From NCBI RefSeq assembly GCF_000337675.1, contig NZ_AOIB01000024.1, forward strand, positions 1-64,000: a stretch of DNA of 64,000 bases, read 5' to 3'. A program made the position numbers and the translations under genes. The DNA is from Natronococcus amylolyticus DSM 10524. GTDB taxonomy: Archaea; Halobacteriota; Halobacteria; Halobacteriales; Natrialbaceae. Positions 1 through 64,000 of the stretch are shown here, in pieces. Below the pieces are notes generated by a model, which had not been told where the DNA came from, ran no database searches, and saw only the letters and a list, made by a program, of their open reading frames with translations. Positions within the stretch are counted from its first letter, which is position 1, and every line of letters begins with the position of its first letter.

Positions 1-19
1 AGATGTGTATAAGAGACAG
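1..19. other. Nextera/Tn5 mosaic-end adapter (artefact)
   Basis: The bases AGATGTGTATAAGAGACAG are identical to the 19-bp Tn5 mosaic end used in Nextera tagmentation libraries. Genomic sequence therefore begins at base 20. Translation through the adapter gives the artefactual starts MCIRDR or MYKRQ, which should not be read as protein N-termini. Confidence 0.97.
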
Positions 20-1550
20 GAACGAGGGCCATCACCTGAACGATCCCGAGGCCGTCGAACTCACCGCTCGAGAGATGCCCGATCGGATCCGCGAACTCGA
101 GGAGTGGGGAATGCCGTTCGACCGCACCGACGACGGGGAGATCAACCAGCGCTACTTCGGCGCCCAGTCGTACCGGCGCACCTGTTTCGTCGGCGACCGC
201 ACCGGTGAGGCGATGCTCGGGACGCTGATCGACCGAGCACAGGAACTCGAGATACCCTACCGGGAGAACGTGATGATCACGCGGCTGCTCTCGGACGGCC
301 GGCGGGTATCGGGAGCCGTCGGCTTCGATATGGAGACCGGTCGCGGTCTGCTCTTCCGGAGCGAGCACGTCGTGGTCGCCGCGGGCGGCTTTTCAGCCCT
401 GTACAACCGTCACTCCTCGCGGGACGACGAGAACAACGGCGATGCCCAGGCGCTTGCGCTCGAGGCCGGCGCGCGGCTGCTCGATGCCGAGTTCGTCCAG
501 TTCCACCCGACCGGGATGGTCGGCGAGCGCTACGGTGAGGAGTGGGACGGCCGCCTGGTGACCGAGGCGGTTCGCGGTGAGGGCGGTCGGCTCTACAATT
601 CGAAGGGCGAGCGCTTTATGAAACGGTACTCGCCCGACCAGATGGAGCTCGACGCCCGCGACGTCGTCGCCAGGGCGATCGCTCGGGAGGTCCGTGAGGG
701 ACGGGGAACCGAGAACGGCGGCGTCTATCTCGACATCTCTCATCGAGACGACGACTACGTTCGCGACCGACTCCCGTCGATGGTCGAGCGCTTCGAGTCA
801 CTGGGCGTCGACATCACCGAGGAGCCGATGGAGGTCGCGCCGACGGCCCACTACACGATGGGCGGCGTCGACATCGACTTCCAGACCGGCGAGACCGGCG
901 TCGGGGGGCTGTACGCCGTCGGCGAGGCCGTCGCGGGGGTCCACGGCGCGAACCGCCTCGGCGGAAACTCGCTGGCCGAAACCGTCGCGATCGGGAAGCT
1001 CGTCGGCGAACACGTCGCGAACGCGGTGACGCCGGACGACCGCGAGCCGACCGTCGAGGACGGACAGCGCGCACTCGCCGAGCGCGAGTTCCGCGCGCTC
1101 GAGACGCTCTCGGCCGCCGACGGCGAGCACACGCCGGAGGCGCTGCTCGAGGAACTCGGCGAGCTCCTGTGGGAGCACGCGGGGATCCTGCGCGACGAGG
1201 CGGGGCTCCGAGAGGGACTCGAACGGCTCGGCGAGCTGCGGGCGCGGACGGCCGACCTCCGGGTCGACGGCGACCGGACCTCGCGGTCGTTCGAGTACGC
1301 CGTCGACCTTTCAGTCAGTCTCACCGCCGCTGAGGTGTTGCTCCGGACGGCGCTCGAGCGAACCGAGTCCCGCGGTGCTCACTACCGAACCGACTACCCG
1401 GGGGCGGCGTCGGACTGGCAGGCGAACCTCGTCGTGTCGGTCGACGACGGCGGGTTCTCGATTGGTCGTCGCGGCGTCGGCGAGCCGAGCGAGTCGGTCC
1501 GGGAGGCACTCGAGGAGGGGTACGAACTCGACTACCACCACCTCGAGTGA
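20..1550 (+). CDS. SDH/fumarate reductase/L-aspartate oxidase-family flavoprotein, 5'-truncated
   Basis: This is the C-terminal part (about 510 codons) of an FAD-dependent flavoprotein. Visible family marks are FVQFHPTG, the EAVRGEGGRLYNSKGERF segment, RDVVARAI, AHYTMGGV and HGANRLGGNSLAE. The stretch YLDISHRDDDYVRDRLP followed by GVDITEEPMEVAP resembles L-aspartate oxidase (NadB) more than SdhA. The C-terminal helical domain ends near SRGAHYRTDYP. The N-terminal Rossmann dinucleotide site, roughly 100 residues, is missing because the contig starts inside the gene. The true complex II flavoprotein lies at 12989-14824, so this is a paralogue. No nadA or nadC follows it here, so NadB versus a fumarate-reductase-like role stays open. 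Residues encoded before base 21 come from adapter. Confidence 0.85.
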
Positions 1551-1637
1551 GCCTCCGTTGCCGTGAGGCCCGTGTCGACCTCGCGCAAGCGCGATACATA
1601 TCGGTTTAGGGTCCTGTACCTTCGCTGGACACACCAC

Positions 1638-2231
1638 ATGAGAGAAGAGGCTGAATCCGTCCTCCGTCAGGATCCCGTGATGGCGGAGATCGTCGAGCGA
1701 CACGATCCCTACGAGGAGCCGGACTGGACCGAGTACGAGCGACTCTGCATCTCGATCATCAACCAGCAGGTGTCGACCGCCAGCGCGGCGGCGATCCGCG
1801 AACGCGTGTTCGACGTGCTCGGCGGCGAGGTGACACCGGAGACCGTCCTGGCCGCCGACGAGGACGCGCTGTACGAGGCCGGGCTCTCACGAAGCAAGAT
1901 CGAGTACGTCCGCAACGCGGCCGAGGCCTTTCGGGCGAACGACTACACGCGATCCGGTCTGGCCGACCACACCAACGAGGAGGTGATCGACGTGCTCACC
2001 GAGATCAAGGGCATCGGCGACTGGACTGCTCGGATGTACCTCCTGTTCGTCCTCGAGCGCCCCGACATCCTCCCACTCGGCGATCTTGCGGTTCGCCGCG
2101 GGATCGAGAACCTGTACGCCGACGACGGCGAGGAACTCACCCGCGCGGAGATGCGCGAGATCGCCGAGACGTGGCGTCCACACCGTAGCGTCGCGACGCG
2201 GTACATCTGGGCGGAGTACGAGGCGGAGTAG
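1638..2231 (+). CDS. DNA-3-methyladenine glycosylase-type (HhH-GPD) protein
   Basis: A 197-residue base-excision repair enzyme of the AlkA/HhH-GPD superfamily, expected to remove alkylated purines from DNA. The N-terminal half carries LCISIINQQVSTASA, the usual (I/L)xQQxS segment of the fold. A helix-hairpin-helix EIKGIGDWTA lies near residue 115 and is followed by LPLGDLAVRRGI, whose Asp matches the catalytic aspartate of AlkA. The protein ends in WRPHRSVATRYIW, typical of the family. There is no Fe-S cysteine cluster, so it is not Nth- or MutY-like. I chose the ATG at 1638 because the 25 codons before it do not resemble the family. Its position after the truncated flavoprotein gene suggests an independent unit. 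Confidence 0.9.
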   Translation: MREEAESVLRQDPVMAEIVERHDPYEEPDWTEYERLCISIINQQVSTASAAAIRERVFDVLGGEVTPETVLAADEDALYEAGLSRSKIEYVRNAAEAFRANDYTRSGLADHTNEEVIDVLTEIKGIGDWTARMYLLFVLERPDILPLGDLAVRRGIENLYADDGEELTRAEMREIAETWRPHRSVATRYIWAEYEAE

Positions 2232-2278
2232 CAGGCGCCGGCAACGGTCTGAAGCGGTAGCCGGTCGCGAACGTCGGT

Positions 2279-3460
2279 ATGAGAGACGATACGCCCCCCA
2301 GCGAGTCCGATCGACGCCGAATAACGACCGACCCCGAGCGGATCCGGGAGTGGGCCGAGGCCCGCAACGCCGTTCCCGTAACGGTTCACGCCGACGAGGG
2401 GAGCGGCTACTCGTTCGCCCGTCGAGACGACCTCGGCGCGGACCGCGAAACCTACACCTGGGAGGAGTTCCTCGAGCGGTTCGGAGACGAGGATCTGGTC
2501 TTCGTCTACCGCGGCGACGAGCCGACGGGCGAGGGGCTGGGCGAGTTCGATCTCGTCGACCGCGAGACGGCGCTCGAGCGGGCCGCACGCGATCGGAGCG
2601 ACCTCGAGGACGAACTTCGGCGAGAGGGGACGGTGACGACCGAAGTCCGCGCTCGCGAAGGTGCCGAGACGCGGAGCGTCGAGCGCGACGCGCTCGAGAG
2701 CGAGGTCGTCGACACCGAGATCGTCGACCGGGAGCTCGTCGGCTCCGAGCTGTTGGATCGAACGGTCGTCGACACCGAGTTCGTCGGCGACGACGTCGTC
2801 GAGGTGACGGCAGATGAATCCCGGCTCGAGACGATCGAGGAGGTCGAACGGTACACCGTCGAGAGCCGCGTGGCCGACGGTGACGGCGAGCGCGACGACG
2901 CACAGATTGACGGGACCGTCCTACTCGAGGCCGTCCGCCGAGCGATCCTCGACGGCGACGTCCTGAGTTCGGAGGCTAGCGTCGACGAGATCGTCGACCG
3001 AAAGCTTCTCCGAAGCGAGCACATGGCGGGTCCCCTCGTTCGGAGCGAGCTGTTCGAGCATCGAACTGCCGAGGAACGGGTCGACGAGCGGATCCGACGG
3101 CGCTTTGCGCTCGAGGACACCGAGCTACTCGACTCCGCAGTCGTCGACAGCGACGTCCTCGAGGGGGAGTTTGTCGACGCCGCAGAGTACGAGGCGACGG
3201 CTGCCGACGGCGTGGCCGAACTCTCCGAGGACGACCGGGGGAAGGATGTCGTCGACGAGCGCGGCGAGCAGGTCGGGATCGTCACCGACGTCGAAGGTGG
3301 GGTCGCGTACGTCGATCCCGAGCCAGGACTGACCGATCGGCTCAAGGCGAAACTGAACTGGCTCGAGCGCGACGACGACGACCGCCCGCTCGAGCGGGGG
3401 CAGCTCGACGAAATTACCGACGACGAACTGGTCGTTCGCCGCGGGCTCGAGAACGAGTAG
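2279..3460 (+). CDS. Pentad-repeat protein with C-terminal PRC-barrel-like domain, unknown function
   Basis: A 393-residue, very acidic protein with no signal peptide or membrane span. Residues 14-78 (from RITTDPERIREWAEARN to WEEFLERFGDEDLVFVYRG) resemble a small domain that I recall as a stand-alone protein in other prokaryotes; I cannot verify a family name. The middle holds three blocks of tandem five-residue units, approximately x-E-[VILF]-[VL]-[DG], at residues 141-175 (seven units), 236-260 (five) and 281-305 (five). Residues 318-390 (GKDVVDERGEQVGIVTDVEGG onward) look like a PRC barrel. The repeats recall pentapeptide-repeat proteins, with Glu where Asp/Asn is usual. It is convergent with katG; no function can be assigned. 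Confidence 0.75.
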   Translation: MRDDTPPSESDRRRITTDPERIREWAEARNAVPVTVHADEGSGYSFARRDDLGADRETYTWEEFLERFGDEDLVFVYRGDEPTGEGLGEFDLVDRETALERAARDRSDLEDELRREGTVTTEVRAREGAETRSVERDALESEVVDTEIVDRELVGSELLDRTVVDTEFVGDDVVEVTADESRLETIEEVERYTVESRVADGDGERDDAQIDGTVLLEAVRRAILDGDVLSSEASVDEIVDRKLLRSEHMAGPLVRSELFEHRTAEERVDERIRRRFALEDTELLDSAVVDSDVLEGEFVDAAEYEATAADGVAELSEDDRGKDVVDERGEQVGIVTDVEGGVAYVDPEPGLTDRLKAKLNWLERDDDDRPLERGQLDEITDDELVVRRGLENE

Positions 3461-3482
3461 TCGAGCGGTTCGTTGGGTCGGC

Positions 3483-3488
3483 AAAAAA
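3483..3488 (-). terminator. T-tract terminator behind katG
   Basis: Six consecutive T on the minus strand lie 27-32 nt past the katG stop codon. Archaeal transcription ends at such T-runs, and the site separates two convergent genes. Confidence 0.5.
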
Positions 3489-3514
3489 GGCGAATCGAGT
3501 CGGTTGTCGGGTGA

Positions 3515-6040
<2,526 letters not shown>

Positions 6041-7384
6041 CTACTCCTCTTCTTCCGGCTTGTCGGCCGCGTCACGGTCGATCCGCCGGCTGACGTCGAC
6101 CTGGTAGTTCTCGAGGATGTCCCGGCCCAGCAGGACGGGGTAGTCCATGTGGCTGCGGTCCTCGACGCTCGCGGTGACGGTGTGCTGATTGCCGCCGACG
6201 CCGACGACAACGTCGACGACGGGTCGGCTCTTGGACGTCTTGCTGCTACCGGACTTGACCCGTGTGATCGACTTGATCGGCCCGGCGCCGATGTCGGCCG
6301 CGAGCGAGGTGTCGATGCTGGTTCGGGTCGCGCCGGTGTCGGACTTCGCGAGCACCGTCTTCGAGCCGCTGGTTCCCGACAGGACGACCTCCTCGGTGTA
6401 GCCGATCACCGCGGACTCCCTGCCGAACGTCGACGCCTCGGGCGGCTTGGCCGAGGGCTGGGAGTCGTCGAGCACCGCCGAGAGCTCCCTGACCCGTCCG
6501 TCGTCGACCTCGCCGCCGGCGCGTTCGATCGCGAGCTTGGCGATGTAGGGTGCGGGACTGACCTGGGTCGCCTCGTACAGCCCCTTGAACCCGGCCGTCG
6601 GGTTGACCTCGAGGACGAACCAGCCCTCGTCGCCCTCGACGAGGTCGACGCCGGCGTAGTCGAGGCCGATAGCGTCGCTGGCACGTCTGGCCATGTCGCG
6701 GGCCTCCTCGGGGAGGTCGTCGGTCGCGTTCTCGACGGCGCCGCCGAGGGCGACGTTCGTACGCCAGTCGTTGTCGGGAGCGTAGCGGTACATCGCGCCG
6801 ATGATCTCGCCGCCGACGACGTAGACCCGGACGTCGCGGTGGCGTTCGTCCTCGCGATCGATGAGTTCCTGCAGGAAGGCGTAGCGGTTGCCGACCTTCG
6901 CGTTGATCGGGTCGTCGCGGCCGACCTTCCAGGTCCCGCCGCCGTGGGTGCCGATCGCCGTCTTGTAGACGGCTTCCTCGCCGTACCGGGATCGGACCTC
7001 GTTGAGCTTTTCGTTGCCCAGCGCGAGGGTCACGTCCGGAACTCGGACGTCGTCGGCCGCGAGCGTCGTCGCGGTCGACATCTTGTGGATCGCCGTCAGC
7101 ACCGACTGGGGACCGTTGAGCATCGGAACCAGTCCCGAGAGGGCGCTCGCCAACCCGAGTTCCTCGCAGGGCTGTTCGGTGTTCGACAGCAGCATCCGGT
7201 TGGCGATCACGTCGACCGACGGCTCGAGCGTGGCGCTCCCGTCGGCGACGCTGATCGCGGTGTTCTCCGTGCGAAGCCACTCGGTGTCGTGGCCCAGCTC
7301 CTCGGTCGCGTTGAGTATCGCTTTGGTCTCCTTGCTGGTGTGCAGGCTCAGTACGCCGACAGTGACGGGATCGGAAACGGTCAT
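6041..7384 (-). CDS. RimK-like ATP-grasp ligase fused to retropepsin-like aspartyl protease domain
   Basis: A 447-residue two-domain protein. Residues 1-295 form a RimK-type ATP-grasp amino-acid ligase: KTAIGTHGGGTWKV (141-154) is the ATP-binding lobe and FVLEVNPTAGFKG (256-268) carries the metal-binding Glu and Asn. Residues 325-435 are a retropepsin-like domain with the active-site loop AKSDTGATRTSI, in which Asp349 is the presumed catalytic residue, and a distal YPVLLGRDIL hairpin. Bacterial rimK operons often encode such a protease-like partner (RimB/ATP-dependent zinc protease family) separately; here it is one chain. ATG 7384 is preferred over an upstream ATG at 7420 because a TATA-like element lies between them. 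The substrate is unknown; glutamylation or cofactor tailing are possibilities. Confidence 0.9.
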   Translation of the reverse strand: MTVSDPVTVGVLSLHTSKETKAILNATEELGHDTEWLRTENTAISVADGSATLEPSVDVIANRMLLSNTEQPCEELGLASALSGLVPMLNGPQSVLTAIHKMSTATTLAADDVRVPDVTLALGNEKLNEVRSRYGEEAVYKTAIGTHGGGTWKVGRDDPINAKVGNRYAFLQELIDREDERHRDVRVYVVGGEIIGAMYRYAPDNDWRTNVALGGAVENATDDLPEEARDMARRASDAIGLDYAGVDLVEGDEGWFVLEVNPTAGFKGLYEATQVSPAPYIAKLAIERAGGEVDDGRVRELSAVLDDSQPSAKPPEASTFGRESAVIGYTEEVVLSGTSGSKTVLAKSDTGATRTSIDTSLAADIGAGPIKSITRVKSGSSKTSKSRPVVDVVVGVGGNQHTVTASVEDRSHMDYPVLLGRDILENYQVDVSRRIDRDAADKPEEEE

Positions 7385-7403
7385 ACAGTATAGAGACGAA
7401 CGG

Positions 7404-7412
7404 TATTGATAA
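7404..7412 (-). promoter_or_regulatory. TATA-like element of the RimK-type gene
   Basis: CTTATCAAT on the minus strand is 20-28 nt upstream of ATG 7384, which supports that start and a leaderless message. Confidence 0.4.
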
Positions 7413-7455
7413 GCGTTCATGAGCGATGGCAAGCCATCGAACGATGCTCGTTCCG

Positions 7456-8925
7456 CTACGTGATAACCGATCGAACTTCCTGGACGTCGATCATCCCCGC
7501 CGTCACTGCGAGCACCCACCAGATGGCGACGCCGAGTCCGATCGCGACGAACAGCATGATGAGGTTCGAGATCAGCGGCGTCACGAGCAATACGGCAATG
7601 GCCATCACGCCCGTGATCGCACAGATCCGACCAAGGGTCCGTGCGAGGGACTCGAGCCGCAGTGAGAGCTCGCTGTGGACGATATAGAGGTTGACCGCGA
7701 CGTAGACGGTGTGAGTCGCGACGGTCGCCGCGGCGGCGCCGACGACCCCGAAGGTGGGGATGAGGACGAGGTTGAGCCCAAAGTTCGCCACCGACGTCGT
7801 CCCCTTGGCAATCGCGCGCGAGCGGGCCCGGCCGAGGTAATCCAGGCTGTCGCTGGTCAGGTTCGTGATCGCCTGTAGGATGATGAAGCCCGCGAGGATC
7901 TGCAGGACCGGGACCGCACCGGCGTAGTCGGCGCCAAACACCATCGTCACGAACGGGTCCGCGACGATGACGAGCCCGACCGTCGCCGGAACGTACAACA
8001 GGAGGACGTTCGTCAGCGACGTCTCGTAGATCCGACGCGCGCTCTCGAGCTGGCCGGTCGCCTTCTGTTCGCCGAAGTTCGGCGAGATCGTGAACCCGAG
8101 CGACTCGGCCGGTGCGAGCAGGAAGTCGGCGATCTGCTTGCCCAGCTGGTAGAACGCGACGGCGGCGGGCGTCAGGAAGATCCCGACGAGGACGACGTCG
8201 ATACGCTTGTCGATCACGTTCGCGCTCCGGGTCGCGGTCAGCGGAACGCTGTACTCGGCGAGGCGACGAGCGAGCCCGGGCTCGTACTCCTCGGCGGGCT
8301 CGTACCGGGTGTAGTACTCGAGGTACAGGATCGTCAGCCCGACCGCGGCCGAGAGCGCGTAGCCGACGATGTAGCCGAACAGCGCGCCGAGCGCGCCCAT
8401 TCCGAGCACGACGAACGCGACCGCGAAGAGCAGTCGCGCGGCGCCGCTGATCGCCTGGATCGCGGCGCTGTAGCCGAGGCGGTTGAACCCCTGTAAGGCG
8501 ATCTGGGAGCTGGTACTGAACGAGAAGGCGACGATGTACAGCGCTCCGGCGGCGAGGAAGGGGGCGGCACCGGGATCCCCGAGCGCGGCCGCGAGCCACT
8601 CGTGGCCGACCAGCAGGGCGGTCGTGACGACCGCGAGCAGACCGAGCTTCAGCGCCAGCGTCGTCCGGATCAGGTGCGGGATCTGCCCCGGATCACGCTC
8701 GCTGTACTCCGAGAAGTACCGCGCGGCCGACTTCCCGAGCCCGAGATCCGCGACCAGCTGGATCACTGCCAGCACGCCGATCGCCCAGTACAGCGCCCCG
8801 TAGCCGTCGGGGTCGAGGAGAAAGCGCGCCAGCACGAGCATCAGCAGCGCGCTCGAGATCATGTATATCGCCCGCGCGACCAGCGTCGCCTTGAACCCGC
8901 GAACGATGTGGTCCTGCCTGTTCAT
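7456..8925 (-). CDS. Polysaccharide/oligosaccharide flippase (MATE/MVF superfamily)
   Basis: A 489-residue polytopic membrane protein with about 12-14 predicted spans and no cleavable signal. The opening FKATLVARAIYMISSALLML followed by ARFLLDPDGYGAL is the standard start of Wzx-like lipid-linked oligosaccharide flippases. The mid-protein stretch FTISPNFGEQKATGQL and the long C-terminal hydrophobic half also fit. Such proteins move dolichol-linked glycans across the archaeal membrane for S-layer N-glycosylation or exopolysaccharide. No glycosyltransferase gene flanks it here, so its substrate cannot be read from context. It precedes the RimK-like gene on the same strand with a 71-nt gap. Confidence 0.88.
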   Translation of the reverse strand: MNRQDHIVRGFKATLVARAIYMISSALLMLVLARFLLDPDGYGALYWAIGVLAVIQLVADLGLGKSAARYFSEYSERDPGQIPHLIRTTLALKLGLLAVVTTALLVGHEWLAAALGDPGAAPFLAAGALYIVAFSFSTSSQIALQGFNRLGYSAAIQAISGAARLLFAVAFVVLGMGALGALFGYIVGYALSAAVGLTILYLEYYTRYEPAEEYEPGLARRLAEYSVPLTATRSANVIDKRIDVVLVGIFLTPAAVAFYQLGKQIADFLLAPAESLGFTISPNFGEQKATGQLESARRIYETSLTNVLLLYVPATVGLVIVADPFVTMVFGADYAGAVPVLQILAGFIILQAITNLTSDSLDYLGRARSRAIAKGTTSVANFGLNLVLIPTFGVVGAAAATVATHTVYVAVNLYIVHSELSLRLESLARTLGRICAITGVMAIAVLLVTPLISNLIMLFVAIGLGVAIWWVLAVTAGMIDVQEVRSVIT

Positions 8926-9195
8926 GCGTCGTGACCGTCGCGATCGCCGAACGCCGGGCTACGGCGTCGGGAGCGGAACCGCGACTCGTCGGATACGTCC
9001 AGCGAGGAAGGGATTGTAATGCAGGGACAACTTCCGGAAGGCGGCGACAACTTCGCGAGCGGAATCGACGCCGACAATCCATGACCGTGGCTCCGGCAGG
9101 TAGGGACGGCCTACTCGAGTGTATGTGGCTCTCTCGGTGTTCGAACGGATCGAAACCGGGTCGAATCGACGCTCCAAAAGAACCGCGTCGGTTCG

Positions 9196-9948
9196 TTACA
9201 GGTACGAGGAGTCCCAGCGAGTCGGCTTGCGACGGTTGCCACAGGCGTTACACTCGATGCGGCCCATCGTGTCCATCGCGTTGTCGATCGAATCGCAGTT
9301 GCCACAGAGCCAGCCGTATCGGTCGGACTGGTCCTCGCTCTCGTAGGCGCCGTAGAACGGCGCCTTCGAACCCCGATCGGCGTCGCCGTAGCTGACGTAC
9401 ACCGTCTTGTCGTCGACCTCGAGTTCGTCGATGGCGGTCCACTCGTCGCCGCTCTCGATCTCGTTTTCGACGTAGATGTTCTCGGTGAACGTCTCCTCGC
9501 CGATCTCGACCTCGCGCTGGTCGGCCTGTTCGAAGCCGTGGTCCGCGTAGAACGTGTTGCCGCCCTCGTTGTCTTCGAGGACGAAACACTGGACCTGGTC
9601 GGCGCCGTCATCGAGGAGCTTCTCGCGGGTGCGAACGAGCAGCCGAACGCCGATCCCGTCGCCGCGGGCGTCGGGGTCGATGTGGAGCCACAGTAGCTGA
9701 CCGTTGCTGTACTGCTGGCCGACCAGTTCGCTGTGGGAGAAGCCGATGACCTCGCCGTCGCGTTCGATAACCAGGATCAGCGAGTGATCGTCGGCGATAT
9801 CGTCGGCGAATCCCTCGCCGTACCACTGCTCGATGGCGCTGTCGATCGTCTCCTCTCCGAGAAAGTCCGTGTAGGTCGACGAGAGCGAGTCGTGGGCGAT
9901 CGAACGGATCGTGTCGGCGTCGGCGTCGGTCGCTTCGCGAATCTCCAT
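9196..9948 (-). CDS. GNAT N-acetyltransferase with C-terminal zinc ribbon
   Basis: A 250-residue cytoplasmic protein. Residues 1-155 are a GNAT acyl-CoA transferase domain: it begins MEIREATDADADTIRSIAHD, the acetyl-CoA loop is DPDARGDGIGVRLL, and FYADHGFEQ gives the late motif B. Residues 156-205 form an extra beta-rich segment. The C-terminus is a zinc ribbon with CGNC and, 20 residues later, CNAC. The fusion suggests a protein or RNA substrate, but that is inference. I start at ATG 9948 because it begins directly with the GNAT fold; an upstream in-frame ATG adds five residues. The 270 bases between this gene and the flippase hold nothing recognisable. Confidence 0.85.
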   Translation of the reverse strand: MEIREATDADADTIRSIAHDSLSSTYTDFLGEETIDSAIEQWYGEGFADDIADDHSLILVIERDGEVIGFSHSELVGQQYSNGQLLWLHIDPDARGDGIGVRLLVRTREKLLDDGADQVQCFVLEDNEGGNTFYADHGFEQADQREVEIGEETFTENIYVENEIESGDEWTAIDELEVDDKTVYVSYGDADRGSKAPFYGAYESEDQSDRYGWLCGNCDSIDNAMDTMGRIECNACGNRRKPTRWDSSYL

Positions 9949-10108
9949 GCGCGTACCGTACAAGTCGGGGATACAAAATCTATGCCCTGAATTTCAACTG
10001 CCTTACGCTACCTGGACGGCCGGGCCGGACGAGTGACTCCGAGCACGCCGTGGCGCGGTCCCGGGACGGCAAACAAAGATTCAGGAGGGTTCCGGCCCAG
10101 GGGCAACT

Positions 10109-11206
10109 ATGAGCGGTAACGACGCGGCCGACGACTCGAGCGGGTCGTCTGACTCGCCGCCGATCGACGACGACGTCTTCACCTACGACGGCGGTCGGGT
10201 CGATCCCGGCGAGTCGGCGAACATCCGGTACGGCATCAGCGAAACCTACCTCGGCGATCCCGTTCGGATCCCCGTCACGATCATCAACGGGGAGCGGTCG
10301 GGGCCGACGATGTTTCTCTCGGCGGCCGCACACGGGGACGAACTCAACGGGATCGAGGTCGTCCGCGAGGTGGCCCACGACTGGGACCACTCCGACCTCC
10401 ACGGAACGCTGGTCTGTCTCCCCGTGATGAACGTGCCCGGATTCCTGGCCCAGGAGCGGTACCTGCCGATCTACGATCGGGACCTCAACCGATCGTTCCC
10501 CGGGCGGGAGGGGTCGACCAGCGCGAGGCGGATGGCCCACCGGATCTTCACGAACTTCATCGAACCCTGTGACCTGGGGATCGACTTTCACACCTCGACG
10601 CGGGGGCGGACGAACATGCTCCACGCCCGGGCGAACATGGGCGACTCCGGCGCCGCCCGGGTCGCGAGCGCGTTCAGCTCCCACGTCATCATCGCGGGTC
10701 AGGGGCCGTCCGGGACCCTGCGCCGCGAGGCGACCGACGCCGGCGTTCCGACCGTCACGATCGAGATGGGCGAGGCCCACCGGTTCCAGCGACGGTTGAT
10801 CGACCGCGCGCTCACCGGCGTCGCCAGCGTGTTCGCGGAGTTCGGTCTCCATCCGGGTGCGGCCGTCCACTGGCCGGGCTGGCGCACCGTCATCGACAGC
10901 GACGACGAAAAGACCTGGCTCCGGGCCGACGCCGGCGGGATCGTCGACATGAAACACGGCCGGGGCTCGCTCGTCGAGGAGGGCGACGTGATCTGTACCA
11001 TCACGAACCCGTTCAAGGAAAAAGAGGACATCGTCACCGTCGAGGCCCCGTTTACGGGGTTGATCGTCGGCGTCCTCGAGAACCCCGTCGTCTACCCGGG
11101 GAACCCGCTCTGTCACCTGGTCGGCCTCGAGTCCGACACCCGAACGGCCCTGGAGAACGACCGGACAGGATCCAGAACCGGCCCGCAGTCCCAGCTCCCG
11201 ATGTGA
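10109..11206 (+). CDS. Succinylglutamate desuccinylase/aspartoacylase-family zinc hydrolase
   Basis: A 365-residue member of the M14-like AstE/AspA family, which hydrolyses N-acyl amino acids with a single zinc. Ligands are visible in SAAAHGDELNGIE (His and Glu), and the third His is in LGIDFHTSTRGR. TIEMGEAHRF supplies the catalytic glutamate. The last 100 residues form the biotin-lipoyl-like barrel common in this subfamily (GIVDMKHGRGSLVEEGDVI onward). The first 20 residues are an acidic Ser-rich lead. It stands alone between divergent and parallel neighbours. In haloarchaea this family is widespread and of unproven substrate, so I give no specific name. Confidence 0.9.
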   Translation: MSGNDAADDSSGSSDSPPIDDDVFTYDGGRVDPGESANIRYGISETYLGDPVRIPVTIINGERSGPTMFLSAAAHGDELNGIEVVREVAHDWDHSDLHGTLVCLPVMNVPGFLAQERYLPIYDRDLNRSFPGREGSTSARRMAHRIFTNFIEPCDLGIDFHTSTRGRTNMLHARANMGDSGAARVASAFSSHVIIAGQGPSGTLRREATDAGVPTVTIEMGEAHRFQRRLIDRALTGVASVFAEFGLHPGAAVHWPGWRTVIDSDDEKTWLRADAGGIVDMKHGRGSLVEEGDVICTITNPFKEKEDIVTVEAPFTGLIVGVLENPVVYPGNPLCHLVGLESDTRTALENDRTGSRTGPQSQLPM

Positions 11207-11307
11207 GCCGTCGCTGACCACGGTTCGGGACCGGAGTATGGAACCCGGTAAACCAGCCGATAAAGGTAACTTCTATACGCACACGGTCAAACGGTCCACA
11301 CGAGCGT

Positions 11308-11736
11308 ATGAGTCAGTCTTACAATCGCGGTCTCATCGAGGACTTCGGTCGCTGGAAGGAGTTCTCGGCCGGAATGTGGGCGTGGATCTTCCACAAGTTC
11401 ACCGGGTGGATGCTGATCGGCTACCTGTTTACCCACATCGCCGTGCTGAGTACGGCCATCGGTGCGGCGGCCGGCGACCCGGCGGCGATCCAACAGGAAA
11501 CGGACGTGTACACGACGACGATTCAGGGTCTCGAGTCGCTGTTCATCATCCGCGTACTCGAGGTCGGACTGCTGGCGGTCGCCGTCTTTCACATCCTGAA
11601 CGGGCTTCGGCTGTTGATGGTCGACCTCGGCGTCGGCCTCTCGGCCCAGGACAAGAGTTTCTACGCCTCGCTGGTGCTGACCGGTATCATCACCATCGCG
11701 AGCGTGCCGACGTTCATGGACGGGGTGACGATCTGA
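11308..11736 (+). CDS. sdhC: Succinate dehydrogenase cytochrome b subunit SdhC
   Basis: A 142-residue membrane anchor of complex II. It begins [20 protein letters not shown] and has three hydrophobic spans near residues 35-55, 75-100 and 115-137. Candidate haem or quinone-site histidines are in [14 protein letters not shown] and FHILNGLR. It opens a four-gene operon, and its stop overlaps the sdhD start (TGATG). The complex oxidises succinate to fumarate and passes electrons to menaquinone. A possible TATA region (GATAAAGG) lies about 45 nt before the ATG. Confidence 0.93.
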
Positions 11737-12101
11737 TGGCGGAGCACTACTCCTCGTTCAGTCGTGGCGGCACCGGGTGGCTCCTCCAGCGCATCACCGC
11801 GGCGTTTCTGATCGTCGTGCTGGCGTTTCACTTCTTCCAGCTCCACTTCGTCAACCACGCTGCGGACGTAACATTTGCAGGGACGCAGGCCCGAATGGAG
11901 AACGTCGGGTACTTCCTGACGATGGTGCTGTTCCTGATCACGGGGACGTTCCACGGCGTCAACGGCGTCTACAACGCCCTGGTCAACCAGGGCCTCGAAG
12001 GCACGCAAAAGAAGGTCGTGCTCGCCGTGTTGTCGCTTGCCGGGATCGCACTCATCGCCCAGGGTATCTGGGTCGCAGTCGCTATGGCGGGGTGGACCTA
12101 A
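11736..12101 (+). CDS. sdhD: Succinate dehydrogenase membrane subunit SdhD
   Basis: A 121-residue second anchor subunit with three spans at about residues 15-38, 55-75 and 90-117. FHFFQLHFVNH and GTFHGVNGVYN contain conserved histidines suited to haem b or quinone binding. The start ATG overlaps the sdhC stop by one base, so translational coupling is likely. A longer in-frame reading upstream runs through sdhC in another phase and is spurious. One base separates its stop from the sdhB ATG. Confidence 0.93.
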   Translation: MAEHYSSFSRGGTGWLLQRITAAFLIVVLAFHFFQLHFVNHAADVTFAGTQARMENVGYFLTMVLFLITGTFHGVNGVYNALVNQGLEGTQKKVVLAVLSLAGIALIAQGIWVAVAMAGWT

Positions 12102-12102
12102 C

Positions 12103-12987
12103 ATGAGTACGCAACAAGAACAACCGCAAGAACCCGAATCGCAGGAAGCACCGGAAGACCCCGAGATGCGGGGCACCGAGTCGCCACAGCAGGAGCGACT
12201 CAAGGAGAAAGAGCAGGGACTCGCTCAGGAGGAAGCCGTCGACGAGTCCGACCTCGAGGGGGAGACGGTCCACCTCAAGGTGTTCCGATACGACCCCGAG
12301 GTCGAGGGCAAACAGGAGCCCCGCTTCGATGACTTCTACGTCCCCTTCGAGAAGGGGATGACCGTCCTCGACGCGGTGATGTACGCCCGCGACGAGTTCG
12401 ACTCCTCGCTTACGTTCCGTCACTCCTGTCGGCAGGCCGTCTGTGGCTCCGACGCCTTCTTCGTCAACGGGAAACAGCAACTGGGCTGCAAGACCCAGAT
12501 CTCGGAGCTCAAACAGCCGGTTCGAATCGAACCCCTCCCCCACCAGGAGGTCGTCAAGGACCTGGTCGTCGACATGGACCACTTCTACGACCAGATGCAC
12601 GCCGTCGAGCCCTACTTCCAGCAGGAAGAGCTCCCGGACGGCGACCTAGAGGAGCAACGCCAGTCCCGCGAGAACCGCGAGAAGGTCAAGATGTCGACGC
12701 GGTGTATCTGGTGTGCGGCGTGTATGTCCTCGTGTAACATCGCGGCCGGCGACAACGAGTATCTGGGCCCCGCGGCGATCAACAAGGCCTACCGGTTCGC
12801 GATGGACGAACGCGAGGACGACGAGATCAAGGAGCATCGCCTCCGCATCGTCGAACAGGAACACGGCGTCTGGCGCTGCCAGACCCAGTTCTCCTGTACC
12901 GACGTGTGTCCGAAGGACATCCCCCTGACCGAGCACATTCAGGAGCTCAAACGGGAAGCGGTGAAGAAAAACCTGAAGTTCTGGTAA
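12103..12987 (+). CDS. sdhB: Succinate dehydrogenase iron-sulfur subunit SdhB
   Basis: A 294-residue electron-transfer subunit. Residues 1-48 are a Gln/Glu-rich acidic extension absent from bacterial homologues. The [2Fe-2S] site is HSCRQAVCGSDAFFVNG followed by LGCKT, with Asp replacing the third cysteine as in E. coli SdhB. The C-terminal ferredoxin domain has CIWCAACMSSCN and CQTQFSCTDVCPKDI for the [4Fe-4S] and [3Fe-4S] clusters. It links SdhA flavin to the membrane anchor. The order sdhC-D-B-A is usual for haloarchaea. Confidence 0.96.
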   Translation: MSTQQEQPQEPESQEAPEDPEMRGTESPQQERLKEKEQGLAQEEAVDESDLEGETVHLKVFRYDPEVEGKQEPRFDDFYVPFEKGMTVLDAVMYARDEFDSSLTFRHSCRQAVCGSDAFFVNGKQQLGCKTQISELKQPVRIEPLPHQEVVKDLVVDMDHFYDQMHAVEPYFQQEELPDGDLEEQRQSRENREKVKMSTRCIWCAACMSSCNIAAGDNEYLGPAAINKAYRFAMDEREDDEIKEHRLRIVEQEHGVWRCQTQFSCTDVCPKDIPLTEHIQELKREAVKKNLKFW

Positions 12988-12988
12988 C

Positions 12989-14824
12989 ATGTACGAACAC
13001 GACGTTATCGTGGTCGGCGCCGGCGGCGCCGGCCTCCGGGCCGCAATCGCAGCGCACGAGGCGGGCGCCGACACGGCGATCGTCTCGAAACTCCACCCGG
13101 TCCGCAGCCACACCGGCGCGGCCGAGGGCGGAATCAACGCCGCCCTCCGTGAGGGCGACGACTGGGAGCTCCACGCCTACGACACGATGAAGGGGTCGGA
13201 CTACCTGGCCGACGCCCCCGCGGCCGAGACACTGGCCCAGGACGCCCCCGAGGAGACGATCCAGCTCGAGCACTGGGGGATGCCGTTCTCGCGCGAGGAG
13301 GACGGTCGGGTCTCCCAGCGGCCGTTCGGCGGCCTCTCGTTCCCGCGAACGACCTACGCCGGCGCGGAGACCGGCCACCACCTGCTGCACGTGATGTACG
13401 AGCAGGTCGTCAAACGAGGCATCCAGGTGTACGACGAGTGGTACGTGATGAACCTCGCCACCGACGACGCGGCCGACCCGAACGATCGGGAGTGTCACGG
13501 CGTCGTCGCCTACGACGTTCAGTCGGGCAACGTCGAGGGGTTCAAGGCTAACGGCGGGGTCATCCTCGCGACCGGCGGTCCGGGGCAGGCGTTCGACCAC
13601 ACGACCAACGCCGTCTCCTGTACCGGCGACGGCCACGCGATGGCCTACCGCGCGGGCGCGCCGCTCGAGGACATGGAGTTCATCCAGTTCCACCCGACGT
13701 CGCTGCCCTCGACGGGCGTCCTCATCAGTGAGGGTGTCCGCGGGGAGGGTGGGATCCTCTACAACGCGAAGGGCGAACGGTTCATGTTCGAGTACGGGTA
13801 CGCGAACAACTCCGGTGAGCTCGCCTCGCGGGACGTCGTCGCCCGCGCCGAACTCACCGAGGTCAACGAGGGCCGGGGCGTCAACGACGAGTACGTTCAC
13901 CTCGACATGCGCCACCTCGGCGAGGAGCGCATCCTCGACCGCCTCGAGAACATTCTGCACCTCGCGGAGGACTTCGAGGGGGTCGACGGCCTCGTCGAGC
14001 CGATGCCGGTCAAGCCCGGCCAGCACTACGCGATGGGCGGTATCGACGTCGACGAGAACGGACAGACCTGCATCAACGGACTGTACGCGGCCGGCGAGTC
14101 CGCCTGTGTCTCCGTCCACGGCGGGAACCGACTCGGCGGGAACGCACTGCCCGAACTGATCGTCTTCGGCAAGCGCGCGGGTCGCCACGCCGCCGGCGAC
14201 GACCTCGGGACTGCCGAGATCAAGACCGGCTACGGCGACGACGTCGAGGACGAGACCGAGACGGAGCTCCCGGTCCAGCCCGGTTCGGCCGGCCTGGACA
14301 CCCCGGGCGGCGTCGCCGCGGACGGGGGAGTTACGGCGGAGGCCGACGGTCTCCTCGAGCGCGCTGTCGAGGCCGAGCGCGCCCGTGTCGATCACCTGAT
14401 GGAGAAAGACGACGGCGTCCAGCACGCCCAGATCCGTGCGAAGCTCCAGAAAGCGATGACCGACTACGTCAACGTCTTCCGCACTGACGAGGGTATCAGG
14501 AAGGCGCTGCGGGTCATCCGGGAGTGTCGCGAGGAGTACCAGGACGTCTACGTCGACGACCCCTCCCGCACCTTCAACACCGACCTCCAGCAGACCTACG
14601 AGACGCGCAACCTGATCGACGTCGCCGAGACGATCGCGCTGGGTGCGCTCGTGCGAAACGAGTTCCGGGGCGCTCACTGGCGCCAGGAGAACCAGGAGCG
14701 CGACGACGAGAACTGGCTCAAGCACACGCTGATCTCCTGGGAGGACGGCGATCCGAACATCTTCTACCGGCCCGTCATCCTCGAGGGCGAGAAGACCTAC
14801 GAGCCGAAGGTGCGCAGCTACTGA
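12989..14824 (+). CDS. sdhA: Succinate dehydrogenase flavoprotein subunit SdhA
   Basis: A 611-residue catalytic subunit of complex II. It begins with the Rossmann motif VVGAGGAGLRAAIAA. RSHTGAAEGGINAAL holds the His that carries covalent 8-alpha-FAD. EFIQFHPTSLPSTG, RGEGGILYNAKGERF, GQHYAMGGIDVD and HGGNRLGGNALPE form the substrate and flavin sites. About 50 residues (405-455), rich in Glu and Gly, form an acidic insert before the C-terminal helical domain. The last residues, YEPKVRSY, are typical. It follows sdhB with one intervening base. A smaller paralogue is truncated at the left end of the window. Confidence 0.97.
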   Translation: MYEHDVIVVGAGGAGLRAAIAAHEAGADTAIVSKLHPVRSHTGAAEGGINAALREGDDWELHAYDTMKGSDYLADAPAAETLAQDAPEETIQLEHWGMPFSREEDGRVSQRPFGGLSFPRTTYAGAETGHHLLHVMYEQVVKRGIQVYDEWYVMNLATDDAADPNDRECHGVVAYDVQSGNVEGFKANGGVILATGGPGQAFDHTTNAVSCTGDGHAMAYRAGAPLEDMEFIQFHPTSLPSTGVLISEGVRGEGGILYNAKGERFMFEYGYANNSGELASRDVVARAELTEVNEGRGVNDEYVHLDMRHLGEERILDRLENILHLAEDFEGVDGLVEPMPVKPGQHYAMGGIDVDENGQTCINGLYAAGESACVSVHGGNRLGGNALPELIVFGKRAGRHAAGDDLGTAEIKTGYGDDVEDETETELPVQPGSAGLDTPGGVAADGGVTAEADGLLERAVEAERARVDHLMEKDDGVQHAQIRAKLQKAMTDYVNVFRTDEGIRKALRVIRECREEYQDVYVDDPSRTFNTDLQQTYETRNLIDVAETIALGALVRNEFRGAHWRQENQERDDENWLKHTLISWEDGDPNIFYRPVILEGEKTYEPKVRSY

Positions 14825-14909
14825 CTCGCGGCCGAAATTTTCATTCGCCGACACGAGCGCCGACCGAGACCAGCAGCGCTATGTGTCCGCTCGCGTTTCT
14901 GCCGGATAG

Positions 14910-15095
14910 ATGGGACTCGAACGATTCGTCCGAGTGAACGCCGTTCTCGTTCCGATACTCGTCGTCGCCGGCTATCTGCTACTCGATTACATCCCGTTGC
15001 TCATCTGGTTTTTCGGCGTCGCCTACGTGACGTTTGCAGCCTTCATCTGTCTCCTGTGGGGGCTCTCGGTGGCGTCGCTGAAGATCCGGCCCTGA
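14910..15095 (+). CDS. Small two-span membrane protein, unknown
   Basis: A 61-residue hydrophobic protein with two predicted membrane helices (about residues 8-27 and 30-54) and a short basic tail SLKIRP. It sits 85 nt after sdhA on the same strand and could be co-transcribed. I do not recognise a family. G/C third positions and the TM pattern support coding. Confidence 0.6.
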   Translation: MGLERFVRVNAVLVPILVVAGYLLLDYIPLLIWFFGVAYVTFAAFICLLWGLSVASLKIRP

Positions 15096-15156
15096 CGCCC
15101 GGTGAACGCACGGAATCCACAGAGCTAAACCGCTTCGTCGGCTACCGGAAGAGGGT

Positions 15157-16461
15157 ATGTTGCTGTCGGGAACCGTCGTCGCCGACGCCGATACCGTGAT
15201 CGAGGACGGCGCGGTCGTCGTCGAGGACGACGAAATCGTCGCCGTCGGGAAACGGTCGGACTGTCTCGAGACGTATCCGGATCATGAACGACTCACTTAC
15301 GACGTGCTCGCGCCGGGAACGGTCAGCGCCCACGTCCACTCCGTCCAGAGCCTCGGTCGAGGCATCGCCGACGACACCGAGTTACTCGACTGGCTCTTCG
15401 AGTACGTCCTTCCGATGGAGGCCGAACTCTCGGCCGAGGGAATGCGCGTCGCAGCCGAGTTGGGCTACCTCGAGCTGATCGAGAGCGGGACGACGACCTG
15501 CATCGACCATCTATCGGTCGCTCACGCCGGGGAGGCGTTCGAGGCCGCCCGGGAGCTGGGGATCCGCGGTCGGCTCGGCAAGGTCATGATGGATCAGGAG
15601 GCGCCAGAGGGGTTGCTCGAGGACACCGACGAGGCCTTAGCCGAGAGCAAGCGACTCATCGAGCGGTACCACGGAGCTGCGAACGGGCGTATCCGCTACG
15701 CCGTCACGCCGCGCTTTGCCGTAAGCTGTACCGAGGCGTGTCTCCGTGGGAGTCGGGAGCTCGCCGACGCCTACGACGGGGTGCGGATCCACACCCACGC
15801 GAGCGAGAACCGCGGCGAGATCGAGACCGTCGAGAAAGAGACGGGAATGCGGAACATCCACTGGCTCGACGAGGTCGGGCTCACGGGCGAGGACGTCGTG
15901 TTAGCCCACTGCGTCTGGACCGACGAGAGCGAGCGCGAGGTGCTCGCCGAGACCGGCACCAACGTCACTTACTGCCCGTCCTCGAACATGAAACTGGCCA
16001 GCGGCGTCGCCCCGGTGCTCGACTACCTCGACCGAGGGATCACCGTCGCGCTCGGCAACGACGGCCCGCCGTGTAACAACACGCTCGATCCGTTCACCGA
16101 GATGCGTCAGGCCTCGCTGCTCCAGAAGGTCGACCGCCTCGAGCCCCAGGCACTCCCGGCGAGAACGGTGTTCGAGATGGCGACGACGAACGGCGCCGAG
16201 GCCGCCGGCTTCGAGCGCGTCGGGAAGCTTCGCGAGGGATGGACGGCCGACATCATCGGTCTCGAGACCGACGTCACGCGCGGAACGCCGATCCACGACG
16301 TGCTCTCACACCTGGTTTTCGCCGCCCACGGCGACGACGTCCGGTTCACGATGGTCGACGGCGAGATCCTTCAGCGCGATGACGAGGTCGTCGTCGCCGA
16401 CGCCGCGGCGATTCGGGAGCGAGCCCGCGAGTTCGCCGCGGGGCTGGACGTCGCTCCCTGA
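15157..16461 (+). CDS. Amidohydrolase (MTA/SAH- or 5'-deoxyadenosine deaminase-like)
   Basis: A 434-residue metal-dependent amidohydrolase of the TrzN/SsnA/MtaD group, which deaminates adenosine-type nucleosides or purine-like rings. Zinc ligands are the HxH of SAHVHSVQSLGRG, the His of IHTHASEN, the His of VVLAHCVW and the Asp of ALGNDGPPCNN. The CPSSNMKLASG loop is characteristic of the group. The short N- and C-terminal strands form the composite beta-sandwich. GRLGKVMMDQEAPEGL is also reminiscent of guanine deaminase-like enzymes, so the exact substrate is uncertain. Confidence 0.88.
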   Translation: MLLSGTVVADADTVIEDGAVVVEDDEIVAVGKRSDCLETYPDHERLTYDVLAPGTVSAHVHSVQSLGRGIADDTELLDWLFEYVLPMEAELSAEGMRVAAELGYLELIESGTTTCIDHLSVAHAGEAFEAARELGIRGRLGKVMMDQEAPEGLLEDTDEALAESKRLIERYHGAANGRIRYAVTPRFAVSCTEACLRGSRELADAYDGVRIHTHASENRGEIETVEKETGMRNIHWLDEVGLTGEDVVLAHCVWTDESEREVLAETGTNVTYCPSSNMKLASGVAPVLDYLDRGITVALGNDGPPCNNTLDPFTEMRQASLLQKVDRLEPQALPARTVFEMATTNGAEAAGFERVGKLREGWTADIIGLETDVTRGTPIHDVLSHLVFAAHGDDVRFTMVDGEILQRDDEVVVADAAAIRERAREFAAGLDVAP

Positions 16462-16475
16462 GGTGGGTGGCTGTC

Positions 16476-16670
16476 TCAGAGGCCGATCGACTCGAGGACG
16501 TCGAGCGTGATGCCCGAGGCTTCGACGAGCTTGTACCCGAGATAGATACCGACGATCCCCATCAGTCCCGGCAGCTCCGGCGGCGCCGGGATCGGCACGT
16601 CGACGAGTGCGAAGAACGCACCGGTGAGTGCACCCGTTAGTAGACCGACGACGATAAGCTGGATATTCAT
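16476..16670 (-). CDS. XapX domain small membrane protein
   Basis: A 64-residue protein with an N-terminal span (about residues 4-24), the PIPAPPELPGLMGIVGIYLG signature of the XapX domain, and a short C-terminal helix. The family is of unknown function. ATG 16670 gives the compact domain; longer upstream readings are basic and unlike it. Its 3' end is convergent with the amidohydrolase, 14 nt away. Confidence 0.85.
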   Translation of the reverse strand: MNIQLIVVGLLTGALTGAFFALVDVPIPAPPELPGLMGIVGIYLGYKLVEASGITLDVLESIGL

Positions 16671-16769
16671 ACCCGCCCGGAGGGCCAGCGGCGACAAAAG
16701 CGTCCTGACTCGCTCGTGACCCTCGAGGATCGCGGGTTCGTCCGTGTTTCGACAGCTGACGATGGTCAG

Positions 16770-16777
16770 TTTTACTA
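16770..16777 (+). promoter_or_regulatory. TATA element for the small wHTH gene
   Basis: TTTTACTA lies 25-32 nt before ATG 16802, the spacing of a leaderless haloarchaeal promoter. Confidence 0.45.
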
Positions 16778-16801
16778 TCGTCGAACAACGGAGGAACGAG
16801 T

Positions 16802-17020
16802 ATGCAACTGGACACGAAGCCGAACGTTTCGGTCCCCGACGGCATCGAATCGGCACAGGCGAAGCTGGTCTATCTCTCCCTCCAGCAGTGGCCGGACGCA
16901 AGCGCCGACGAACTCTGTGCGGCGCTAGGCGTCGAGAAGGGAGCGATACTCTCGATCGCGCGAACGCTGCGAGAACGAGGGTACGTCGAACGGGACGACG
17001 GGCGGTACCGACTCACCTGA
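16802..17020 (+). CDS. Small winged-helix DNA-binding protein
   Basis: A 72-residue stand-alone winged helix. QAKLVYLSLQQWPDASADEL is the first helix pair, CAALGVEKGAILSIARTLRE the recognition helix, and RGYVERDDGRYRLT the wing. It resembles TrmB-like or MarR-like HTH domains without any effector domain, so it may be a local regulator or DNA architectural factor. Its stop ends at 17020, and the minus-strand HD gene stop begins at 17021, so the two convergent genes touch with no spacer. Confidence 0.8.
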   Translation: MQLDTKPNVSVPDGIESAQAKLVYLSLQQWPDASADELCAALGVEKGAILSIARTLRERGYVERDDGRYRLT

Positions 17021-17836
17021 TTACAGTTCGATCCGCTCGACCAGCTGTTCGTGGTTCTCGTTGGTGTTGACGGCGACGATCCGGATCTCGTTTTCGAGTC
17101 CCGAATCCCGCAGCTTCGCCTTCAGTAGGTTGTCGACCTGGTAGACGCCAGCGGCGTTGGTCATCGCAATCTCGACCATCACGGGCCGGGACTTGCCCTC
17201 ATGCAAGGTGACGTGGCTGATCGCCTGGCTCGAGAGCGTGTTGATGCCGCGGCCGCCCTGCTCGTAGGGAATCCGGGAGCGACCGCGTTCCATGTCCAGC
17301 GCGTCGGCGACGCGGATGACCCCTGCCTCGGTCGTCAGCGGTGTTTCGGCGGTGTGGTGACAGAGGATCGCGTGGAGCACCTCGCCTTTCATTCGGACGG
17401 TGTCGGCGACGTCGTAGAACTCCGGCAGCACTCGCTCTAAGATGTCCGCGGCGAGTGGAATCGAGTAGTAGGCGTGCTGGTCGCGGTGAACGACGTGACC
17501 GACGTCGTGCAGCACCGCCGCGAGCGCGACGATGACCGCCTCGTCGGCCTCCTCGAGACCCTGGTCTGCGGCGCCGTTGAACTCGACGTCGCCCGCCTTC
17601 AGCAGGTCGTACAGACAGAGCGCGCGGTTGCGAACGATCTCGATGTGTTTCGCGCCGTGGTCGTTGTACCGCATCCGGTCGACGGCGTTGATGTTCTGGG
17701 CCTCGAGGTAGGTCTGGATCTCCTCGTCCTCGTCGATGAACTCGAGGACCTCGTTTAGCTTCCCGTCGGGAAAGTGATGATCTGCAGAAGGGACGTAGAC
17801 GCGGCCCGCCTGCTCGTCGGTCGTAGAGTCGCTCAT
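17021..17836 (-). CDS. HD-domain metal-dependent phosphohydrolase
   Basis: A 271-residue HD-superfamily enzyme. Metal ligands are in HIEIVRNRAL (His), LHDVGHVVHRDQH (the HD pair with extra His), AILCHHT (His) and RVADALDME (Asp). About 70 C-terminal residues (VTLHEGKSRPVMVEI onward) form a beta-rich domain. Such proteins hydrolyse nucleotides or cyclic nucleotides; the substrate here is not known. ATG 17836 starts just after a T-rich TATA-like tract (CTTTTTTAG); upstream readings are arginine-rich shadow sequence. The upstream peroxiredoxin gene ends 41 nt before it on the same strand. Confidence 0.88.
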   Translation of the reverse strand: MSDSTTDEQAGRVYVPSADHHFPDGKLNEVLEFIDEDEEIQTYLEAQNINAVDRMRYNDHGAKHIEIVRNRALCLYDLLKAGDVEFNGAADQGLEEADEAVIVALAAVLHDVGHVVHRDQHAYYSIPLAADILERVLPEFYDVADTVRMKGEVLHAILCHHTAETPLTTEAGVIRVADALDMERGRSRIPYEQGGRGINTLSSQAISHVTLHEGKSRPVMVEIAMTNAAGVYQVDNLLKAKLRDSGLENEIRIVAVNTNENHEQLVERIEL

Positions 17837-17877
17837 ATCCGCACGAGGCCGCCCGGCTAAAAAAGGGCTGCGGGTAG

Positions 17878-18357
17878 TTACGCTGCGTCGGCGGCGGCGT
17901 CCTCGACCTCGGCGTACTCCGGCTCGACGCCGGGATCGTCGCTGACCCACGCGTAGGTGACCTCGCCGTCCGCGTCGACGACGAACACCGAGCGCTTGGC
18001 GACGCCGTAGACGCCCATGTCGTCGAAGTCCATCTCGACGCCGTAGTCGGCGATGACTTCCTTGTTCAGGTCGCTGAGCAGTCCGAACTCGAGGTCGTTC
18101 TGGTCGCGGAACTCGTTCTGGGTGAACGGCGTGTCACGGCTGATTCCGTACACCGTCGCATCGACGTCGTCGAACGCCGAGAGCCGATCCTGGAACGTAC
18201 ACATCTCGTCGGTACAGACGCCAGTGAACGCGCCCGGGAAGAAGGCGAGGACGATCGGAGCCTCCGCCTCGAGGCGCTCCGAGAGCGTGAAGGAATCGAC
18301 GTCGCCGTTCGCGAGCGGTACGGTAAAGTCGGGTGCGGCGTCTCCGGTATCTACCAT
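17878..18357 (-). CDS. Peroxiredoxin (AhpC/TSA-Bcp family)
   Basis: A 159-residue thioredoxin-fold peroxidase that reduces peroxides. The peroxidatic cysteine is in FFPGAFTGVCTDEMCTF, with a second Cys five residues later. PFTQNEFRDQNDLEFGLLSD and VYGVAKRSVFVVDADG complete the fold. The C-terminus is extended by an acidic Ala-rich tail. No separate C-terminal resolving Cys is visible, so it is 1-Cys or atypical 2-Cys using the near Cys. It is cytoplasmic. Confidence 0.93.
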   Translation of the reverse strand: MVDTGDAAPDFTVPLANGDVDSFTLSERLEAEAPIVLAFFPGAFTGVCTDEMCTFQDRLSAFDDVDATVYGISRDTPFTQNEFRDQNDLEFGLLSDLNKEVIADYGVEMDFDDMGVYGVAKRSVFVVDADGEVTYAWVSDDPGVEPEYAEVEDAAADAA

Positions 18358-18480
18358 CGCTCTCGAGTTACGGGTAGACAGGAAAGACAGTTTCGCTCCC
18401 GGACCGATCTCGAGCGCGCCGGTTCGCCGGGACGGCGACCGCCGCTTCGAACGACTCCCGTACCGTGCGAAGGAGTGGGT

Positions 18481-18789
18481 TCACGGTCCACGGTACGTCG
18501 TTACGCCGGAGGGCCCGTCGGGAGCCGAGCAATCGAGTTCAACGTGGGTAACGACCTCGTGATCGACGACGTGCCACTCCTCGTTCCGGCGCTCCTCCTC
18601 GGTCCGATTCCATCCGCCGAGCTCCCGGGGCTCGAAGATCAGCCGGCGTCGACACGCGTTCAGTGGAGTCCACTCGAGAACGATCGGATCACTCACCCGT
18701 ACCACCCGACGCTCTCGGTCGCCCCGGACGCAACCGTCGGCGTCCGGCCGATCTTCCCGACCGTCGAACGCCGTCGAGCGACGCAGCAT
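18481..18789 (-). CDS. Hypothetical haloarchaeal protein
   Basis: A 102-residue frame starting at ATG 18789. The central part (IVLEWTPLNACRRRLIFEPR, then GGWNRTEEERRNEEWHVV) has the alternating pattern of a small beta-sheet protein, more protein-like than the overlapping plus-strand frame. An AT-rich element 33-43 nt upstream could be its promoter. I recognise no named family. It is separated from the peroxiredoxin start by 123 nt. Confidence 0.5.
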   Translation of the reverse strand: MLRRSTAFDGREDRPDADGCVRGDRERRVVRVSDPIVLEWTPLNACRRRLIFEPRELGGWNRTEEERRNEEWHVVDHEVVTHVELDCSAPDGPSGVTTYRGP

Positions 18790-18821
18790 ATCCAATCATA
18801 TGTGAGTAACAGTTTTTCTTA

Positions 18822-18832
18822 CATAATATACT
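18822..18832 (-). promoter_or_regulatory. AT-rich TATA candidate
   Basis: TAAGTATATTATG on the minus strand is in one of the few AT-rich patches of this region and lies 33-43 nt before ATG 18789. Confidence 0.4.
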
Positions 18833-19191
18833 TACTGGCAGCGAAAGGAGACCGGGCGGCGTCGATCAGTGATTCCGAGCGGTCTGGTCTGTTGATCCCC
18901 GCACAACTCGGATCTCTCGAGATCGTTTCATAACGACCCGAAGGCGGCCGAGTTCGCCCGTTCGGTGAACGACCTTACGGTAGGGCTCGCCCGTTCGGGC
19001 GGTATCGGTTCGTGGTTCCCGCTGATTCGAACGGACTGTGGATCAGCGGAGCCGCTGATGGCGGATTCGCGCGATTGGTGAGTCGCGAGGCCGGGAGAAA
19101 GCGGGCGCGCGATGGACAGCCGTTGACCACTGAGGGCAGTTTCGGGGCGCTGACTGTCCGGAGCGCTGATTTACCGTCCGGTCCAAAAAGG
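18833..19191. other. Intergenic stretch without a convincing gene
   Basis: Some 360 bases between the hypothetical gene and the tatA promoter. A short hairpin ATCAGCG-GAGC-CGCTGAT sits near 19035. Open frames here run antisense or out of phase with tatA and have no recognisable content. Confidence 0.4.
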
Positions 19192-19199
19192 TTATAATT
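19192..19199 (+). promoter_or_regulatory. TATA element of tatA
   Basis: TTATAATT lies 26-33 nt upstream of ATG 19225 and follows an A-rich BRE-like tract (CCAAAAAGG). Confidence 0.6.
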
Positions 19200-19224
19200 G
19201 CCAGCCCGTAAGCCACGCATAGAG

Positions 19225-19557
19225 ATGGTAGAAATCGCACCGCTGTTTGCCCCTATTCCAGGGGGTCCGGAACTACTGATCATCCTTTTCATCGCCATCT
19301 TACTCTTCGGGGCGAACAAGATCCCGAAACTGGCTCGGTCGACGGGTGAGGCGATGGGCGAATTCCAGAAGGGGCGTGAAAAGGTCGAAACGGAACTCGA
19401 GGAAATGCGCGACGGATTCGAGGAGGGCGACGAGGAGTTCGGTGAAACCGACGACTTCGGCGAGACCGACGAGTTCGACGACGGCGACGACGAGTTCGTC
19501 GACACGGAACCGGTCACCTCTGAGGAGGAGACCGAACCCGACACGGAACCGAACTAA
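19225..19557 (+). CDS. tatA: Twin-arginine translocase subunit TatA
   Basis: A 110-residue pore-forming Tat component. GGPELLIILFIAILLFGANK (residues 12-31) is the single membrane helix with the typical FGANKIPKLARSTGEAMGEF hinge and amphipathic helix. The tail from residue 60 is almost purely acidic (repeats of ETDDFGETDEFDDG type), as in haloarchaeal TatA. Tat is the main export route in these organisms and would be used by the penicillin acylase and the solute-binding lipoprotein in this window. The start is fixed by the TATA element. Confidence 0.95.
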   Translation: MVEIAPLFAPIPGGPELLIILFIAILLFGANKIPKLARSTGEAMGEFQKGREKVETELEEMRDGFEEGDEEFGETDDFGETDEFDDGDDEFVDTEPVTSEEETEPDTEPN

Positions 19558-19570
19558 CACTTTTCTGACG

Positions 19571-19643
19571 GGGCGTGTGGCCTAGCGGAGAGGGCAGGAG
19601 GTTCCTAACCTTCTGATCGTGGGTTCGAATCCCGCCACGCCCG
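19571..19643 (+). tRNA. tRNA-Arg (anticodon CCU)
   Basis: A 73-nt cloverleaf. The acceptor GGGCGTG pairs with CACGCCC (19636-19642) and is followed by discriminator G. The D arm runs from GCC to GGC. The anticodon stem GGAGG/CCTTC closes a TTCCTAA loop with anticodon CCT, which reads AGG. The T arm is GTGGG-TTCGAAT-CCCGC. No intron is seen and CCA is not encoded. It begins 13 nt after tatA and is followed by repeats that include copies of its 3' end. Confidence 0.95.
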
Positions 19644-19970
19644 CTCGACTCGCTTTGCTCGTCTCGCGAGCGTGACGTAGCTCGCGAACGCGAAGCGTTC
19701 GCTCACTCCCGCCACGCCCGTCCGCAACGAACGGACGTGAGGAGCGGACGGGCACGGGATTCGAATCAGGGAGTGAAGCGAAGCGGAACGACCGTGGTTC
19801 GAATTCCGTCACGCCTGCTCGACTCGCTTCGCTCGTCTCGCGAGCGTGACGTAGATCGCGAACGCGGGGCGTTCGCTCACTCCCGCCACGCCCGTTCGAC
19901 TTGTTTCGCTCGTCTCGCAAGCGTGACGTAGCTCGCGAACGCGAAGCGTTCGCTCACTCCCCCACGCCAG
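19644..19970 (+). repeat. Three 77-bp repeats carrying tRNA-Arg 3'-end copies
   Basis: Near-identical units occupy 19644-19720, 19818-19894 and 19895-19970. Each begins CTCGACTCGC (TTCGACTTGT in the third), contains the inverted pair GCGAACG/CGTTCGC, and ends in CCCGCCACGCCCG or a variant, which matches the last 13 nt of the tRNA. The spacer between units 1 and 2 also holds a degenerate T-arm/acceptor copy at 19793-19817, and an inverted T-loop-like piece around 19755-19768. The stretch has no gene. Confidence 0.85.
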
Positions 19971-19981
19971 TCCGGAGCGTT

Positions 19982-21262
19982 TCACTCAGCCACGAATTCC
20001 GCCTCGTTCACTTCATTCGGATCACCGCTCTCACCTCGCATCCCGACCGGATCGCCGAATCGGGTGAGGGGCTCGAGTTCGGCCTCCTCGAGGTCCTCGA
20101 ACGCGTGGCGAGCGATCACGCGTCGGTGCACCTCGTCGGCGCCGTCGACAATCCGGAACTGACGGACCGTCCCGTAGAACTCCGACAGTGGGAGGTCCCT
20201 CCCGATGCCGTTGGCGCCGCAACACTGCACCGCGAGATCGATCGCGTCCTGGACGGCCGAGGCGGCGAACACCTTGCACATCGACACCGGAACCCGCGCC
20301 TGCTCGCCCGCGCTGATCCGATCCGCGGCGTCCCGGATCGCGGTTCGAGCGACGTGGAGCCGCGTCTCGGCGTCGGCGATTCGGTGGCGCAGCGACTGCT
20401 TGGCCGACAGCCTCGAGCCGAATCCGTCTCGGGCGTTCAGGTACACCTTCGCGATTTCGAGCGCGCGCCGGGCCATCCCCGAGTAGCGCATGCAATGGGT
20501 GAGCCGGGCAGGACCGAGGCGCTCTTGGGCGTAGACGAACCCGCGGTCGCGCTCGCCGAGCAGATGCTCCTCGGGGACTCGAACGCCGTCGTAGAGGATC
20601 TCTGCGTGGGAGACGCCCCGCGTAATCCCCCCGATGTGGGGCACGTTCCGGACGATTTCGACGCCGTCCGCCTCGGTCGGGACGACGAAGATCGAACAGC
20701 CCTCGTAGGGGTGGACGTCCTCGTTCGTGCGAGCGAGCACGAACAGCACGTCGGCTTCGATCCCCTGCGTCGTCCACCACTTGTGGCCGTCAATCACCCA
20801 CTCGTCGCCCTCCTTTCGGGCCGTGGTCTCGATCAGCTTCGGATCCGATCCCGCACCCTGCATCGGCTCGGTCATCGAGAACCCCGAGCGCAGCCCCCCG
20901 GCGACCAGCGGCTCGAGGTAGGTTTCCTTCTGCAGTTCGTTACCCGCCAGCTCGAGGAGGTGCATGTTCCCCTCGTCGGGTGCGTCGACCCGCATCGCGA
21001 CGGGACCGAGCGGGCTTCGGCCCGCCTCTTCGAACACCGGAAGCGCGTCCCGGAAGTCGACGCCCATTCCGCCGTACTTCGCCGGAAGCTGTGGCGCGTA
21101 CACGTCGCGGTCGCGCGCTGCGGCGCGCAGCTCGGCGACGGTTCCCTCGGAGACGCTCACGCCTCCGGCCAGCTCCCGCTCGAGCGGCAGAACGACCTCG
21201 TCCATCAGCGTCCGGGCGCGCCTGGCGAGCTCCCGAGCGCGTTCCGAATCGTCGTATCGCAT
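19982..21262 (-). CDS. Acyl-CoA dehydrogenase
   Basis: A 426-residue FAD enzyme of the ACAD fold, which oxidises acyl-CoA at the alpha-beta bond. FSMTEPMQGAGSDPKLIETT is the flavin/substrate signature, WVIDGHKWWTTQGIEADVLF the beta domain, and GANGIGRDLPLSEFYGTVR with IVDGADEVHRRVIARH the C-terminal helical domain. The sequence is closer to ACAD10/11-like enzymes than to short-chain bacterial ones. An in-frame GTG three codons upstream (21271) is an alternative start. A dehydrogenase of the SDR family lies 200 nt upstream on the same strand. The substrate is unknown. Confidence 0.92.
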   Translation of the reverse strand: MRYDDSERARELARRARTLMDEVVLPLERELAGGVSVSEGTVAELRAAARDRDVYAPQLPAKYGGMGVDFRDALPVFEEAGRSPLGPVAMRVDAPDEGNMHLLELAGNELQKETYLEPLVAGGLRSGFSMTEPMQGAGSDPKLIETTARKEGDEWVIDGHKWWTTQGIEADVLFVLARTNEDVHPYEGCSIFVVPTEADGVEIVRNVPHIGGITRGVSHAEILYDGVRVPEEHLLGERDRGFVYAQERLGPARLTHCMRYSGMARRALEIAKVYLNARDGFGSRLSAKQSLRHRIADAETRLHVARTAIRDAADRISAGEQARVPVSMCKVFAASAVQDAIDLAVQCCGANGIGRDLPLSEFYGTVRQFRIVDGADEVHRRVIARHAFEDLEEAELEPLTRFGDPVGMRGESGDPNEVNEAEFVAE

Positions 21263-21474
21263 GCGAACCACTCGAGGCGCGCCTGCCGTAGAGAGCGAGG
21301 TTAATTCTCAGCCGGTAAGAATTAATGCCACTATGTTTCCGATGGTTTCTATTATCGTATGTTACCTTACAGCGTTGTCTTCAGCTCGGGCGTCGGAACC
21401 ACAGTTGGCCTCGTTCTCGGAGCCTGGAGTTTGACGACCGTACCAGAATCCCGTGACGATCGACCACGTGACCG

Positions 21475-22239
21475 CTACCGGGCCGTCCACCCGCCGTCGG
21501 CCGCGAGCACCTCGCCGGTGACGTAGCTCGCGGCGTCGCTCGCGAGAAAGACCACTGGTCCGGCGATCTCGGCTGGTTCGGCGAACCGCTCGAGGGGCGT
21601 CCGCTCGAGAATCGACTGGCGGAGCTCCGGGTTGGCCTCGAGCTCCTCGGTCAGGTCGGTCGAGACGTAGCCGGGTGCGACCGCGTTGACGCGGACGTCG
21701 GGCGCCCAGTCCAGCGAGAGGCTCCTCGTGAGTCCGACCAGCCCGTGTTTCGAGGCGACGTAGGGGTGCTGGCGAGGGAGCCCGACGAGCCCGCCGACGC
21801 TGGCGACGTTGACGACCGTGCCGCCGGTCTCCCGCAGCGACCCGGCCGCCGCCCGCGTCACCTCGTAGGCGCCGTTGAGGTTGACCTCGAGCACGCGGTC
21901 GAAGCTCTCGCTCGAGACGTCCTCCGGACGGCCGAGCGCGTCGTCGGGGTTGAGCCCCGCGTTGTTGACGACGACGTCGACGGGCCCGAACTCCGCCTCG
22001 GTTCGATCGATCGCGTCGGCAACGGCGTCGGGGTCGGTCACGTCGGCTGGAGCCGCGACTGCGTCGCCGCCGGACGCGCGAATCTCCTCGGCGACCGCCT
22101 CGATCTCGTCGGTCGACCGCGCCGACGGGACGACCGCCGCGCCGGCGTTCGCGAGTTCGACGGCGATCGCACGGCCGATACCGCGGCCGCCGCCGGTGAC
22201 CAGTGCGACTCGGTCCGAGAGATCGAAGATGTCCTGCAT
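21475..22239 (-). CDS. Short-chain dehydrogenase/reductase (FabG-like)
   Basis: A 254-residue classical SDR. VALVTGGGRGIGRAIAVELA is the NAD(P)-binding glycine motif, VVVNNAGLNP the structural NNAG, SVGGLVGLP plus YVASKHGLVGL the catalytic Ser-Tyr-Lys set, and VAPGYVSTD the C-terminal signature. It ends SYVTGEVLAADGGWTAR, the usual 3-oxoacyl-ACP reductase tail. In haloarchaea such proteins often reduce beta-ketoacyl-CoA, which fits the acyl-CoA dehydrogenase beside it. It diverges from the pilus operon with an 89-nt gap. Confidence 0.92.
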   Translation of the reverse strand: MQDIFDLSDRVALVTGGGRGIGRAIAVELANAGAAVVPSARSTDEIEAVAEEIRASGGDAVAAPADVTDPDAVADAIDRTEAEFGPVDVVVNNAGLNPDDALGRPEDVSSESFDRVLEVNLNGAYEVTRAAAGSLRETGGTVVNVASVGGLVGLPRQHPYVASKHGLVGLTRSLSLDWAPDVRVNAVAPGYVSTDLTEELEANPELRQSILERTPLERFAEPAEIAGPVVFLASDAASYVTGEVLAADGGWTAR

Positions 22240-22328
22240 CGTCCCGTAGTAGGGGAGCCAGACCCGGTAGTTCTTTCCCGACCACCCGACCTCGAGTTTT
22301 TGTACGATTGGGCGGCCAGGCCCGGACG

Positions 22329-24386
22329 ATGTACACCGACGACATCGGGGCCGCCGGTCGACGTCGGCGTCCGAGCGACGAGCCCGAGGACGGCGCCGTC
22401 CTCGAGCGACGGCTCTCGAGCGGCTCCCGGGCCGGAGCCGAACTCGAGACCCTCGTCAACAATCGGACCCTGGCCGTCAGAGCGGGCCTCGAGGAGGACG
22501 CGTTCTTCACGAGGCCGGACGGAACGTCGACGGTCGCGACCCGGTACGATCTCGAGCGGGCCGTCCCCGAAAGCGAGAAACCCCACCTCGAGGAACTCGA
22601 GCGGTACTGGGTGAACGAACCCTACGCTTTCGTCGTCGTCTTCCGCTCGGAACGAGAGAACGAGCGGAAGTACTACCTCGTCGAGCCGTTCCTAACCGAG
22701 ATCGAGCGCGAGTTACGGGCGTTTCTCGCCGACAAGCTCCGGACCACTATCAGCTACGCCGACGAGGGCGGTCCCGGTGACGACGGGACCGATCGACGCG
22801 CAGTCGTCGAGGCACAGCTACGGACGCTGCTCGAGCGATACGACCTCGTTCGGAAACCGACCCGCGGGAGCGACGGACTGCTCGGGACAGTCACGAGTCT
22901 GTTCGGAGCGAGCGAGGACGACGGCGACGGCGGTGCCGACGAAGCCGGAAGCGACGGCGTCCGTCCCGAACGAGCGATCCTCGCGTCGGACCCGGAGACG
23001 CTGAACGACCGACAGGTCGAACGGCTGCGGTACTACCTCACGCGCGACTTCGTCGGCTACGAGCGCATCGACGGCATCAAACGCGACAGCGCGGTCGAGG
23101 ACATCTCGTGTAACGGCTACGACTCTCCGGCGTTCGTCTATCACGCCGACCACGGACAGCTGGTCACGAACGTCCGCCACGGGACGGACGAGCTCGACGA
23201 GTTCGTCGTCACGCTCGCCCAGCGATCCGGGGCCGGGATCAGCAAGCGGCGCCCACAGGTCGACGCGACCCTGCCCGACGGCTCGCGGGCCCAGCTTACA
23301 CTCGGCCGGGAGGTCGCCGACCGCGGCACCAACTACACGATCCGGCAGTTCACGGACGTTCCGTTCACACCGATCGACCTCGTCAACTGGCACACCTTCT
23401 CGCTCGAGCAGATGGCGCTGCTCTGGCTCGCCATCGAGAACCACAAGAGCCTGCTGGTTGCCGGCGGGACGGCCTCTGGGAAGACGACGACCCTCAACGC
23501 CGCCTCGCTGTTCATCCCCTCGAGCACGAAGGTCGTCTCGATCGAGGACACCCGCGAACTCGAGTTGCCACAGCGCAACTGGATCGCAAGCGTCACCCGG
23601 CCGTCGTTCGCCGACGGCGGAAATGAAGTCGACGAGTTCGACCTACTCGAGGCGACGCTGCGCCAGCGACCGGATCACCTTCTGATGGGAGAGGTCCGCG
23701 GCGAGGAAGGGCGGACGCTGTTTCAGATGATGTCGACGGGCCACACTACCCATACGACGTTTCACGCGGACTCGGTGGACGAGGTGTTGCGGCGGTTCAC
23801 GACGGCGCCGATCGACGTCTCGAAGACGATGTTTACGGCCCTGGATCTGGTCGCGATCCAGACCCAGACCAGCGTCGACGGGCGGACGGTCCGCCGGAAC
23901 CGAACGCTGACCGAGATCAACCGATACGACGCCGAGCGCGACGAGATCAACATTAGCGACGTCTACCGGTGGCGGGCCGAAACTGACGCGTTCCGCCGGG
24001 TCGGCGCCTCGAGCGTGCTCGAGGAGATCGCGTTCGACCGGGGCTGGAGCGAGGAGCGCCTCGAGCGGGCACTGTTCGAACGGCAGGTCGTGCTCGCGTA
24101 CCTCGTCGCAAACGGGGTCGACGGCTACGCCGACGTCGCCGCGGCGGTGCAGGCGTTTATGAACGATCCGCCGAGAGTCCTCTCGCTCGTCGCAAACGGC
24201 GAGCTGGAATCCCGTTTGCCGGCGCTCCGGAACCTCGAGAGCGTCTCGATCGATGTCGATCCGGAGACCGAGGCGCACGCCGCCCGGCCGGAGCCGTCGG
24301 CTCGAACGGAGCGGACGGCAGCGAACGTACTCGAGCGAGCCGAGGAGTCGCTGTTCGAGCGGTATCGAGCCGGAGCGTCAGAATGA
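22329..24386 (+). CDS. Type II/IV secretion (pilus) ATPase, PilB/TadA-like
   Basis: A 685-residue motor ATPase. Residues 1-210 are a family-specific lead ending in an acidic linker (SEDDGDGGADEAGSD). The N2 domain contains DISCNGYDSPAFVYH. Walker A is GGTASGKTTT near residue 378, the Asp box VVSIEDTRELELP, Walker B HLLMGEVRGEEG near residue 450, and the His box GHTTHTTFHADS near residue 474. It powers assembly of type IV pilus-like filaments at the inner face of the membrane. ATG 22329 is chosen because the longer frame overlaps the divergent SDR. It heads a seven-gene operon, and its stop overlaps the next gene by 4 nt. Confidence 0.93.
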   Translation: MYTDDIGAAGRRRRPSDEPEDGAVLERRLSSGSRAGAELETLVNNRTLAVRAGLEEDAFFTRPDGTSTVATRYDLERAVPESEKPHLEELERYWVNEPYAFVVVFRSERENERKYYLVEPFLTEIERELRAFLADKLRTTISYADEGGPGDDGTDRRAVVEAQLRTLLERYDLVRKPTRGSDGLLGTVTSLFGASEDDGDGGADEAGSDGVRPERAILASDPETLNDRQVERLRYYLTRDFVGYERIDGIKRDSAVEDISCNGYDSPAFVYHADHGQLVTNVRHGTDELDEFVVTLAQRSGAGISKRRPQVDATLPDGSRAQLTLGREVADRGTNYTIRQFTDVPFTPIDLVNWHTFSLEQMALLWLAIENHKSLLVAGGTASGKTTTLNAASLFIPSSTKVVSIEDTRELELPQRNWIASVTRPSFADGGNEVDEFDLLEATLRQRPDHLLMGEVRGEEGRTLFQMMSTGHTTHTTFHADSVDEVLRRFTTAPIDVSKTMFTALDLVAIQTQTSVDGRTVRRNRTLTEINRYDAERDEINISDVYRWRAETDAFRRVGASSVLEEIAFDRGWSEERLERALFERQVVLAYLVANGVDGYADVAAAVQAFMNDPPRVLSLVANGELESRLPALRNLESVSIDVDPETEAHAARPEPSARTERTAANVLERAEESLFERYRAGASE

Positions 24387-26401
24387 GTTTCGGGGCCGAA
24401 CGCCTCCCGAGAACGACCGCGCTCGGCGACCGCTTCTACCCGGTGTACGCGCGTATTTTCGGCGAGGACGATCGGTTCGTCACCCGCCTCGAGCGGACGC
24501 TCGCGCAGGCCCGGATCGACGACACCGTCGAACTCTACCTCTCGCGGGCGATCGGAACCGGCGCCGTCGCCGGCGTGTGCCTCACGATTCTGGGTTCGAT
24601 CGTCGGATACGGGCTGTTCGGGACCGGGTTCGTCGACGTCGGCGGACCGTTCGGTATCCCCGTTTCGAACCCGACCATCCTCGCGCTGCTCGAGGCGCTC
24701 AGGGTTCCGACGCTCGTCGCGGCTACCGGTCTCGCGTTCGGCACGCTGGGGTTTCTGGGCGGGTTCGGCTCGCTCGTCGCGATCCCCCACGCGCGCGCCT
24801 CGGCGCGGCGGCGCGAGATCGACGCGCTGCTTCCCGACGCCGTCTCGTTCATGTACGCCCTGTCGATCGGCGGGCTCGACCGCCTCGAGATCATCGAGGC
24901 GATGGCCCGAGCGGACGACGCCTACGGGGAGGTCGCCCGGGAGTTTCGAACCGTCCACGCCGAGGCGACGGCTCTCGATATCGACTACCGGACGGCGATC
25001 GGACGGCGAGCCCGAGAGACGCCCAGCGACGAGCTGAGCCAGTTCCTGACGGACCTGCTTTCGGTCGTCGACAGCGGGGGCGACACGGAGCGGTTCCTCG
25101 AGGAGAAACGGCGAAAACACGCGCGTACCGCGAGACAGGGACAGGAGCGCACCCTCGAGACGCTCGAGCTGTTCGGCGAGCTGTACATGACGCTCTCGTT
25201 GTTCCCGCTGTTGTTGCTCATCGTCACCGTCGTCGTGCAGCTGCTGCCGAACGCGACGGTTCCGCCCGAGATACTGTACCTGACCGTGTACGCGTTGCTT
25301 CCCCTGATCGGGGTCGCCTTCCTCGTCCTGATCTCGACCGTCAAACACGACGACCCCGGTGGCGGCACGCTCTCACTCGAGGCCGACGGCGACCGCGTTC
25401 GGAACCGCGGGAATCGGGGGGCGCTCGAGAGCGAACTCGTTGAGCGCTACGCCGGAGAACACGCCGTCTTCGACCGAATCGAGTCTCGAGAGGCAGCCCA
25501 TCGAGTACTGAGGATACTGCGACGCCCTCACCGCTTCTTTCGGGACAACCCGTCGTACACGCTCGCGGTTACCGTTCCGACGGTGCTTGCCGTCGTTGCG
25601 GTCGCGGTAGCGACCGGTTCGGTACCGACCGACCGGGCTGGCGTACTCGAGCACCCGCTTCGGACGACGGTCGTCTACGCGTACGTCCCGCTGTACGTCG
25701 TCGGCGGTCCCCTCGCCGTCGCCTCCGAGTGGAACCGACGCCGCCGCGCGGCCATCACTGAGACCCTCTCGGAGGAGCTGTGGAAGCTCTCGAGTGCGAA
25801 CGAGACAGGGCTGACACCGCTCGAGTCGATCGAATCGGTCGCGGAGACGGGTACCGGGAAGCTGAGTCGAGAGCTCGAACGGATCCGAGCGAAGGTCCGA
25901 TACGGAACGAGCCTGCGGCGCGCGCTCGTCGAGTTCGCGAACGCCTACCGGATCCCGCGTTTGACCCGGACGGTGCGACTGATCGCCGAGAGCCAGGCGG
26001 CGTCGAACCGGATCTCGGCCGTCCTCCGAACCGCCGCTCGAACGAGCGAGGTCCACGACGAGCTCGAACGCGAGCGACGATCCCGGACCCGGATGCAGGT
26101 CGTCATCGTCATCATGACGTTCCTGACGGTGTTCGCCGTGATCGCGATCCTCGAGACGCAGTTCCTCGACGCGATGGCCGGCGGCGGGATCGCGACGCCG
26201 GGAGCGCCCACCGACTCGGGATCCGGCGGCGCAGTCTCGCCCGATGCGCTGAGCGTCCTGCTGTTTCACGCGGTGGTCCTGCAGGCGGTCATCTCCGGCA
26301 TGCTCTGTGGGTACATCCGGAACGCCGACCTCCCGAGTGGACTGAAGTACGCCCTCGCGCTGGCAACGGTCGCGCTCGTCGGCTGGGCGGTGGTGATATA
26401 G
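24383..26401 (+). CDS. Type II secretion system F/TadC-like membrane platform protein
   Basis: A 672-residue polytopic protein with two copies of the T2SSF fold. The first four-helix cytoplasmic unit is around residues 150-250 (LLPDAVSFMYALSIGGLDRL, then LSVVDSGGDTERFLEEKRRK) and the second around 440-570 (KLSSANETGLTPLESIESV, then YGTSLRRALVEFANAYRIP). Hydrophobic groups lie near residues 55-75, 115-140, 275-330, 390-450 and 575-670. It is the platform on which the adjacent ATPase acts. The start ATG overlaps the ATPase stop (ATGA). Confidence 0.92.
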   Translation: MSFGAERLPRTTALGDRFYPVYARIFGEDDRFVTRLERTLAQARIDDTVELYLSRAIGTGAVAGVCLTILGSIVGYGLFGTGFVDVGGPFGIPVSNPTILALLEALRVPTLVAATGLAFGTLGFLGGFGSLVAIPHARASARRREIDALLPDAVSFMYALSIGGLDRLEIIEAMARADDAYGEVAREFRTVHAEATALDIDYRTAIGRRARETPSDELSQFLTDLLSVVDSGGDTERFLEEKRRKHARTARQGQERTLETLELFGELYMTLSLFPLLLLIVTVVVQLLPNATVPPEILYLTVYALLPLIGVAFLVLISTVKHDDPGGGTLSLEADGDRVRNRGNRGALESELVERYAGEHAVFDRIESREAAHRVLRILRRPHRFFRDNPSYTLAVTVPTVLAVVAVAVATGSVPTDRAGVLEHPLRTTVVYAYVPLYVVGGPLAVASEWNRRRRAAITETLSEELWKLSSANETGLTPLESIESVAETGTGKLSRELERIRAKVRYGTSLRRALVEFANAYRIPRLTRTVRLIAESQAASNRISAVLRTAARTSEVHDELERERRSRTRMQVVIVIMTFLTVFAVIAILETQFLDAMAGGGIATPGAPTDSGSGGAVSPDALSVLLFHAVVLQAVISGMLCGYIRNADLPSGLKYALALATVALVGWAVVI

Positions 26402-26402
26402 C

Positions 26403-26894
26403 GTGGGTCACGCATCTCTACCGGGCGCACGCGGCCAGACGACCCAGGACTTCGTCGTCGGGATCGGCGTCTTTCTGTTGGCGGTCGCGCTCGTCTTCGC
26501 CGCGATCCCGTCGGTCGCGACGCCGGCCGATCCCGTCGGGGACGCCGAACGCGGGCAGGCCGACCGGATCGCGGATCGACTCGTCGCGGAGTTCGCCACC
26601 CACAACGAACTCGATGGGGATCGGCTCGTCGATGAACTCGGAGCCGACGGGATCGGCCACCGGTCCGAACTCGAGGGTGGCCCGGCCGACGAGGTCGGCG
26701 TTCGCCTCGAGCGACTCGACGGAACGACCCTCGAGCGCACGGACGGCTCGCCCGTTCTCGAGGCGGAAGCGACGCCGTACGAGGGCCAGCCTGCGGCGAG
26801 TTCGGCCCGGATCGTCGCGCTCGAGGGGCCGTTCGAACTCGAGTCGGGAGCGGACGAAGCTGCCTATCGACTCGTCGTGAGGGTGTGGAAATGA
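26403..26894 (+). CDS. Pilin-like single-span protein 1
   Basis: A 163-residue protein with a short N-terminus, the motif GARGQTTQDF and one hydrophobic segment (VVGIGVFLLAVALVFAAIP, about residues 18-36), then an acidic extracellular domain. The RGQ motif just before the helix recalls class III (pilin) signal peptides cut by PibD. The start is GTG, one base after the TadC-like stop. The domain has no recognisable family. Context argues for a minor pilin or pseudopilin of this operon. Confidence 0.75.
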   Translation: MGHASLPGARGQTTQDFVVGIGVFLLAVALVFAAIPSVATPADPVGDAERGQADRIADRLVAEFATHNELDGDRLVDELGADGIGHRSELEGGPADEVGVRLERLDGTTLERTDGSPVLEAEATPYEGQPAASSARIVALEGPFELESGADEAAYRLVVRVWK

Positions 26895-27538
26895 TCGGAA
26901 GCGACAGTTCCAGAGGCCAGGCGTACGCCCTCGAGGGAACGATCGCGGCGACGATCCTGCTGGTCGCGTTCCTCGTTGCGGCGCAGTCGGCGGTCGTCGC
27001 ACCAGTGACGGAGGATCCGGACCGAGCGACCCAGTCTCAGCTTCAGCAGGAAACCCGGGACGCGCTCGTCGTCGCCGCCGGCGAGGGTGATCTCTCCGCG
27101 ACGGTTCGGAGCTGGCACGACGACGCGTCGACGTGGGCCGACGACGCCGAGCCCGGCGAGAGCGCGTTCTACGGCGCGGATCGACCGCCCGCCGATGGGG
27201 ACAGCGAGCGAACGTACAGCCCCGACGCCTTCGCCGAGCGATCGACGCTTGGCGCGATCCTCGAGGCGCGGTTCGGGGCCGAAGACCGTCGCTACAACGT
27301 CGAGATCGTCGCCGACGAGGGGAACGATGGGGCGACGCTGGTCGATCAGGGGACGCCGTCGGCCGAAGCCGTCACCGCGACCTACGTCGTGACGCTTCAC
27401 GACGACGACCGTCTCACCGCGGAGGGGAACCGGATCGGACTCGAACGAGCCTACGAGGACCAGGGGTATCCGATCGCACCGGCAGATGACGCCAGGTCGG
27501 TCTACGCTCTCGTGGAGGTACGCGTGACCGTATGGTAG
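26891..27538 (+). CDS. Pilin-like single-span protein 2
   Basis: A 215-residue protein. It begins MIGSDSSRGQAYALEGTIAA and is followed by a hydrophobic helix (TIAATILLVAFLVAAQSAVV). Unusually for a class III signal, a Glu lies inside the helix entry at position 6 after RGQ, which corresponds to the Glu5 region of pilins. The remaining acidic domain is about 180 residues and ends SVYALVEVRVTVW. ATG 26891 overlaps the previous stop by 4 nt. A GTG two codons earlier is possible. Confidence 0.75.
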   Translation: MIGSDSSRGQAYALEGTIAATILLVAFLVAAQSAVVAPVTEDPDRATQSQLQQETRDALVVAAGEGDLSATVRSWHDDASTWADDAEPGESAFYGADRPPADGDSERTYSPDAFAERSTLGAILEARFGAEDRRYNVEIVADEGNDGATLVDQGTPSAEAVTATYVVTLHDDDRLTAEGNRIGLERAYEDQGYPIAPADDARSVYALVEVRVTVW

Positions 27539-28011
27539 ACGAGTCCAACCGTCCGAGCGAGCGAGCCCCGCGGGAACGAGGCCAGATGGTCGTCCTCGGT
27601 GCAATCGCGCTGGCGGTCGTCGTGTTCGGGATCGTCGCCGCAATCGGGGCGCTCGAGGCCGGATCGGCGACCGAGACGGGTGCCGACGCCGGCGAGCAGG
27701 CCGTCGTTGAAGCGGAGCTCGAGCGAGGCGTCGGCTGTCTGCTCGAGAGCGCGAACGAACGGACGAACGATGAGGGACTCGAGTCAGCCATCGACGACGA
27801 CCTCAAGGCGTTCGCCGACCGGTACCAGGATGCTCGCGCTCACTCGAGTGCGACGGTGGTCGACGTCGAACTCGAGGGCGTCGGTCTCGACCGTGCTGAC
27901 GACGTGGCCGAACTCGAGAACGCGACCGTCCGCGTGACTACGACGTCCGCGGATCACCGTGCCGAACGAACGCGAACGATCGAGGCGGGCTGTCGGGGGG
28001 ACGAGCCGTGA
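27532..28011 (+). CDS. Pilin-like single-span protein 3
   Basis: A 159-residue protein with N-terminus ERGQMVVLGAIALAVVVFG, a single membrane helix (about residues 20-41), and a soluble domain containing two Cys (GVGCLLE and EAGCRGDEP) that could form a disulphide outside the cell. It overlaps the upstream gene by 7 nt. The RGQ-helix layout is the same as in the neighbours. No family is recognised. Confidence 0.75.
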   Translation: MVDESNRPSERAPRERGQMVVLGAIALAVVVFGIVAAIGALEAGSATETGADAGEQAVVEAELERGVGCLLESANERTNDEGLESAIDDDLKAFADRYQDARAHSSATVVDVELEGVGLDRADDVAELENATVRVTTTSADHRAERTRTIEAGCRGDEP

Positions 28012-28478
28012 TCGACGACGGCACCGCGGACCGGGGTGTTACGATGGCCGTCACGCACGTCCTCGCGCTCGGGATCTCGGCTGCGCTGCTCGCGGTCCTG
28101 CTGGCGGGCGCCGGGGCCGTCCTCGAGGCCGAAACCGAACGGGCCGCCGAGCGCTCCCTCGAGACGGTGGGACAGGAGCTGGCCGGCGAGATCGAAGCCG
28201 CGGATCGGGTCGCCGCTGGCGAAGGCGCCGAAACGGTCACCCGTGTCGACGCACCACGAACGATCGCGAGAACCGGCTACGTCGTCGAAGCGCAAAGCGA
28301 CTGTCCCGGAGCCGTGAGCGACGCAAACTGTCTCCGGCTGTCCGCACACGCCGTCGACGCGACCGTCCACGTTCAGGTTTCGACCGCGGCCGATCTCGAG
28401 CCGAACACCGTTCCGGGCGGATCGATCGAGATCGGCATTGAGGATGGGCGAGTAGCACTCGAGGGGAACGACCAATGA
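28008..28478 (+). CDS. Pilin-like single-span protein 4
   Basis: A 156-residue protein starting at GTG and overlapping the previous stop by 4 nt. N-terminus TADRGVTMAVTHVLALGI runs into one helix (about residues 14-38). Helical EAETERAAERSLETVGQEL follows the membrane segment, as in the alpha-1 spine of pilins. Two Cys (QSDCPGAVSDANCLRL) lie eight residues apart. It ends in GNDQ. Confidence 0.75.
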   Translation: MIDDGTADRGVTMAVTHVLALGISAALLAVLLAGAGAVLEAETERAAERSLETVGQELAGEIEAADRVAAGEGAETVTRVDAPRTIARTGYVVEAQSDCPGAVSDANCLRLSAHAVDATVHVQVSTAADLEPNTVPGGSIEIGIEDGRVALEGNDQ

Positions 28479-29191
28479 GCCGGGAGCGAACGGCTCGGGA
28501 CGGCTCGACGGGCGAACGGGGGGTCTCGGCGGTGCTCTCGTTCGTGCTCGTCTTCGGGATCGTGCTGGGATCGGTCGCGGTCCTCTCGGTCGCGGGGTTC
28601 GGGTTGCTCGACGATCAGCGGGAGGTCGAGGAGCTTCGAGCGGCCGAACGAGGGGTGACCAACCTTGCAGCCGATCTCGACGAACTCGCCCGCTACGACG
28701 GGCTCGAGCGTCGAACAGCCGCGCTGCCGGCCGGCGACGGAACGCTCGTCGTCGATGAGGGAGGAACCGAACTCGAGGTCGCCGTCGACGGCGATCCCGT
28801 TACTGACGAGGGAACGATCGAACTCGGAACGCTCTCGTACCGATCGGGTTCGGAGACAGTTGCGTACGATGGCGGCGCCGTGGTTCGGAGCGGCGAGGCG
28901 GGGAGCCAGCTCCGCCGCCAGCCGGCGGCGAGCTGTCGCGAGGAGCGGGGGACCGTCTCGCTCGTCCGACTCGAGACGGACGGGCGGTCGATCCACGCCG
29001 GCGGACAGGTCGCGGTGACCGCACGGGTCGTCGAGCGCTCGAGTCGGACGATCGACGTCGAGGACAGCGTCACCGTAACGGCCGTCGAGACCGATCACGA
29101 GGAGGTCTGGGAACAACTGGAGAACGAGTGGGCGGACTGCGATCCCGATCAAGTGCGACTGACCGTCACGACCGTCTTGCTCGAGACCTGA
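28475..29191 (+). CDS. Pilin-like single-span protein 5
   Basis: A 238-residue protein, the last of the operon. N-terminus STGERGVSAVLSFVLVFGIV is very close to haloarchaeal type IV pilin signal regions (RG followed by VSAV). One helix (about residues 17-41) precedes a beta-rich acidic domain with two Cys (ASCREERG and WADCDPDQV). Its ATG overlaps the upstream stop. It is convergent with the lipoprotein gene at 29233. Confidence 0.78.
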   Translation: MSRERTARDGSTGERGVSAVLSFVLVFGIVLGSVAVLSVAGFGLLDDQREVEELRAAERGVTNLAADLDELARYDGLERRTAALPAGDGTLVVDEGGTELEVAVDGDPVTDEGTIELGTLSYRSGSETVAYDGGAVVRSGEAGSQLRRQPAASCREERGTVSLVRLETDGRSIHAGGQVAVTARVVERSSRTIDVEDSVTVTAVETDHEEVWEQLENEWADCDPDQVRLTVTTVLLET

Positions 29192-29232
29192 GTTCGGCCG
29201 AAAGAAGTGGGCTCGGCGGAAGGCAGGGCGGG

Positions 29233-30006
29233 TTACTTCATCCCCGGCGGCGGCCCGTCGTCCGAGTCGTCGTCGATCTCGACGTCCAGTCCCATCTCCT
29301 CGCGCTGCTCTTTCAGCCGCTGGACCTTCCGGTAGTAGTAGGCCATCGCTCCACCGCCCAGCAGGACGACGGTCCCGACGAGGCCGGCGAACAGCGGAAT
29401 GTCCCGGGTGAGGTAGTACCGCAACGAGATCGTGCTGTCGACCTCGTCCCAGGCCAACCGCTCGCGGTCGTCGACGACCTCGCGTTCGTAGCCGCCCGGG
29501 CTCACGTCGCCGAACAGGAAGTTCGAGGTCCGGTACCCCTCGGAGAGGGTCACTTCGTAGGAGCCGTGGACGTAGGCCGGGAGCTGGAACGTCCGGCTGC
29601 CGGCGCTACCCGAGAAGGCGAGGGTGCCGTTGCCGTCCGGCACCTCGACCTCGGTGCTCGAACGACCCTGATCGATCTCGAGATCCGAGCCCGTCACTTC
29701 CGTCCCGTTGGGGTACCAGTAGCGGACGCTGTGGATGTCGAGTGCGTCCTCGGTGTAGAGGCTCGAGCGGTACAGCGAGAGCTCCTCGGTCTCGTTGAGG
29801 TCGTACACCGCGCGGAACTCGCCGCTGGTGAGGACGGTGCCGCCCTCGATGTCGATGGCGACGTCGGCGTCGCTGTCCTGCAGGTCGTCGTACTCCTGCT
29901 CGCGGTCGAGCTCCTCGTCGGAGATGCCGCCGAAGATCGCCGAACAGCCGGCCGTCGTCGCCAGCAGCGCGACCGCGATCACCGCGAGAGCGAGCCGCCG
30001 ATTCAT
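29233..30006 (-). CDS. Membrane-anchored lipoprotein (DUF5803-like)
   Basis: A 257-residue surface protein. Residues 1-22 are a signal peptide ending in lipobox TTAGC, so Cys22 would be lipidated. A beta-rich extracellular domain follows, with the stretch VRYWYPNGTEVTGSDLEI. A C-terminal helix (LFAGLVGTVVLLGGGAMAYYY, near residues 205-225) gives a second anchor, and a charged tail follows. I recall this family as DUF5803, which I cannot confirm here. ATG 30006 gives the best signal peptide. It is the third gene after tfe, one base downstream of the DUF2110 stop. Confidence 0.8.
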   Translation of the reverse strand: MNRRLALAVIAVALLATTAGCSAIFGGISDEELDREQEYDDLQDSDADVAIDIEGGTVLTSGEFRAVYDLNETEELSLYRSSLYTEDALDIHSVRYWYPNGTEVTGSDLEIDQGRSSTEVEVPDGNGTLAFSGSAGSRTFQLPAYVHGSYEVTLSEGYRTSNFLFGDVSPGGYEREVVDDRERLAWDEVDSTISLRYYLTRDIPLFAGLVGTVVLLGGGAMAYYYRKVQRLKEQREEMGLDVEIDDDSDDGPPPGMK

Positions 30007-30007
30007 G

Positions 30008-30697
30008 CTAGGGAACGACACATCGCAGCTCCGCGGGGAGGTACTCGCCGACGCTCGCGAGCAGGCCCGGGGGATCGGTGCCCTCGGTACAGATCACGCT
30101 CTGCTCGAGCAGGCCGAGGCGCTCGACGGTGACGTAGTCCTGAGCGTGGCCCGCGCGGTTGAGCGTGGCCCGGACCTCGGCTCGCGTGGCGCTGTTGACG
30201 TTTAGCCGGCCGTCGCCGCGAGTCCACTCGTAGAGGCGGTCCTGTTCCTCGTCGGCCAGCCGCGAGGGCTCGCCCTCGTCGTCGGATTGCTCGCCGCCGT
30301 AGACGAACCGCATCGGCAGGTGCTGGACGAGGCCGTAGCGCTCGCGGATCTGGGTCGGAGAGCCGGGGCCGAGCCCGAGCTCGTCGGTCGGGATCTCGAC
30401 CGGTTGGCCGGCGTCGAGGACGAACCCCTCCTCGCTCCAGGAGTCGAGCGTGCCGACGTAGGTTTCGCCGGGCTCGAGCTCGGGAACGATCTCGCCGAAC
30501 TCCTCGCGGAGAACGTTCTCGGCGACGACGGCGTCCTCGCCCTCGAGGGAGACCTCCGGAAAGTCGTCCTCTCGGATCGAGAGGTCGAACGCGACGTCGA
30601 GCTCGCCGATCTCGTTGCCGATCAGCGACCGCAACGAGTCAAGCGAACGTTCGCGGGCGTCGCCTTCGACGTAGAGTTTGGTTGCGAGTACGACCAT
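30008..30697 (-). CDS. DUF2110 family protein
   Basis: A 229-residue cytoplasmic protein. The opening MVVLATKLYVEGDARERSLD and ending YLPAELRCVVP match what I recall of the archaeal DUF2110 family, found next to tfe. Residues 85-120 (YVGTLDSWSEEGFVLDAG) look like a small barrel, and NSATRAEVRATLNRAGHAQD like a helix-turn-helix. Its function is unknown; a link to transcription is suggested only by the operon. Its ATG overlaps the tfe stop by one base. Confidence 0.85.
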   Translation of the reverse strand: MVVLATKLYVEGDARERSLDSLRSLIGNEIGELDVAFDLSIREDDFPEVSLEGEDAVVAENVLREEFGEIVPELEPGETYVGTLDSWSEEGFVLDAGQPVEIPTDELGLGPGSPTQIRERYGLVQHLPMRFVYGGEQSDDEGEPSRLADEEQDRLYEWTRGDGRLNVNSATRAEVRATLNRAGHAQDYVTVERLGLLEQSVICTEGTDPPGLLASVGEYLPAELRCVVP

Positions 30698-31221
30698 CAG
30701 GCGTCCGCGTCGATGTTCAGTTCGTCCTCGAGGTCGTCGAGGCGGTCGTCCATCGCGTCGACCAGGCGGTTGTTGTCCATCGATTCGACCGGCGAGCCAC
30801 ACTCGGGACACTCGAATCCGAAGTCCATCGCCTCGCCGAACTCGAAGCGGATCGAGCAGATCTCACAGAGGTAGAACTCGTGGTTGCGCTCGTACTCCCG
30901 TCGATCCTCCAGGGCGTCGTGGAGCCGGTACATCTCTTCCTCCAAGTTCTCGGGGATGTTGTCGTACTCGAACGTCCAGAGGTAGGTGAGCCACCCCGAG
31001 TCCTCGTCGCGCAGCCGGCGGTAGCTGGCGAGGTCGTTCTCGTAGAGAATAAACAGCGCGCGCCGCACGTCGTTCAACTCGAGATCCAGCTCCTCGGCGA
31101 GCTCCTCGTCGGTCACTTCCCCGTCCGGCGGTGCCGCCGCGACGGGCATCCCCGTGGGACCGACCAGCTCGTGCAAGTACTTCTGGATGACCGGATCCTC
31201 GAGCAGGTCCTCAAAAGCCAT
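30697..31221 (-). CDS. tfe: Transcription initiation factor E (TFE)
   Basis: A 174-residue archaeal TFE-alpha, which helps open promoter DNA together with TBP, TFB and RNA polymerase. Residues 1-90 are a winged helix (EELAEELDLELNDVRRALFI, then YENDLASYRR). Residues 105-150 are a zinc ribbon with CEICSIRF and CPECGSP. An acidic tail follows. It is first in the tfe-DUF2110-lipoprotein operon. A TATA element 26-32 nt upstream suggests a leaderless message. Confidence 0.96.
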   Translation of the reverse strand: MAFEDLLEDPVIQKYLHELVGPTGMPVAAAPPDGEVTDEELAEELDLELNDVRRALFILYENDLASYRRLRDEDSGWLTYLWTFEYDNIPENLEEEMYRLHDALEDRREYERNHEFYLCEICSIRFEFGEAMDFGFECPECGSPVESMDNNRLVDAMDDRLDDLEDELNIDADA

Positions 31222-31246
31222 TGCCTACACGTAGCGCGATGTGGCC

Positions 31247-31253
31247 ATTAAGT
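31247..31253 (-). promoter_or_regulatory. TATA element of tfe
   Basis: CTTAATG on the minus strand lies 26-32 nt before ATG 31221. Confidence 0.5.
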
Positions 31254-31305
31254 CTTTTGAGCGACGACGTGGCGAGCCGACGGCCCCGGCTCGAAGAGCA
31301 CAAAG

Positions 31306-31312
31306 GTATATA
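31306..31312 (+). promoter_or_regulatory. TATA element that fixes start 31338
   Basis: GTATATA lies 26-32 nt upstream of ATG 31338 but only 8-14 nt before ATG 31320, so the downstream ATG fits the promoter. Confidence 0.55.
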
Positions 31313-31337
31313 GGTTGATATGACGTTCGACCGAACG

Positions 31338-31988
31338 ATGACGTCGTTTCGAGCGGCGCTGGGCGACGAACTCGATCCGATGGAGATCGCCGGAGTGACA
31401 GCCGTACTCGTCGTCTTCTACGCGCTGGCGGATCTCTCGGCCGGGTCGGTGGTCGCGATTCCGGCCGGACTCGTCGCCCTCGCCGCACTCAGGGCCGTCT
31501 GCACCGTACGCGGGTACCCCGATGCCGCCGCCGGAGCCGTCCTCGGCGCGGTCGGCGGAGTCGTGTTCGCGTTCCTGGCGGTCGACGACGGCTCCGTCGT
31601 CCTCGGCGTCCTCGCCGCCGTCGCCGCGTGGCTCTGTCTCGACTCGCTGTACGACCTCCGTCTCGGGATCGACCGCTCGAGCGAACCCGACGGCGATATT
31701 TCGCAAGACGAGTACTACCTCGTCTCGGCACATGGCTGGGCGGTCCTTCAGGAGCTTCGGGAGGCCGACGGGCCGCTGTCGCGTGCGGAACTGCAGGACC
31801 GAACGGGGCTCCCCGACGAGGACTTCGAGCGCGTCCTCGAGACCGTCGGCGACTCGGGGCCGATCGAGCGGGTCGGAACGGGGTACGCCCTCGACGAGTC
31901 CGAGACCGGTGTCGGTGCGGTAGTACGGCTGGTCGGTGGTCGGCTGCTTCGTCCCCTTCGCCTGTTCCGGCCGGCCGTTCCCCGTTGA
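31338..31988 (+). CDS. Membrane protein with cytoplasmic winged-helix domain
   Basis: A 216-residue protein with four hydrophobic segments in residues 15-115 (IAGVTAVLVVFYALADL, SVVAIPAGLVALAALRAV, AGAVLGAVGGVVFAFLAV, LGVLAAVAAWLCLDSL). They are followed by a winged helix (residues 140-195: YYLVSAHGWAVLQELREADG, then LSRAELQDRTGLPDEDFERVL). A membrane-tethered transcription regulator is plausible. It is divergent from tfe across 116 nt. I do not recognise a named family. Confidence 0.75.
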   Translation: MTSFRAALGDELDPMEIAGVTAVLVVFYALADLSAGSVVAIPAGLVALAALRAVCTVRGYPDAAAGAVLGAVGGVVFAFLAVDDGSVVLGVLAAVAAWLCLDSLYDLRLGIDRSSEPDGDISQDEYYLVSAHGWAVLQELREADGPLSRAELQDRTGLPDEDFERVLETVGDSGPIERVGTGYALDESETGVGAVVRLVGGRLLRPLRLFRPAVPR

Positions 31989-32168
31989 GATCCTCCGCGG
32001 CTCGGAGGCGTTGTATTGCGCGTCGTAAGCGTAGAATTACTGCATCTCCCCTGTGAGTCCAGGTGACCGCCTCGGGCGGCAGTGTCGTTCCGTGGCCGTG
32101 CCACAGTGGATTATATTCCGATACGTCTCGGAGAAAACATATGCCGTTCCGGTAGCGATGCCGATCGT

Positions 32169-32258
32169 ATGGACGACGCTCGGAAGGGACGTATCGCCGG
32201 ACTGCTCGGAATTCTCGGCTCCGTACTGACGATTCTCTGGGGATCGGGACTGCTCTAA
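32169..32258 (+). CDS. 29-residue single-span microprotein candidate
   Basis: A very short frame encoding MDDARKGRIAGLLGILGSVL and then TILWGSGLL. It has a charged N-terminus and one hydrophobic helix with Gly spacing. An AACATATG element 26-33 nt upstream fits a leaderless promoter, and ATTATATT lies at 32110-32117. Its stop overlaps the 3' end of the convergent aTrm56 gene by 4 nt. Coding is inferred from composition and promoter only. Confidence 0.45.
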   Translation: MDDARKGRIAGLLGILGSVLTILWGSGLL

Positions 32259-32800
32259 TCCTCGAGCGACTCGACGCGCTTGCCCGTCTCCATCGGGATC
32301 ACCTCGCGATCCGCGTCCTCCCACTCGCGCTCGAGTTCGCGGCCCTCGAACAGGCGGTCGAGAAACACGGCAAGCCCCGCTACCTCGGAGTGGGGCTGGT
32401 TGGTGACGCCGACGTTCCAGTCGGCGGCCTCGTAGACGTCGAACGGAACCTTCTCGGAGCCGACGACGACCAGCAGCGGCTCCCGGTCGTCCTCTCGGGC
32501 CGAACGGATCTCGCTTTCGACGTCCTGGATCCGCTCGCCGTACATCGTGAGGTGGACGACCCGCCCCTCCCAGTCGCGAATGAGCGCCTGGGGCGAGTCG
32601 GTCAGTGCGGCCTCGAAGGGACCGCCGAAGCGGTCGGTGATGTCGGCGACGGTCTCGAGGGACTGGCCGGCGTTGTCGGGGATCCAGACGCGGTCGGCCC
32701 CGAGCGCGCGCGCCGTCAGCCCGACGTGGGTCGTCATCCGCTCGTCCCGACCGGGGCGGTGGCCGAGCCGGAGGACGGCGACCTCGGGTGTCTCGTTCAT
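32255..32800 (-). CDS. trm56: tRNA (cytidine(56)-2'-O)-methyltransferase
   Basis: A 181-residue SPOUT-class enzyme that methylates C56 in the T-loop of archaeal tRNAs. Family marks are VLRLGHRPGRDERMTTHVGL at the N-terminus, WIPDNAGQSLETV, VVHLTMYGERIQDV and the SAM-binding knot LLVVVGSEKVPFDVYEAADW, then NVGVTNQPHSEVAGLAVFLD. It is cytoplasmic and monocistronic, with a short C-terminal tail. Confidence 0.93.
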   Translation of the reverse strand: MNETPEVAVLRLGHRPGRDERMTTHVGLTARALGADRVWIPDNAGQSLETVADITDRFGGPFEAALTDSPQALIRDWEGRVVHLTMYGERIQDVESEIRSAREDDREPLLVVVGSEKVPFDVYEAADWNVGVTNQPHSEVAGLAVFLDRLFEGRELEREWEDADREVIPMETGKRVESLED

Positions 32801-32902
32801 ACCACGGTTCAGTCCCGGCCGGGGTTAGGGGGTTTCGCTTCGCTGGCGAAACTCGAGGGACAGCGGCAGGCTTTTCGACGCGCCGACGGAACCGTCTACC
32901 CG

Positions 32903-33118
32903 ATGACGAACTTCGGCGAGTGGCTCGAGAACGCGCGCGAACAGCGGTGGGGGATCTTCGTCGACCTGGTCTTCGCCGTCAGCTGGGTGACGATGGTCGA
33001 GATCATCTTTCGGGTCCTCGAGGGACCGACCTGGGCGTACTACATGTTCATGCTCGCGGGAATCGTCGCGTACTTCGGGTTCGTCACGAGCCTCGAGGTG
33101 GCGTCGAACGAACAGTGA
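32903..33118 (+). CDS. Small two-span membrane protein, unknown
   Basis: A 71-residue protein. The N-terminal amphipathic segment FGEWLENAREQRWG precedes two hydrophobic helices (IFVDLVFAVSWVTMVEIIF and AYYMFMLAGIVAYFGFVT). I recall similar small proteins in haloarchaea but no function. ATG 32903 starts the compact protein; longer in-frame readings cross the divergent aTrm56 gene. Confidence 0.65.
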   Translation: MTNFGEWLENAREQRWGIFVDLVFAVSWVTMVEIIFRVLEGPTWAYYMFMLAGIVAYFGFVTSLEVASNEQ

Positions 33119-33154
33119 AAGCGGAAAACGGAACGTGGCGGAGCCGCCGGCGGG

Positions 33155-33610
33155 TCAGTCCTCTCTGTCGACGACCAACACCGGAACCGTCGTCGAGCGC
33201 AGCGTCCGCTCGGCGACGCTGCCGAGCAGTGCTCGCCGGACGCCGCTGCGACCGGCCGACCCCATTACGATCAGGTCGACATCGTTGTCCGCCGCGTAGT
33301 TGCTGATCTGCTTGTGTGGCTGTCCGGCGACGACCGCCTCCGTGACGTCGATGTCGTGGGCCTCGGCTTTCGCCGCGACGACGCCCGTCGCCTCGTTGGC
33401 TCGCTGCTCGAGTTCGGGCATGTCGCCGAACTTGCCCTGCTGGATGCGATCGACCTGCTCGGTGCCGAGGCTAACGTCGATTGCGCTCGTGTCGACGACG
33501 TACAGCGCGTGGACGTCGGCGCCGTACTTTTCGGCGAGGTCGATCGCGTGTTCGACCGCGTATTCGGCGGTGTCGCTTCCGTCGGTCGGGACGAGTATCG
33601 TATCGTACAT
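33155..33610 (-). CDS. Universal stress protein (UspA)
   Basis: A 151-residue USP. MYDTILVPTDGSDTAEYAVE is the opening strand with its Asp, and LIVMGSAGRSGVRRALLGSV then AERTLRSTTVPVLVV is the ATP-binding G-2x-G-9x-G-S/T motif, so this is an ATP-binding type. It lies 2 nt after the symporter gene and closes the acs-DUF4212-symporter unit, so it may modulate the transporter. This arrangement is common for SSS systems in haloarchaea. Confidence 0.93.
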   Translation of the reverse strand: MYDTILVPTDGSDTAEYAVEHAIDLAEKYGADVHALYVVDTSAIDVSLGTEQVDRIQQGKFGDMPELEQRANEATGVVAAKAEAHDIDVTEAVVAGQPHKQISNYAADNDVDLIVMGSAGRSGVRRALLGSVAERTLRSTTVPVLVVDRED

Positions 33611-33612
33611 GG

Positions 33613-35277
33613 TTAGTCGTCTGCGGGGGTACCGCCGTCGGCGGCGGCGTCTTCGGCCGATTCCATCTTGCTCATCGGTTCGGGACTGTGACACTGTCGA
33701 ACGAGGCGCTTGACGTCCTGTGGCGGCTCGTCGGTGACCAGCGAGACGACGATGATCACGGCGAACACCACCGGAACGCCAACGAGAGCCGACGAGGTTC
33801 CCGGCAGCCACGTCGCGACTGCGGGAATGACCGCCTCTTCGACGCCGGTGTACATCGGGATCGCAGTGTCGTTGAGGATCGCACCGAACGAGAGCGCGAT
33901 GCCGGTGAGCATCCCGGCCAGCGCGCCCTCCCGGGTCGTGTTCTCCCACCAGAGTCCGAGGAAGAACACGGGGAAGAACACGGTTCCGGCGATGGCGAAC
34001 GACATCGCGACGAGTTCGCCGATCAGCGCCGGCGGGTTGAGTCCGATCAGCGCCACGAGGACGCCGATCCCGACGATCGTCAAGCGACCGACGAGCATCT
34101 GTTCGCGCTGGGTCGCGTTCTCTTTGTAGAGGTTCGTGTAGATGTCGTGTGCGGCCGCCGAGGAGGCGGTGATGAACAGGCCAGCGGTGGTCGCAAGCGC
34201 CGCCGCGACGGCGCCCGCGGCGACCAGTCCGACCAGCCACTCGGGGAGGCCGGCGAGCTGCGTCGTAAGGACGACGAGCGCGTCGGCCTCGACGCCGAGC
34301 ATCTGTGCGAACCCGTCACCGCCGGTCACCTCGCGGTCGTACAGCAGGCCGCCGAACGCCGCGTAGGTGGCCGTGCCCCAGTACAGCAGGCAGATGAAGA
34401 ACAGGCCCCAGACGGTCGACCAGCGGGCCGTCCGCTCGTTGTCGACCGTGTAGAACCGAACCAGCACGTGCGGGAGTCCGCAGGTACCGACGATCAGGCT
34501 GAACGCGAGCGCGATCCAGCCGTAGTAGCCTGCCGCCGCGAACGGCTCGACGAACTGTGCCTCGATGCTCGCCGCCTCGGCGACCTGGGGTCCGGCCTCG
34601 AGGTAGGGCAGCACCGTCGACCATCCCTCGGTCCAGCCGACGGCGTACAGGCCGAGCGTGAAGGCGATGATCAGGATAGTGTACTGGATCGCCATATTCT
34701 TCGTCGTTCCGAGCATCCCTGAGAGGGCGACGTAGGCGATGGTGACGGCCATCAGCCCGATGACACCGGCCTCGTAGGAGATGCCGAAGATGTACTGGGC
34801 CATCAGCCCCATCCCGCTGGCCTGGCCGATCGCGTAGGTAAACGCGATGGCGAGCGTGGTAAACGCCGCGATACCGCGTGCCCAGTCGGAGTAGAACCGG
34901 TCGCCGACGAAGTCGGGTGCGGTGTACTTCCCGAACCGGCGGAACTGCGCGGCCAGGAAGATCAGCAGGATGAAATACCCCGTCGTCCAGCCGACGACGT
35001 ACGCTAGCCCGAAGTAACCCGAGAGGGCGATCAGGGAGGCGACGCCGAGGTAGGAGGCGGCGCTCATCCAGTTGGCGCCGATCGCCATCCCGTTCTCGAT
35101 CGAGCCGATCGAGCGGCCGGCGACCCACAGCTCGTCGACCGCGGCGACGCGGAACAAGTAGCCGACGGCAAGGAACAACACCAGCATCGCGACGACGGTC
35201 AGCGCCGGAATCAGCTTGAAGTCGCCGACGTCCAGCGCCGTCTCCTGCATGACGATCGGGTCGATCGCTTCGATCAT
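33613..35277 (-). CDS. Sodium:solute symporter (SSS), acetate/monocarboxylate type
   Basis: A 554-residue transporter with about 13 predicted spans. The SSS signature is seen in VAGRSIGSIENGMAIGANWM, AASYLGVASLIALSGYFGLA, FGKYTAPDFVGDRFYS and GTCGLPHVLVRFYT. The C-terminal 45 residues are hydrophilic. Position after acetyl-CoA synthetase and DUF4212 points to an acetate or short monocarboxylate substrate (inference). It overlaps the DUF4212 stop by 3 nt (ATGA). Confidence 0.93.
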   Translation of the reverse strand: MIEAIDPIVMQETALDVGDFKLIPALTVVAMLVLFLAVGYLFRVAAVDELWVAGRSIGSIENGMAIGANWMSAASYLGVASLIALSGYFGLAYVVGWTTGYFILLIFLAAQFRRFGKYTAPDFVGDRFYSDWARGIAAFTTLAIAFTYAIGQASGMGLMAQYIFGISYEAGVIGLMAVTIAYVALSGMLGTTKNMAIQYTILIIAFTLGLYAVGWTEGWSTVLPYLEAGPQVAEAASIEAQFVEPFAAAGYYGWIALAFSLIVGTCGLPHVLVRFYTVDNERTARWSTVWGLFFICLLYWGTATYAAFGGLLYDREVTGGDGFAQMLGVEADALVVLTTQLAGLPEWLVGLVAAGAVAAALATTAGLFITASSAAAHDIYTNLYKENATQREQMLVGRLTIVGIGVLVALIGLNPPALIGELVAMSFAIAGTVFFPVFFLGLWWENTTREGALAGMLTGIALSFGAILNDTAIPMYTGVEEAVIPAVATWLPGTSSALVGVPVVFAVIIVVSLVTDEPPQDVKRLVRQCHSPEPMSKMESAEDAAADGGTPADD

Positions 35278-35681
35278 TCGTTACCTCCGTCGGCAGCGAC
35301 GGTGCCGGAGTCGGTCTCCTCTTCGGTCTCGTGAGAGATGCCGTACTTCGTGTCGAGCCGGTCGCGCTGCATCGCGTAGCCGACGGACAGCAAGAGTGCC
35401 GCCAGCGGCGTAAAGATCGCCGTCAGGACGAAGTGCAGCGGGAAGCCGTTGAGGATCGTCGTCTCGGTCATCAGATCCGGTGCGAGGAAGGTTGCAGTCG
35501 TTGGGCCAAAGACGACGAGGATCCAGGCGAGAAACGACAGCCAGATCACCTTCAGGTGATCCCGCATGAACGGTGTCGCTGGTTTGAAGATGTTTATCTC
35601 CTTATCGAGGTACTCCTCGGTTTTGACCCCACCGTCGGTTTCGACGGCGTCGTCCGTGTCTTGAGTGGTATTCTCTGTCAT
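35274..35681 (-). CDS. DUF4212 small partner of sodium:solute symporter
   Basis: A 135-residue protein with two membrane helices (residues 46-66 and 85-110). IFKPATPFMRDHLKVIWLSF and VLTAIFTPLAALLLSVGYAM are typical DUF4212 stretches. The Tyr-Asp tail and acidic, Thr-rich first 25 residues are hydrophilic. DUF4212 genes are regularly found directly before an SSS symporter and probably form its small subunit. Its stop overlaps the symporter start. Confidence 0.92.
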   Translation of the reverse strand: MTENTTQDTDDAVETDGGVKTEEYLDKEINIFKPATPFMRDHLKVIWLSFLAWILVVFGPTTATFLAPDLMTETTILNGFPLHFVLTAIFTPLAALLLSVGYAMQRDRLDTKYGISHETEEETDSGTVAADGGNE

Positions 35682-35737
35682 ATTAACGCGTTCACGTGTC
35701 GTGGTTTGTGAGTTGTTTCGAAAGGAAGACAGGACGC

Positions 35738-37708
<1,971 letters not shown>

Positions 37709-37736
37709 GGTACAACCACTCAGTATACAACAGCCA

Positions 37737-37744
37737 TAGTAAAG
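37737..37744 (-). promoter_or_regulatory. TATA candidate of acs copy 1
   Basis: CTTTACTA on the minus strand lies 29-36 nt before ATG 37708. A second AT pair GTATAC lies at 37723-37728. Confidence 0.4.
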
Positions 37745-37968
37745 CCTGCCTCTAGTTGTACAAAACGAGCCCCGAATTCCGGGGGAACCAGTGACAGCCG
37801 TCTAACCAGTCGAGACGATATCGGCCGGAAATCGTGACCGTCATCGATCCGATTCGGTCGCGCGACGACGAACACCGAGGCGCGCCGTCGGCAGGTGGGC
37901 GACGAACGGCGGCCGACGCTAAGGACCTAGGTTCGTGCCGTGAGCCCGTTCGTCGTTCGTCGATCGGA

Positions 37969-40269
37969 CTACTCCTCGCCCGACGGGTCGTCAAAGAACG
38001 TCCGCAACAGCTCGTGTTGGCCCTTCCGGAGGTGGCTGTGCAGCGTCGGCGAGGAGACGCCCATCGCGTCGGCGATCTCCTCGGCCGTGCTCTCGCGAGG
38101 CCAGTCGTAGTACCCCCCGGAGTAGGCAGCCCGCAGCGCGGCCTCCTGGCGGTCGGTCAGTCGCTCCTCTAACCCCTCCCGGAACTCCCGGCCGGTCTGA
38201 ACCGGCCGTTCGGTCTCGCGCTTTCCGGCCAGTTCGGAGTCGGGAAACGCCGACCGGAGTCCGGCGACGATCGTCCGGATATCGGCGTCGGCCGCACACT
38301 CGGCCGTGATCGTCGCGGTGCCCCCCTCGAAGCGCGCCTCGCAGACGGTGACGCCGTACTCGGTCAGCGTCAGCGTCGGCGAGGAGCCCTCGACCACGAA
38401 CTCGAGCCGGCAAGCATCCTCGTAGGTCTCGATAAGTCGGCAGTCGCTGATCCCCGGATCGGCCTCGGCGCGCTCGAAGACCTCGGCCGGCGACGCGCCC
38501 TCGAGGCGGACGTAGTACAGCTGCGTCGAGTCCGAGAGCGGGACCAGCGAGTCCAGCTGGAACCGACAGTCGAGCCGCCGCGTCGTCTCGACGAAGAACG
38601 AACCCTCGTCCCGGCAGACGAACTCGAGTTCGACTACGCGATCCGACAGCAGGAGGTTTCGCCGGCGAATCGCGGCGATCGCGTACCCGACCTGGCGGCC
38701 GATCGTCTCGAGCCACGCCCGTTCGGCCTCGCCGAACGCTTCCGGCCGTTCGGTCGCGACCGATAGTCGTCCGTACACCGTGTCACCGTACCACAGCGGA
38801 ACGGCCGCGACGCGGCCCTCGAAGCCTCCGGCGTCGTCCCCGAGCGTCGCCTCGACGTTCGTTACGACCGAAACCGACCGCGCGTCGGCCGTCTCCGCGA
38901 TGCCGACGGCCGGCTCGTCGCTCCCCGAGAGCCCGGTTCCGGAATCCGCCCCGTCACCGCGGGGGCGGGGCTCTCGATCCGGGACCGAGGGATGCGGCTC
39001 GCTCCAGTCCTCGGGAACGAGCCGATCGACACGCTCGGCCTCGAGACCGCTGGCCGTTCGCCAGTTTCCGTGGCGGTCCGAGTGGGTCGTCCGATCGATC
39101 CAGGCGACGTCGTAGGTGCGTCCCTCGGTAAGGGCCTGACAGGTGGCGGCTTCGACCGCCTCGTGGCTCGTGGCCTCGAGCAACGCATCCGTCAGCGCCC
39201 GGTGGCGGGTAGCGACGTCGTACACCTGCTCGAGCGTCTCGCGGTCCGAGCGAACCTCCTCGAGGCGGTCGTGATACTCCGAGACATCGTAAACCAGCAG
39301 CGCGAACCCCTGCAGCCGGTGTCGATCGTCGCGCAGCGGCGTGACGATCTCGGTCGCACGAAACCGGCTTCCGTCCCTGCGGACGCGCCAGCCCTCAGCC
39401 TCGTAGCCCGACTCCTCGAGGGCCCGGGTCAGTGTCTGGTCGGGCCGACCCCGCTCGACTGCCTCCTCGGCGTACAGCGTCGAGACGTGGGTGCCGACGA
39501 TCTCGCCCGCGCGGTAGCCAAAGACCGACTCCGCGCTCCGGTTCCAGCGGTCGACGTAGCCGTCGGCGTCGAGACGAACCAGCGCGCAGCGCTCGCTCGC
39601 CCCGAGCAGCGATCGAACGACGCTACCGTCGCTTACCGAAGCTCTGTTGCCGGAGCGGTCGGTCGAGCCCGTTTCGACCGCGGCGAACTCGTCGACGATC
39701 TCCATATCGGTCGGGCTCGACAGGTAGGATTCGAGGGCCTCGAAGCTCCCCCAGCCGCCGACGCGCTTGACGACCAGCGGGTTGATCTCGTGGTCGGTCA
39801 GCGCGGTCTCGAGGAAGTACCGCCGGAGTCCGTCCGTCGAAACGTCCTCGAGCGCAGGCTCGTCGAACCGCTCGCTTGCCCGCGCTGCGATCTCGGTTAC
39901 GAGCATCTGCAGCCGCCGCGTCGAGACCGAGAACACCGGATCGTCGCTCGAGAGCCCGTTGCTCCGCGCGTACCGTCGTAGCTCCCGCTCGATACCGGTC
40001 GGCAGGTACGCGACTCGCGACTCGGGGAGGCGGAGCAGATACCGGGGGGGATCGGTCCGCACCTGGTCGATGGCGCCGATCGTCACCCGCGTCAGTTCGG
40101 CCGGACGGAGACCGACCTCCCCGCAACAGCGAACGATCAGCGCCTCGCGGTAGGTCTCGGCGGCGTCGAGAAGCGACTCGTACTGCTCGCGAGAGACGGC
40201 GGCGGGCTCGGGCTCCTCGAGACTCACGCTTCGGGTATTTTGATCCCGCGAAAATAACTGTATCGGCAT
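37969..40269 (-). CDS. Bat-like regulator: degenerate integrase fold, PAS, GAF, HTH_10
   Basis: A 766-residue cytoplasmic regulator. Residues 25-190 look like a tyrosine-recombinase catalytic core: CGEVGLRPAELTRV holds the first Arg, DGLRRYFLETAL aligns with LRHtfat, and VKRVGGWGSFEALESYLS aligns with the GHxs...Y end. The catalytic His is replaced by Arg or Trp, so strand exchange is unlikely. Residues 220-335 are PAS (NRSAESVFGYRAGEIVGTHV). A GAF domain spans about 345-520. A Bat-specific beta domain is followed by HTH_10 (LTDRQEAALRAAYSGGYYDW, then STAEEIADAMGVSSPTLHSH). It lies between the two acs genes on the same strand, so it probably controls acetate activation (inference). Confidence 0.88.
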   Translation of the reverse strand: MPIQLFSRDQNTRSVSLEEPEPAAVSREQYESLLDAAETYREALIVRCCGEVGLRPAELTRVTIGAIDQVRTDPPRYLLRLPESRVAYLPTGIERELRRYARSNGLSSDDPVFSVSTRRLQMLVTEIAARASERFDEPALEDVSTDGLRRYFLETALTDHEINPLVVKRVGGWGSFEALESYLSSPTDMEIVDEFAAVETGSTDRSGNRASVSDGSVVRSLLGASERCALVRLDADGYVDRWNRSAESVFGYRAGEIVGTHVSTLYAEEAVERGRPDQTLTRALEESGYEAEGWRVRRDGSRFRATEIVTPLRDDRHRLQGFALLVYDVSEYHDRLEEVRSDRETLEQVYDVATRHRALTDALLEATSHEAVEAATCQALTEGRTYDVAWIDRTTHSDRHGNWRTASGLEAERVDRLVPEDWSEPHPSVPDREPRPRGDGADSGTGLSGSDEPAVGIAETADARSVSVVTNVEATLGDDAGGFEGRVAAVPLWYGDTVYGRLSVATERPEAFGEAERAWLETIGRQVGYAIAAIRRRNLLLSDRVVELEFVCRDEGSFFVETTRRLDCRFQLDSLVPLSDSTQLYYVRLEGASPAEVFERAEADPGISDCRLIETYEDACRLEFVVEGSSPTLTLTEYGVTVCEARFEGGTATITAECAADADIRTIVAGLRSAFPDSELAGKRETERPVQTGREFREGLEERLTDRQEAALRAAYSGGYYDWPRESTAEEIADAMGVSSPTLHSHLRKGQHELLRTFFDDPSGEE

Positions 40270-40356
40270 GGTCCGAGTAGGGTCCGGTTACTCGCCGAGA
40301 TGATGGCTGGGAAAGGGGAGATCCACGTTTCGCAATCGTTGTGTTCGCGTAGCTCG

Positions 40357-42333
<1,977 letters not shown>

Positions 42334-42431
42334 GTCTTAGTTGACCCGAGGTTGCTCAGTCGAATAAACGTTCCTCCGATCGACAGCCTCGAGCGGATTC
42401 CGCTCGCAGCTCGAGGCGGTCGGCGCGAGCG

Positions 42432-42920
42432 CTACGAGCGCACGGAGTCGACGTCCTCGACGTCGCCGACCTCGGACTCGGAGTGGCGGACGACGTAGAC
42501 GTCGTACCGATGGTCGTTTGCGACGGGGCTCCCGACGCTCGACTGCGGAGAGATCACCGACCCCGCGTTCTCCGAGCCGATGAAGACGACGCTAGCGCCG
42601 ACCTCGGCGGCGATGCGCTTGATCTCGCGGACGACGTTCGTCGTCGCCGTCGCGGTCGGTTCGTCGGAGCTGACGCGCTCGACGCGGAACGTCGCCTCCG
42701 GTGCGATGTCCCCGACGCGTCGCTGCATTCCCGAAGCGATCGTCTCGGGATCGAACGGCTCACCCTCTCCGATCCAGCCCCGATCCCGCGCGTACTCCTC
42801 GTCGTCGGGAACGACCGTCAGGGCGACCACGTCTTCCTCGAGGAGGTCTCCGAACGCCGAAGCGCGCTCGAGCGCCTTCCTCGCAAGCACCGAACCGTCG
42901 AACGGAACGAGCAGTGACAT
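42432..42920 (-). CDS. Universal stress protein (divergent)
   Basis: A 162-residue USP-fold protein. MSLLVPFDGSVLARKALERA is the opening; IAAEVGASVVFIGSENAGSV is the C-terminal core. The nucleotide-binding Gly loop is altered (SENAGSVISPQSSVGSPVAN), so ATP binding is doubtful. It lies upstream of acs copy 2 with a 98-nt gap on the same strand. ATG 42920 replaces an upstream GTG that would add five residues. Confidence 0.85.
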   Translation of the reverse strand: MSLLVPFDGSVLARKALERASAFGDLLEEDVVALTVVPDDEEYARDRGWIGEGEPFDPETIASGMQRRVGDIAPEATFRVERVSSDEPTATATTNVVREIKRIAAEVGASVVFIGSENAGSVISPQSSVGSPVANDHRYDVYVVRHSESEVGDVEDVDSVRS

Positions 42921-43388
42921 TACGCCTACCCACACTGACGGTGGAGGTAAATGTTCGGTCTCGAGCAGTCCTCCCGGTGTCGAACGAAGGTGTTCGGCGG
43001 CCGGTGTCCACGGGAACGAATCGATACAGAATCGAACGCACGCTCGAGGATGGACGCAGATTATATCACTTTTATATTTATATCAGGTGTAATATGTGGT
43101 CCATATTCTCGGTTCAGTGGCGTTATAGCGTATAAGTGGGCTATAGGGCTCGAGGATACAACTAAGAGCAAAACCAGGAAAGTTACAGCGGACAGCCGTT
43201 GATACAGCTATTCGGCGGTAATAATGGTCTCCGTAACGGTTCTGAGTATGTCGGGCTGATACGCCTAATAGACAGTTTTCTTATGCTACGTATGCTCGGT
43301 CGTATATCTTATACTCTCGAGTCGCCGGAAGCGGTACCCCATAATAGTCACCTCGACAGTGATGGCGCTCGAGTCGACCGCCCTCACC
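42921..43388. other. AT-rich intergenic scar without a gene
   Basis: About 470 bases. From 43060 to 43350 the sequence is much richer in A/T than its surroundings (TTATATCACTTTTATATTTA at 43061 onward), with several TATA-like runs and no frame resembling a protein. Short plus-strand frames here have neither haloarchaeal codon use nor acidic composition. Confidence 0.5.
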
Positions 43389-43583
43389 TCACTCCCTGGC
43401 TTTGATCAGGAACTTCATGTCGCCCTGAAAAACCACGGTGCCGTCCTGATTGGTCATCTCGGTGTCGAGGACGACCAATCCGGCGTCGTCACGGCTGCCA
43501 GCGTCCTTGACGTCGGTGACCTCGATCTCGAGCGAGAGCGTGTCATTGATCGAAATAATCCTACTAAAGTGGATGGTCGTCAA
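43389..43583 (-). pseudogene. Truncated MaoC-like (hotdog) dehydratase, C-terminal remnant
   Basis: The frame encodes NDTLSLEIEVTDVKDAGSRD and then GLVVLDTEMTNQDGTVVFQG and MKFLIKARE, the C-terminal half of a MaoC/(R)-enoyl-CoA hydratase domain. The N-terminal hotdog helix and catalytic DxxxxH part are absent, and a TTG would be its first possible start. The upstream bases end abruptly before the GNAT stop at 43610. It borders the AT-rich scar, so a deletion or insertion removed the front of the gene. Confidence 0.7.
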
Positions 43584-43609
43584 GTCGACTCGGTACCAGG
43601 TGACGAGTA

Positions 43610-44206
43610 CTACGCGCTCACGGGTCGTTCCGCCGGCGGGAGTCGAACCGTCTCGACGATCGGTTCGTCAAACGGGAGGCGCATCCGGATCTCACCCCCA
43701 TCTTGTGCAATCGCCTCGAACCCCATCCGTCGGTAGACGTGGCACGCACGCTCGTTTTCGGCGTCGACGTCCAGAACGAGCGCCTCGTGGCCGGCGTCGG
43801 CGGCGTACGCGATCACGTGTCGGCAACACTCGCTCCCAATCCCCCGGTCGTGGTAGGCGGGATCAACGAAGACGACGAACTGGGGCTCGACGCTCGAGCG
43901 TGGGGCGTGGGTCGCGTGACCGACTACGTTCCCGTCGTGGACCGCGATGATCGCGAATCCTCGCTCGAGCAGCCGCTCGAGCCAGTCCTCGATCCGGTCG
44001 CGGCCGACCGGCGGCAGGCCCATCGAGCGATGCGTGTCGGGATACCCCTCGTACATCGAGACCAGGTCCTCGAAGCGCGACGGGGTGTACGGCTCGACCA
44101 GAACCGGTTCTCCGCGCTTATCGACGAACCGCGGACACCGCGGCGGGCACTCGGCGGTTCCCTCGCAGTTTCCGGGGTCCCACGCGCTGCAGGTATCGGG
44201 TGTCAT
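43610..44206 (-). CDS. GNAT acetyltransferase with N-terminal Cys cluster
   Basis: A 198-residue protein. The first 30 residues (CSAWDPGNCEGTAECPPRCP) hold four cysteines that could bind zinc or an Fe-S cluster. Residues 35-190 are GNAT: VFVDPAYHDRGIGSECCRH is the acetyl-CoA loop, and ENERACHVYRRMGFEAIAQ is motif B. ATG 44206 is used because it starts directly before the Cys motif; 15 earlier residues are unlike it. The substrate is unknown. It lies 27 nt from the MaoC remnant, same strand. Confidence 0.85.
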   Translation of the reverse strand: MTPDTCSAWDPGNCEGTAECPPRCPRFVDKRGEPVLVEPYTPSRFEDLVSMYEGYPDTHRSMGLPPVGRDRIEDWLERLLERGFAIIAVHDGNVVGHATHAPRSSVEPQFVVFVDPAYHDRGIGSECCRHVIAYAADAGHEALVLDVDAENERACHVYRRMGFEAIAQDGGEIRMRLPFDEPIVETVRLPPAERPVSA

Positions 44207-44290
44207 CGGCGTTCGCGTGTAACTTGTTGCCACAGACACCTCACTCCTCACCCGTACATATGGCTCATTTAAGTCTATTCCGGCCTGTAG

Positions 44291-44686
44291 TTACTGCTCC
44301 GGACTGACGGTGATGACCGGACGGTCGGTACCGAAGATGACCGACTGGGTGACACTGCCGAAGAGGACCTTTCCCGTCGGCGTTCGTTTTCGGCCCGACA
44401 GACAGATCAGATCGACGTCCAGTTCATCGGCAGCTGCGATAATCTCGGACGCCGGATCGCCGCTCGTCTCGTAGTACTCGTAGTCGACGCCGCTCTCGTC
44501 GAACGTGTCGGCCGCGTTGCGAACGCCCTTGAGCTGTGGGATCGATTCTCCTTCGGGGTTCTCCTGAAAGACGTGAACGAGGGTTGCCGACACCTTCTCG
44601 GCCGCCGTCGGGAGCGATTCGATCGTAGATGCCTGTGCGAGTGCGCGGTGCTCGTCGGTATCGAGCGCGACCAGTACGCGATACAT
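44291..44686 (-). CDS. Universal stress protein
   Basis: A 131-residue compact USP. MYRVLVALDTDEHRALAQAS is the first strand and helix, and LDVDLICLSGRKRTPTGKVL then FGSVTQSVIFGTDRPVITV matches the nucleotide-binding end with GKVLFGSVTQ. It is divergent from the ABC-transporter operon across about 250 nt of AT-rich sequence. It may be ATP-binding. This is the third USP in the window. Confidence 0.92.
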   Translation of the reverse strand: MYRVLVALDTDEHRALAQASTIESLPTAAEKVSATLVHVFQENPEGESIPQLKGVRNAADTFDESGVDYEYYETSGDPASEIIAAADELDVDLICLSGRKRTPTGKVLFGSVTQSVIFGTDRPVITVSPEQ

Positions 44687-44905
44687 ACTCGAACGAATCG
44701 CATTCGATGATCATAATTTCTAGGGGTCACGGACCGAGGGACCGCTAGGCGGCCCTACCCGGTAATGACTCCTCTTTCCCGGCGGCAATTAACAAAGGGA
44801 ATTATTTCAATAAAACAGCGGTATATCGATCACACCTGCCGATTTCGCCCCTTCGTTACCCCTCACCTAGATGTTTATAATATAAAACCCCTACAAATAG
44901 CGGTC

Positions 44906-44915
44906 GATATTTATG
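44906..44915 (+). promoter_or_regulatory. TATA element of the liv-type ABC operon
   Basis: GATATTTATG lies 24-33 nt before ATG 44939, matching a leaderless start. A further AT-rich run (TTTATAATATAAAA) lies at 44873-44886 and could be an upstream element. Confidence 0.5.
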
Positions 44916-44938
44916 ACCCACTGTATTCAACTGAGCGT

Positions 44939-46195
44939 ATGGGTCGAGATGACAAATGCCATGGAAGTAGGCGGCAGGTTCTCCGAGCCGTCACCGCAGG
45001 GAGCGTCGCTGGGCTGACCGGTCTGGCGGGCTGTGTTGGGGATCCCGAAGAGGCGGCCAACGGGGACGAAGCACTCGATACGATCGAACTCGCCGTGCTC
45101 GAACCGTTTACCGGTCCGTTCGCGGATCTTGGAGAGGAACGAACGCAGGGGACCGAGCTCGCGATCGAAGAGGTAAACGAGAGTGACGAGTTCGATTTCG
45201 AGATCGAGTACGAGACGTACGATACCCAGTCCGACCCCGAGGATGCGCTCTCGGAGGCCAGCGAAGCGGTTCAGTCCCAGGGGGCACAGTTTCTCACCGG
45301 CTGTATCTCCAGCGACGTCGCGCTGTCGATGAACGATTTCGCACTCGACAACGAGGTGCTGTACACGCCGGGGGCGGCGGACGTCGCGATCACGGGCGAA
45401 CGGTGCAACGAGTACGTGTTCCGCTTCGAAACTAGTACCGCCCAGATCGCCGAGGCGATGGCCCAGTGGACCTACGAGGAACAGGGAGATCAGATTTTTT
45501 ACCACCTGGCAGACTACGCCTACGGCGAGTCCGTTCGAAACGAGTTCGAGAGCCGGATGGAGGAACTGAGTGACGACTACGAGGCGGTCGGCGAAACCCG
45601 CGCTGAATTCGGTGCGGGCGACTTCGAGGCCTACATCACCCAGATCGAGGGCGCGGCCGACGAGGCCGACGCGGTCGTCATCGGGAGTACCGGCGAGGAT
45701 CTCACGACCTTCCTTTCGCAGGCCGCTGACCGGGGTCTCCCCGACGAGATACCCATCGTCACGACCACCGCTTCGTTTACCCCGGTGCGAGCGGGTGCGG
45801 GCGACGCAGCGACCGGCGTGTTCAGCGGCGTTCGATACTATCCCGACCTCGAGATGGGCGACAACCAGGAGTTCGTCGAGGCCTACGAGGCCGAGTACGA
45901 CGAACCGCCGGACAACTTCTCGCGGGTCGGCTACGACTCGATTCGGATGATGGTACGGGGAATCCAGGAAGCCGGATCGGACGATCCGACCGAGGTCGCC
46001 GACGTCCTCGGCGGGCTCGAACAGGAGACGATCTTCGGACCGAACGAGTTCCGCGAGTGCGACGGCCAAGCCGTGAACCCGGTCTGGATGGGCGAGCTCG
46101 TCGAGGGTGACGATCTGCCGGACGTCGAGATCCTGATGGAGCTCGACGGTGAGGAGGCGATTCCAGCCTGTGAAGAAACCGGCTGTGAACGATAG
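44939..46195 (+). CDS. ABC transporter substrate-binding lipoprotein (branched-chain/amide type)
   Basis: A 418-residue type I periplasmic-binding fold protein. A Tat signal (GSRRQVLRAVTAGSVAGLTG) leads to lipobox LAGC, so it is exported folded and lipid-anchored. AVLEPFTGPFADLGEERTQG is the family opening; YGESVRNEFESRMEELSDDY and DEADAVVIGSTGEDLTTFL follow. ATG 44939 is fixed by the promoter and signal peptide; the longer frame upstream lacks these. It begins the liv-type operon beside paa genes. The ligand may be an aromatic or branched-chain acid (inference). Confidence 0.93.
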   Translation: MGRDDKCHGSRRQVLRAVTAGSVAGLTGLAGCVGDPEEAANGDEALDTIELAVLEPFTGPFADLGEERTQGTELAIEEVNESDEFDFEIEYETYDTQSDPEDALSEASEAVQSQGAQFLTGCISSDVALSMNDFALDNEVLYTPGAADVAITGERCNEYVFRFETSTAQIAEAMAQWTYEEQGDQIFYHLADYAYGESVRNEFESRMEELSDDYEAVGETRAEFGAGDFEAYITQIEGAADEADAVVIGSTGEDLTTFLSQAADRGLPDEIPIVTTTASFTPVRAGAGDAATGVFSGVRYYPDLEMGDNQEFVEAYEAEYDEPPDNFSRVGYDSIRMMVRGIQEAGSDDPTEVADVLGGLEQETIFGPNEFRECDGQAVNPVWMGELVEGDDLPDVEILMELDGEEAIPACEETGCER

Positions 46196-46248
46196 GGATC
46201 GCAGAGAGATATTTCGACAATGCACGGAACGACTCGCCGACCGAAGTT

Positions 46249-48237
46249 ATGCTAGGAACAGCCATTCAGCAACTGTTAGACGGGATCACCCTCGGGCTCG
46301 TGTACGTGCTGCTTGCCGCCGGCCTGTCGGTCATCTTCGGCGTGATGAACGTCATCAACTTCGCCCACGGCGAACTGGCCGTCTTGGGCGCGTACCTGGC
46401 GGTCGCGCTCACCATTCAGACCGGTATCGGAAGCACGGCATTCGTCGCCGCGCTCGTGATTGCGCCGTTTCTGGTCGGGATCATCGGCGTCGCACTCGAG
46501 CGCTACACCGTCCAGCCGCTGTACGGTCGGAACCCGCTCTATCACATTCTCTTGACGTTCGGTCTCGTGCTGGTGATCAACGACCTCGTCTACCTCATCT
46601 GGGGGACGGGATCGTTCAGGCTTCCCCGACCGGGGGTTCTCACCGGAACGATCGGTGCGTTCGGGCTCGGCATCAGTTCCTACAACGTTTTCATGATCGT
46701 CAGCGGCACCCTGATGGCGTTCGCCGTCTGGGCGCTGCTTGAGTACACCAAGTACGGGCTGATCATCCGGGCGGGCTCACAGGACCGCCAGATGGTCCGG
46801 AACCTCGGGATCGAGATCGATCGCTACTACTCGCTGGTCTTCGGTGTCGGCGCCGGGCTCGCGGCGTTCGCGGGAATCATCCTCGCCGGCAACCGACAGG
46901 CGAACCCCGAACTCGGGATGTCGATCATCATCCCCGCGTTCGTCATCGTCGTCCTCGGCGGCCTCGGTAGCTTCAAGGGCGCGGTCGTCGGCGGGCTCCT
47001 CGTGGGAATCCTCCAGGAGTCGATCCTGCGACCGTGGGTCCCCTGGCTCGAGGGGATGGTGATCTTCGTGCTAATGATCGCTATCCTCCTGATCCGGCCC
47101 CACGGCCTGTTCGGCACCGAACTCGCCGAAGAGGGCGGCAGCGAACGACTGCTCGCCGGTCGAGCCGGCGGCCTACTCGAGCGGGAAACCCGGCTCAAAC
47201 TTGGACTCGTGATGATCGGTGTCCTCGCGCTGGTGCCGATCGTCGCCGGGTTGCTCGGCAACCAGTTCTGGGTCACGTTCGGCTCCCGAGTCCTCGTGTG
47301 GGCGCTGTTCGCGCTCTCGCTTGACTTCGTAATGGGCTACACCGGGCTAGTGTCGCTCGGACACGCGCTGTTCCTCGGCCTCGGCGCGTACGCGGTCGTG
47401 CTCGGGCTGATCCACGTGACGAGTTCCGTGTTCGTCGCGCTCGCGCTGGCGATCGCCCTCTCGGCGGCGATCGCGTGGATCGTCGGCTTCCTCTCGATCC
47501 GCGTCGCCGGCGTCTACTTCGCGATGATCACGCTGGCGTTCGCCGAACTCTACTACAACCTGCTCTACCGACTCGAGATCACCGGTGGCTCCGAGGGACT
47601 CGGGCTGATCGGCCACGACTACTATTACGGCATCGCCGGCGTCGGCGCGTCGCTTGACGACGTCGCGTTCTTTGTCGGCCCGGTCGTGTTGACCGGTCAC
47701 TCACTGTTCTACTACGTCGTGCTGGGCGCACTCGTCGCCTCGTACTTCGTTACCCGGCGGATGCTCCAGTCGCCGTTCGGCTCGGTGCTGAAATCCATCC
47801 GGGAAAACGAGGAACGAGCGACGTTCCTCGGCTACAATACGATCGTCTACAAGCGCCGCGCGTTCGTCGTCAGCGGCGCGTTCGCGGGCCTCGCGGGGGG
47901 ACTCTTCGCACTCAACAACGCGTTCGTCTCTCCCTCGGCAGCGGAGTGGCTGAAGTCCGGGGAAGTAATCGTGATGGTGATCCTCGGCGGGATGGGGACG
48001 CTCTACGGCCCGATTATCGGTGCCGGCGCGTTCTTCGGGCTGGAACAGTTGTTAACTCACTACACTGGCCGATGGCGGCTGGTACTGGGGACGATCTTCG
48101 TCCTGTTCGTGATCTTCCTCCCGCGTGGGCTGGTCTCGGTGCCGACGATGCTCGCGCCGTACCTGCCCGGCGGGCCGGGTCCTGCGGCGGATCCCGGTCA
48201 GTTGCCCGAGGAAGCCAAAACGGAGGGTGATGACTGA
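46249..48237 (+). CDS. Fused LivH-LivM permease
   Basis: A 662-residue permease in which two usually separate subunits form one chain. Residues 1-290 are LivH-like (GLVYVLLAAGLSVIFGVMNV, then INFAHGELAVLGAY). Residues 315-630 are LivM-like (LDFVMGYTGLVSLGHALFLG, then GAYAV; IRENEERATFLGYNTIVYKR is the cytoplasmic EAA-type loop). A hydrophilic linker with Glu/Arg lies at about 292-315. About 16-18 spans are expected. The fusion removes the need to assemble a heterodimer. It is followed by livG with a TGATG overlap. Confidence 0.92.
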   Translation: MLGTAIQQLLDGITLGLVYVLLAAGLSVIFGVMNVINFAHGELAVLGAYLAVALTIQTGIGSTAFVAALVIAPFLVGIIGVALERYTVQPLYGRNPLYHILLTFGLVLVINDLVYLIWGTGSFRLPRPGVLTGTIGAFGLGISSYNVFMIVSGTLMAFAVWALLEYTKYGLIIRAGSQDRQMVRNLGIEIDRYYSLVFGVGAGLAAFAGIILAGNRQANPELGMSIIIPAFVIVVLGGLGSFKGAVVGGLLVGILQESILRPWVPWLEGMVIFVLMIAILLIRPHGLFGTELAEEGGSERLLAGRAGGLLERETRLKLGLVMIGVLALVPIVAGLLGNQFWVTFGSRVLVWALFALSLDFVMGYTGLVSLGHALFLGLGAYAVVLGLIHVTSSVFVALALAIALSAAIAWIVGFLSIRVAGVYFAMITLAFAELYYNLLYRLEITGGSEGLGLIGHDYYYGIAGVGASLDDVAFFVGPVVLTGHSLFYYVVLGALVASYFVTRRMLQSPFGSVLKSIRENEERATFLGYNTIVYKRRAFVVSGAFAGLAGGLFALNNAFVSPSAAEWLKSGEVIVMVILGGMGTLYGPIIGAGAFFGLEQLLTHYTGRWRLVLGTIFVLFVIFLPRGLVSVPTMLAPYLPGGPGPAADPGQLPEEAKTEGDD

Positions 48238-49037
48238 TGGCGACGGAGACTCGAGCCCGGAACCAGCGAACCGACGGCGAAGCGATACTGGAACTCGACG
48301 GGCTGACCAAGACGTTCGGTGCCTTCGCGGCGATCGACGACGTCTCAATGACGGTCGAACGCGGCGAGTTCCGCAGCGTCATCGGGCCGAACGGCGCCGG
48401 CAAGACGACGCTGTTCAACCTCATCTCCGGAGCGTTGCCCGTCACCGAAGGGACCGTTTACTTCGACGGCGAGGAGATTACTGACCGCTCCCCGCCCGAG
48501 CGCGTCGCCCGCGGCATTGGCCGCTCGTTCCAGATCTCCAACGTCTTCGGCGGACTCTCCGTCCGTGAGAACATCAGACTCGCGGCCCAGGCTGACCGCC
48601 GTAGCGAGTACAACCTGCTCGAATCGTTCTTCAAACCGACGAATCGCTACGAGGAGATCAACGCGGAGACCGGCCGCATCCTCGAGCGTATCGACCTCAC
48701 ACACGTCGCCGAGGAGGAGGCAGACGCGCTCGCGTACGGCGACCGACGGCGTCTCGAGATCGGTGTCGTCCTCGCGACGGATCCGGACCTTGTCCTGTTC
48801 GACGAGCCGACGGCCGGAATGAGCGTCGAGGAGACCCGGGAGACGATCGACCTGATCGAGGAGGTTCTGGTCGACCAGACGCTGCTGCTGATCGAACACG
48901 ACATCGAACTCGTTATGGAACTTTCAGACCGAATCACCGTGTTGAACAGAGGCGAGATCCTCGCGGAAGGAACGCCAGAGGAGATCGCCGAGAACCGCGA
49001 CGTACAGGACGCCTACCTCGGAGGAATGACAGAATGA
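48237..49037 (+). CDS. livG: ABC transporter ATP-binding protein LivG
   Basis: A 266-residue ATPase. Walker A is IGPNGAGKTTLFN. Instead of a canonical LSGGQ signature it has ALAYGDRRRLEIGVVLATDP. Walker B is DLVLFDEPTAGMS and the His switch is LLLIEHDIELVM. The inserted loop (NLLESFFKPTNRYEEINAET) is typical of LivG. It couples ATP hydrolysis to the fused permease with LivF. Its ATG overlaps the permease stop. Confidence 0.94.
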   Translation: MATETRARNQRTDGEAILELDGLTKTFGAFAAIDDVSMTVERGEFRSVIGPNGAGKTTLFNLISGALPVTEGTVYFDGEEITDRSPPERVARGIGRSFQISNVFGGLSVRENIRLAAQADRRSEYNLLESFFKPTNRYEEINAETGRILERIDLTHVAEEEADALAYGDRRRLEIGVVLATDPDLVLFDEPTAGMSVEETRETIDLIEEVLVDQTLLLIEHDIELVMELSDRITVLNRGEILAEGTPEEIAENRDVQDAYLGGMTE

Positions 49038-49756
49038 GCACCGAGCCATTACTCGATATCGAGAACGTCGAGGCGGGATACGGCGAGACGAAGGTGCTTC
49101 GGGAGCTGTCGCTGTCGGTCCAGGAAGGCGAAATCGTCTCACTGGTCGGCCGCAACGGCGCCGGCAAGACGACGACCCTGCGTTCGATCGTCGGTATCAT
49201 CTCCCCGACGAGCGGAACCATCACCTACCGCGGAGCCGATATCACCGACCTCGACGCGACAGAAACGGTCCAGCAGGGACTGGCGTTCGTTCCGGAGGAG
49301 CGTCAGATCTTCCCGGAGCTCACCGTCAAGGAGAACCTCGAACTCGCCGACTACGGCGGCGCTCCGGACGTCGACTCGTTTTCGATCGGCGAGGCGCTCG
49401 AGATGTTCGAGAACCTGAAAGAGCGCGCGTCGAATCCCGGTTCGTCGCTCTCGGGTGGCGAACAGCAGATGCTCGCGATCGCGCGCGCACTGGTCGGCGG
49501 CGCTGACCTCATCTTACTCGACGAGCCGACAGAGGGACTGGCCCCCTACATCGTCCAGGACGTGATGGACATCGTCGAAGAGCTCAACGAACGGGGGATC
49601 ACGATCCTGTTGGTCGAACAGAACGTTCACGTCTGTCTCGAACTCGCCGACCGAAACTACCTCATCGACCAGGGGGAGATCGTCTACGAGGGGACGTCCG
49701 CGGAGCTCGAGGCCAACGAGGAGATCCTCGACAAGTATCTGGGCGTGACGGCCTGA
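49034..49756 (+). CDS. livF: ABC transporter ATP-binding protein LivF
   Basis: A 240-residue ATPase. Walker A is VGRNGAGKTTTLR, signature SLSGGEQQMLAIARAL, Walker B LILLDEPTEGLAP, and the switch ILLVEQNVHVCLEL. PEERQIFPELTVKENLELAD fits LivF. It overlaps livG by 4 nt and ends the transporter operon. A decayed paaI fragment follows on the opposite strand. Confidence 0.94.
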   Translation: MSTEPLLDIENVEAGYGETKVLRELSLSVQEGEIVSLVGRNGAGKTTTLRSIVGIISPTSGTITYRGADITDLDATETVQQGLAFVPEERQIFPELTVKENLELADYGGAPDVDSFSIGEALEMFENLKERASNPGSSLSGGEQQMLAIARALVGGADLILLDEPTEGLAPYIVQDVMDIVEELNERGITILLVEQNVHVCLELADRNYLIDQGEIVYEGTSAELEANEEILDKYLGVTA

Positions 49757-49782
49757 TCGCGGCCGTTCCGGGCTCGCTCGGG

Positions 49783-50028
49783 TCAGCGCTCGTAGACGCG
49801 CCCGCGAAACTCGTGACTCGCTCGTCGTCTCCGTCGGTGACGAGGGCCTCGTACGCCGCAGCGAAGGCCGCGTCGGCGAGAGAGTAGATCGCTCCGCCGT
49901 GGGGGCTCCCGTGGAAGTTCGTGAGGTCCTCGGTGGTCTCGAGGGTTGTTCGTGTGTTCCCCGGTTCCAGCGAGCGGAGTCGGATACCCAGCGCCTGACA
50001 GTACGCGTCGTCGAACCTCTTCCGTCAT
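49783..50028 (-). pseudogene. Decayed paaI thioesterase (frameshift and internal deletion)
   Basis: Read in the -1 shifted frame, the minus strand encodes FDDAYCQALGIRLRSLEPGN and then LTNFHGSPHGGAIYSLADAA, the PaaI hotdog core with its HGG loop. The ATG and residues TEE lie in another phase, so a frameshift follows codon 4. The tail EFRGRVYER is again in the first phase and should lie about 50 residues later, so the centre is missing. An intact paaI is at 54956-55342. Confidence 0.8.
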
Positions 50029-50060
50029 ATCGTGCTACAGCGACTCGCAACGAAAAGGAT

Positions 50061-50699
50061 CTAGCGGAACATCTGCTGGAACAGCGCCGCCTCGGCGCGA
50101 CGGAGCCGCTCGAGAAACGCCGACTTGCTGATCCCGAGCTCGTCGGCGACCGCCTCGGAGCTGGCTCCGCGGGGGATCTCGAAGTACCCAAGCTCGAGGG
50201 CCGCCCGGAGACACTCCTCCTGGGCGGGCGTGAGGTTCCAGCGCCGGCTGGGAGATTCCCTGGCCTCCGACTCGAGGGGATAGACGCGTTCGAGTTTGAC
50301 GCCCACGGTCTCGCCGGCTGCCTCCATCACGCCCTTGAGGACGTCGCGACCCACGACCGCCCCGGCGATCCGGGCCGCGCCGTCGCGGTACCGCAGCGTC
50401 TCGACGATGAGCCCGCTGTCGATCAGTCGGTGGACGACACACGGGTGTTTCGACAGACACCGGTACCGCGAGCGACCGTCGGTTCGCGAGGCGTGGAGAT
50501 AGGAAATCCGATCGTCCTCCTCGAGGACCCGCGTGAGTCGGTCACTTGTCGGCGCGCTGAACTGCAGCAGGTCGTTCCCGTCGCTGCGTCGCTGTGGCGG
50601 TCGGGCGTCGATTTCGACCTCGACGTCTCGCGTCGCTTCCGCGAGCGGGCAGTCGTCGTTGCGGACCGTAAACTCCACGACGAGACACTCGTCGATCAT
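50061..50699 (-). CDS. Bat-like HTH_10 transcriptional regulator
   Basis: A 212-residue regulator. An N-terminal Bat-type beta domain (MIDECLVVEFTVRNDDCPLA onward) is followed by a C-terminal HTH_10 domain: LTPAQEECLRAALELGYFEI, then ASSEAVADELGISKSAFLER. No PAS or GAF is present. ATG 50699 is 32-39 nt from the TATA shared with paaA; an upstream GTG is too close to it. The divergent arrangement suggests it controls the paa genes, perhaps sensing phenylacetyl-CoA (inference). Confidence 0.88.
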   Translation of the reverse strand: MIDECLVVEFTVRNDDCPLAEATRDVEVEIDARPPQRRSDGNDLLQFSAPTSDRLTRVLEEDDRISYLHASRTDGRSRYRCLSKHPCVVHRLIDSGLIVETLRYRDGAARIAGAVVGRDVLKGVMEAAGETVGVKLERVYPLESEARESPSRRWNLTPAQEECLRAALELGYFEIPRGASSEAVADELGISKSAFLERLRRAEAALFQQMFR

Positions 50700-50730
50700 G
50701 AGATGTGTAGTCGTAGTTCGCACGCGATAG

Positions 50731-50738
50731 TATTTAAA
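50731..50738. promoter_or_regulatory. Near-palindromic TATA shared by regulator and paaA
   Basis: TATTTAAA lies 32-39 nt before the regulator ATG (minus) and 60-67 nt before the paaA ATG at 50798 (plus). The near-palindrome could serve both directions. A second TATA-like run (GTTTATAA) at 50783-50790 is only 8-15 nt before ATG 50798. Confidence 0.4.
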
Positions 50739-50797
50739 CCCCCGTTATGTGGCGGTCAACTGCTAAGGATGTAACCATCGTAGTTTATAATGAGATC

Positions 50798-51739
50798 ATG
50801 GACCTAAACACAGTCAAAGAACGCGCGGGGCCACGGGAGTTCAGCCCCGCAGACGACCTGCCGCGGGAGTATCGGGAGGCCGCGACGCGGATGATCGAAT
50901 TCCACGCCAACAGCGAGATCATGGGCGCCTACCTGGAACGACCGTTCATCCGGCAGGCGCCCAGCATCGACCGGAAGCTGGCGTTCTCGGCGAAGGTCCA
51001 GGACGAGATCGGCCACGGCCAGTTGCTGTACCGTGCCGCCGAGTCGCTGGGCGTCAAGACTCGCGAGGAGATGCTCGACGACCTTGCGAACGGCGACGGC
51101 AAGTTCCTCAACTGTTTTCACTACCCGCTGAAGAGCTGGGTCGAGATTCCGATGATCTCGTTTTTCGTCGACGGTGCCGCGATGCGCCGGCAGGCGACGC
51201 TGCGACGGACGAGCTGGGAGCCCTACGCCCACGCGATGGATAAGGTCTGCTTCGAGGAGGGGTTCCACGTCAAACACGGCGAGGACATCCTCAAGGAGCT
51301 GATGACCGGCTCGCGCGCCGAACAGCAACGGACCCAGGAGGCCTTCGAGGAGTGGTGGCCCCGCATCATCCAGTTCTTCGGGCCGACCGACGACAAGAGT
51401 ACCCACCACGACTTCGCCGCTTCGGTCGGACTCAAACAGCAGTCCAACGACGAACTCCGGGACGCCTTCCTCGACCAGTACATCCCCAAAGCTCGCAAGC
51501 ACGGCCTCGAGATCCCCGACGAGCCCCGCATCCGGGAACGCGACGACGGCACCTACGCCGTCGAAGAAGGTGACCTCGACTGGGACGAGTTCTTCACGAT
51601 CGCCAAAAACGACTACGAGCCCGGTCTCGGACAGATCAACGGCCGGAAGCAGGCCCAGGAGGCCGTCCAGTGGGTTCGTGAGACGATCGAGGACGACGCC
51701 ACAACCGCCGGCGGCCACGCGCCGCAGGCGGCCGACTGA
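50798..51739 (+). CDS. paaA: 1,2-phenylacetyl-CoA epoxidase subunit PaaA
   Basis: A 313-residue ferritin-like di-iron subunit that epoxidises the ring of phenylacetyl-CoA. Ligand motifs are MIEFHANSEIMGAYLERPFI, KVQDEIGHGQLLY, and CFEEGFHVKHGEDIL. The C-terminus carries the ending DWDEFFTIAKNDYEPGLGQI. It starts the plus-strand paa unit and is divergent from the HTH_10 regulator. It is followed by paaB after 2 nt. Confidence 0.96.
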   Translation: MDLNTVKERAGPREFSPADDLPREYREAATRMIEFHANSEIMGAYLERPFIRQAPSIDRKLAFSAKVQDEIGHGQLLYRAAESLGVKTREEMLDDLANGDGKFLNCFHYPLKSWVEIPMISFFVDGAAMRRQATLRRTSWEPYAHAMDKVCFEEGFHVKHGEDILKELMTGSRAEQQRTQEAFEEWWPRIIQFFGPTDDKSTHHDFAASVGLKQQSNDELRDAFLDQYIPKARKHGLEIPDEPRIRERDDGTYAVEEGDLDWDEFFTIAKNDYEPGLGQINGRKQAQEAVQWVRETIEDDATTAGGHAPQAAD

Positions 51740-51741
51740 CC

Positions 51742-52059
51742 ATGATCTGGGAAGTGTTCCGCCAGGAGAAAACCGGTGGGTACCACACCCACTGTGGCAA
51801 CGTTCACGCACCCGACCGCGAGATGGCCAAGCAGTTCGCCGCGATCCAGCACGGCCGACGCAAACCGACCAACAGCCTCTGGGTCGTCCCCCGCGAGGAG
51901 GTCGGCGAGATCGACAGCGAGGACGTCGTCTTCGGTGGCGCCACCGACAGGAGCTACCGGTGGGCGACCGCCTACAACACCACCGGCGAGGACGCCCGCG
52001 AGGTCGTCGAAAGCGAGGACGAACAGGCCACCGCCGAGCGACAGCGGGGTGACGACTGA
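51742..52059 (+). CDS. paaB: Phenylacetyl-CoA epoxidase subunit PaaB
   Basis: A 105-residue subunit. It starts MIWEVFRQEKTGGYHTHCGN and has NVHAPDREMAKQFAAIQHGR, the usual PaaB fold. It links to PaaA-PaaC as a structural bridge. Its stop overlaps the paaC ATG (TGATG), so translation is likely coupled. Confidence 0.95.
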   Translation: MIWEVFRQEKTGGYHTHCGNVHAPDREMAKQFAAIQHGRRKPTNSLWVVPREEVGEIDSEDVVFGGATDRSYRWATAYNTTGEDAREVVESEDEQATAERQRGDD

Positions 52060-52916
52060 TGGCGGCCCTCGAGAACCCGGCCGACCTCGACGAACGCGAG
52101 CGTGAGGCCCTCGAGACGCTGCTGAAACGGCTCGCGGACGACGAGTTCGTGCTCGCCGAGCGCTACACCGAGTGGCAGGTTCGGGCACCCAGCCTCGAGT
52201 CGGATCTCGCGCTGGCGAACAACGCTCAGGACGAGCTGGGTCACGCCCGGCTGTGGTACGACGTCCTCGAGGACCTCGGCTTCGAGGAGCAGGAGCTGGT
52301 CTACGAGCGCGACCCGGCGGACTTCCGCCACGCCACGCTCGTCGAACTCCCCTTCGAGGAGGGCGACTGGGCCGACGCCGTCCTCCGGTCGTACCTCTAC
52401 GACGCCGCCGAGGAGCTCCGACTCGAGGCCCTCGAGGACTCCTCGTACCCGAAGATCGCCGATCGCGTCGGCAAGATCCAGAGCGAGGAGGCCTACCACC
52501 TTGAACACGCCCAGAACTGGGTCGAGCGCCTGGCCGACGGGGAGGAGGGCCACCAGCGCCTGCAGGACGCGCTCGATCGGCTGTTCCCCCACGCGTTGAC
52601 GCTGTTCGAGCCGGTCGATCCCGACGTTGAGACCGACATCGTCGACCTCGGACTCCGCGACGCGACCCTCGAGGAACTGGGCGAGGAGTGGCTCTCGATC
52701 GTGGTGCCGTACCTCGAGTCCCTCGAGCTCGAATTGCCGGTCAGCTCGCAGGTCGACGACGACACCTTCGAGATCACCGAGGAGATGCTTCCCGAGAAGC
52801 GCGGCCGGGACGGGAGCCACACCGACGCGTGGGCCGACCTCCACGACGAGCTGACCCACACCTATCGCGACCTCGGGCGCAGCGAGACCACCAAAATCAT
52901 GGAGAAACCAGAATGA
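52059..52916 (+). CDS. paaC: Phenylacetyl-CoA epoxidase subunit PaaC
   Basis: A 285-residue structural subunit with the ferritin-like fold. LANNAQDELGHARLWYDVLE and SEEAYHLEHAQNWVERL keep the helix pattern; it forms the heterodimer with PaaA. The C-terminal part ending HDELTHTYRDLGRSE is family-like. It overlaps both neighbours, so paaA-B-C-D are one operon. Confidence 0.95.
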   Translation: MAALENPADLDEREREALETLLKRLADDEFVLAERYTEWQVRAPSLESDLALANNAQDELGHARLWYDVLEDLGFEEQELVYERDPADFRHATLVELPFEEGDWADAVLRSYLYDAAEELRLEALEDSSYPKIADRVGKIQSEEAYHLEHAQNWVERLADGEEGHQRLQDALDRLFPHALTLFEPVDPDVETDIVDLGLRDATLEELGEEWLSIVVPYLESLELELPVSSQVDDDTFEITEEMLPEKRGRDGSHTDAWADLHDELTHTYRDLGRSETTKIMEKPE

Positions 52917-53332
52917 GCAGCGAGATTCCGGATCCGGACGCGGACGCGACGCCGTGTGCGTACACCGACTACCGCGAGGGCGAGGGTGCCGAAGAGCTGC
53001 CGGCGACCGGCGAGGACGCCACGGGCGTCGAGGCCGACGTCTGGGACGCCCTCTACGGGATCGAAGATCCCGAGATGCCGATCAGCATCGTCGATCTCGG
53101 GCTGATCTACGGTGTGACCCTCGAGGACGGACACGCGATCGTCGACATGACGCTGACCTACTCGGGCTGTCCGGCCAGGGACATGCTCACCGAGCAGGTC
53201 CAGGAGACGGCGGCCGACGTCGAGGGCGTCGACGGCGCAGAGCTGCGCCTCGTCTGGAGCCCCGAGTGGACGATCGAGATGGTGACCGAGCAAGGGAAGG
53301 AGGACCTCCGGGAGTTCGGGCTGAGCATATGA
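52913..53332 (+). CDS. paaD: PaaD-like MIP18/DUF59 Fe-S assembly protein
   Basis: A 139-residue protein. VWDALYGIEDPEMPISIVDL, then GLIYGVTLEDGHAIVDMTLT and YSGCPARDMLTEQVQE are the DUF59 core with its conserved Cys. PaaD is thought to help load the Fe-S or di-iron site of the epoxidase. Bacterial PaaD has a C-terminal zinc ribbon; here that part is on a separate gene overlapping by 4 nt. The first 45 residues are acidic. Confidence 0.92.
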   Translation: MSSEIPDPDADATPCAYTDYREGEGAEELPATGEDATGVEADVWDALYGIEDPEMPISIVDLGLIYGVTLEDGHAIVDMTLTYSGCPARDMLTEQVQETAADVEGVDGAELRLVWSPEWTIEMVTEQGKEDLREFGLSI

Positions 53333-53499
53333 GACGCAGCCGAGACCCGAGCGTCACGACCAGCGGCGAGGACGCGGGCGCGGAGTGTCCGTACTGCGAG
53401 TCGACCGACACCGTCCGCGAACACCCGAAGGGACCGTCGCTCTGTCGGTCGATGCACTACTGCAACGCCTGCGAGCAGCCGTTCGAGAAGTTCGAGTAG
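53329..53499 (+). CDS. PaaD C-terminal zinc ribbon as a separate gene
   Basis: A 56-residue protein. CPYCESTDTVREHPKGPSLC and then HYCNACEQPFEKFE give four cysteines in two CxxC pairs plus one extra Cys, with the SLCRSMHYCNAC pattern of the bacterial PaaD tail. Its ATG overlaps the paaD stop, so the two halves of PaaD are made as separate proteins in the same operon. It is not a PaaE reductase, which would be about 350 residues with FAD and 2Fe-2S sites. Confidence 0.85.
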   Translation: MRRSRDPSVTTSGEDAGAECPYCESTDTVREHPKGPSLCRSMHYCNACEQPFEKFE

Positions 53500-53603
53500 T
53501 GGACGCCGGTCGTTTTCCGAGCCGTCAGCGCGCGAGCGAACGCGCCTGCTGACGATCGGGGATCAAAACTTTGGGACTCGGTGTCGTGGACTCGGGACGA
53601 GCC

Positions 53604-54887
53604 ATGGCAGGCACTACCGAGCGAGTCGGCCTCGAGGAGCGCCGGGAGCTGCAGTCCGAGCGGCTCCGCGACACCGTCGTTCACGCCTACAAGAACGTCC
53701 GGTTCTATCGCGATCGACTGGACGAGGCCGGTATTTCGCCCGAAGACGTACAGTCAGTCGACGATCTCGAGCGGTTGCCGTTCACGACGAAAGAGGACTT
53801 CCGCGACGAGTATCCCGACGGCCTCTTCGCCGTCGACGACGACGAGCTCCTGCGTATCCACGCCTCGTCGGGCACGACGGGCAAACCCAAGATCGTCGGC
53901 TACACCGAGCGCGACCTCGAGCTGTGGGACGAGGTGATGGCCCGGTCGCTGGAAGCCGCGGGGATCGAACCGGGAGACACCGTTCAGAACGCCTACGGCT
54001 ACGGCCTGTTTACGGGCGGACTGGGGTTCCACGGCGGCGCCGAGGCCCTCGGCGCGACGGTGATCCCGACGGGAAGCGGGAACACCCAGCGGCAGGTCGA
54101 ACTCGCCCGCGACCTCGAGAGCGACGCCATCGCCTGCACGCCATCGTACGCGCTGTACTTCGCCGAGACTGTCCGCGAGATGGGCGTCGATCCCCGCGAG
54201 CTGCCGCTCTCGACGGTGCTCTACGGCGCCGAACCCTGTACGGAGCCGATGCGCGAGGCGATCGAGGAGCGCCTCGGTGCGGTCGGGATCGAGAACTACG
54301 GCCTCTCGGAGCTGATCGGGCCGGGCGTCGCCGTCGAGTGTCGCGAGGCCCAGAACGGGATGCACGTCTGGGAGGATCACTTCTACCCCGAGGTCGTCGA
54401 TCCGAAGACGGGCGAGACCCTCCCCGAGGGCGAGGAGGGCGAGCTGGTGTTGACCTCACTGTCGAAGGAAGCCCTGCCCGTCCTCCGGTATCGGACCGGT
54501 GATCTCACGTCGCTCACGTTCGACGAGTGTGCGTGCGGTCGGACGACTGTCCGGATGGGCAGCGTCACGGGCCGGGCCGACGACCGACTCATCGTCCGTG
54601 GGGCCAACCTGTACCCGAGCCAGATTGAGGACGTCGTCCTCGGGTTCGACGCGGTGGCGCCGTACTACCGGATCGACCTCTCCCGCGAGGACGAACTGGA
54701 TCGGCTGGCGCTGACCGTCGAGCTGACGGAGGGGTTCGACGGCGACCGCGAGGCGCTCCGGGAGGCAGTCCTCGAGCGGCTTCGGAACGTCCTCTCCGTC
54801 CGGCCAGATTCGCTCGAGTTCGTCGAGTACGGAACGATCGAACGGACGGAGGTCGGGAAGGTCAAGCGGGTCTACGACCACCGCTGA
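53604..54887 (+). CDS. paaK: Phenylacetate-CoA ligase PaaK
   Basis: A 427-residue AMP-forming ligase that activates phenylacetate. IHASSGTTGKPKIVGYTERD is the P-loop; NAYGYGLFTGGLGFHGGAEA, then GATVIPTGSGNT and FDECACGRTTVRMGSVTGRA are PaaK marks. It ends TEVGKVKRVYDHR. ATG 53604 fits the family; an upstream in-frame ATG adds 11 residues. It lies 104 nt after the zinc-ribbon gene, same strand. Confidence 0.96.
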   Translation: MAGTTERVGLEERRELQSERLRDTVVHAYKNVRFYRDRLDEAGISPEDVQSVDDLERLPFTTKEDFRDEYPDGLFAVDDDELLRIHASSGTTGKPKIVGYTERDLELWDEVMARSLEAAGIEPGDTVQNAYGYGLFTGGLGFHGGAEALGATVIPTGSGNTQRQVELARDLESDAIACTPSYALYFAETVREMGVDPRELPLSTVLYGAEPCTEPMREAIEERLGAVGIENYGLSELIGPGVAVECREAQNGMHVWEDHFYPEVVDPKTGETLPEGEEGELVLTSLSKEALPVLRYRTGDLTSLTFDECACGRTTVRMGSVTGRADDRLIVRGANLYPSQIEDVVLGFDAVAPYYRIDLSREDELDRLALTVELTEGFDGDREALREAVLERLRNVLSVRPDSLEFVEYGTIERTEVGKVKRVYDHR

Positions 54888-54925
54888 CGCACGGTCGAGA
54901 CGGACCTTGCGGCTGACCTGCTACC

Positions 54926-54932
54926 TTTATTA
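54926..54932 (+). promoter_or_regulatory. TATA element of paaI
   Basis: TTTATTA lies 24-30 nt before ATG 54956. Confidence 0.45.
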
Positions 54933-54955
54933 CGATTCGTTCGGCACCGTGTTGC

Positions 54956-55342
54956 ATGGACACCGAAGCGTTCTTCGAGGGGATGCCCTTCGCGTCCCTG
55001 CTTGGAATCGAGGTTACCGAGTGTGCCGACGGACACGCCGAGGGTCGCCTCGAGATGCGCGAGGAGCTCTCCTGGAACGAGGACGAGCTAATGGCCCACG
55101 GCGGCGTCACGTTCACGCTGGCCGACACCGTCGGCGGCGCGGCGCTGGTCTCGCTGGTCGACCAGCCCGTTCCGACGATCGATATGCGCATCGACTACCT
55201 CAGCGCGGGGACGGGCGATCTCTACGCCGAGGCCGACGTCGTGCGCTGTGGCAGCGACGTCGGAACCGTCGACGTCGAGGTCTACACGGTGGAGGACGAG
55301 ACACTGATCGCCGACGCTCGAGGCGTCTACAAAACCGGGTAG
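54956..55342 (+). CDS. paaI: PaaI-type hotdog thioesterase
   Basis: A 128-residue thioesterase of the hotdog fold. WNEDELMAHGGVTFTLADTV is the catalytic HGG segment with Asp. It hydrolyses ring-hydroxylated phenylacetyl-CoA to rescue CoA. It is intact, unlike the decayed copy at 49783, to which it is only loosely similar. It ends 13 nt before the convergent penicillin acylase. Confidence 0.92.
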   Translation: MDTEAFFEGMPFASLLGIEVTECADGHAEGRLEMREELSWNEDELMAHGGVTFTLADTVGGAALVSLVDQPVPTIDMRIDYLSAGTGDLYAEADVVRCGSDVGTVDVEVYTVEDETLIADARGVYKTG

Positions 55343-55355
55343 CGGAGCGTCCGCG

Positions 55356-57950
55356 TCAGTCGGTCCCCGAGGCCGACTCGCTCGGGTCGGCCGCCCGATC
55401 GCAGCCTTCGGTGTCAGGTTGCAACACTCGCTGGTCGACCGTTGCGGCGGCGACCTCGCCGTCCTCGAACAGCAGGTCCTTGTACTCGAACGCGAGGAAG
55501 GAGTCGAGCTGGTCGTCGTAGTGGGGCCCGGGCTCCCCGTCGGGCGAGACGTACCCGGAGTTGCCCGGCGGCAACACGTTCTCGGCACAGACGACCTCGT
55601 CGCCGATTCGGACGAAGTGGTTCTCCGTGCCGCGGTTCATGAACGGCAGCTCGCCCGCGTCGCCGACGCCGACGGGCATCCCGAACAGGACGACGTTCCC
55701 GAGATCGTCGACCGCGACGTCGGCGCGCCAGTCGGCGACGTCGCGGCCGTACTCCTCCTCGAGTTCGGCGACGGCCTCCTGGAACGCCTCGCGGAACACG
55801 CCGTCGCGGTCGCCGTCGAAGTAATCGACCGCGGTGTCGAGTGCCGTCTCCTCGGGGTAGAGTGCCCGCATGAGCGTGGCGCGGCCGTACCGGAAGTCCA
55901 GGAACGTCATCGCGGACTCGAACTGCTCGCCGAACGTCGGCGCGAAGGTTCGCTCCATCAGCCGCGGGAAGAACGCGTCGAAGACGGTGTATCCGGGCGG
56001 GTACGTTCCCATGTAGTCCTCGCCGTCGGCCTGCCCGTAGTCGTCCCACGCCTCGAGGGCCGCCTTCGCCTCGCTCTCGGTCTCGGAGAGGTCCGCACCG
56101 TCCAGCGCCTCGAGCAGGAACGGCTTGTACCGGATCGCCCGCAAGTCGACGAAGGAGGTGTCGTAGACCATCTCCTTCAGGTTCTCGTAGCTGACCGACC
56201 CGGTCGTCTCGAGTTCGTGCTCGACGAGATTGATGAAGCGCTGGACCCGGTGGTCGACGCCCCAGGAGTAGCTGCGGTCGCCGTTGTCCCAGTCGGGCGC
56301 GGGCTTGTTGTTCCACTGTGCGGAGTATCCCACTGGCGGGTTGATGCTGTAGGGCACCTCGCCGTCGGCCGCCCGCAGAAAGTCGTCGTCGGTCAACTCG
56401 TGTTCGGTGCCGTCGGCCGGGAGCCGGGTGTCCCACGGGACCGCCTCGAAATCGGGGTAGCGACCGAGGTGGAAGAAACCGATCCCGCCCTCGCCAGCCC
56501 ACATGAAGTTGAGCGCGTAGTCACACTGCTGGGCGGCCTCGCCGTAGCTCTCGACGTCGTCGGCGAACTGCGCGTCGTAGAACGCGCGAAACGAGTTCAT
56601 ATCCCGTCCGTCGAACGCCCGGGTCTGAGCGACTGCCTCGCCGGTCTCGGGATCGTAGTCGGTGACGACGCCGTGTCGGGTCCGGCGAACGGTGTGGGTC
56701 ACGTCCTCGGCGTCGGCCACCTCGATGCGCTGCTCGTCCTCGTCCATCTCGTACCACTCGCCGCGGAACTCGTGCTCCGCGGGTCCGTCCTCGGGCGTTC
56801 GGATCGATTCGACGAACGTCTGGATGCTCTTGTCGATCCCCGCCGTCGACGTAAAGGAGCCGTCGCCGTTGTGTCCGAACATGATAGCCGGGTAGCCGGC
56901 CACCGTGATCCCGGCGGTGTCGAAGTCCGGGCCGTGGAGACCGACCTCGTACATGACCGACGGCGTGGAGAACTCCATCTGCGGGCCGCCCATCAGGAGG
57001 TGATCGCCGCTCTCGGTGACGTCGCCGTGGACCACGAGCGCGTTCGAGCCGACCGTCGTCGGAATCCCGAGTTCGTGCGCACCGTCGACGAGCGTCCCCA
57101 GTCGCTCCTGCTGGCGCTCGAACGTCCCGGCGGGATCACTCGAGAGGCGATACTCGCCCCCGGTGACCCGGTTGCTAACGTCGTTCGTCTCGCCGTCCGA
57201 GATCCGATCGGCGTAGATTCCCGCCGCCGCCGTCGGCGGCGTGAATCCTGGGTTGGGGACGTCGCCGGACGTCGGCGCGTCCGGATCGTCCCCCCACTGG
57301 AGATCCTCGAACAGTTCCCAGGCCGTCTCCTCGTCGTACTCCGCCTCGAGCCCGGCCAGCACGGCCGCGTTCAGCCCCTCGAGGTTCACCCCCGAGAAGA
57401 ACGCCATCGTCGCGACGAAGACTCCCGCGACGTCGACCGAGTCCCAGGGCTCGGGTTCAAACTCGTGTTCGACGAACCCCCGGTGAAACCCCGGTCGGTC
57501 GCTCTTCCCTGAGCGCACGTCCTCGATGTGACGGTTGATTCCCTCGGCGTAGGCCCGCAGGACGGCGCGGTGTTCGTCCTCGAGTTGCCGCTCGATCTGT
57601 TCGGCGAGCGGGACCGCGCTGTCGTGGTTGATCCGCGCCTCGCGATCGAATTCGACCCACTCCTCGCCCAGCACCTCGGCGACGGTACCGTGATAGTACC
57701 GACGGTAGAGCTCGAGCTGGTAGAGACGGTCTCGGGCCGTCGCGTACCCGTAGCCGTAGAAGACCGGCGCCGGTCCGCGGCCGTCGCGCGCGTAGACGTG
57801 TGGGACGCCGTACTCGTCCCGTCTGATCCGGACCGGGGTCTCGGTGCCGTCTTCCTCCTCGTAGGCCAGCGCCGTCGTCCCCACGAACTGTCCCGCGGCA
57901 GCCACGGCGCTCGCTTTCAGTAGGCTGCGCCTGTTGAGTGGTGCTACCAT
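55356..57950 (-). CDS. Penicillin acylase-family hydrolase, Tat-exported
   Basis: An 864-residue Ntn hydrolase precursor. Residues 6-30 (NRRSLLKASAVAAAGQFVGT) are a Tat signal. VRIRRDEYGVPHVYARDGRG opens the alpha chain. The self-cleavage point is TTVGSNALVVHGD, with Ser302 the expected N-terminal nucleophile of the beta chain. Length fits penicillin G acylase. It hydrolyses amides, and if phenylacetamide side chains are used, phenylacetate enters PaaK next door (inference). It is convergent with paaI. Confidence 0.93.
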   Translation of the reverse strand: MVAPLNRRSLLKASAVAAAGQFVGTTALAYEEEDGTETPVRIRRDEYGVPHVYARDGRGPAPVFYGYGYATARDRLYQLELYRRYYHGTVAEVLGEEWVEFDREARINHDSAVPLAEQIERQLEDEHRAVLRAYAEGINRHIEDVRSGKSDRPGFHRGFVEHEFEPEPWDSVDVAGVFVATMAFFSGVNLEGLNAAVLAGLEAEYDEETAWELFEDLQWGDDPDAPTSGDVPNPGFTPPTAAAGIYADRISDGETNDVSNRVTGGEYRLSSDPAGTFERQQERLGTLVDGAHELGIPTTVGSNALVVHGDVTESGDHLLMGGPQMEFSTPSVMYEVGLHGPDFDTAGITVAGYPAIMFGHNGDGSFTSTAGIDKSIQTFVESIRTPEDGPAEHEFRGEWYEMDEDEQRIEVADAEDVTHTVRRTRHGVVTDYDPETGEAVAQTRAFDGRDMNSFRAFYDAQFADDVESYGEAAQQCDYALNFMWAGEGGIGFFHLGRYPDFEAVPWDTRLPADGTEHELTDDDFLRAADGEVPYSINPPVGYSAQWNNKPAPDWDNGDRSYSWGVDHRVQRFINLVEHELETTGSVSYENLKEMVYDTSFVDLRAIRYKPFLLEALDGADLSETESEAKAALEAWDDYGQADGEDYMGTYPPGYTVFDAFFPRLMERTFAPTFGEQFESAMTFLDFRYGRATLMRALYPEETALDTAVDYFDGDRDGVFREAFQEAVAELEEEYGRDVADWRADVAVDDLGNVVLFGMPVGVGDAGELPFMNRGTENHFVRIGDEVVCAENVLPPGNSGYVSPDGEPGPHYDDQLDSFLAFEYKDLLFEDGEVAAATVDQRVLQPDTEGCDRAADPSESASGTD

Positions 57951-58031
57951 GACTCATGAACCGCAGTAACAAGTATATGCGTCCCGATGGCGGAAATTCT
58001 TACTGGTTGGATAGTTCGGGGCTCGATTCGG

Positions 58032-59039
58032 CTATCGGAGTTCGGGCGCGACCTCGTCACCGAGTTGATGGACACAGTCGATCATCTCGTCAGTTTCGAC
58101 GCCGGGGTAGTACGTCCGGAGGATAAAGTGAACGTCGTCGCCCAGCGCCTCGCTGTAGGCCTCGAGCTCCTCTCGAACCTGTTCGGGCGTGCCGAAGATG
58201 GCCTGTTCTTTCAGTTCCCGTTTGCGCTCCTCGTCGAGTTCGTCGACCGACTCGCCCGAGAAGATTTCCGCGTAGCGGCGCTGGAGGTAGAAGTAACCGT
58301 CGCGCATCGCCTCCCAGGCCGCCTCGCGGGAGTCGCCGACCCAGCCGTGCTGAAGGACGTAGATCGTGAACTCGTCCTCGAGCCCCTCCGCCTCGCGAAC
58401 GTTTCGGATGTCCGCGACGCGTTTCTCGACGCCCTCGAGCGAGAGTGCAGACGGCGCACACCAGCCGTCACCGACTCTGGCCGCGCGCCTGACGGCGGGT
58501 TTGGCCGCGCCGCCGAGCATGACCGGCACGTCCCCTCTGACGGGTTTCGGCGTGATCGAGACGTCGGTCGGAACCTCGTGGAACTGGGCGTCGTGCTCGA
58601 GATCGCCCTCGCTCCAGGCGCCTCGCAGAAACGGGACGAGATCTGCGAGCCGCTCGGCGCGCTCCTCGCGTGGGACGCCGAAGACGTCGAACTCCCGCGG
58701 GTTCGAGCCGATGGCGAGCCCGAGCGTGAGCCGACCGCTCGAGAGGAGATCGACCGTCGCCGCGTCCTCGGCGAGCCGGATCGGGTCGTACAGCGGCCCG
58801 AGCGCGACGCAGCTGCCGATCTCGAGTTCCTCGCACTCGGCTGCCATCGCCCCGAGCGTCGGCATTGTTCCCGAGAGGTAGCCGTCCTCTTCGAAGTGGT
58901 GTTCAGAAACCCACGCGCTGTCGAGACCTGCGTCTTCGATCTCGCGAGTCAGCCGTAGGACGTCGTCGTACAGCGCGCTCGGCTCGCGGTCGTCGCCGGG
59001 CCGCTGCTGGGCGGTAAAGAGGCCGGTCCCGAGTTTCAT
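58032..59039 (-). CDS. LLM-class F420/flavin-dependent oxidoreductase
   Basis: A 335-residue luciferase-like TIM barrel. MKLGTGLFTAQQRPGDDREP starts it; AGLDSAWVSEHHFEEDGYLS, then LLSSGRLTLGLAIGSNPREF and VMLGGAAKPAVRRAARVGDG are typical. It may use F420 or FMN as cofactor. The substrate is not evident. It is upstream of the penicillin acylase gene on the same strand, 81 nt apart. Confidence 0.92.
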   Translation of the reverse strand: MKLGTGLFTAQQRPGDDREPSALYDDVLRLTREIEDAGLDSAWVSEHHFEEDGYLSGTMPTLGAMAAECEELEIGSCVALGPLYDPIRLAEDAATVDLLSSGRLTLGLAIGSNPREFDVFGVPREERAERLADLVPFLRGAWSEGDLEHDAQFHEVPTDVSITPKPVRGDVPVMLGGAAKPAVRRAARVGDGWCAPSALSLEGVEKRVADIRNVREAEGLEDEFTIYVLQHGWVGDSREAAWEAMRDGYFYLQRRYAEIFSGESVDELDEERKRELKEQAIFGTPEQVREELEAYSEALGDDVHFILRTYYPGVETDEMIDCVHQLGDEVAPELR

Positions 59040-59063
59040 ACTCTCGGCATCACCGGGAATCGG

Positions 59064-59489
59064 CTTAATGGTTGGCGAACCAGCTAGTGGTCGTCTTCGA
59101 GGTGAACGAAAACGTTCGAGTCCGCTTGAACCCCGCTGTGAACACCAGGAAAGCCCCTGGCGGCATCCAGTCGAAGGACTCGTTGCGCGCTTCGCTCACG
59201 GCGTTCACTCCAGTGCTTCCGTCGTCCGTCTTCCCGGATGCCGCCAGCCCCTTTCAGTCCCTCCCGCGGTGGCCGACCGATCAGCCGACACGGGCGGACT
59301 GAAGGGGGCTGCTGCGGTGGACGAACCCGGCCGACGCAAGCACCGCAGGACGAAGTCCGAGGCGCGCAGCGAGGCCTGGGAGTGCACGCAGCAGGGGCTT
59401 TCGGGATGCTCTCGTTCGATTCGCTAACTCGATTAATCCGGTACGTCTGGAGTTCACCGATTTGGGGCGAAAAGGTCTATCCACCGTAT
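59064..59489. repeat. Inverted repeats in a gene-free stretch
   Basis: About 430 bases with no gene. GAAAGCCCCTGGCGGCATCC (59150-59169) is inverted at 59236-59255 with three central mismatches (CCC against GGG). CAGCCCCTTTCAGTCC (59245-59260) is inverted at 59296-59311 with one mismatch. A partial third copy AGGGGCTTTCGGGATGC starts near 59393. Such CG-rich inverted repeats recur in haloarchaeal intergenic DNA; no mobile gene is present here. Confidence 0.75.
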
Positions 59490-60764
59490 CTAGTGGTCGA
59501 TGACGGTGATCTCCTCGACGGGCCACTGACTGAGGATCTCGACGCCGTTCTCGCGGACGACGACCATCTCCTCGACGCGGACGCCCTGCCGGCCCGCGGG
59601 CTCTTGGGTCTCGACGGCCATCGTCATTCCCTCCTCGATCTCGATCGGGTGGTCGGGGGAGAGGCCGCGCCAGATCAGCGGCACCTCGTACAGCTGCAGG
59701 CCGAGGCCGTGGGCCCAGTGATTGGTCGTTAGCTGCCAGTGTTCGTCGGCGTCGTAGAAGTCGGCGTGCTCGCCCGCCATGTCGGGAAAGCCCCGCGCGA
59801 TCTCGTCGGTCGTCGCGCCGGGTTCGATGCGCTCGAGCACGTCGTAGAGGTTGTCCCGGGCGGTCTCGTAGGCCTCCCGCTGTTCCTGGGTGGGCTCGCC
59901 CATCGAGAACGTGCGGTAGTAACAGGATCGGTAGCCCAGGTAGCCGATATTGTAAAAATCGGCGTAGACGAGGTCGCCGGGTCGGATCGCCCGATCGGTG
60001 GTGTTCGCCTGGTGTTTCGGCCAGGTGTTCGGCCCCGACGTGAGGTAGCCGCCGCCGACGAACGCGCCGTGGCGCCACAGCTCCTGGACGGCTTCGCCCC
60101 AGACCTCGTTCTCGCGCTTGCCGGGTCTCGCGGACTCTTTGATCCGCTGGAAGCCGGCCTCGCAGATCGCCGCAACCTGGCGCAGGCACTCGATCTCGTC
60201 CTCGGTTTTGATCTTTCGGGCGTCTTCCATCACCGACTGCGCAGTTTCGGGATCGGTCTCGACGCCGCGCTCTTCGAGGGCCTCGAGCAGTCCCCGGTTG
60301 CCGACGTCGACCCCCAGTTTCTCGTCGGCGACGCCGTACTCCTCCATCGCCTCGTGGACTGTTTCGGCCATCGTCGAGAGCAGGAATCGTCGCGCCGAGG
60401 GGCTGCCCGAGGCGCGGGGCACGTTACCGAGTCCGGGGCAGGCGTACCGGATGTCGTGGAGCCACGGGCAGTTCGCCCGCTGGTTGCTCGCGTGATCCGC
60501 GGTGTCCCAGTGGACGATATCGCCGTTCTCGGTGAGCAGCGTGTAGTGGTCCGCGCCGCTGCCGCCGGTCATCGCCAACCCCGTCACGTACCGGATGTTC
60601 GGATCCGAGACGAGCAACATCGCGCCGAGGTCGGTCTCCCGGAGCCGGGAGAGCGCCCGCTCCCTGCGCTCCTCGCGCAGCCGCTGGGTGTTGATCCGTT
60701 CCTCCCAGTCGACGGCCTGGGTACCCAGCGTTCCCTCCGTGTAGTCGCGCTCGTGGAACGTCAT
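59490..60764 (-). CDS. M24-fold hydrolase (Xaa-Pro peptidase/creatinase-like) with altered metal site
   Basis: A 424-residue protein with a creatinase N-domain (LLVSDPNIRYVTGLAMTGGS) and a pita-bread C-domain. The expected second metal Asp in GY.SD..RTF is Cys281 here (LGYRSCYYRTF), and the first Asp (Asp269) is one residue off spacing. The downstream His (WAHGLGLQLYEVP), and the Glu of MAVETQEPAG and VRVEEMVVV, remain. Creatinases likewise lack metal ligands, so a metal-free amide hydrolase is possible. A peptidase, DddP-like or ectoine-hydrolase-like role cannot be decided. Confidence 0.85.
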   Translation of the reverse strand: MTFHERDYTEGTLGTQAVDWEERINTQRLREERRERALSRLRETDLGAMLLVSDPNIRYVTGLAMTGGSGADHYTLLTENGDIVHWDTADHASNQRANCPWLHDIRYACPGLGNVPRASGSPSARRFLLSTMAETVHEAMEEYGVADEKLGVDVGNRGLLEALEERGVETDPETAQSVMEDARKIKTEDEIECLRQVAAICEAGFQRIKESARPGKRENEVWGEAVQELWRHGAFVGGGYLTSGPNTWPKHQANTTDRAIRPGDLVYADFYNIGYLGYRSCYYRTFSMGEPTQEQREAYETARDNLYDVLERIEPGATTDEIARGFPDMAGEHADFYDADEHWQLTTNHWAHGLGLQLYEVPLIWRGLSPDHPIEIEEGMTMAVETQEPAGRQGVRVEEMVVVRENGVEILSQWPVEEITVIDH

Positions 60765-60834
60765 GGCGTGACGTATCAGGGGAGCCTACTAAATCGTACC
60801 GCTGTCGGGCGGCCGATCGCACGCCGAGGCCACA

Positions 60835-60841
60835 GTATAAG
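60835..60841 (+). promoter_or_regulatory. TATA element for the 67-residue gene
   Basis: GTATAAG is 25-31 nt upstream of ATG 60866, supporting that start. Confidence 0.5.
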
Positions 60842-60865
60842 AGTGTCGACGTAGTGTGTTATCTC

Positions 60866-61069
60866 ATGCCAGTGCCAGGATATGATCCGGAAGATATTGA
60901 CGGCACGCTCGAGGCGCTCCTCGAACCCGACGAGATCGAAGACTATCTGGACGACGAACAGCTCGAGGCGTACCGAAACGGCGGCGAGGATCTGGTCGAC
61001 CTGCTGGAAGGCGACGAGATCCGCCGCATCCTGGATCGGAAGGAAGCGTCGGTCGACGCCCCCGACTGA
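60866..61069 (+). CDS. Small acidic protein, unknown
   Basis: A 67-residue, strongly acidic soluble protein (GYDPEDIDGTLEALLEPDEI, then YLDDEQLEAYRNGGEDLVDL) predicted as helices. A TATA element fixes ATG 60866. It stands between two minus-strand genes and has no recognised family. Confidence 0.65.
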   Translation: MPVPGYDPEDIDGTLEALLEPDEIEDYLDDEQLEAYRNGGEDLVDLLEGDEIRRILDRKEASVDAPD

Positions 61070-61081
61070 GTCGCGACGAGA

Positions 61082-63109
61082 TCAGTCGTCGTCCGCGTCG
61101 GCCGAGCAACCCTCGCCGTGGCCCGGGACGTCTTGGCCCTCGATCGCGTGCTGGGGCGGGACGTCGATCGCCGGACTCTCCTCGAAGAAGTTGACCGGCT
61201 GCAGCTTGAAGCTGTAGACCTGCACCGGCAGGATCGGCCAGTCCTCGGGCCGGGTGACGTGGTTCACGCCGAGCGTGTACCACAGGACCAGGTCCTCCTC
61301 CTCGAGGTCGCGATCGGCCGCTGTCCACGCCGGGAGCCCCGCGCCGCCGGGATGCTGGTTCGGGTACCGACCCGACGGATACCGTTCGTCCTCGCGGAAC
61401 GGCGTCGCCCACAGATGGTACCGGATGAATCCGGAACGTTTCATGACGCTCGAGTCGCTCTGTACGGCCGCCTCGACGTTGCCGCCGGGCATCAGTCGGT
61501 AGCCGGTCGGTCTCCCGAGCCGATTCGTCTTCTCGGGGTTGACGACCTGCCAGTACCGTCCCTTCAAGGGGTCGATCAGCTCCTTCGCCGCCGCCTCGCT
61601 CGCCAGCTTCTCGCGGTCCGCGTAGAAGGCGTTGCCGCCGGGGTTGTGCGTACGGTCGTCGGCGTCGCCCATCGGATCGAGTCCGTCCGGACCGGCCGGG
61701 ACCTGCCGGTTCTCGACGCGGTACAGCTCGTTGGGGCCGTCGTCGACGTTTACGTCGAGCCGGAAGTTGAAGAAGTGCTGGTGGATCGGTCCGTTGAGCT
61801 GCGGGGCGACGAGTTCGCCGTACCCCGATGGATCCTCATCCGGACCGACGGCGGAGACGCTGTCGATCCCCGTCAGCCGGACCTCGACCTCCATCGAGGC
61901 GTCCTGGTAGAAGTACCAGTTGAAAATGTAGTCGTAGTTGCCGACCGCGGCGACGAACGAGACGACCAGCCGTCGACGCCTGCGGACCTCGTCGCTCCCG
62001 GTGCGCCAGTCGCTGCGCTCCCAGAGCGTGCCGTTGTCCTCCTCGTGGAGACAGATAGCGTTCTCTAGCACGTTCGCCTCGCCACCGGCGGTGTTCATCA
62101 CCGCGTCCCAGTAGTGCATATGGCCGAGACAGTCACAGCCGTTGGTCAGCGACTTCGCGAGCCGGCCGATGTTGTACTCGCCGACGTCCATCGCGTTCTT
62201 GAACCGGTCGTTGATGTCGGTCGTTCCGTACGGCACGGACATCTCGGCACACGACGCGCGGTCGATGATCGAGCGCACCTCGCCGTCGTCCTCGTAGCCG
62301 ACGTCGTACAGCACGAGCCCCTCGCGCTGGGTCCAGCCGACGCGCATGTGCCACCCCTGCCACTCGAGTTTCTGTCCCTCGACGCTCCAGCTCGGTCCGT
62401 TCGGCTGGTCGACGTTGTACGCGTTCAGGTCCTCACGCAGGTCGACGTCGTCCTCCCGGTAGGCCATTCCCTCGGGCGGGAGCGGCTCCTCGTCGCCGGG
62501 CGGTCCGTAGTCGACGACCTCCACGACCTCCATTCGGTCGAGGTCGACGAAGGTGTGGACGCCGGTCACCGGCTTCGCGTACCCCTCGTCGCCGTCGTCC
62601 CCGCTCGGCCGGAGGAAAGTCAGGCCGTGGGCCAGCCGCTTCGACCGGTCGACGTCCTCGGGGACGAACTCGTGGCCGACCGACCACGGGTCGACCATTG
62701 CCCGCTCGGTGTGCTCGATCCCGCGGCGCTCGAGTGCCGCTTGCCACTCCGCGTTCTCCTTGACCGTCTCCTCACAGGCGATGAACTCCTCGATCGCGAT
62801 CGAGGGCTGGGCGCCCTCGACATGCTCCCAGGAGACGACGGCGTCGTCGTCCAGCGAAACGACCGCTTCGATCGTCCTCCGTTCCGCGCCGTCTCTGATG
62901 ACGATCCGCGCTCGACGGCCTGGAACGTCGCCGCCGTCGTCGTAGGCCTCGATGGCGTCCTTCGGCGGCTCCGCCAGTTCGATCTTGATACAGAGGCTCG
63001 AGTCGCCGATCGCTCGCTCCTCGGTGAGGGTCTCGTAGGCTGACTCGATCTCGTCCGGCGAGAGCGGGTCGAGCGGGTGGTCGGCTTCGGCTGTGTGTTC
63101 AAGTGCCAT
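61082..63109 (-). CDS. Copper amine oxidase (primary-amine oxidase)
   Basis: A 675-residue quinoprotein. The Tyr converted to topaquinone is Tyr392 in AVGNYDYIFNWYFYQDAS. Copper ligands are the HxH of GPIHQHFFNFRLD and the distal His of LGVNHVTRPEDWPILP. There is no signal peptide, so it seems cytoplasmic, unlike periplasmic TynA. It oxidises primary amines to aldehydes with hydrogen peroxide; phenylethylamine would give phenylacetaldehyde, which fits the nearby paa genes. ATG 63109 is used; an upstream start adds five residues. An aldehyde dehydrogenase is not in the window. Confidence 0.94.
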   Translation of the reverse strand: MALEHTAEADHPLDPLSPDEIESAYETLTEERAIGDSSLCIKIELAEPPKDAIEAYDDGGDVPGRRARIVIRDGAERRTIEAVVSLDDDAVVSWEHVEGAQPSIAIEEFIACEETVKENAEWQAALERRGIEHTERAMVDPWSVGHEFVPEDVDRSKRLAHGLTFLRPSGDDGDEGYAKPVTGVHTFVDLDRMEVVEVVDYGPPGDEEPLPPEGMAYREDDVDLREDLNAYNVDQPNGPSWSVEGQKLEWQGWHMRVGWTQREGLVLYDVGYEDDGEVRSIIDRASCAEMSVPYGTTDINDRFKNAMDVGEYNIGRLAKSLTNGCDCLGHMHYWDAVMNTAGGEANVLENAICLHEEDNGTLWERSDWRTGSDEVRRRRRLVVSFVAAVGNYDYIFNWYFYQDASMEVEVRLTGIDSVSAVGPDEDPSGYGELVAPQLNGPIHQHFFNFRLDVNVDDGPNELYRVENRQVPAGPDGLDPMGDADDRTHNPGGNAFYADREKLASEAAAKELIDPLKGRYWQVVNPEKTNRLGRPTGYRLMPGGNVEAAVQSDSSVMKRSGFIRYHLWATPFREDERYPSGRYPNQHPGGAGLPAWTAADRDLEEEDLVLWYTLGVNHVTRPEDWPILPVQVYSFKLQPVNFFEESPAIDVPPQHAIEGQDVPGHGEGCSADADDD

Positions 63110-63222
63110 GACCTTGGGCAACACGACTGCGAATAAATAGGTTGCCGGCTACTGACGGGTCGTTCCGGGATGCGCCGATCGCACGAGAGGCTCGACGACG
63201 TCATGATCGCGACAGTGGAACG

Positions 63223-64000
63223 CTATACCGGCTCGAGTCCGTGTTTCTCGCGCAACACGTTGATGTACTTCCGGAAGCCCGACTCGAGGTCGTACTCGGG
63301 TTCGTAGCCCAGATCCTCCCGGGCCTTCGTCATATCGAGGTTCTGTGTCCAAGGGAGTTCGCCGTCGTCGGAGACCTCGATCTCGGCGTCGGGGACGATC
63401 GACTCGACGGTTTCGGCGGCTTCGCGGACCGTCGCCAGCACGCCGCGGACGTTGTAGACGCGCTGGGTGAGTTCGGATTCGGGGGTGAAGGCCGCCTTCC
63501 GGAACGCCTGGGCGATGTCCTCGACGTGTTGCCAGTCGATCGCCTGGTCGCCGTACTCGACGCCGTAGGGCTCGCCGAGCGCGGGCTTTTCAATGATGTT
63601 CGCGAGGAAGGCAGAACCCCCGGTCTCGCGGTAGGGACCGTAGGCGACCGTCGGCCGCAAGGCGACGTGGTCCAGCCCGTAGTCCTCGTGGTAGACCCGG
63701 GCCTGGTGTTCGTTGTACTCCTTGGTCGCGCCGTAGAGCGTATCCGGATACAGGAGTTCGTCCTCGTCGACCCACTCCGCGTCGTAGTTGTGGGGCGGGG
63801 CGTAGGCCGCCGCCGAGGACGCCCAGGCCACGCGTTCGACCTGATCATCGAGGGTCCGGGCGGCCTCGAAGATGTTGTTCGTCCCCATGATGTTCACCTC
63901 GGCCGCCGCCCGGGGGTTCTCGCGGGCGGTCGTCGTCAGCAACGCGGCGAGGTGGACGATATGAGTCGCCCCCGTCTCCTTGACCGCACGGATCACGTCC
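63223..64000 (-). CDS. NAD-dependent epimerase/dehydratase, 5'-truncated by window edge
   Basis: The C-terminal 259 codons of an extended SDR nucleotide-sugar epimerase/dehydratase. VAWASSAAAY and LYGATKEYNEHQARVYHEDY give the Ser and Tyr-x-x-x-Lys, and LRPTVAYGPYRETGG the substrate part. The Rossmann glycine motif lies beyond base 64000. It ends REKHGLEPV. A methionine-like GTG at 63996 is merely an internal Val. It is probably a sugar or lipid-sugar enzyme. Confidence 0.9.
   Translation of the reverse strand, partial: DVIRAVKETGATHIVHLAALLTTTARENPRAAAEVNIMGTNNIFEAARTLDDQVERVAWASSAAAYAPPHNYDAEWVDEDELLYPDTLYGATKEYNEHQARVYHEDYGLDHVALRPTVAYGPYRETGGSAFLANIIEKPALGEPYGVEYGDQAIDWQHVEDIAQAFRKAAFTPESELTQRVYNVRGVLATVREAAETVESIVPDAEIEVSDDGELPWTQNLDMTKAREDLGYEPEYDLESGFRKYINVLREKHGLEPV

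Follow-up and report, generated by a model that had tools for sequence, protein, structure and literature searches.

The window analyzed here is a stretch of 64,000 nucleotides from Natronococcus amylolyticus DSM 10524. On its minus strand, positions 6041-7384 form one uninterrupted frame, running from an ATG to a TAG, of 447 codons plus the stop with no internal stop codons. The 447-residue product, which we call RimKB, consists of a RimK-like ATP-grasp ligase fused to a RimB-like retropepsin. The ligase part occupies approximately residues 1-290 (6515-7384, minus strand) and matches the Pfam model RimK (PF08443) at residues 100-275 (E = 1.7e-23; 83.7 bits against a cut-off of 21). A variable linker (residues 291-325; 6410-6514, minus strand) separates it from the retropepsin domain of the RimB/RloA type (residues 326-435; 6080-6409, minus strand), where PF05618 ("Zn_protease") matches residues 370-435 (E = 1.3e-10; 41.8 bits against a gathering cut-off of 27). 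We take PF05618 to be the family of the RimB/RloA retropepsins, although its Pfam name remains "zinc protease." The DTG region was also matched by the aspartyl-protease models PF13650 and PF13975, and the catalytic triplet D349-T350-G351 lies at 6332-6340 (minus strand) within the motif AKSDTGA. An earlier note on this DNA had placed an ATP-grasp domain and a DTGA protease in a single chain, with residue 349 as the catalytic Asp; both statements hold. A 501-residue open reading frame on the plus strand (5888-7393) is most likely a spurious frame opposite the coding strand, as arises in GC-rich DNA.

Chance cannot account for the fusion. Of 342 genomes drawn evenly from the order and scored at a threshold of E ≤ 1e-60, 311 carry RimKB, nearly always at full length and in one frame (mostly 98%-100% of the query), and in the family to which the window belongs 117 of 118 genomes have a match at E ≤ 1e-20. 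The ligase-protease (K-B) fusion is the norm among haloarchaea, not unusual. For alignment we used the best 80 of 133 relatives (L007-L086) obtained from a scan of named genomes, which range from Natronococcus to Haloferax, Halobellus, Haladaptatus, and Haloplanus, and which together with the window gene give 81 sequences. All 81 (best 80 of 133 plus the window) have D-T-G, embedded in (A)K(S/A)DTGA; invariant residues are spread over both domains, and no internal stretch varies more than the linker. The earlier note had allowed for a frameshift, a separate start before the second domain, or a DTG loop that is not conserved. None of these was found: no Met codon in the linker is common to all 81 sequences (best 80 of 133 plus the window), and the commonest Met column there is occupied in 25 of the 81, with no Met in the window gene. 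Explanations of RimKB as a frameshift, a split gene, a chimera, or an internal-start product are rejected, since most of the 342 genomes carry the fused frame intact. Both halves are under purifying selection, with median dN/dS values (NG86, close orthologues) of 0.125 for the ligase and 0.072 for the protease.

The ligase half scores 156 bits with TIGR00768 (RimK subfamily; cut-off 143.4), the Haloferax orthologue lying slightly below that cut-off at 135.7 bits. It falls short of the S6--L-glutamate ligase equivalog (RimK proper, PRK10446; 60.9 versus 331 bits) and of the LysX, MptN, and CofF equivalogs (121 versus 276, 124 versus 350, and 49 versus 300 bits, respectively), and the next-best scores, behind the RimK family, come from the LysX and MptN models. 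Its closest sequence relatives in the PDB are LysX/ArgX enzymes (5k2m, 3vpd, and 1uc9). This is the only half for which AlphaFold gave a usable model (pLDDT mostly 75-95, lower in some loops), and a Foldseek search with that model returned E. coli RimK (4iwx), Pseudomonas RimK with RpsF (5zk6), and LysX/ArgX with LysW at the top, with E values of about 1e-18 to 1e-17. Seven residues assigned to ATP/Mg and acceptor binding (K141, R186, R208, N210, D247, E259, and N261) align with those of two separate RimK proteins, from Salinivibrio and a methanogen, and of a bacterial RimBK hybrid, and the same seven are conserved across the orthologues. However, because the ligase half is equally similar to LysX/ArgX, which conjugate single amino acids, synthesis of poly-glutamate by RimKB is uncertain. 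LysX and ArgX themselves act on LysW and have no fused protease. The host genome encodes three further RimK-domain proteins, two of them without a protease domain.

For the retropepsin half, the PDB sequence relatives are 9g59 and 9g58; with RloA of Pseudomonas aeruginosa (mBio 2025, PMC12239564), these are its closest solved relatives. RloA is a secreted, single-domain protein whose operon also encodes a transglutaminase-like membrane protein, whereas the N terminus of RimKB is the ligase domain. The signature AKxDTGA ... R ... DRxxM ... LLGR is present in RimKB. By motif and spacing, K347 (6344-6346), D349, R387 (6224-6226), and R410 (6155-6157), all on the minus strand, correspond to K46, D48, R114, and R137 of RloA, and the spacing of 23 between R387 and R410 is identical to that between R114 and R137. 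In RloA, K46, R114, and R137 surround D48 and touch poly-Glu; both arginines are required for activity, R114A and R137A being the strongest among the contact mutants (PMC12239564). All four RimKB residues are invariant, or nearly so, in the 81 sequences (best 80 of 133 plus the window). That the four positions serving catalysis and poly-Glu binding in RloA are kept here is a new observation. The domain is shorter than free RimB and scores 14.4 bits with the RimB equivalog NF052261, below its cut-off of 200. A profile-profile comparison with methanogen RimB gave E = 2e-4 but a probability of only 47%, a low value that probably stems from shallow alignments on both sides, and AlphaFold models of the domain are unreliable both within the full chain (pLDDT about 28) and by itself (40). 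The assignment of homology therefore rests on the Pfam matches, the PDB sequence matches, and the motifs.

The earlier note had read the fusion as a Rosetta-stone link, on the grounds that rimK operons of bacteria often carry a separate retropepsin. In bacteria, separate rimB and rimK genes do occur together, in the order rimB-rimK-M14 in Salinivibrio and Acaryochloris and rimK-M14-rimB in Vibrio nigripulchritudo. In Methanosarcinaceae (a lineage inferred from gene content, i.e., KatG and a methanogen-like RimK context), rimB and rimK are adjacent separate genes, directly followed by an M14 gene homologous to that at 10109-11206 of the window (E about 1e-51 to 1e-56). Functions that occupy three separate genes in these operons are thus partly fused in haloarchaea. 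The methanogen RimK reaches the S6-ligase equivalog at 480 bits, whereas the haloarchaeal ligase half fails to do so. With the active-site Asp and the poly-Glu-binding basic residues kept as well, the Rosetta-stone reading stands. Pseudomonas offers a functional parallel, in that RimK and RimB are antagonists acting on poly-alpha-glutamate and RimB also activates RimK; there, however, the genes are separate, the third component, RimA, is a phosphodiesterase rather than an M14 enzyme, and the acceptor is RpsF (bS6). This acceptor is a bacterial ribosomal protein. Bacterial RimB trims the poly-glutamate made by RimK from RpsF and stimulates RimK (PMC11957791), and by homology RimKB would trim the product of its own ligase half.

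Two further observations concern the separate genes. Mechanosensitive channel genes lie near rimB-rimK-M14 in three loci (L150, L160, and L161), annotated as such in Salinivibrio and Vibrio nigripulchritudo and similar-looking in the methanogen, hinting at an osmotic role. In an archaeal family outside the haloarchaea (f11; L111-L119), single-domain PF05618 retropepsins of approximately 180-196 residues occur with no RimK gene within 3.3 kb.

Fusion as such is not new in kind. Reportedly, Iyer, Aravind, and colleagues discussed ATP-grasp/retropepsin neighborhoods in 2009. Bacterial RimBK hybrids, which likewise join a RimB-type retropepsin to a RimK-type ATP-grasp domain in one chain, have been described with the protease first and the RimB part proteolytically active (Little et al., 2025, PMC11957791). 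The hybrid of Desulfotalea psychrophila (DP2392) gave no glutamylation of RpsF in those authors' hands, and they themselves raise the role of RimK outside the bS6 pathway as a question; their survey was restricted to accessions from bacteria and makes no mention of archaea (PMC11957791). Thioclava and Aureibacter (L158 and L159) also have the B-K order; neither hybrid ends in a Glu run, and no M14 gene lies in the two plasmid contexts examined. Because the haloarchaeal order is the opposite, K-B, the archaeal fusion most likely arose separately. What is new, besides the reversed order and the kept poly-Glu residues, is the Glu tail, the co-inheritance with the M14 gene, and the protease-dead paralogue described below. 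The open-access literature contained nothing on an archaeal RimK-protease fusion, its tail, a link to M14/aspartoacylase enzymes, or an assay of an archaeal member, and no archaeal poly-glutamylation with a known protein target was found there. Downstream of RimBK on the Aureibacter tunicatorum plasmid (L159) lie three small DUF1843 genes and genes for a radical SAM protein and a methyltransferase, an arrangement with the look of a modified-peptide cluster.

The M14 gene of the window (10109-11206, plus strand) is transcribed away from RimKB. Its product resembles AstE/AspA amidohydrolases, matching PF24827 at 161.8 bits (cut-off 25), with an HGDE motif that fits the zinc motif HxxE. M14 enzymes of the AstE/AspA type cleave N-acyl amino acids. 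An M14 gene is found in the same locus as RimKB in 73 of 80 cases (best 80 of 133), usually divergent and often directly adjacent. Comparison of the RimKB and M14 match tables, both at E ≤ 1e-60, showed that 311 of the 342 genomes have both genes, 26 neither, 5 M14 only, and none RimKB only (Fisher's test, P about 1e-34, a value that ignores relatedness and is a guide only). The pairing holds even in several genomes in which RimKB and M14 lie at a distance from each other (G170, G295, G384, and G456). In a smaller test, eight genomes lacking RimKB had only a distant M14 relative (29%-34% identity), while nine of nine with RimKB, including G170 and G384, had a close one (60% identity or more). 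Several losses fall in genera whose other members keep both genes (g9, g15, g18, g30, g32, and g164); being scattered in this way, they are likely to be independent, although some may be single deletions of linked genes. One genome (G259) and the genus g33 look complete and have neither gene, providing natural knockouts.

Other neighbors were considered as partners and rejected. In the window, a flippase gene and a gene for a GNAT acetyltransferase fused to DUF5816 (9196-9963, minus strand) lie between M14 and RimKB; both do so mainly in Natrialbaceae. GNAT-DUF5816, the flippase, and KatG were present at only 39, 37, and 32 of the 80 loci, respectively (best 80 of 133), again mainly in Natrialbaceae. 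Succinate dehydrogenase genes were linked in 60-66 of the 80 (best 80 of 133), but M14 and RimKB occur together without them in L032, L033, L044, L066, and L083.

The conserved fusion, the retention in the alignments of both active sites and of the putative poly-Glu-binding residues, the linkage and co-inheritance with M14, and the Glu tail would be best explained if RimKB is a bifunctional writer and eraser of glutamate, with the M14 enzyme acting on the same product, and we regard this as probable. The ATP-grasp half would use ATP to add glutamate, most likely as alpha-linked poly-glutamate, to an acidic C terminus. The retropepsin half, like other retropepsins, would need to form a dimer between two chains and would cut the poly-glutamate; it probably also stimulates the ligase, like free RimB in Pseudomonas. 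The M14 enzyme might trim from the end of the chain or hydrolyze released glutamyl or N-acyl fragments. In this scheme the ligase and protease activities, the specificity for poly-Glu, and the stimulation are presumed from the characterized relatives.

A candidate acceptor is encoded in RimKB itself. The chain terminates in ...DKPEEEE, the four glutamates being encoded at 6044-6055 (minus strand). EEE occurs within the last 12 residues in 70 of the 81 orthologues but in only 2 of 751 neighboring open reading frames of the same loci, and Glu is the final residue in 78 of the 81 (both for the best 80 of 133 plus the window); a few orthologues encode longer Glu runs. The nucleotide pattern GARx4-TRR (EEEE followed by a stop, or by TGG) has a single occurrence in the whole 4.4 Mb genome, the EEEE-stop of RimKB. 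Other genomes of the family have from 0 to 7 occurrences, often including RimKB. RimB requires five to six or more consecutive Glu residues and RloA eight, so that an encoded tail of four could be a stub that stays uncut until it is extended, although this is no more than suggestive. Known acceptors are also acidic at their ends, RpsF ending in GDSEE in E. coli and in DNADE in Pseudomonas. A speculative reading, possible but doubtful, is that the tail is a built-in primer and acceptor, which the ligase would extend into poly-alpha-glutamate, and that the retropepsin would either trim this chain back or free it for the M14 partner. RimKB would then act as a synthase of poly-glutamate, or as a self-timed switch, independently of the ribosomal protein bS6.

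The acceptor might instead be a separate protein, a haloarchaeal counterpart of bS6; the tail would then be just an acidic terminus of the haloarchaeal kind, or would sit in the protease cleft as an autoinhibitor. This is a possible but doubtful alternative, and it would leave the writer-eraser mechanism as it stands, differing only over the self-tail. Pseudomonas RimK and RimB do act on a separate protein, several open reading frames of the genome end in EEE, and the tail varies in length, being shortened in some orthologues, with EEE missing in 11 of the 81 (best 80 of 133 plus the window), and absent from a few apparently active ones. The enrichment of the tail over neighboring genes and the uniqueness of EEEE-stop argue against it, as does the lack of any Glu run at the ends of the methanogen and bacterial RimK and RimBK proteins examined, several of which are basic.

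A more distant departure from the writer-eraser reading is that RimKB works like LysX/ArgX, adding one amino acid to a C-terminal Glu, with the tail or a small protein as a LysW-like carrier from which the retropepsin or the M14 enzyme would release the product. The PDB matches, the ranking of the LysX and MptN models, and the LysX/ArgX structures with LysW described above are consistent with this, as is the cleavage of N-acyl amino acids by the AstE/AspA family; LysW, the substrate of LysX/ArgX, ends in Glu. However, the substrate of this retropepsin family must contain a run of five to eight Glu residues, which fits chains rather than single conjugates, and the three further RimK-domain proteins of the host, two of them without a protease, could fill LysX-type roles. 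We consider this reading unlikely.

A paralogue of RimKB with the same fusion lies elsewhere in the genome (contig C28, L087:5993-7318, minus strand); it shares 52% identity with RimKB, and its D349, T350, and G351 are changed to E, P, and V. In the tree it falls within a monophyletic group, sampled by 12 rows, of which 9 have lost DTG and 3 retain it; fusions of this type are those at L087 and L120-L131. Of the positions invariant among the orthologues, the ligase half retains 84 of 109, against only 28 of 57 for the protease half, and dN/dS is raised to 0.231 in the protease half but remains at 0.142 in the ligase half. The same Asp-to-Glu change in RimB (D31E) is dead and poisons the wild-type protein, presumably via heterodimers; by analogy, the L087 copy might act as a ligase alone or might inhibit RimKB. 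The survival of such DTG-less copies and the non-proteolytic, stimulating role of free RimB might suggest that the retropepsin half of RimKB is itself only a structural activator of the ligase that has lost cutting, but this is very improbable given the conservation of D-T-G and the substrate contacts in 81 orthologues (best 80 of 133 plus the window) and the lower dN/dS of their protease half. RimKB is carried by some nine in every ten haloarchaeal genomes sampled; with Haloferax as a ready genetic model, a co-inherited M14 partner, a protease-dead paralogue, and a candidate self-acceptor, the proposed archaeal poly-Glu system, and with it the role of RimK outside the bS6 pathway, becomes testable.

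In four Natronococcus loci (L120-L123), a pyridoxamine-5-phosphate-oxidase-like gene (L087:7493-7942, plus strand) is transcribed divergently from the protease-dead paralogue. An annotated PNPOx-family gene also follows the fused copy, here with an intact DTG, on a plasmid of Salinirubellus (L163).
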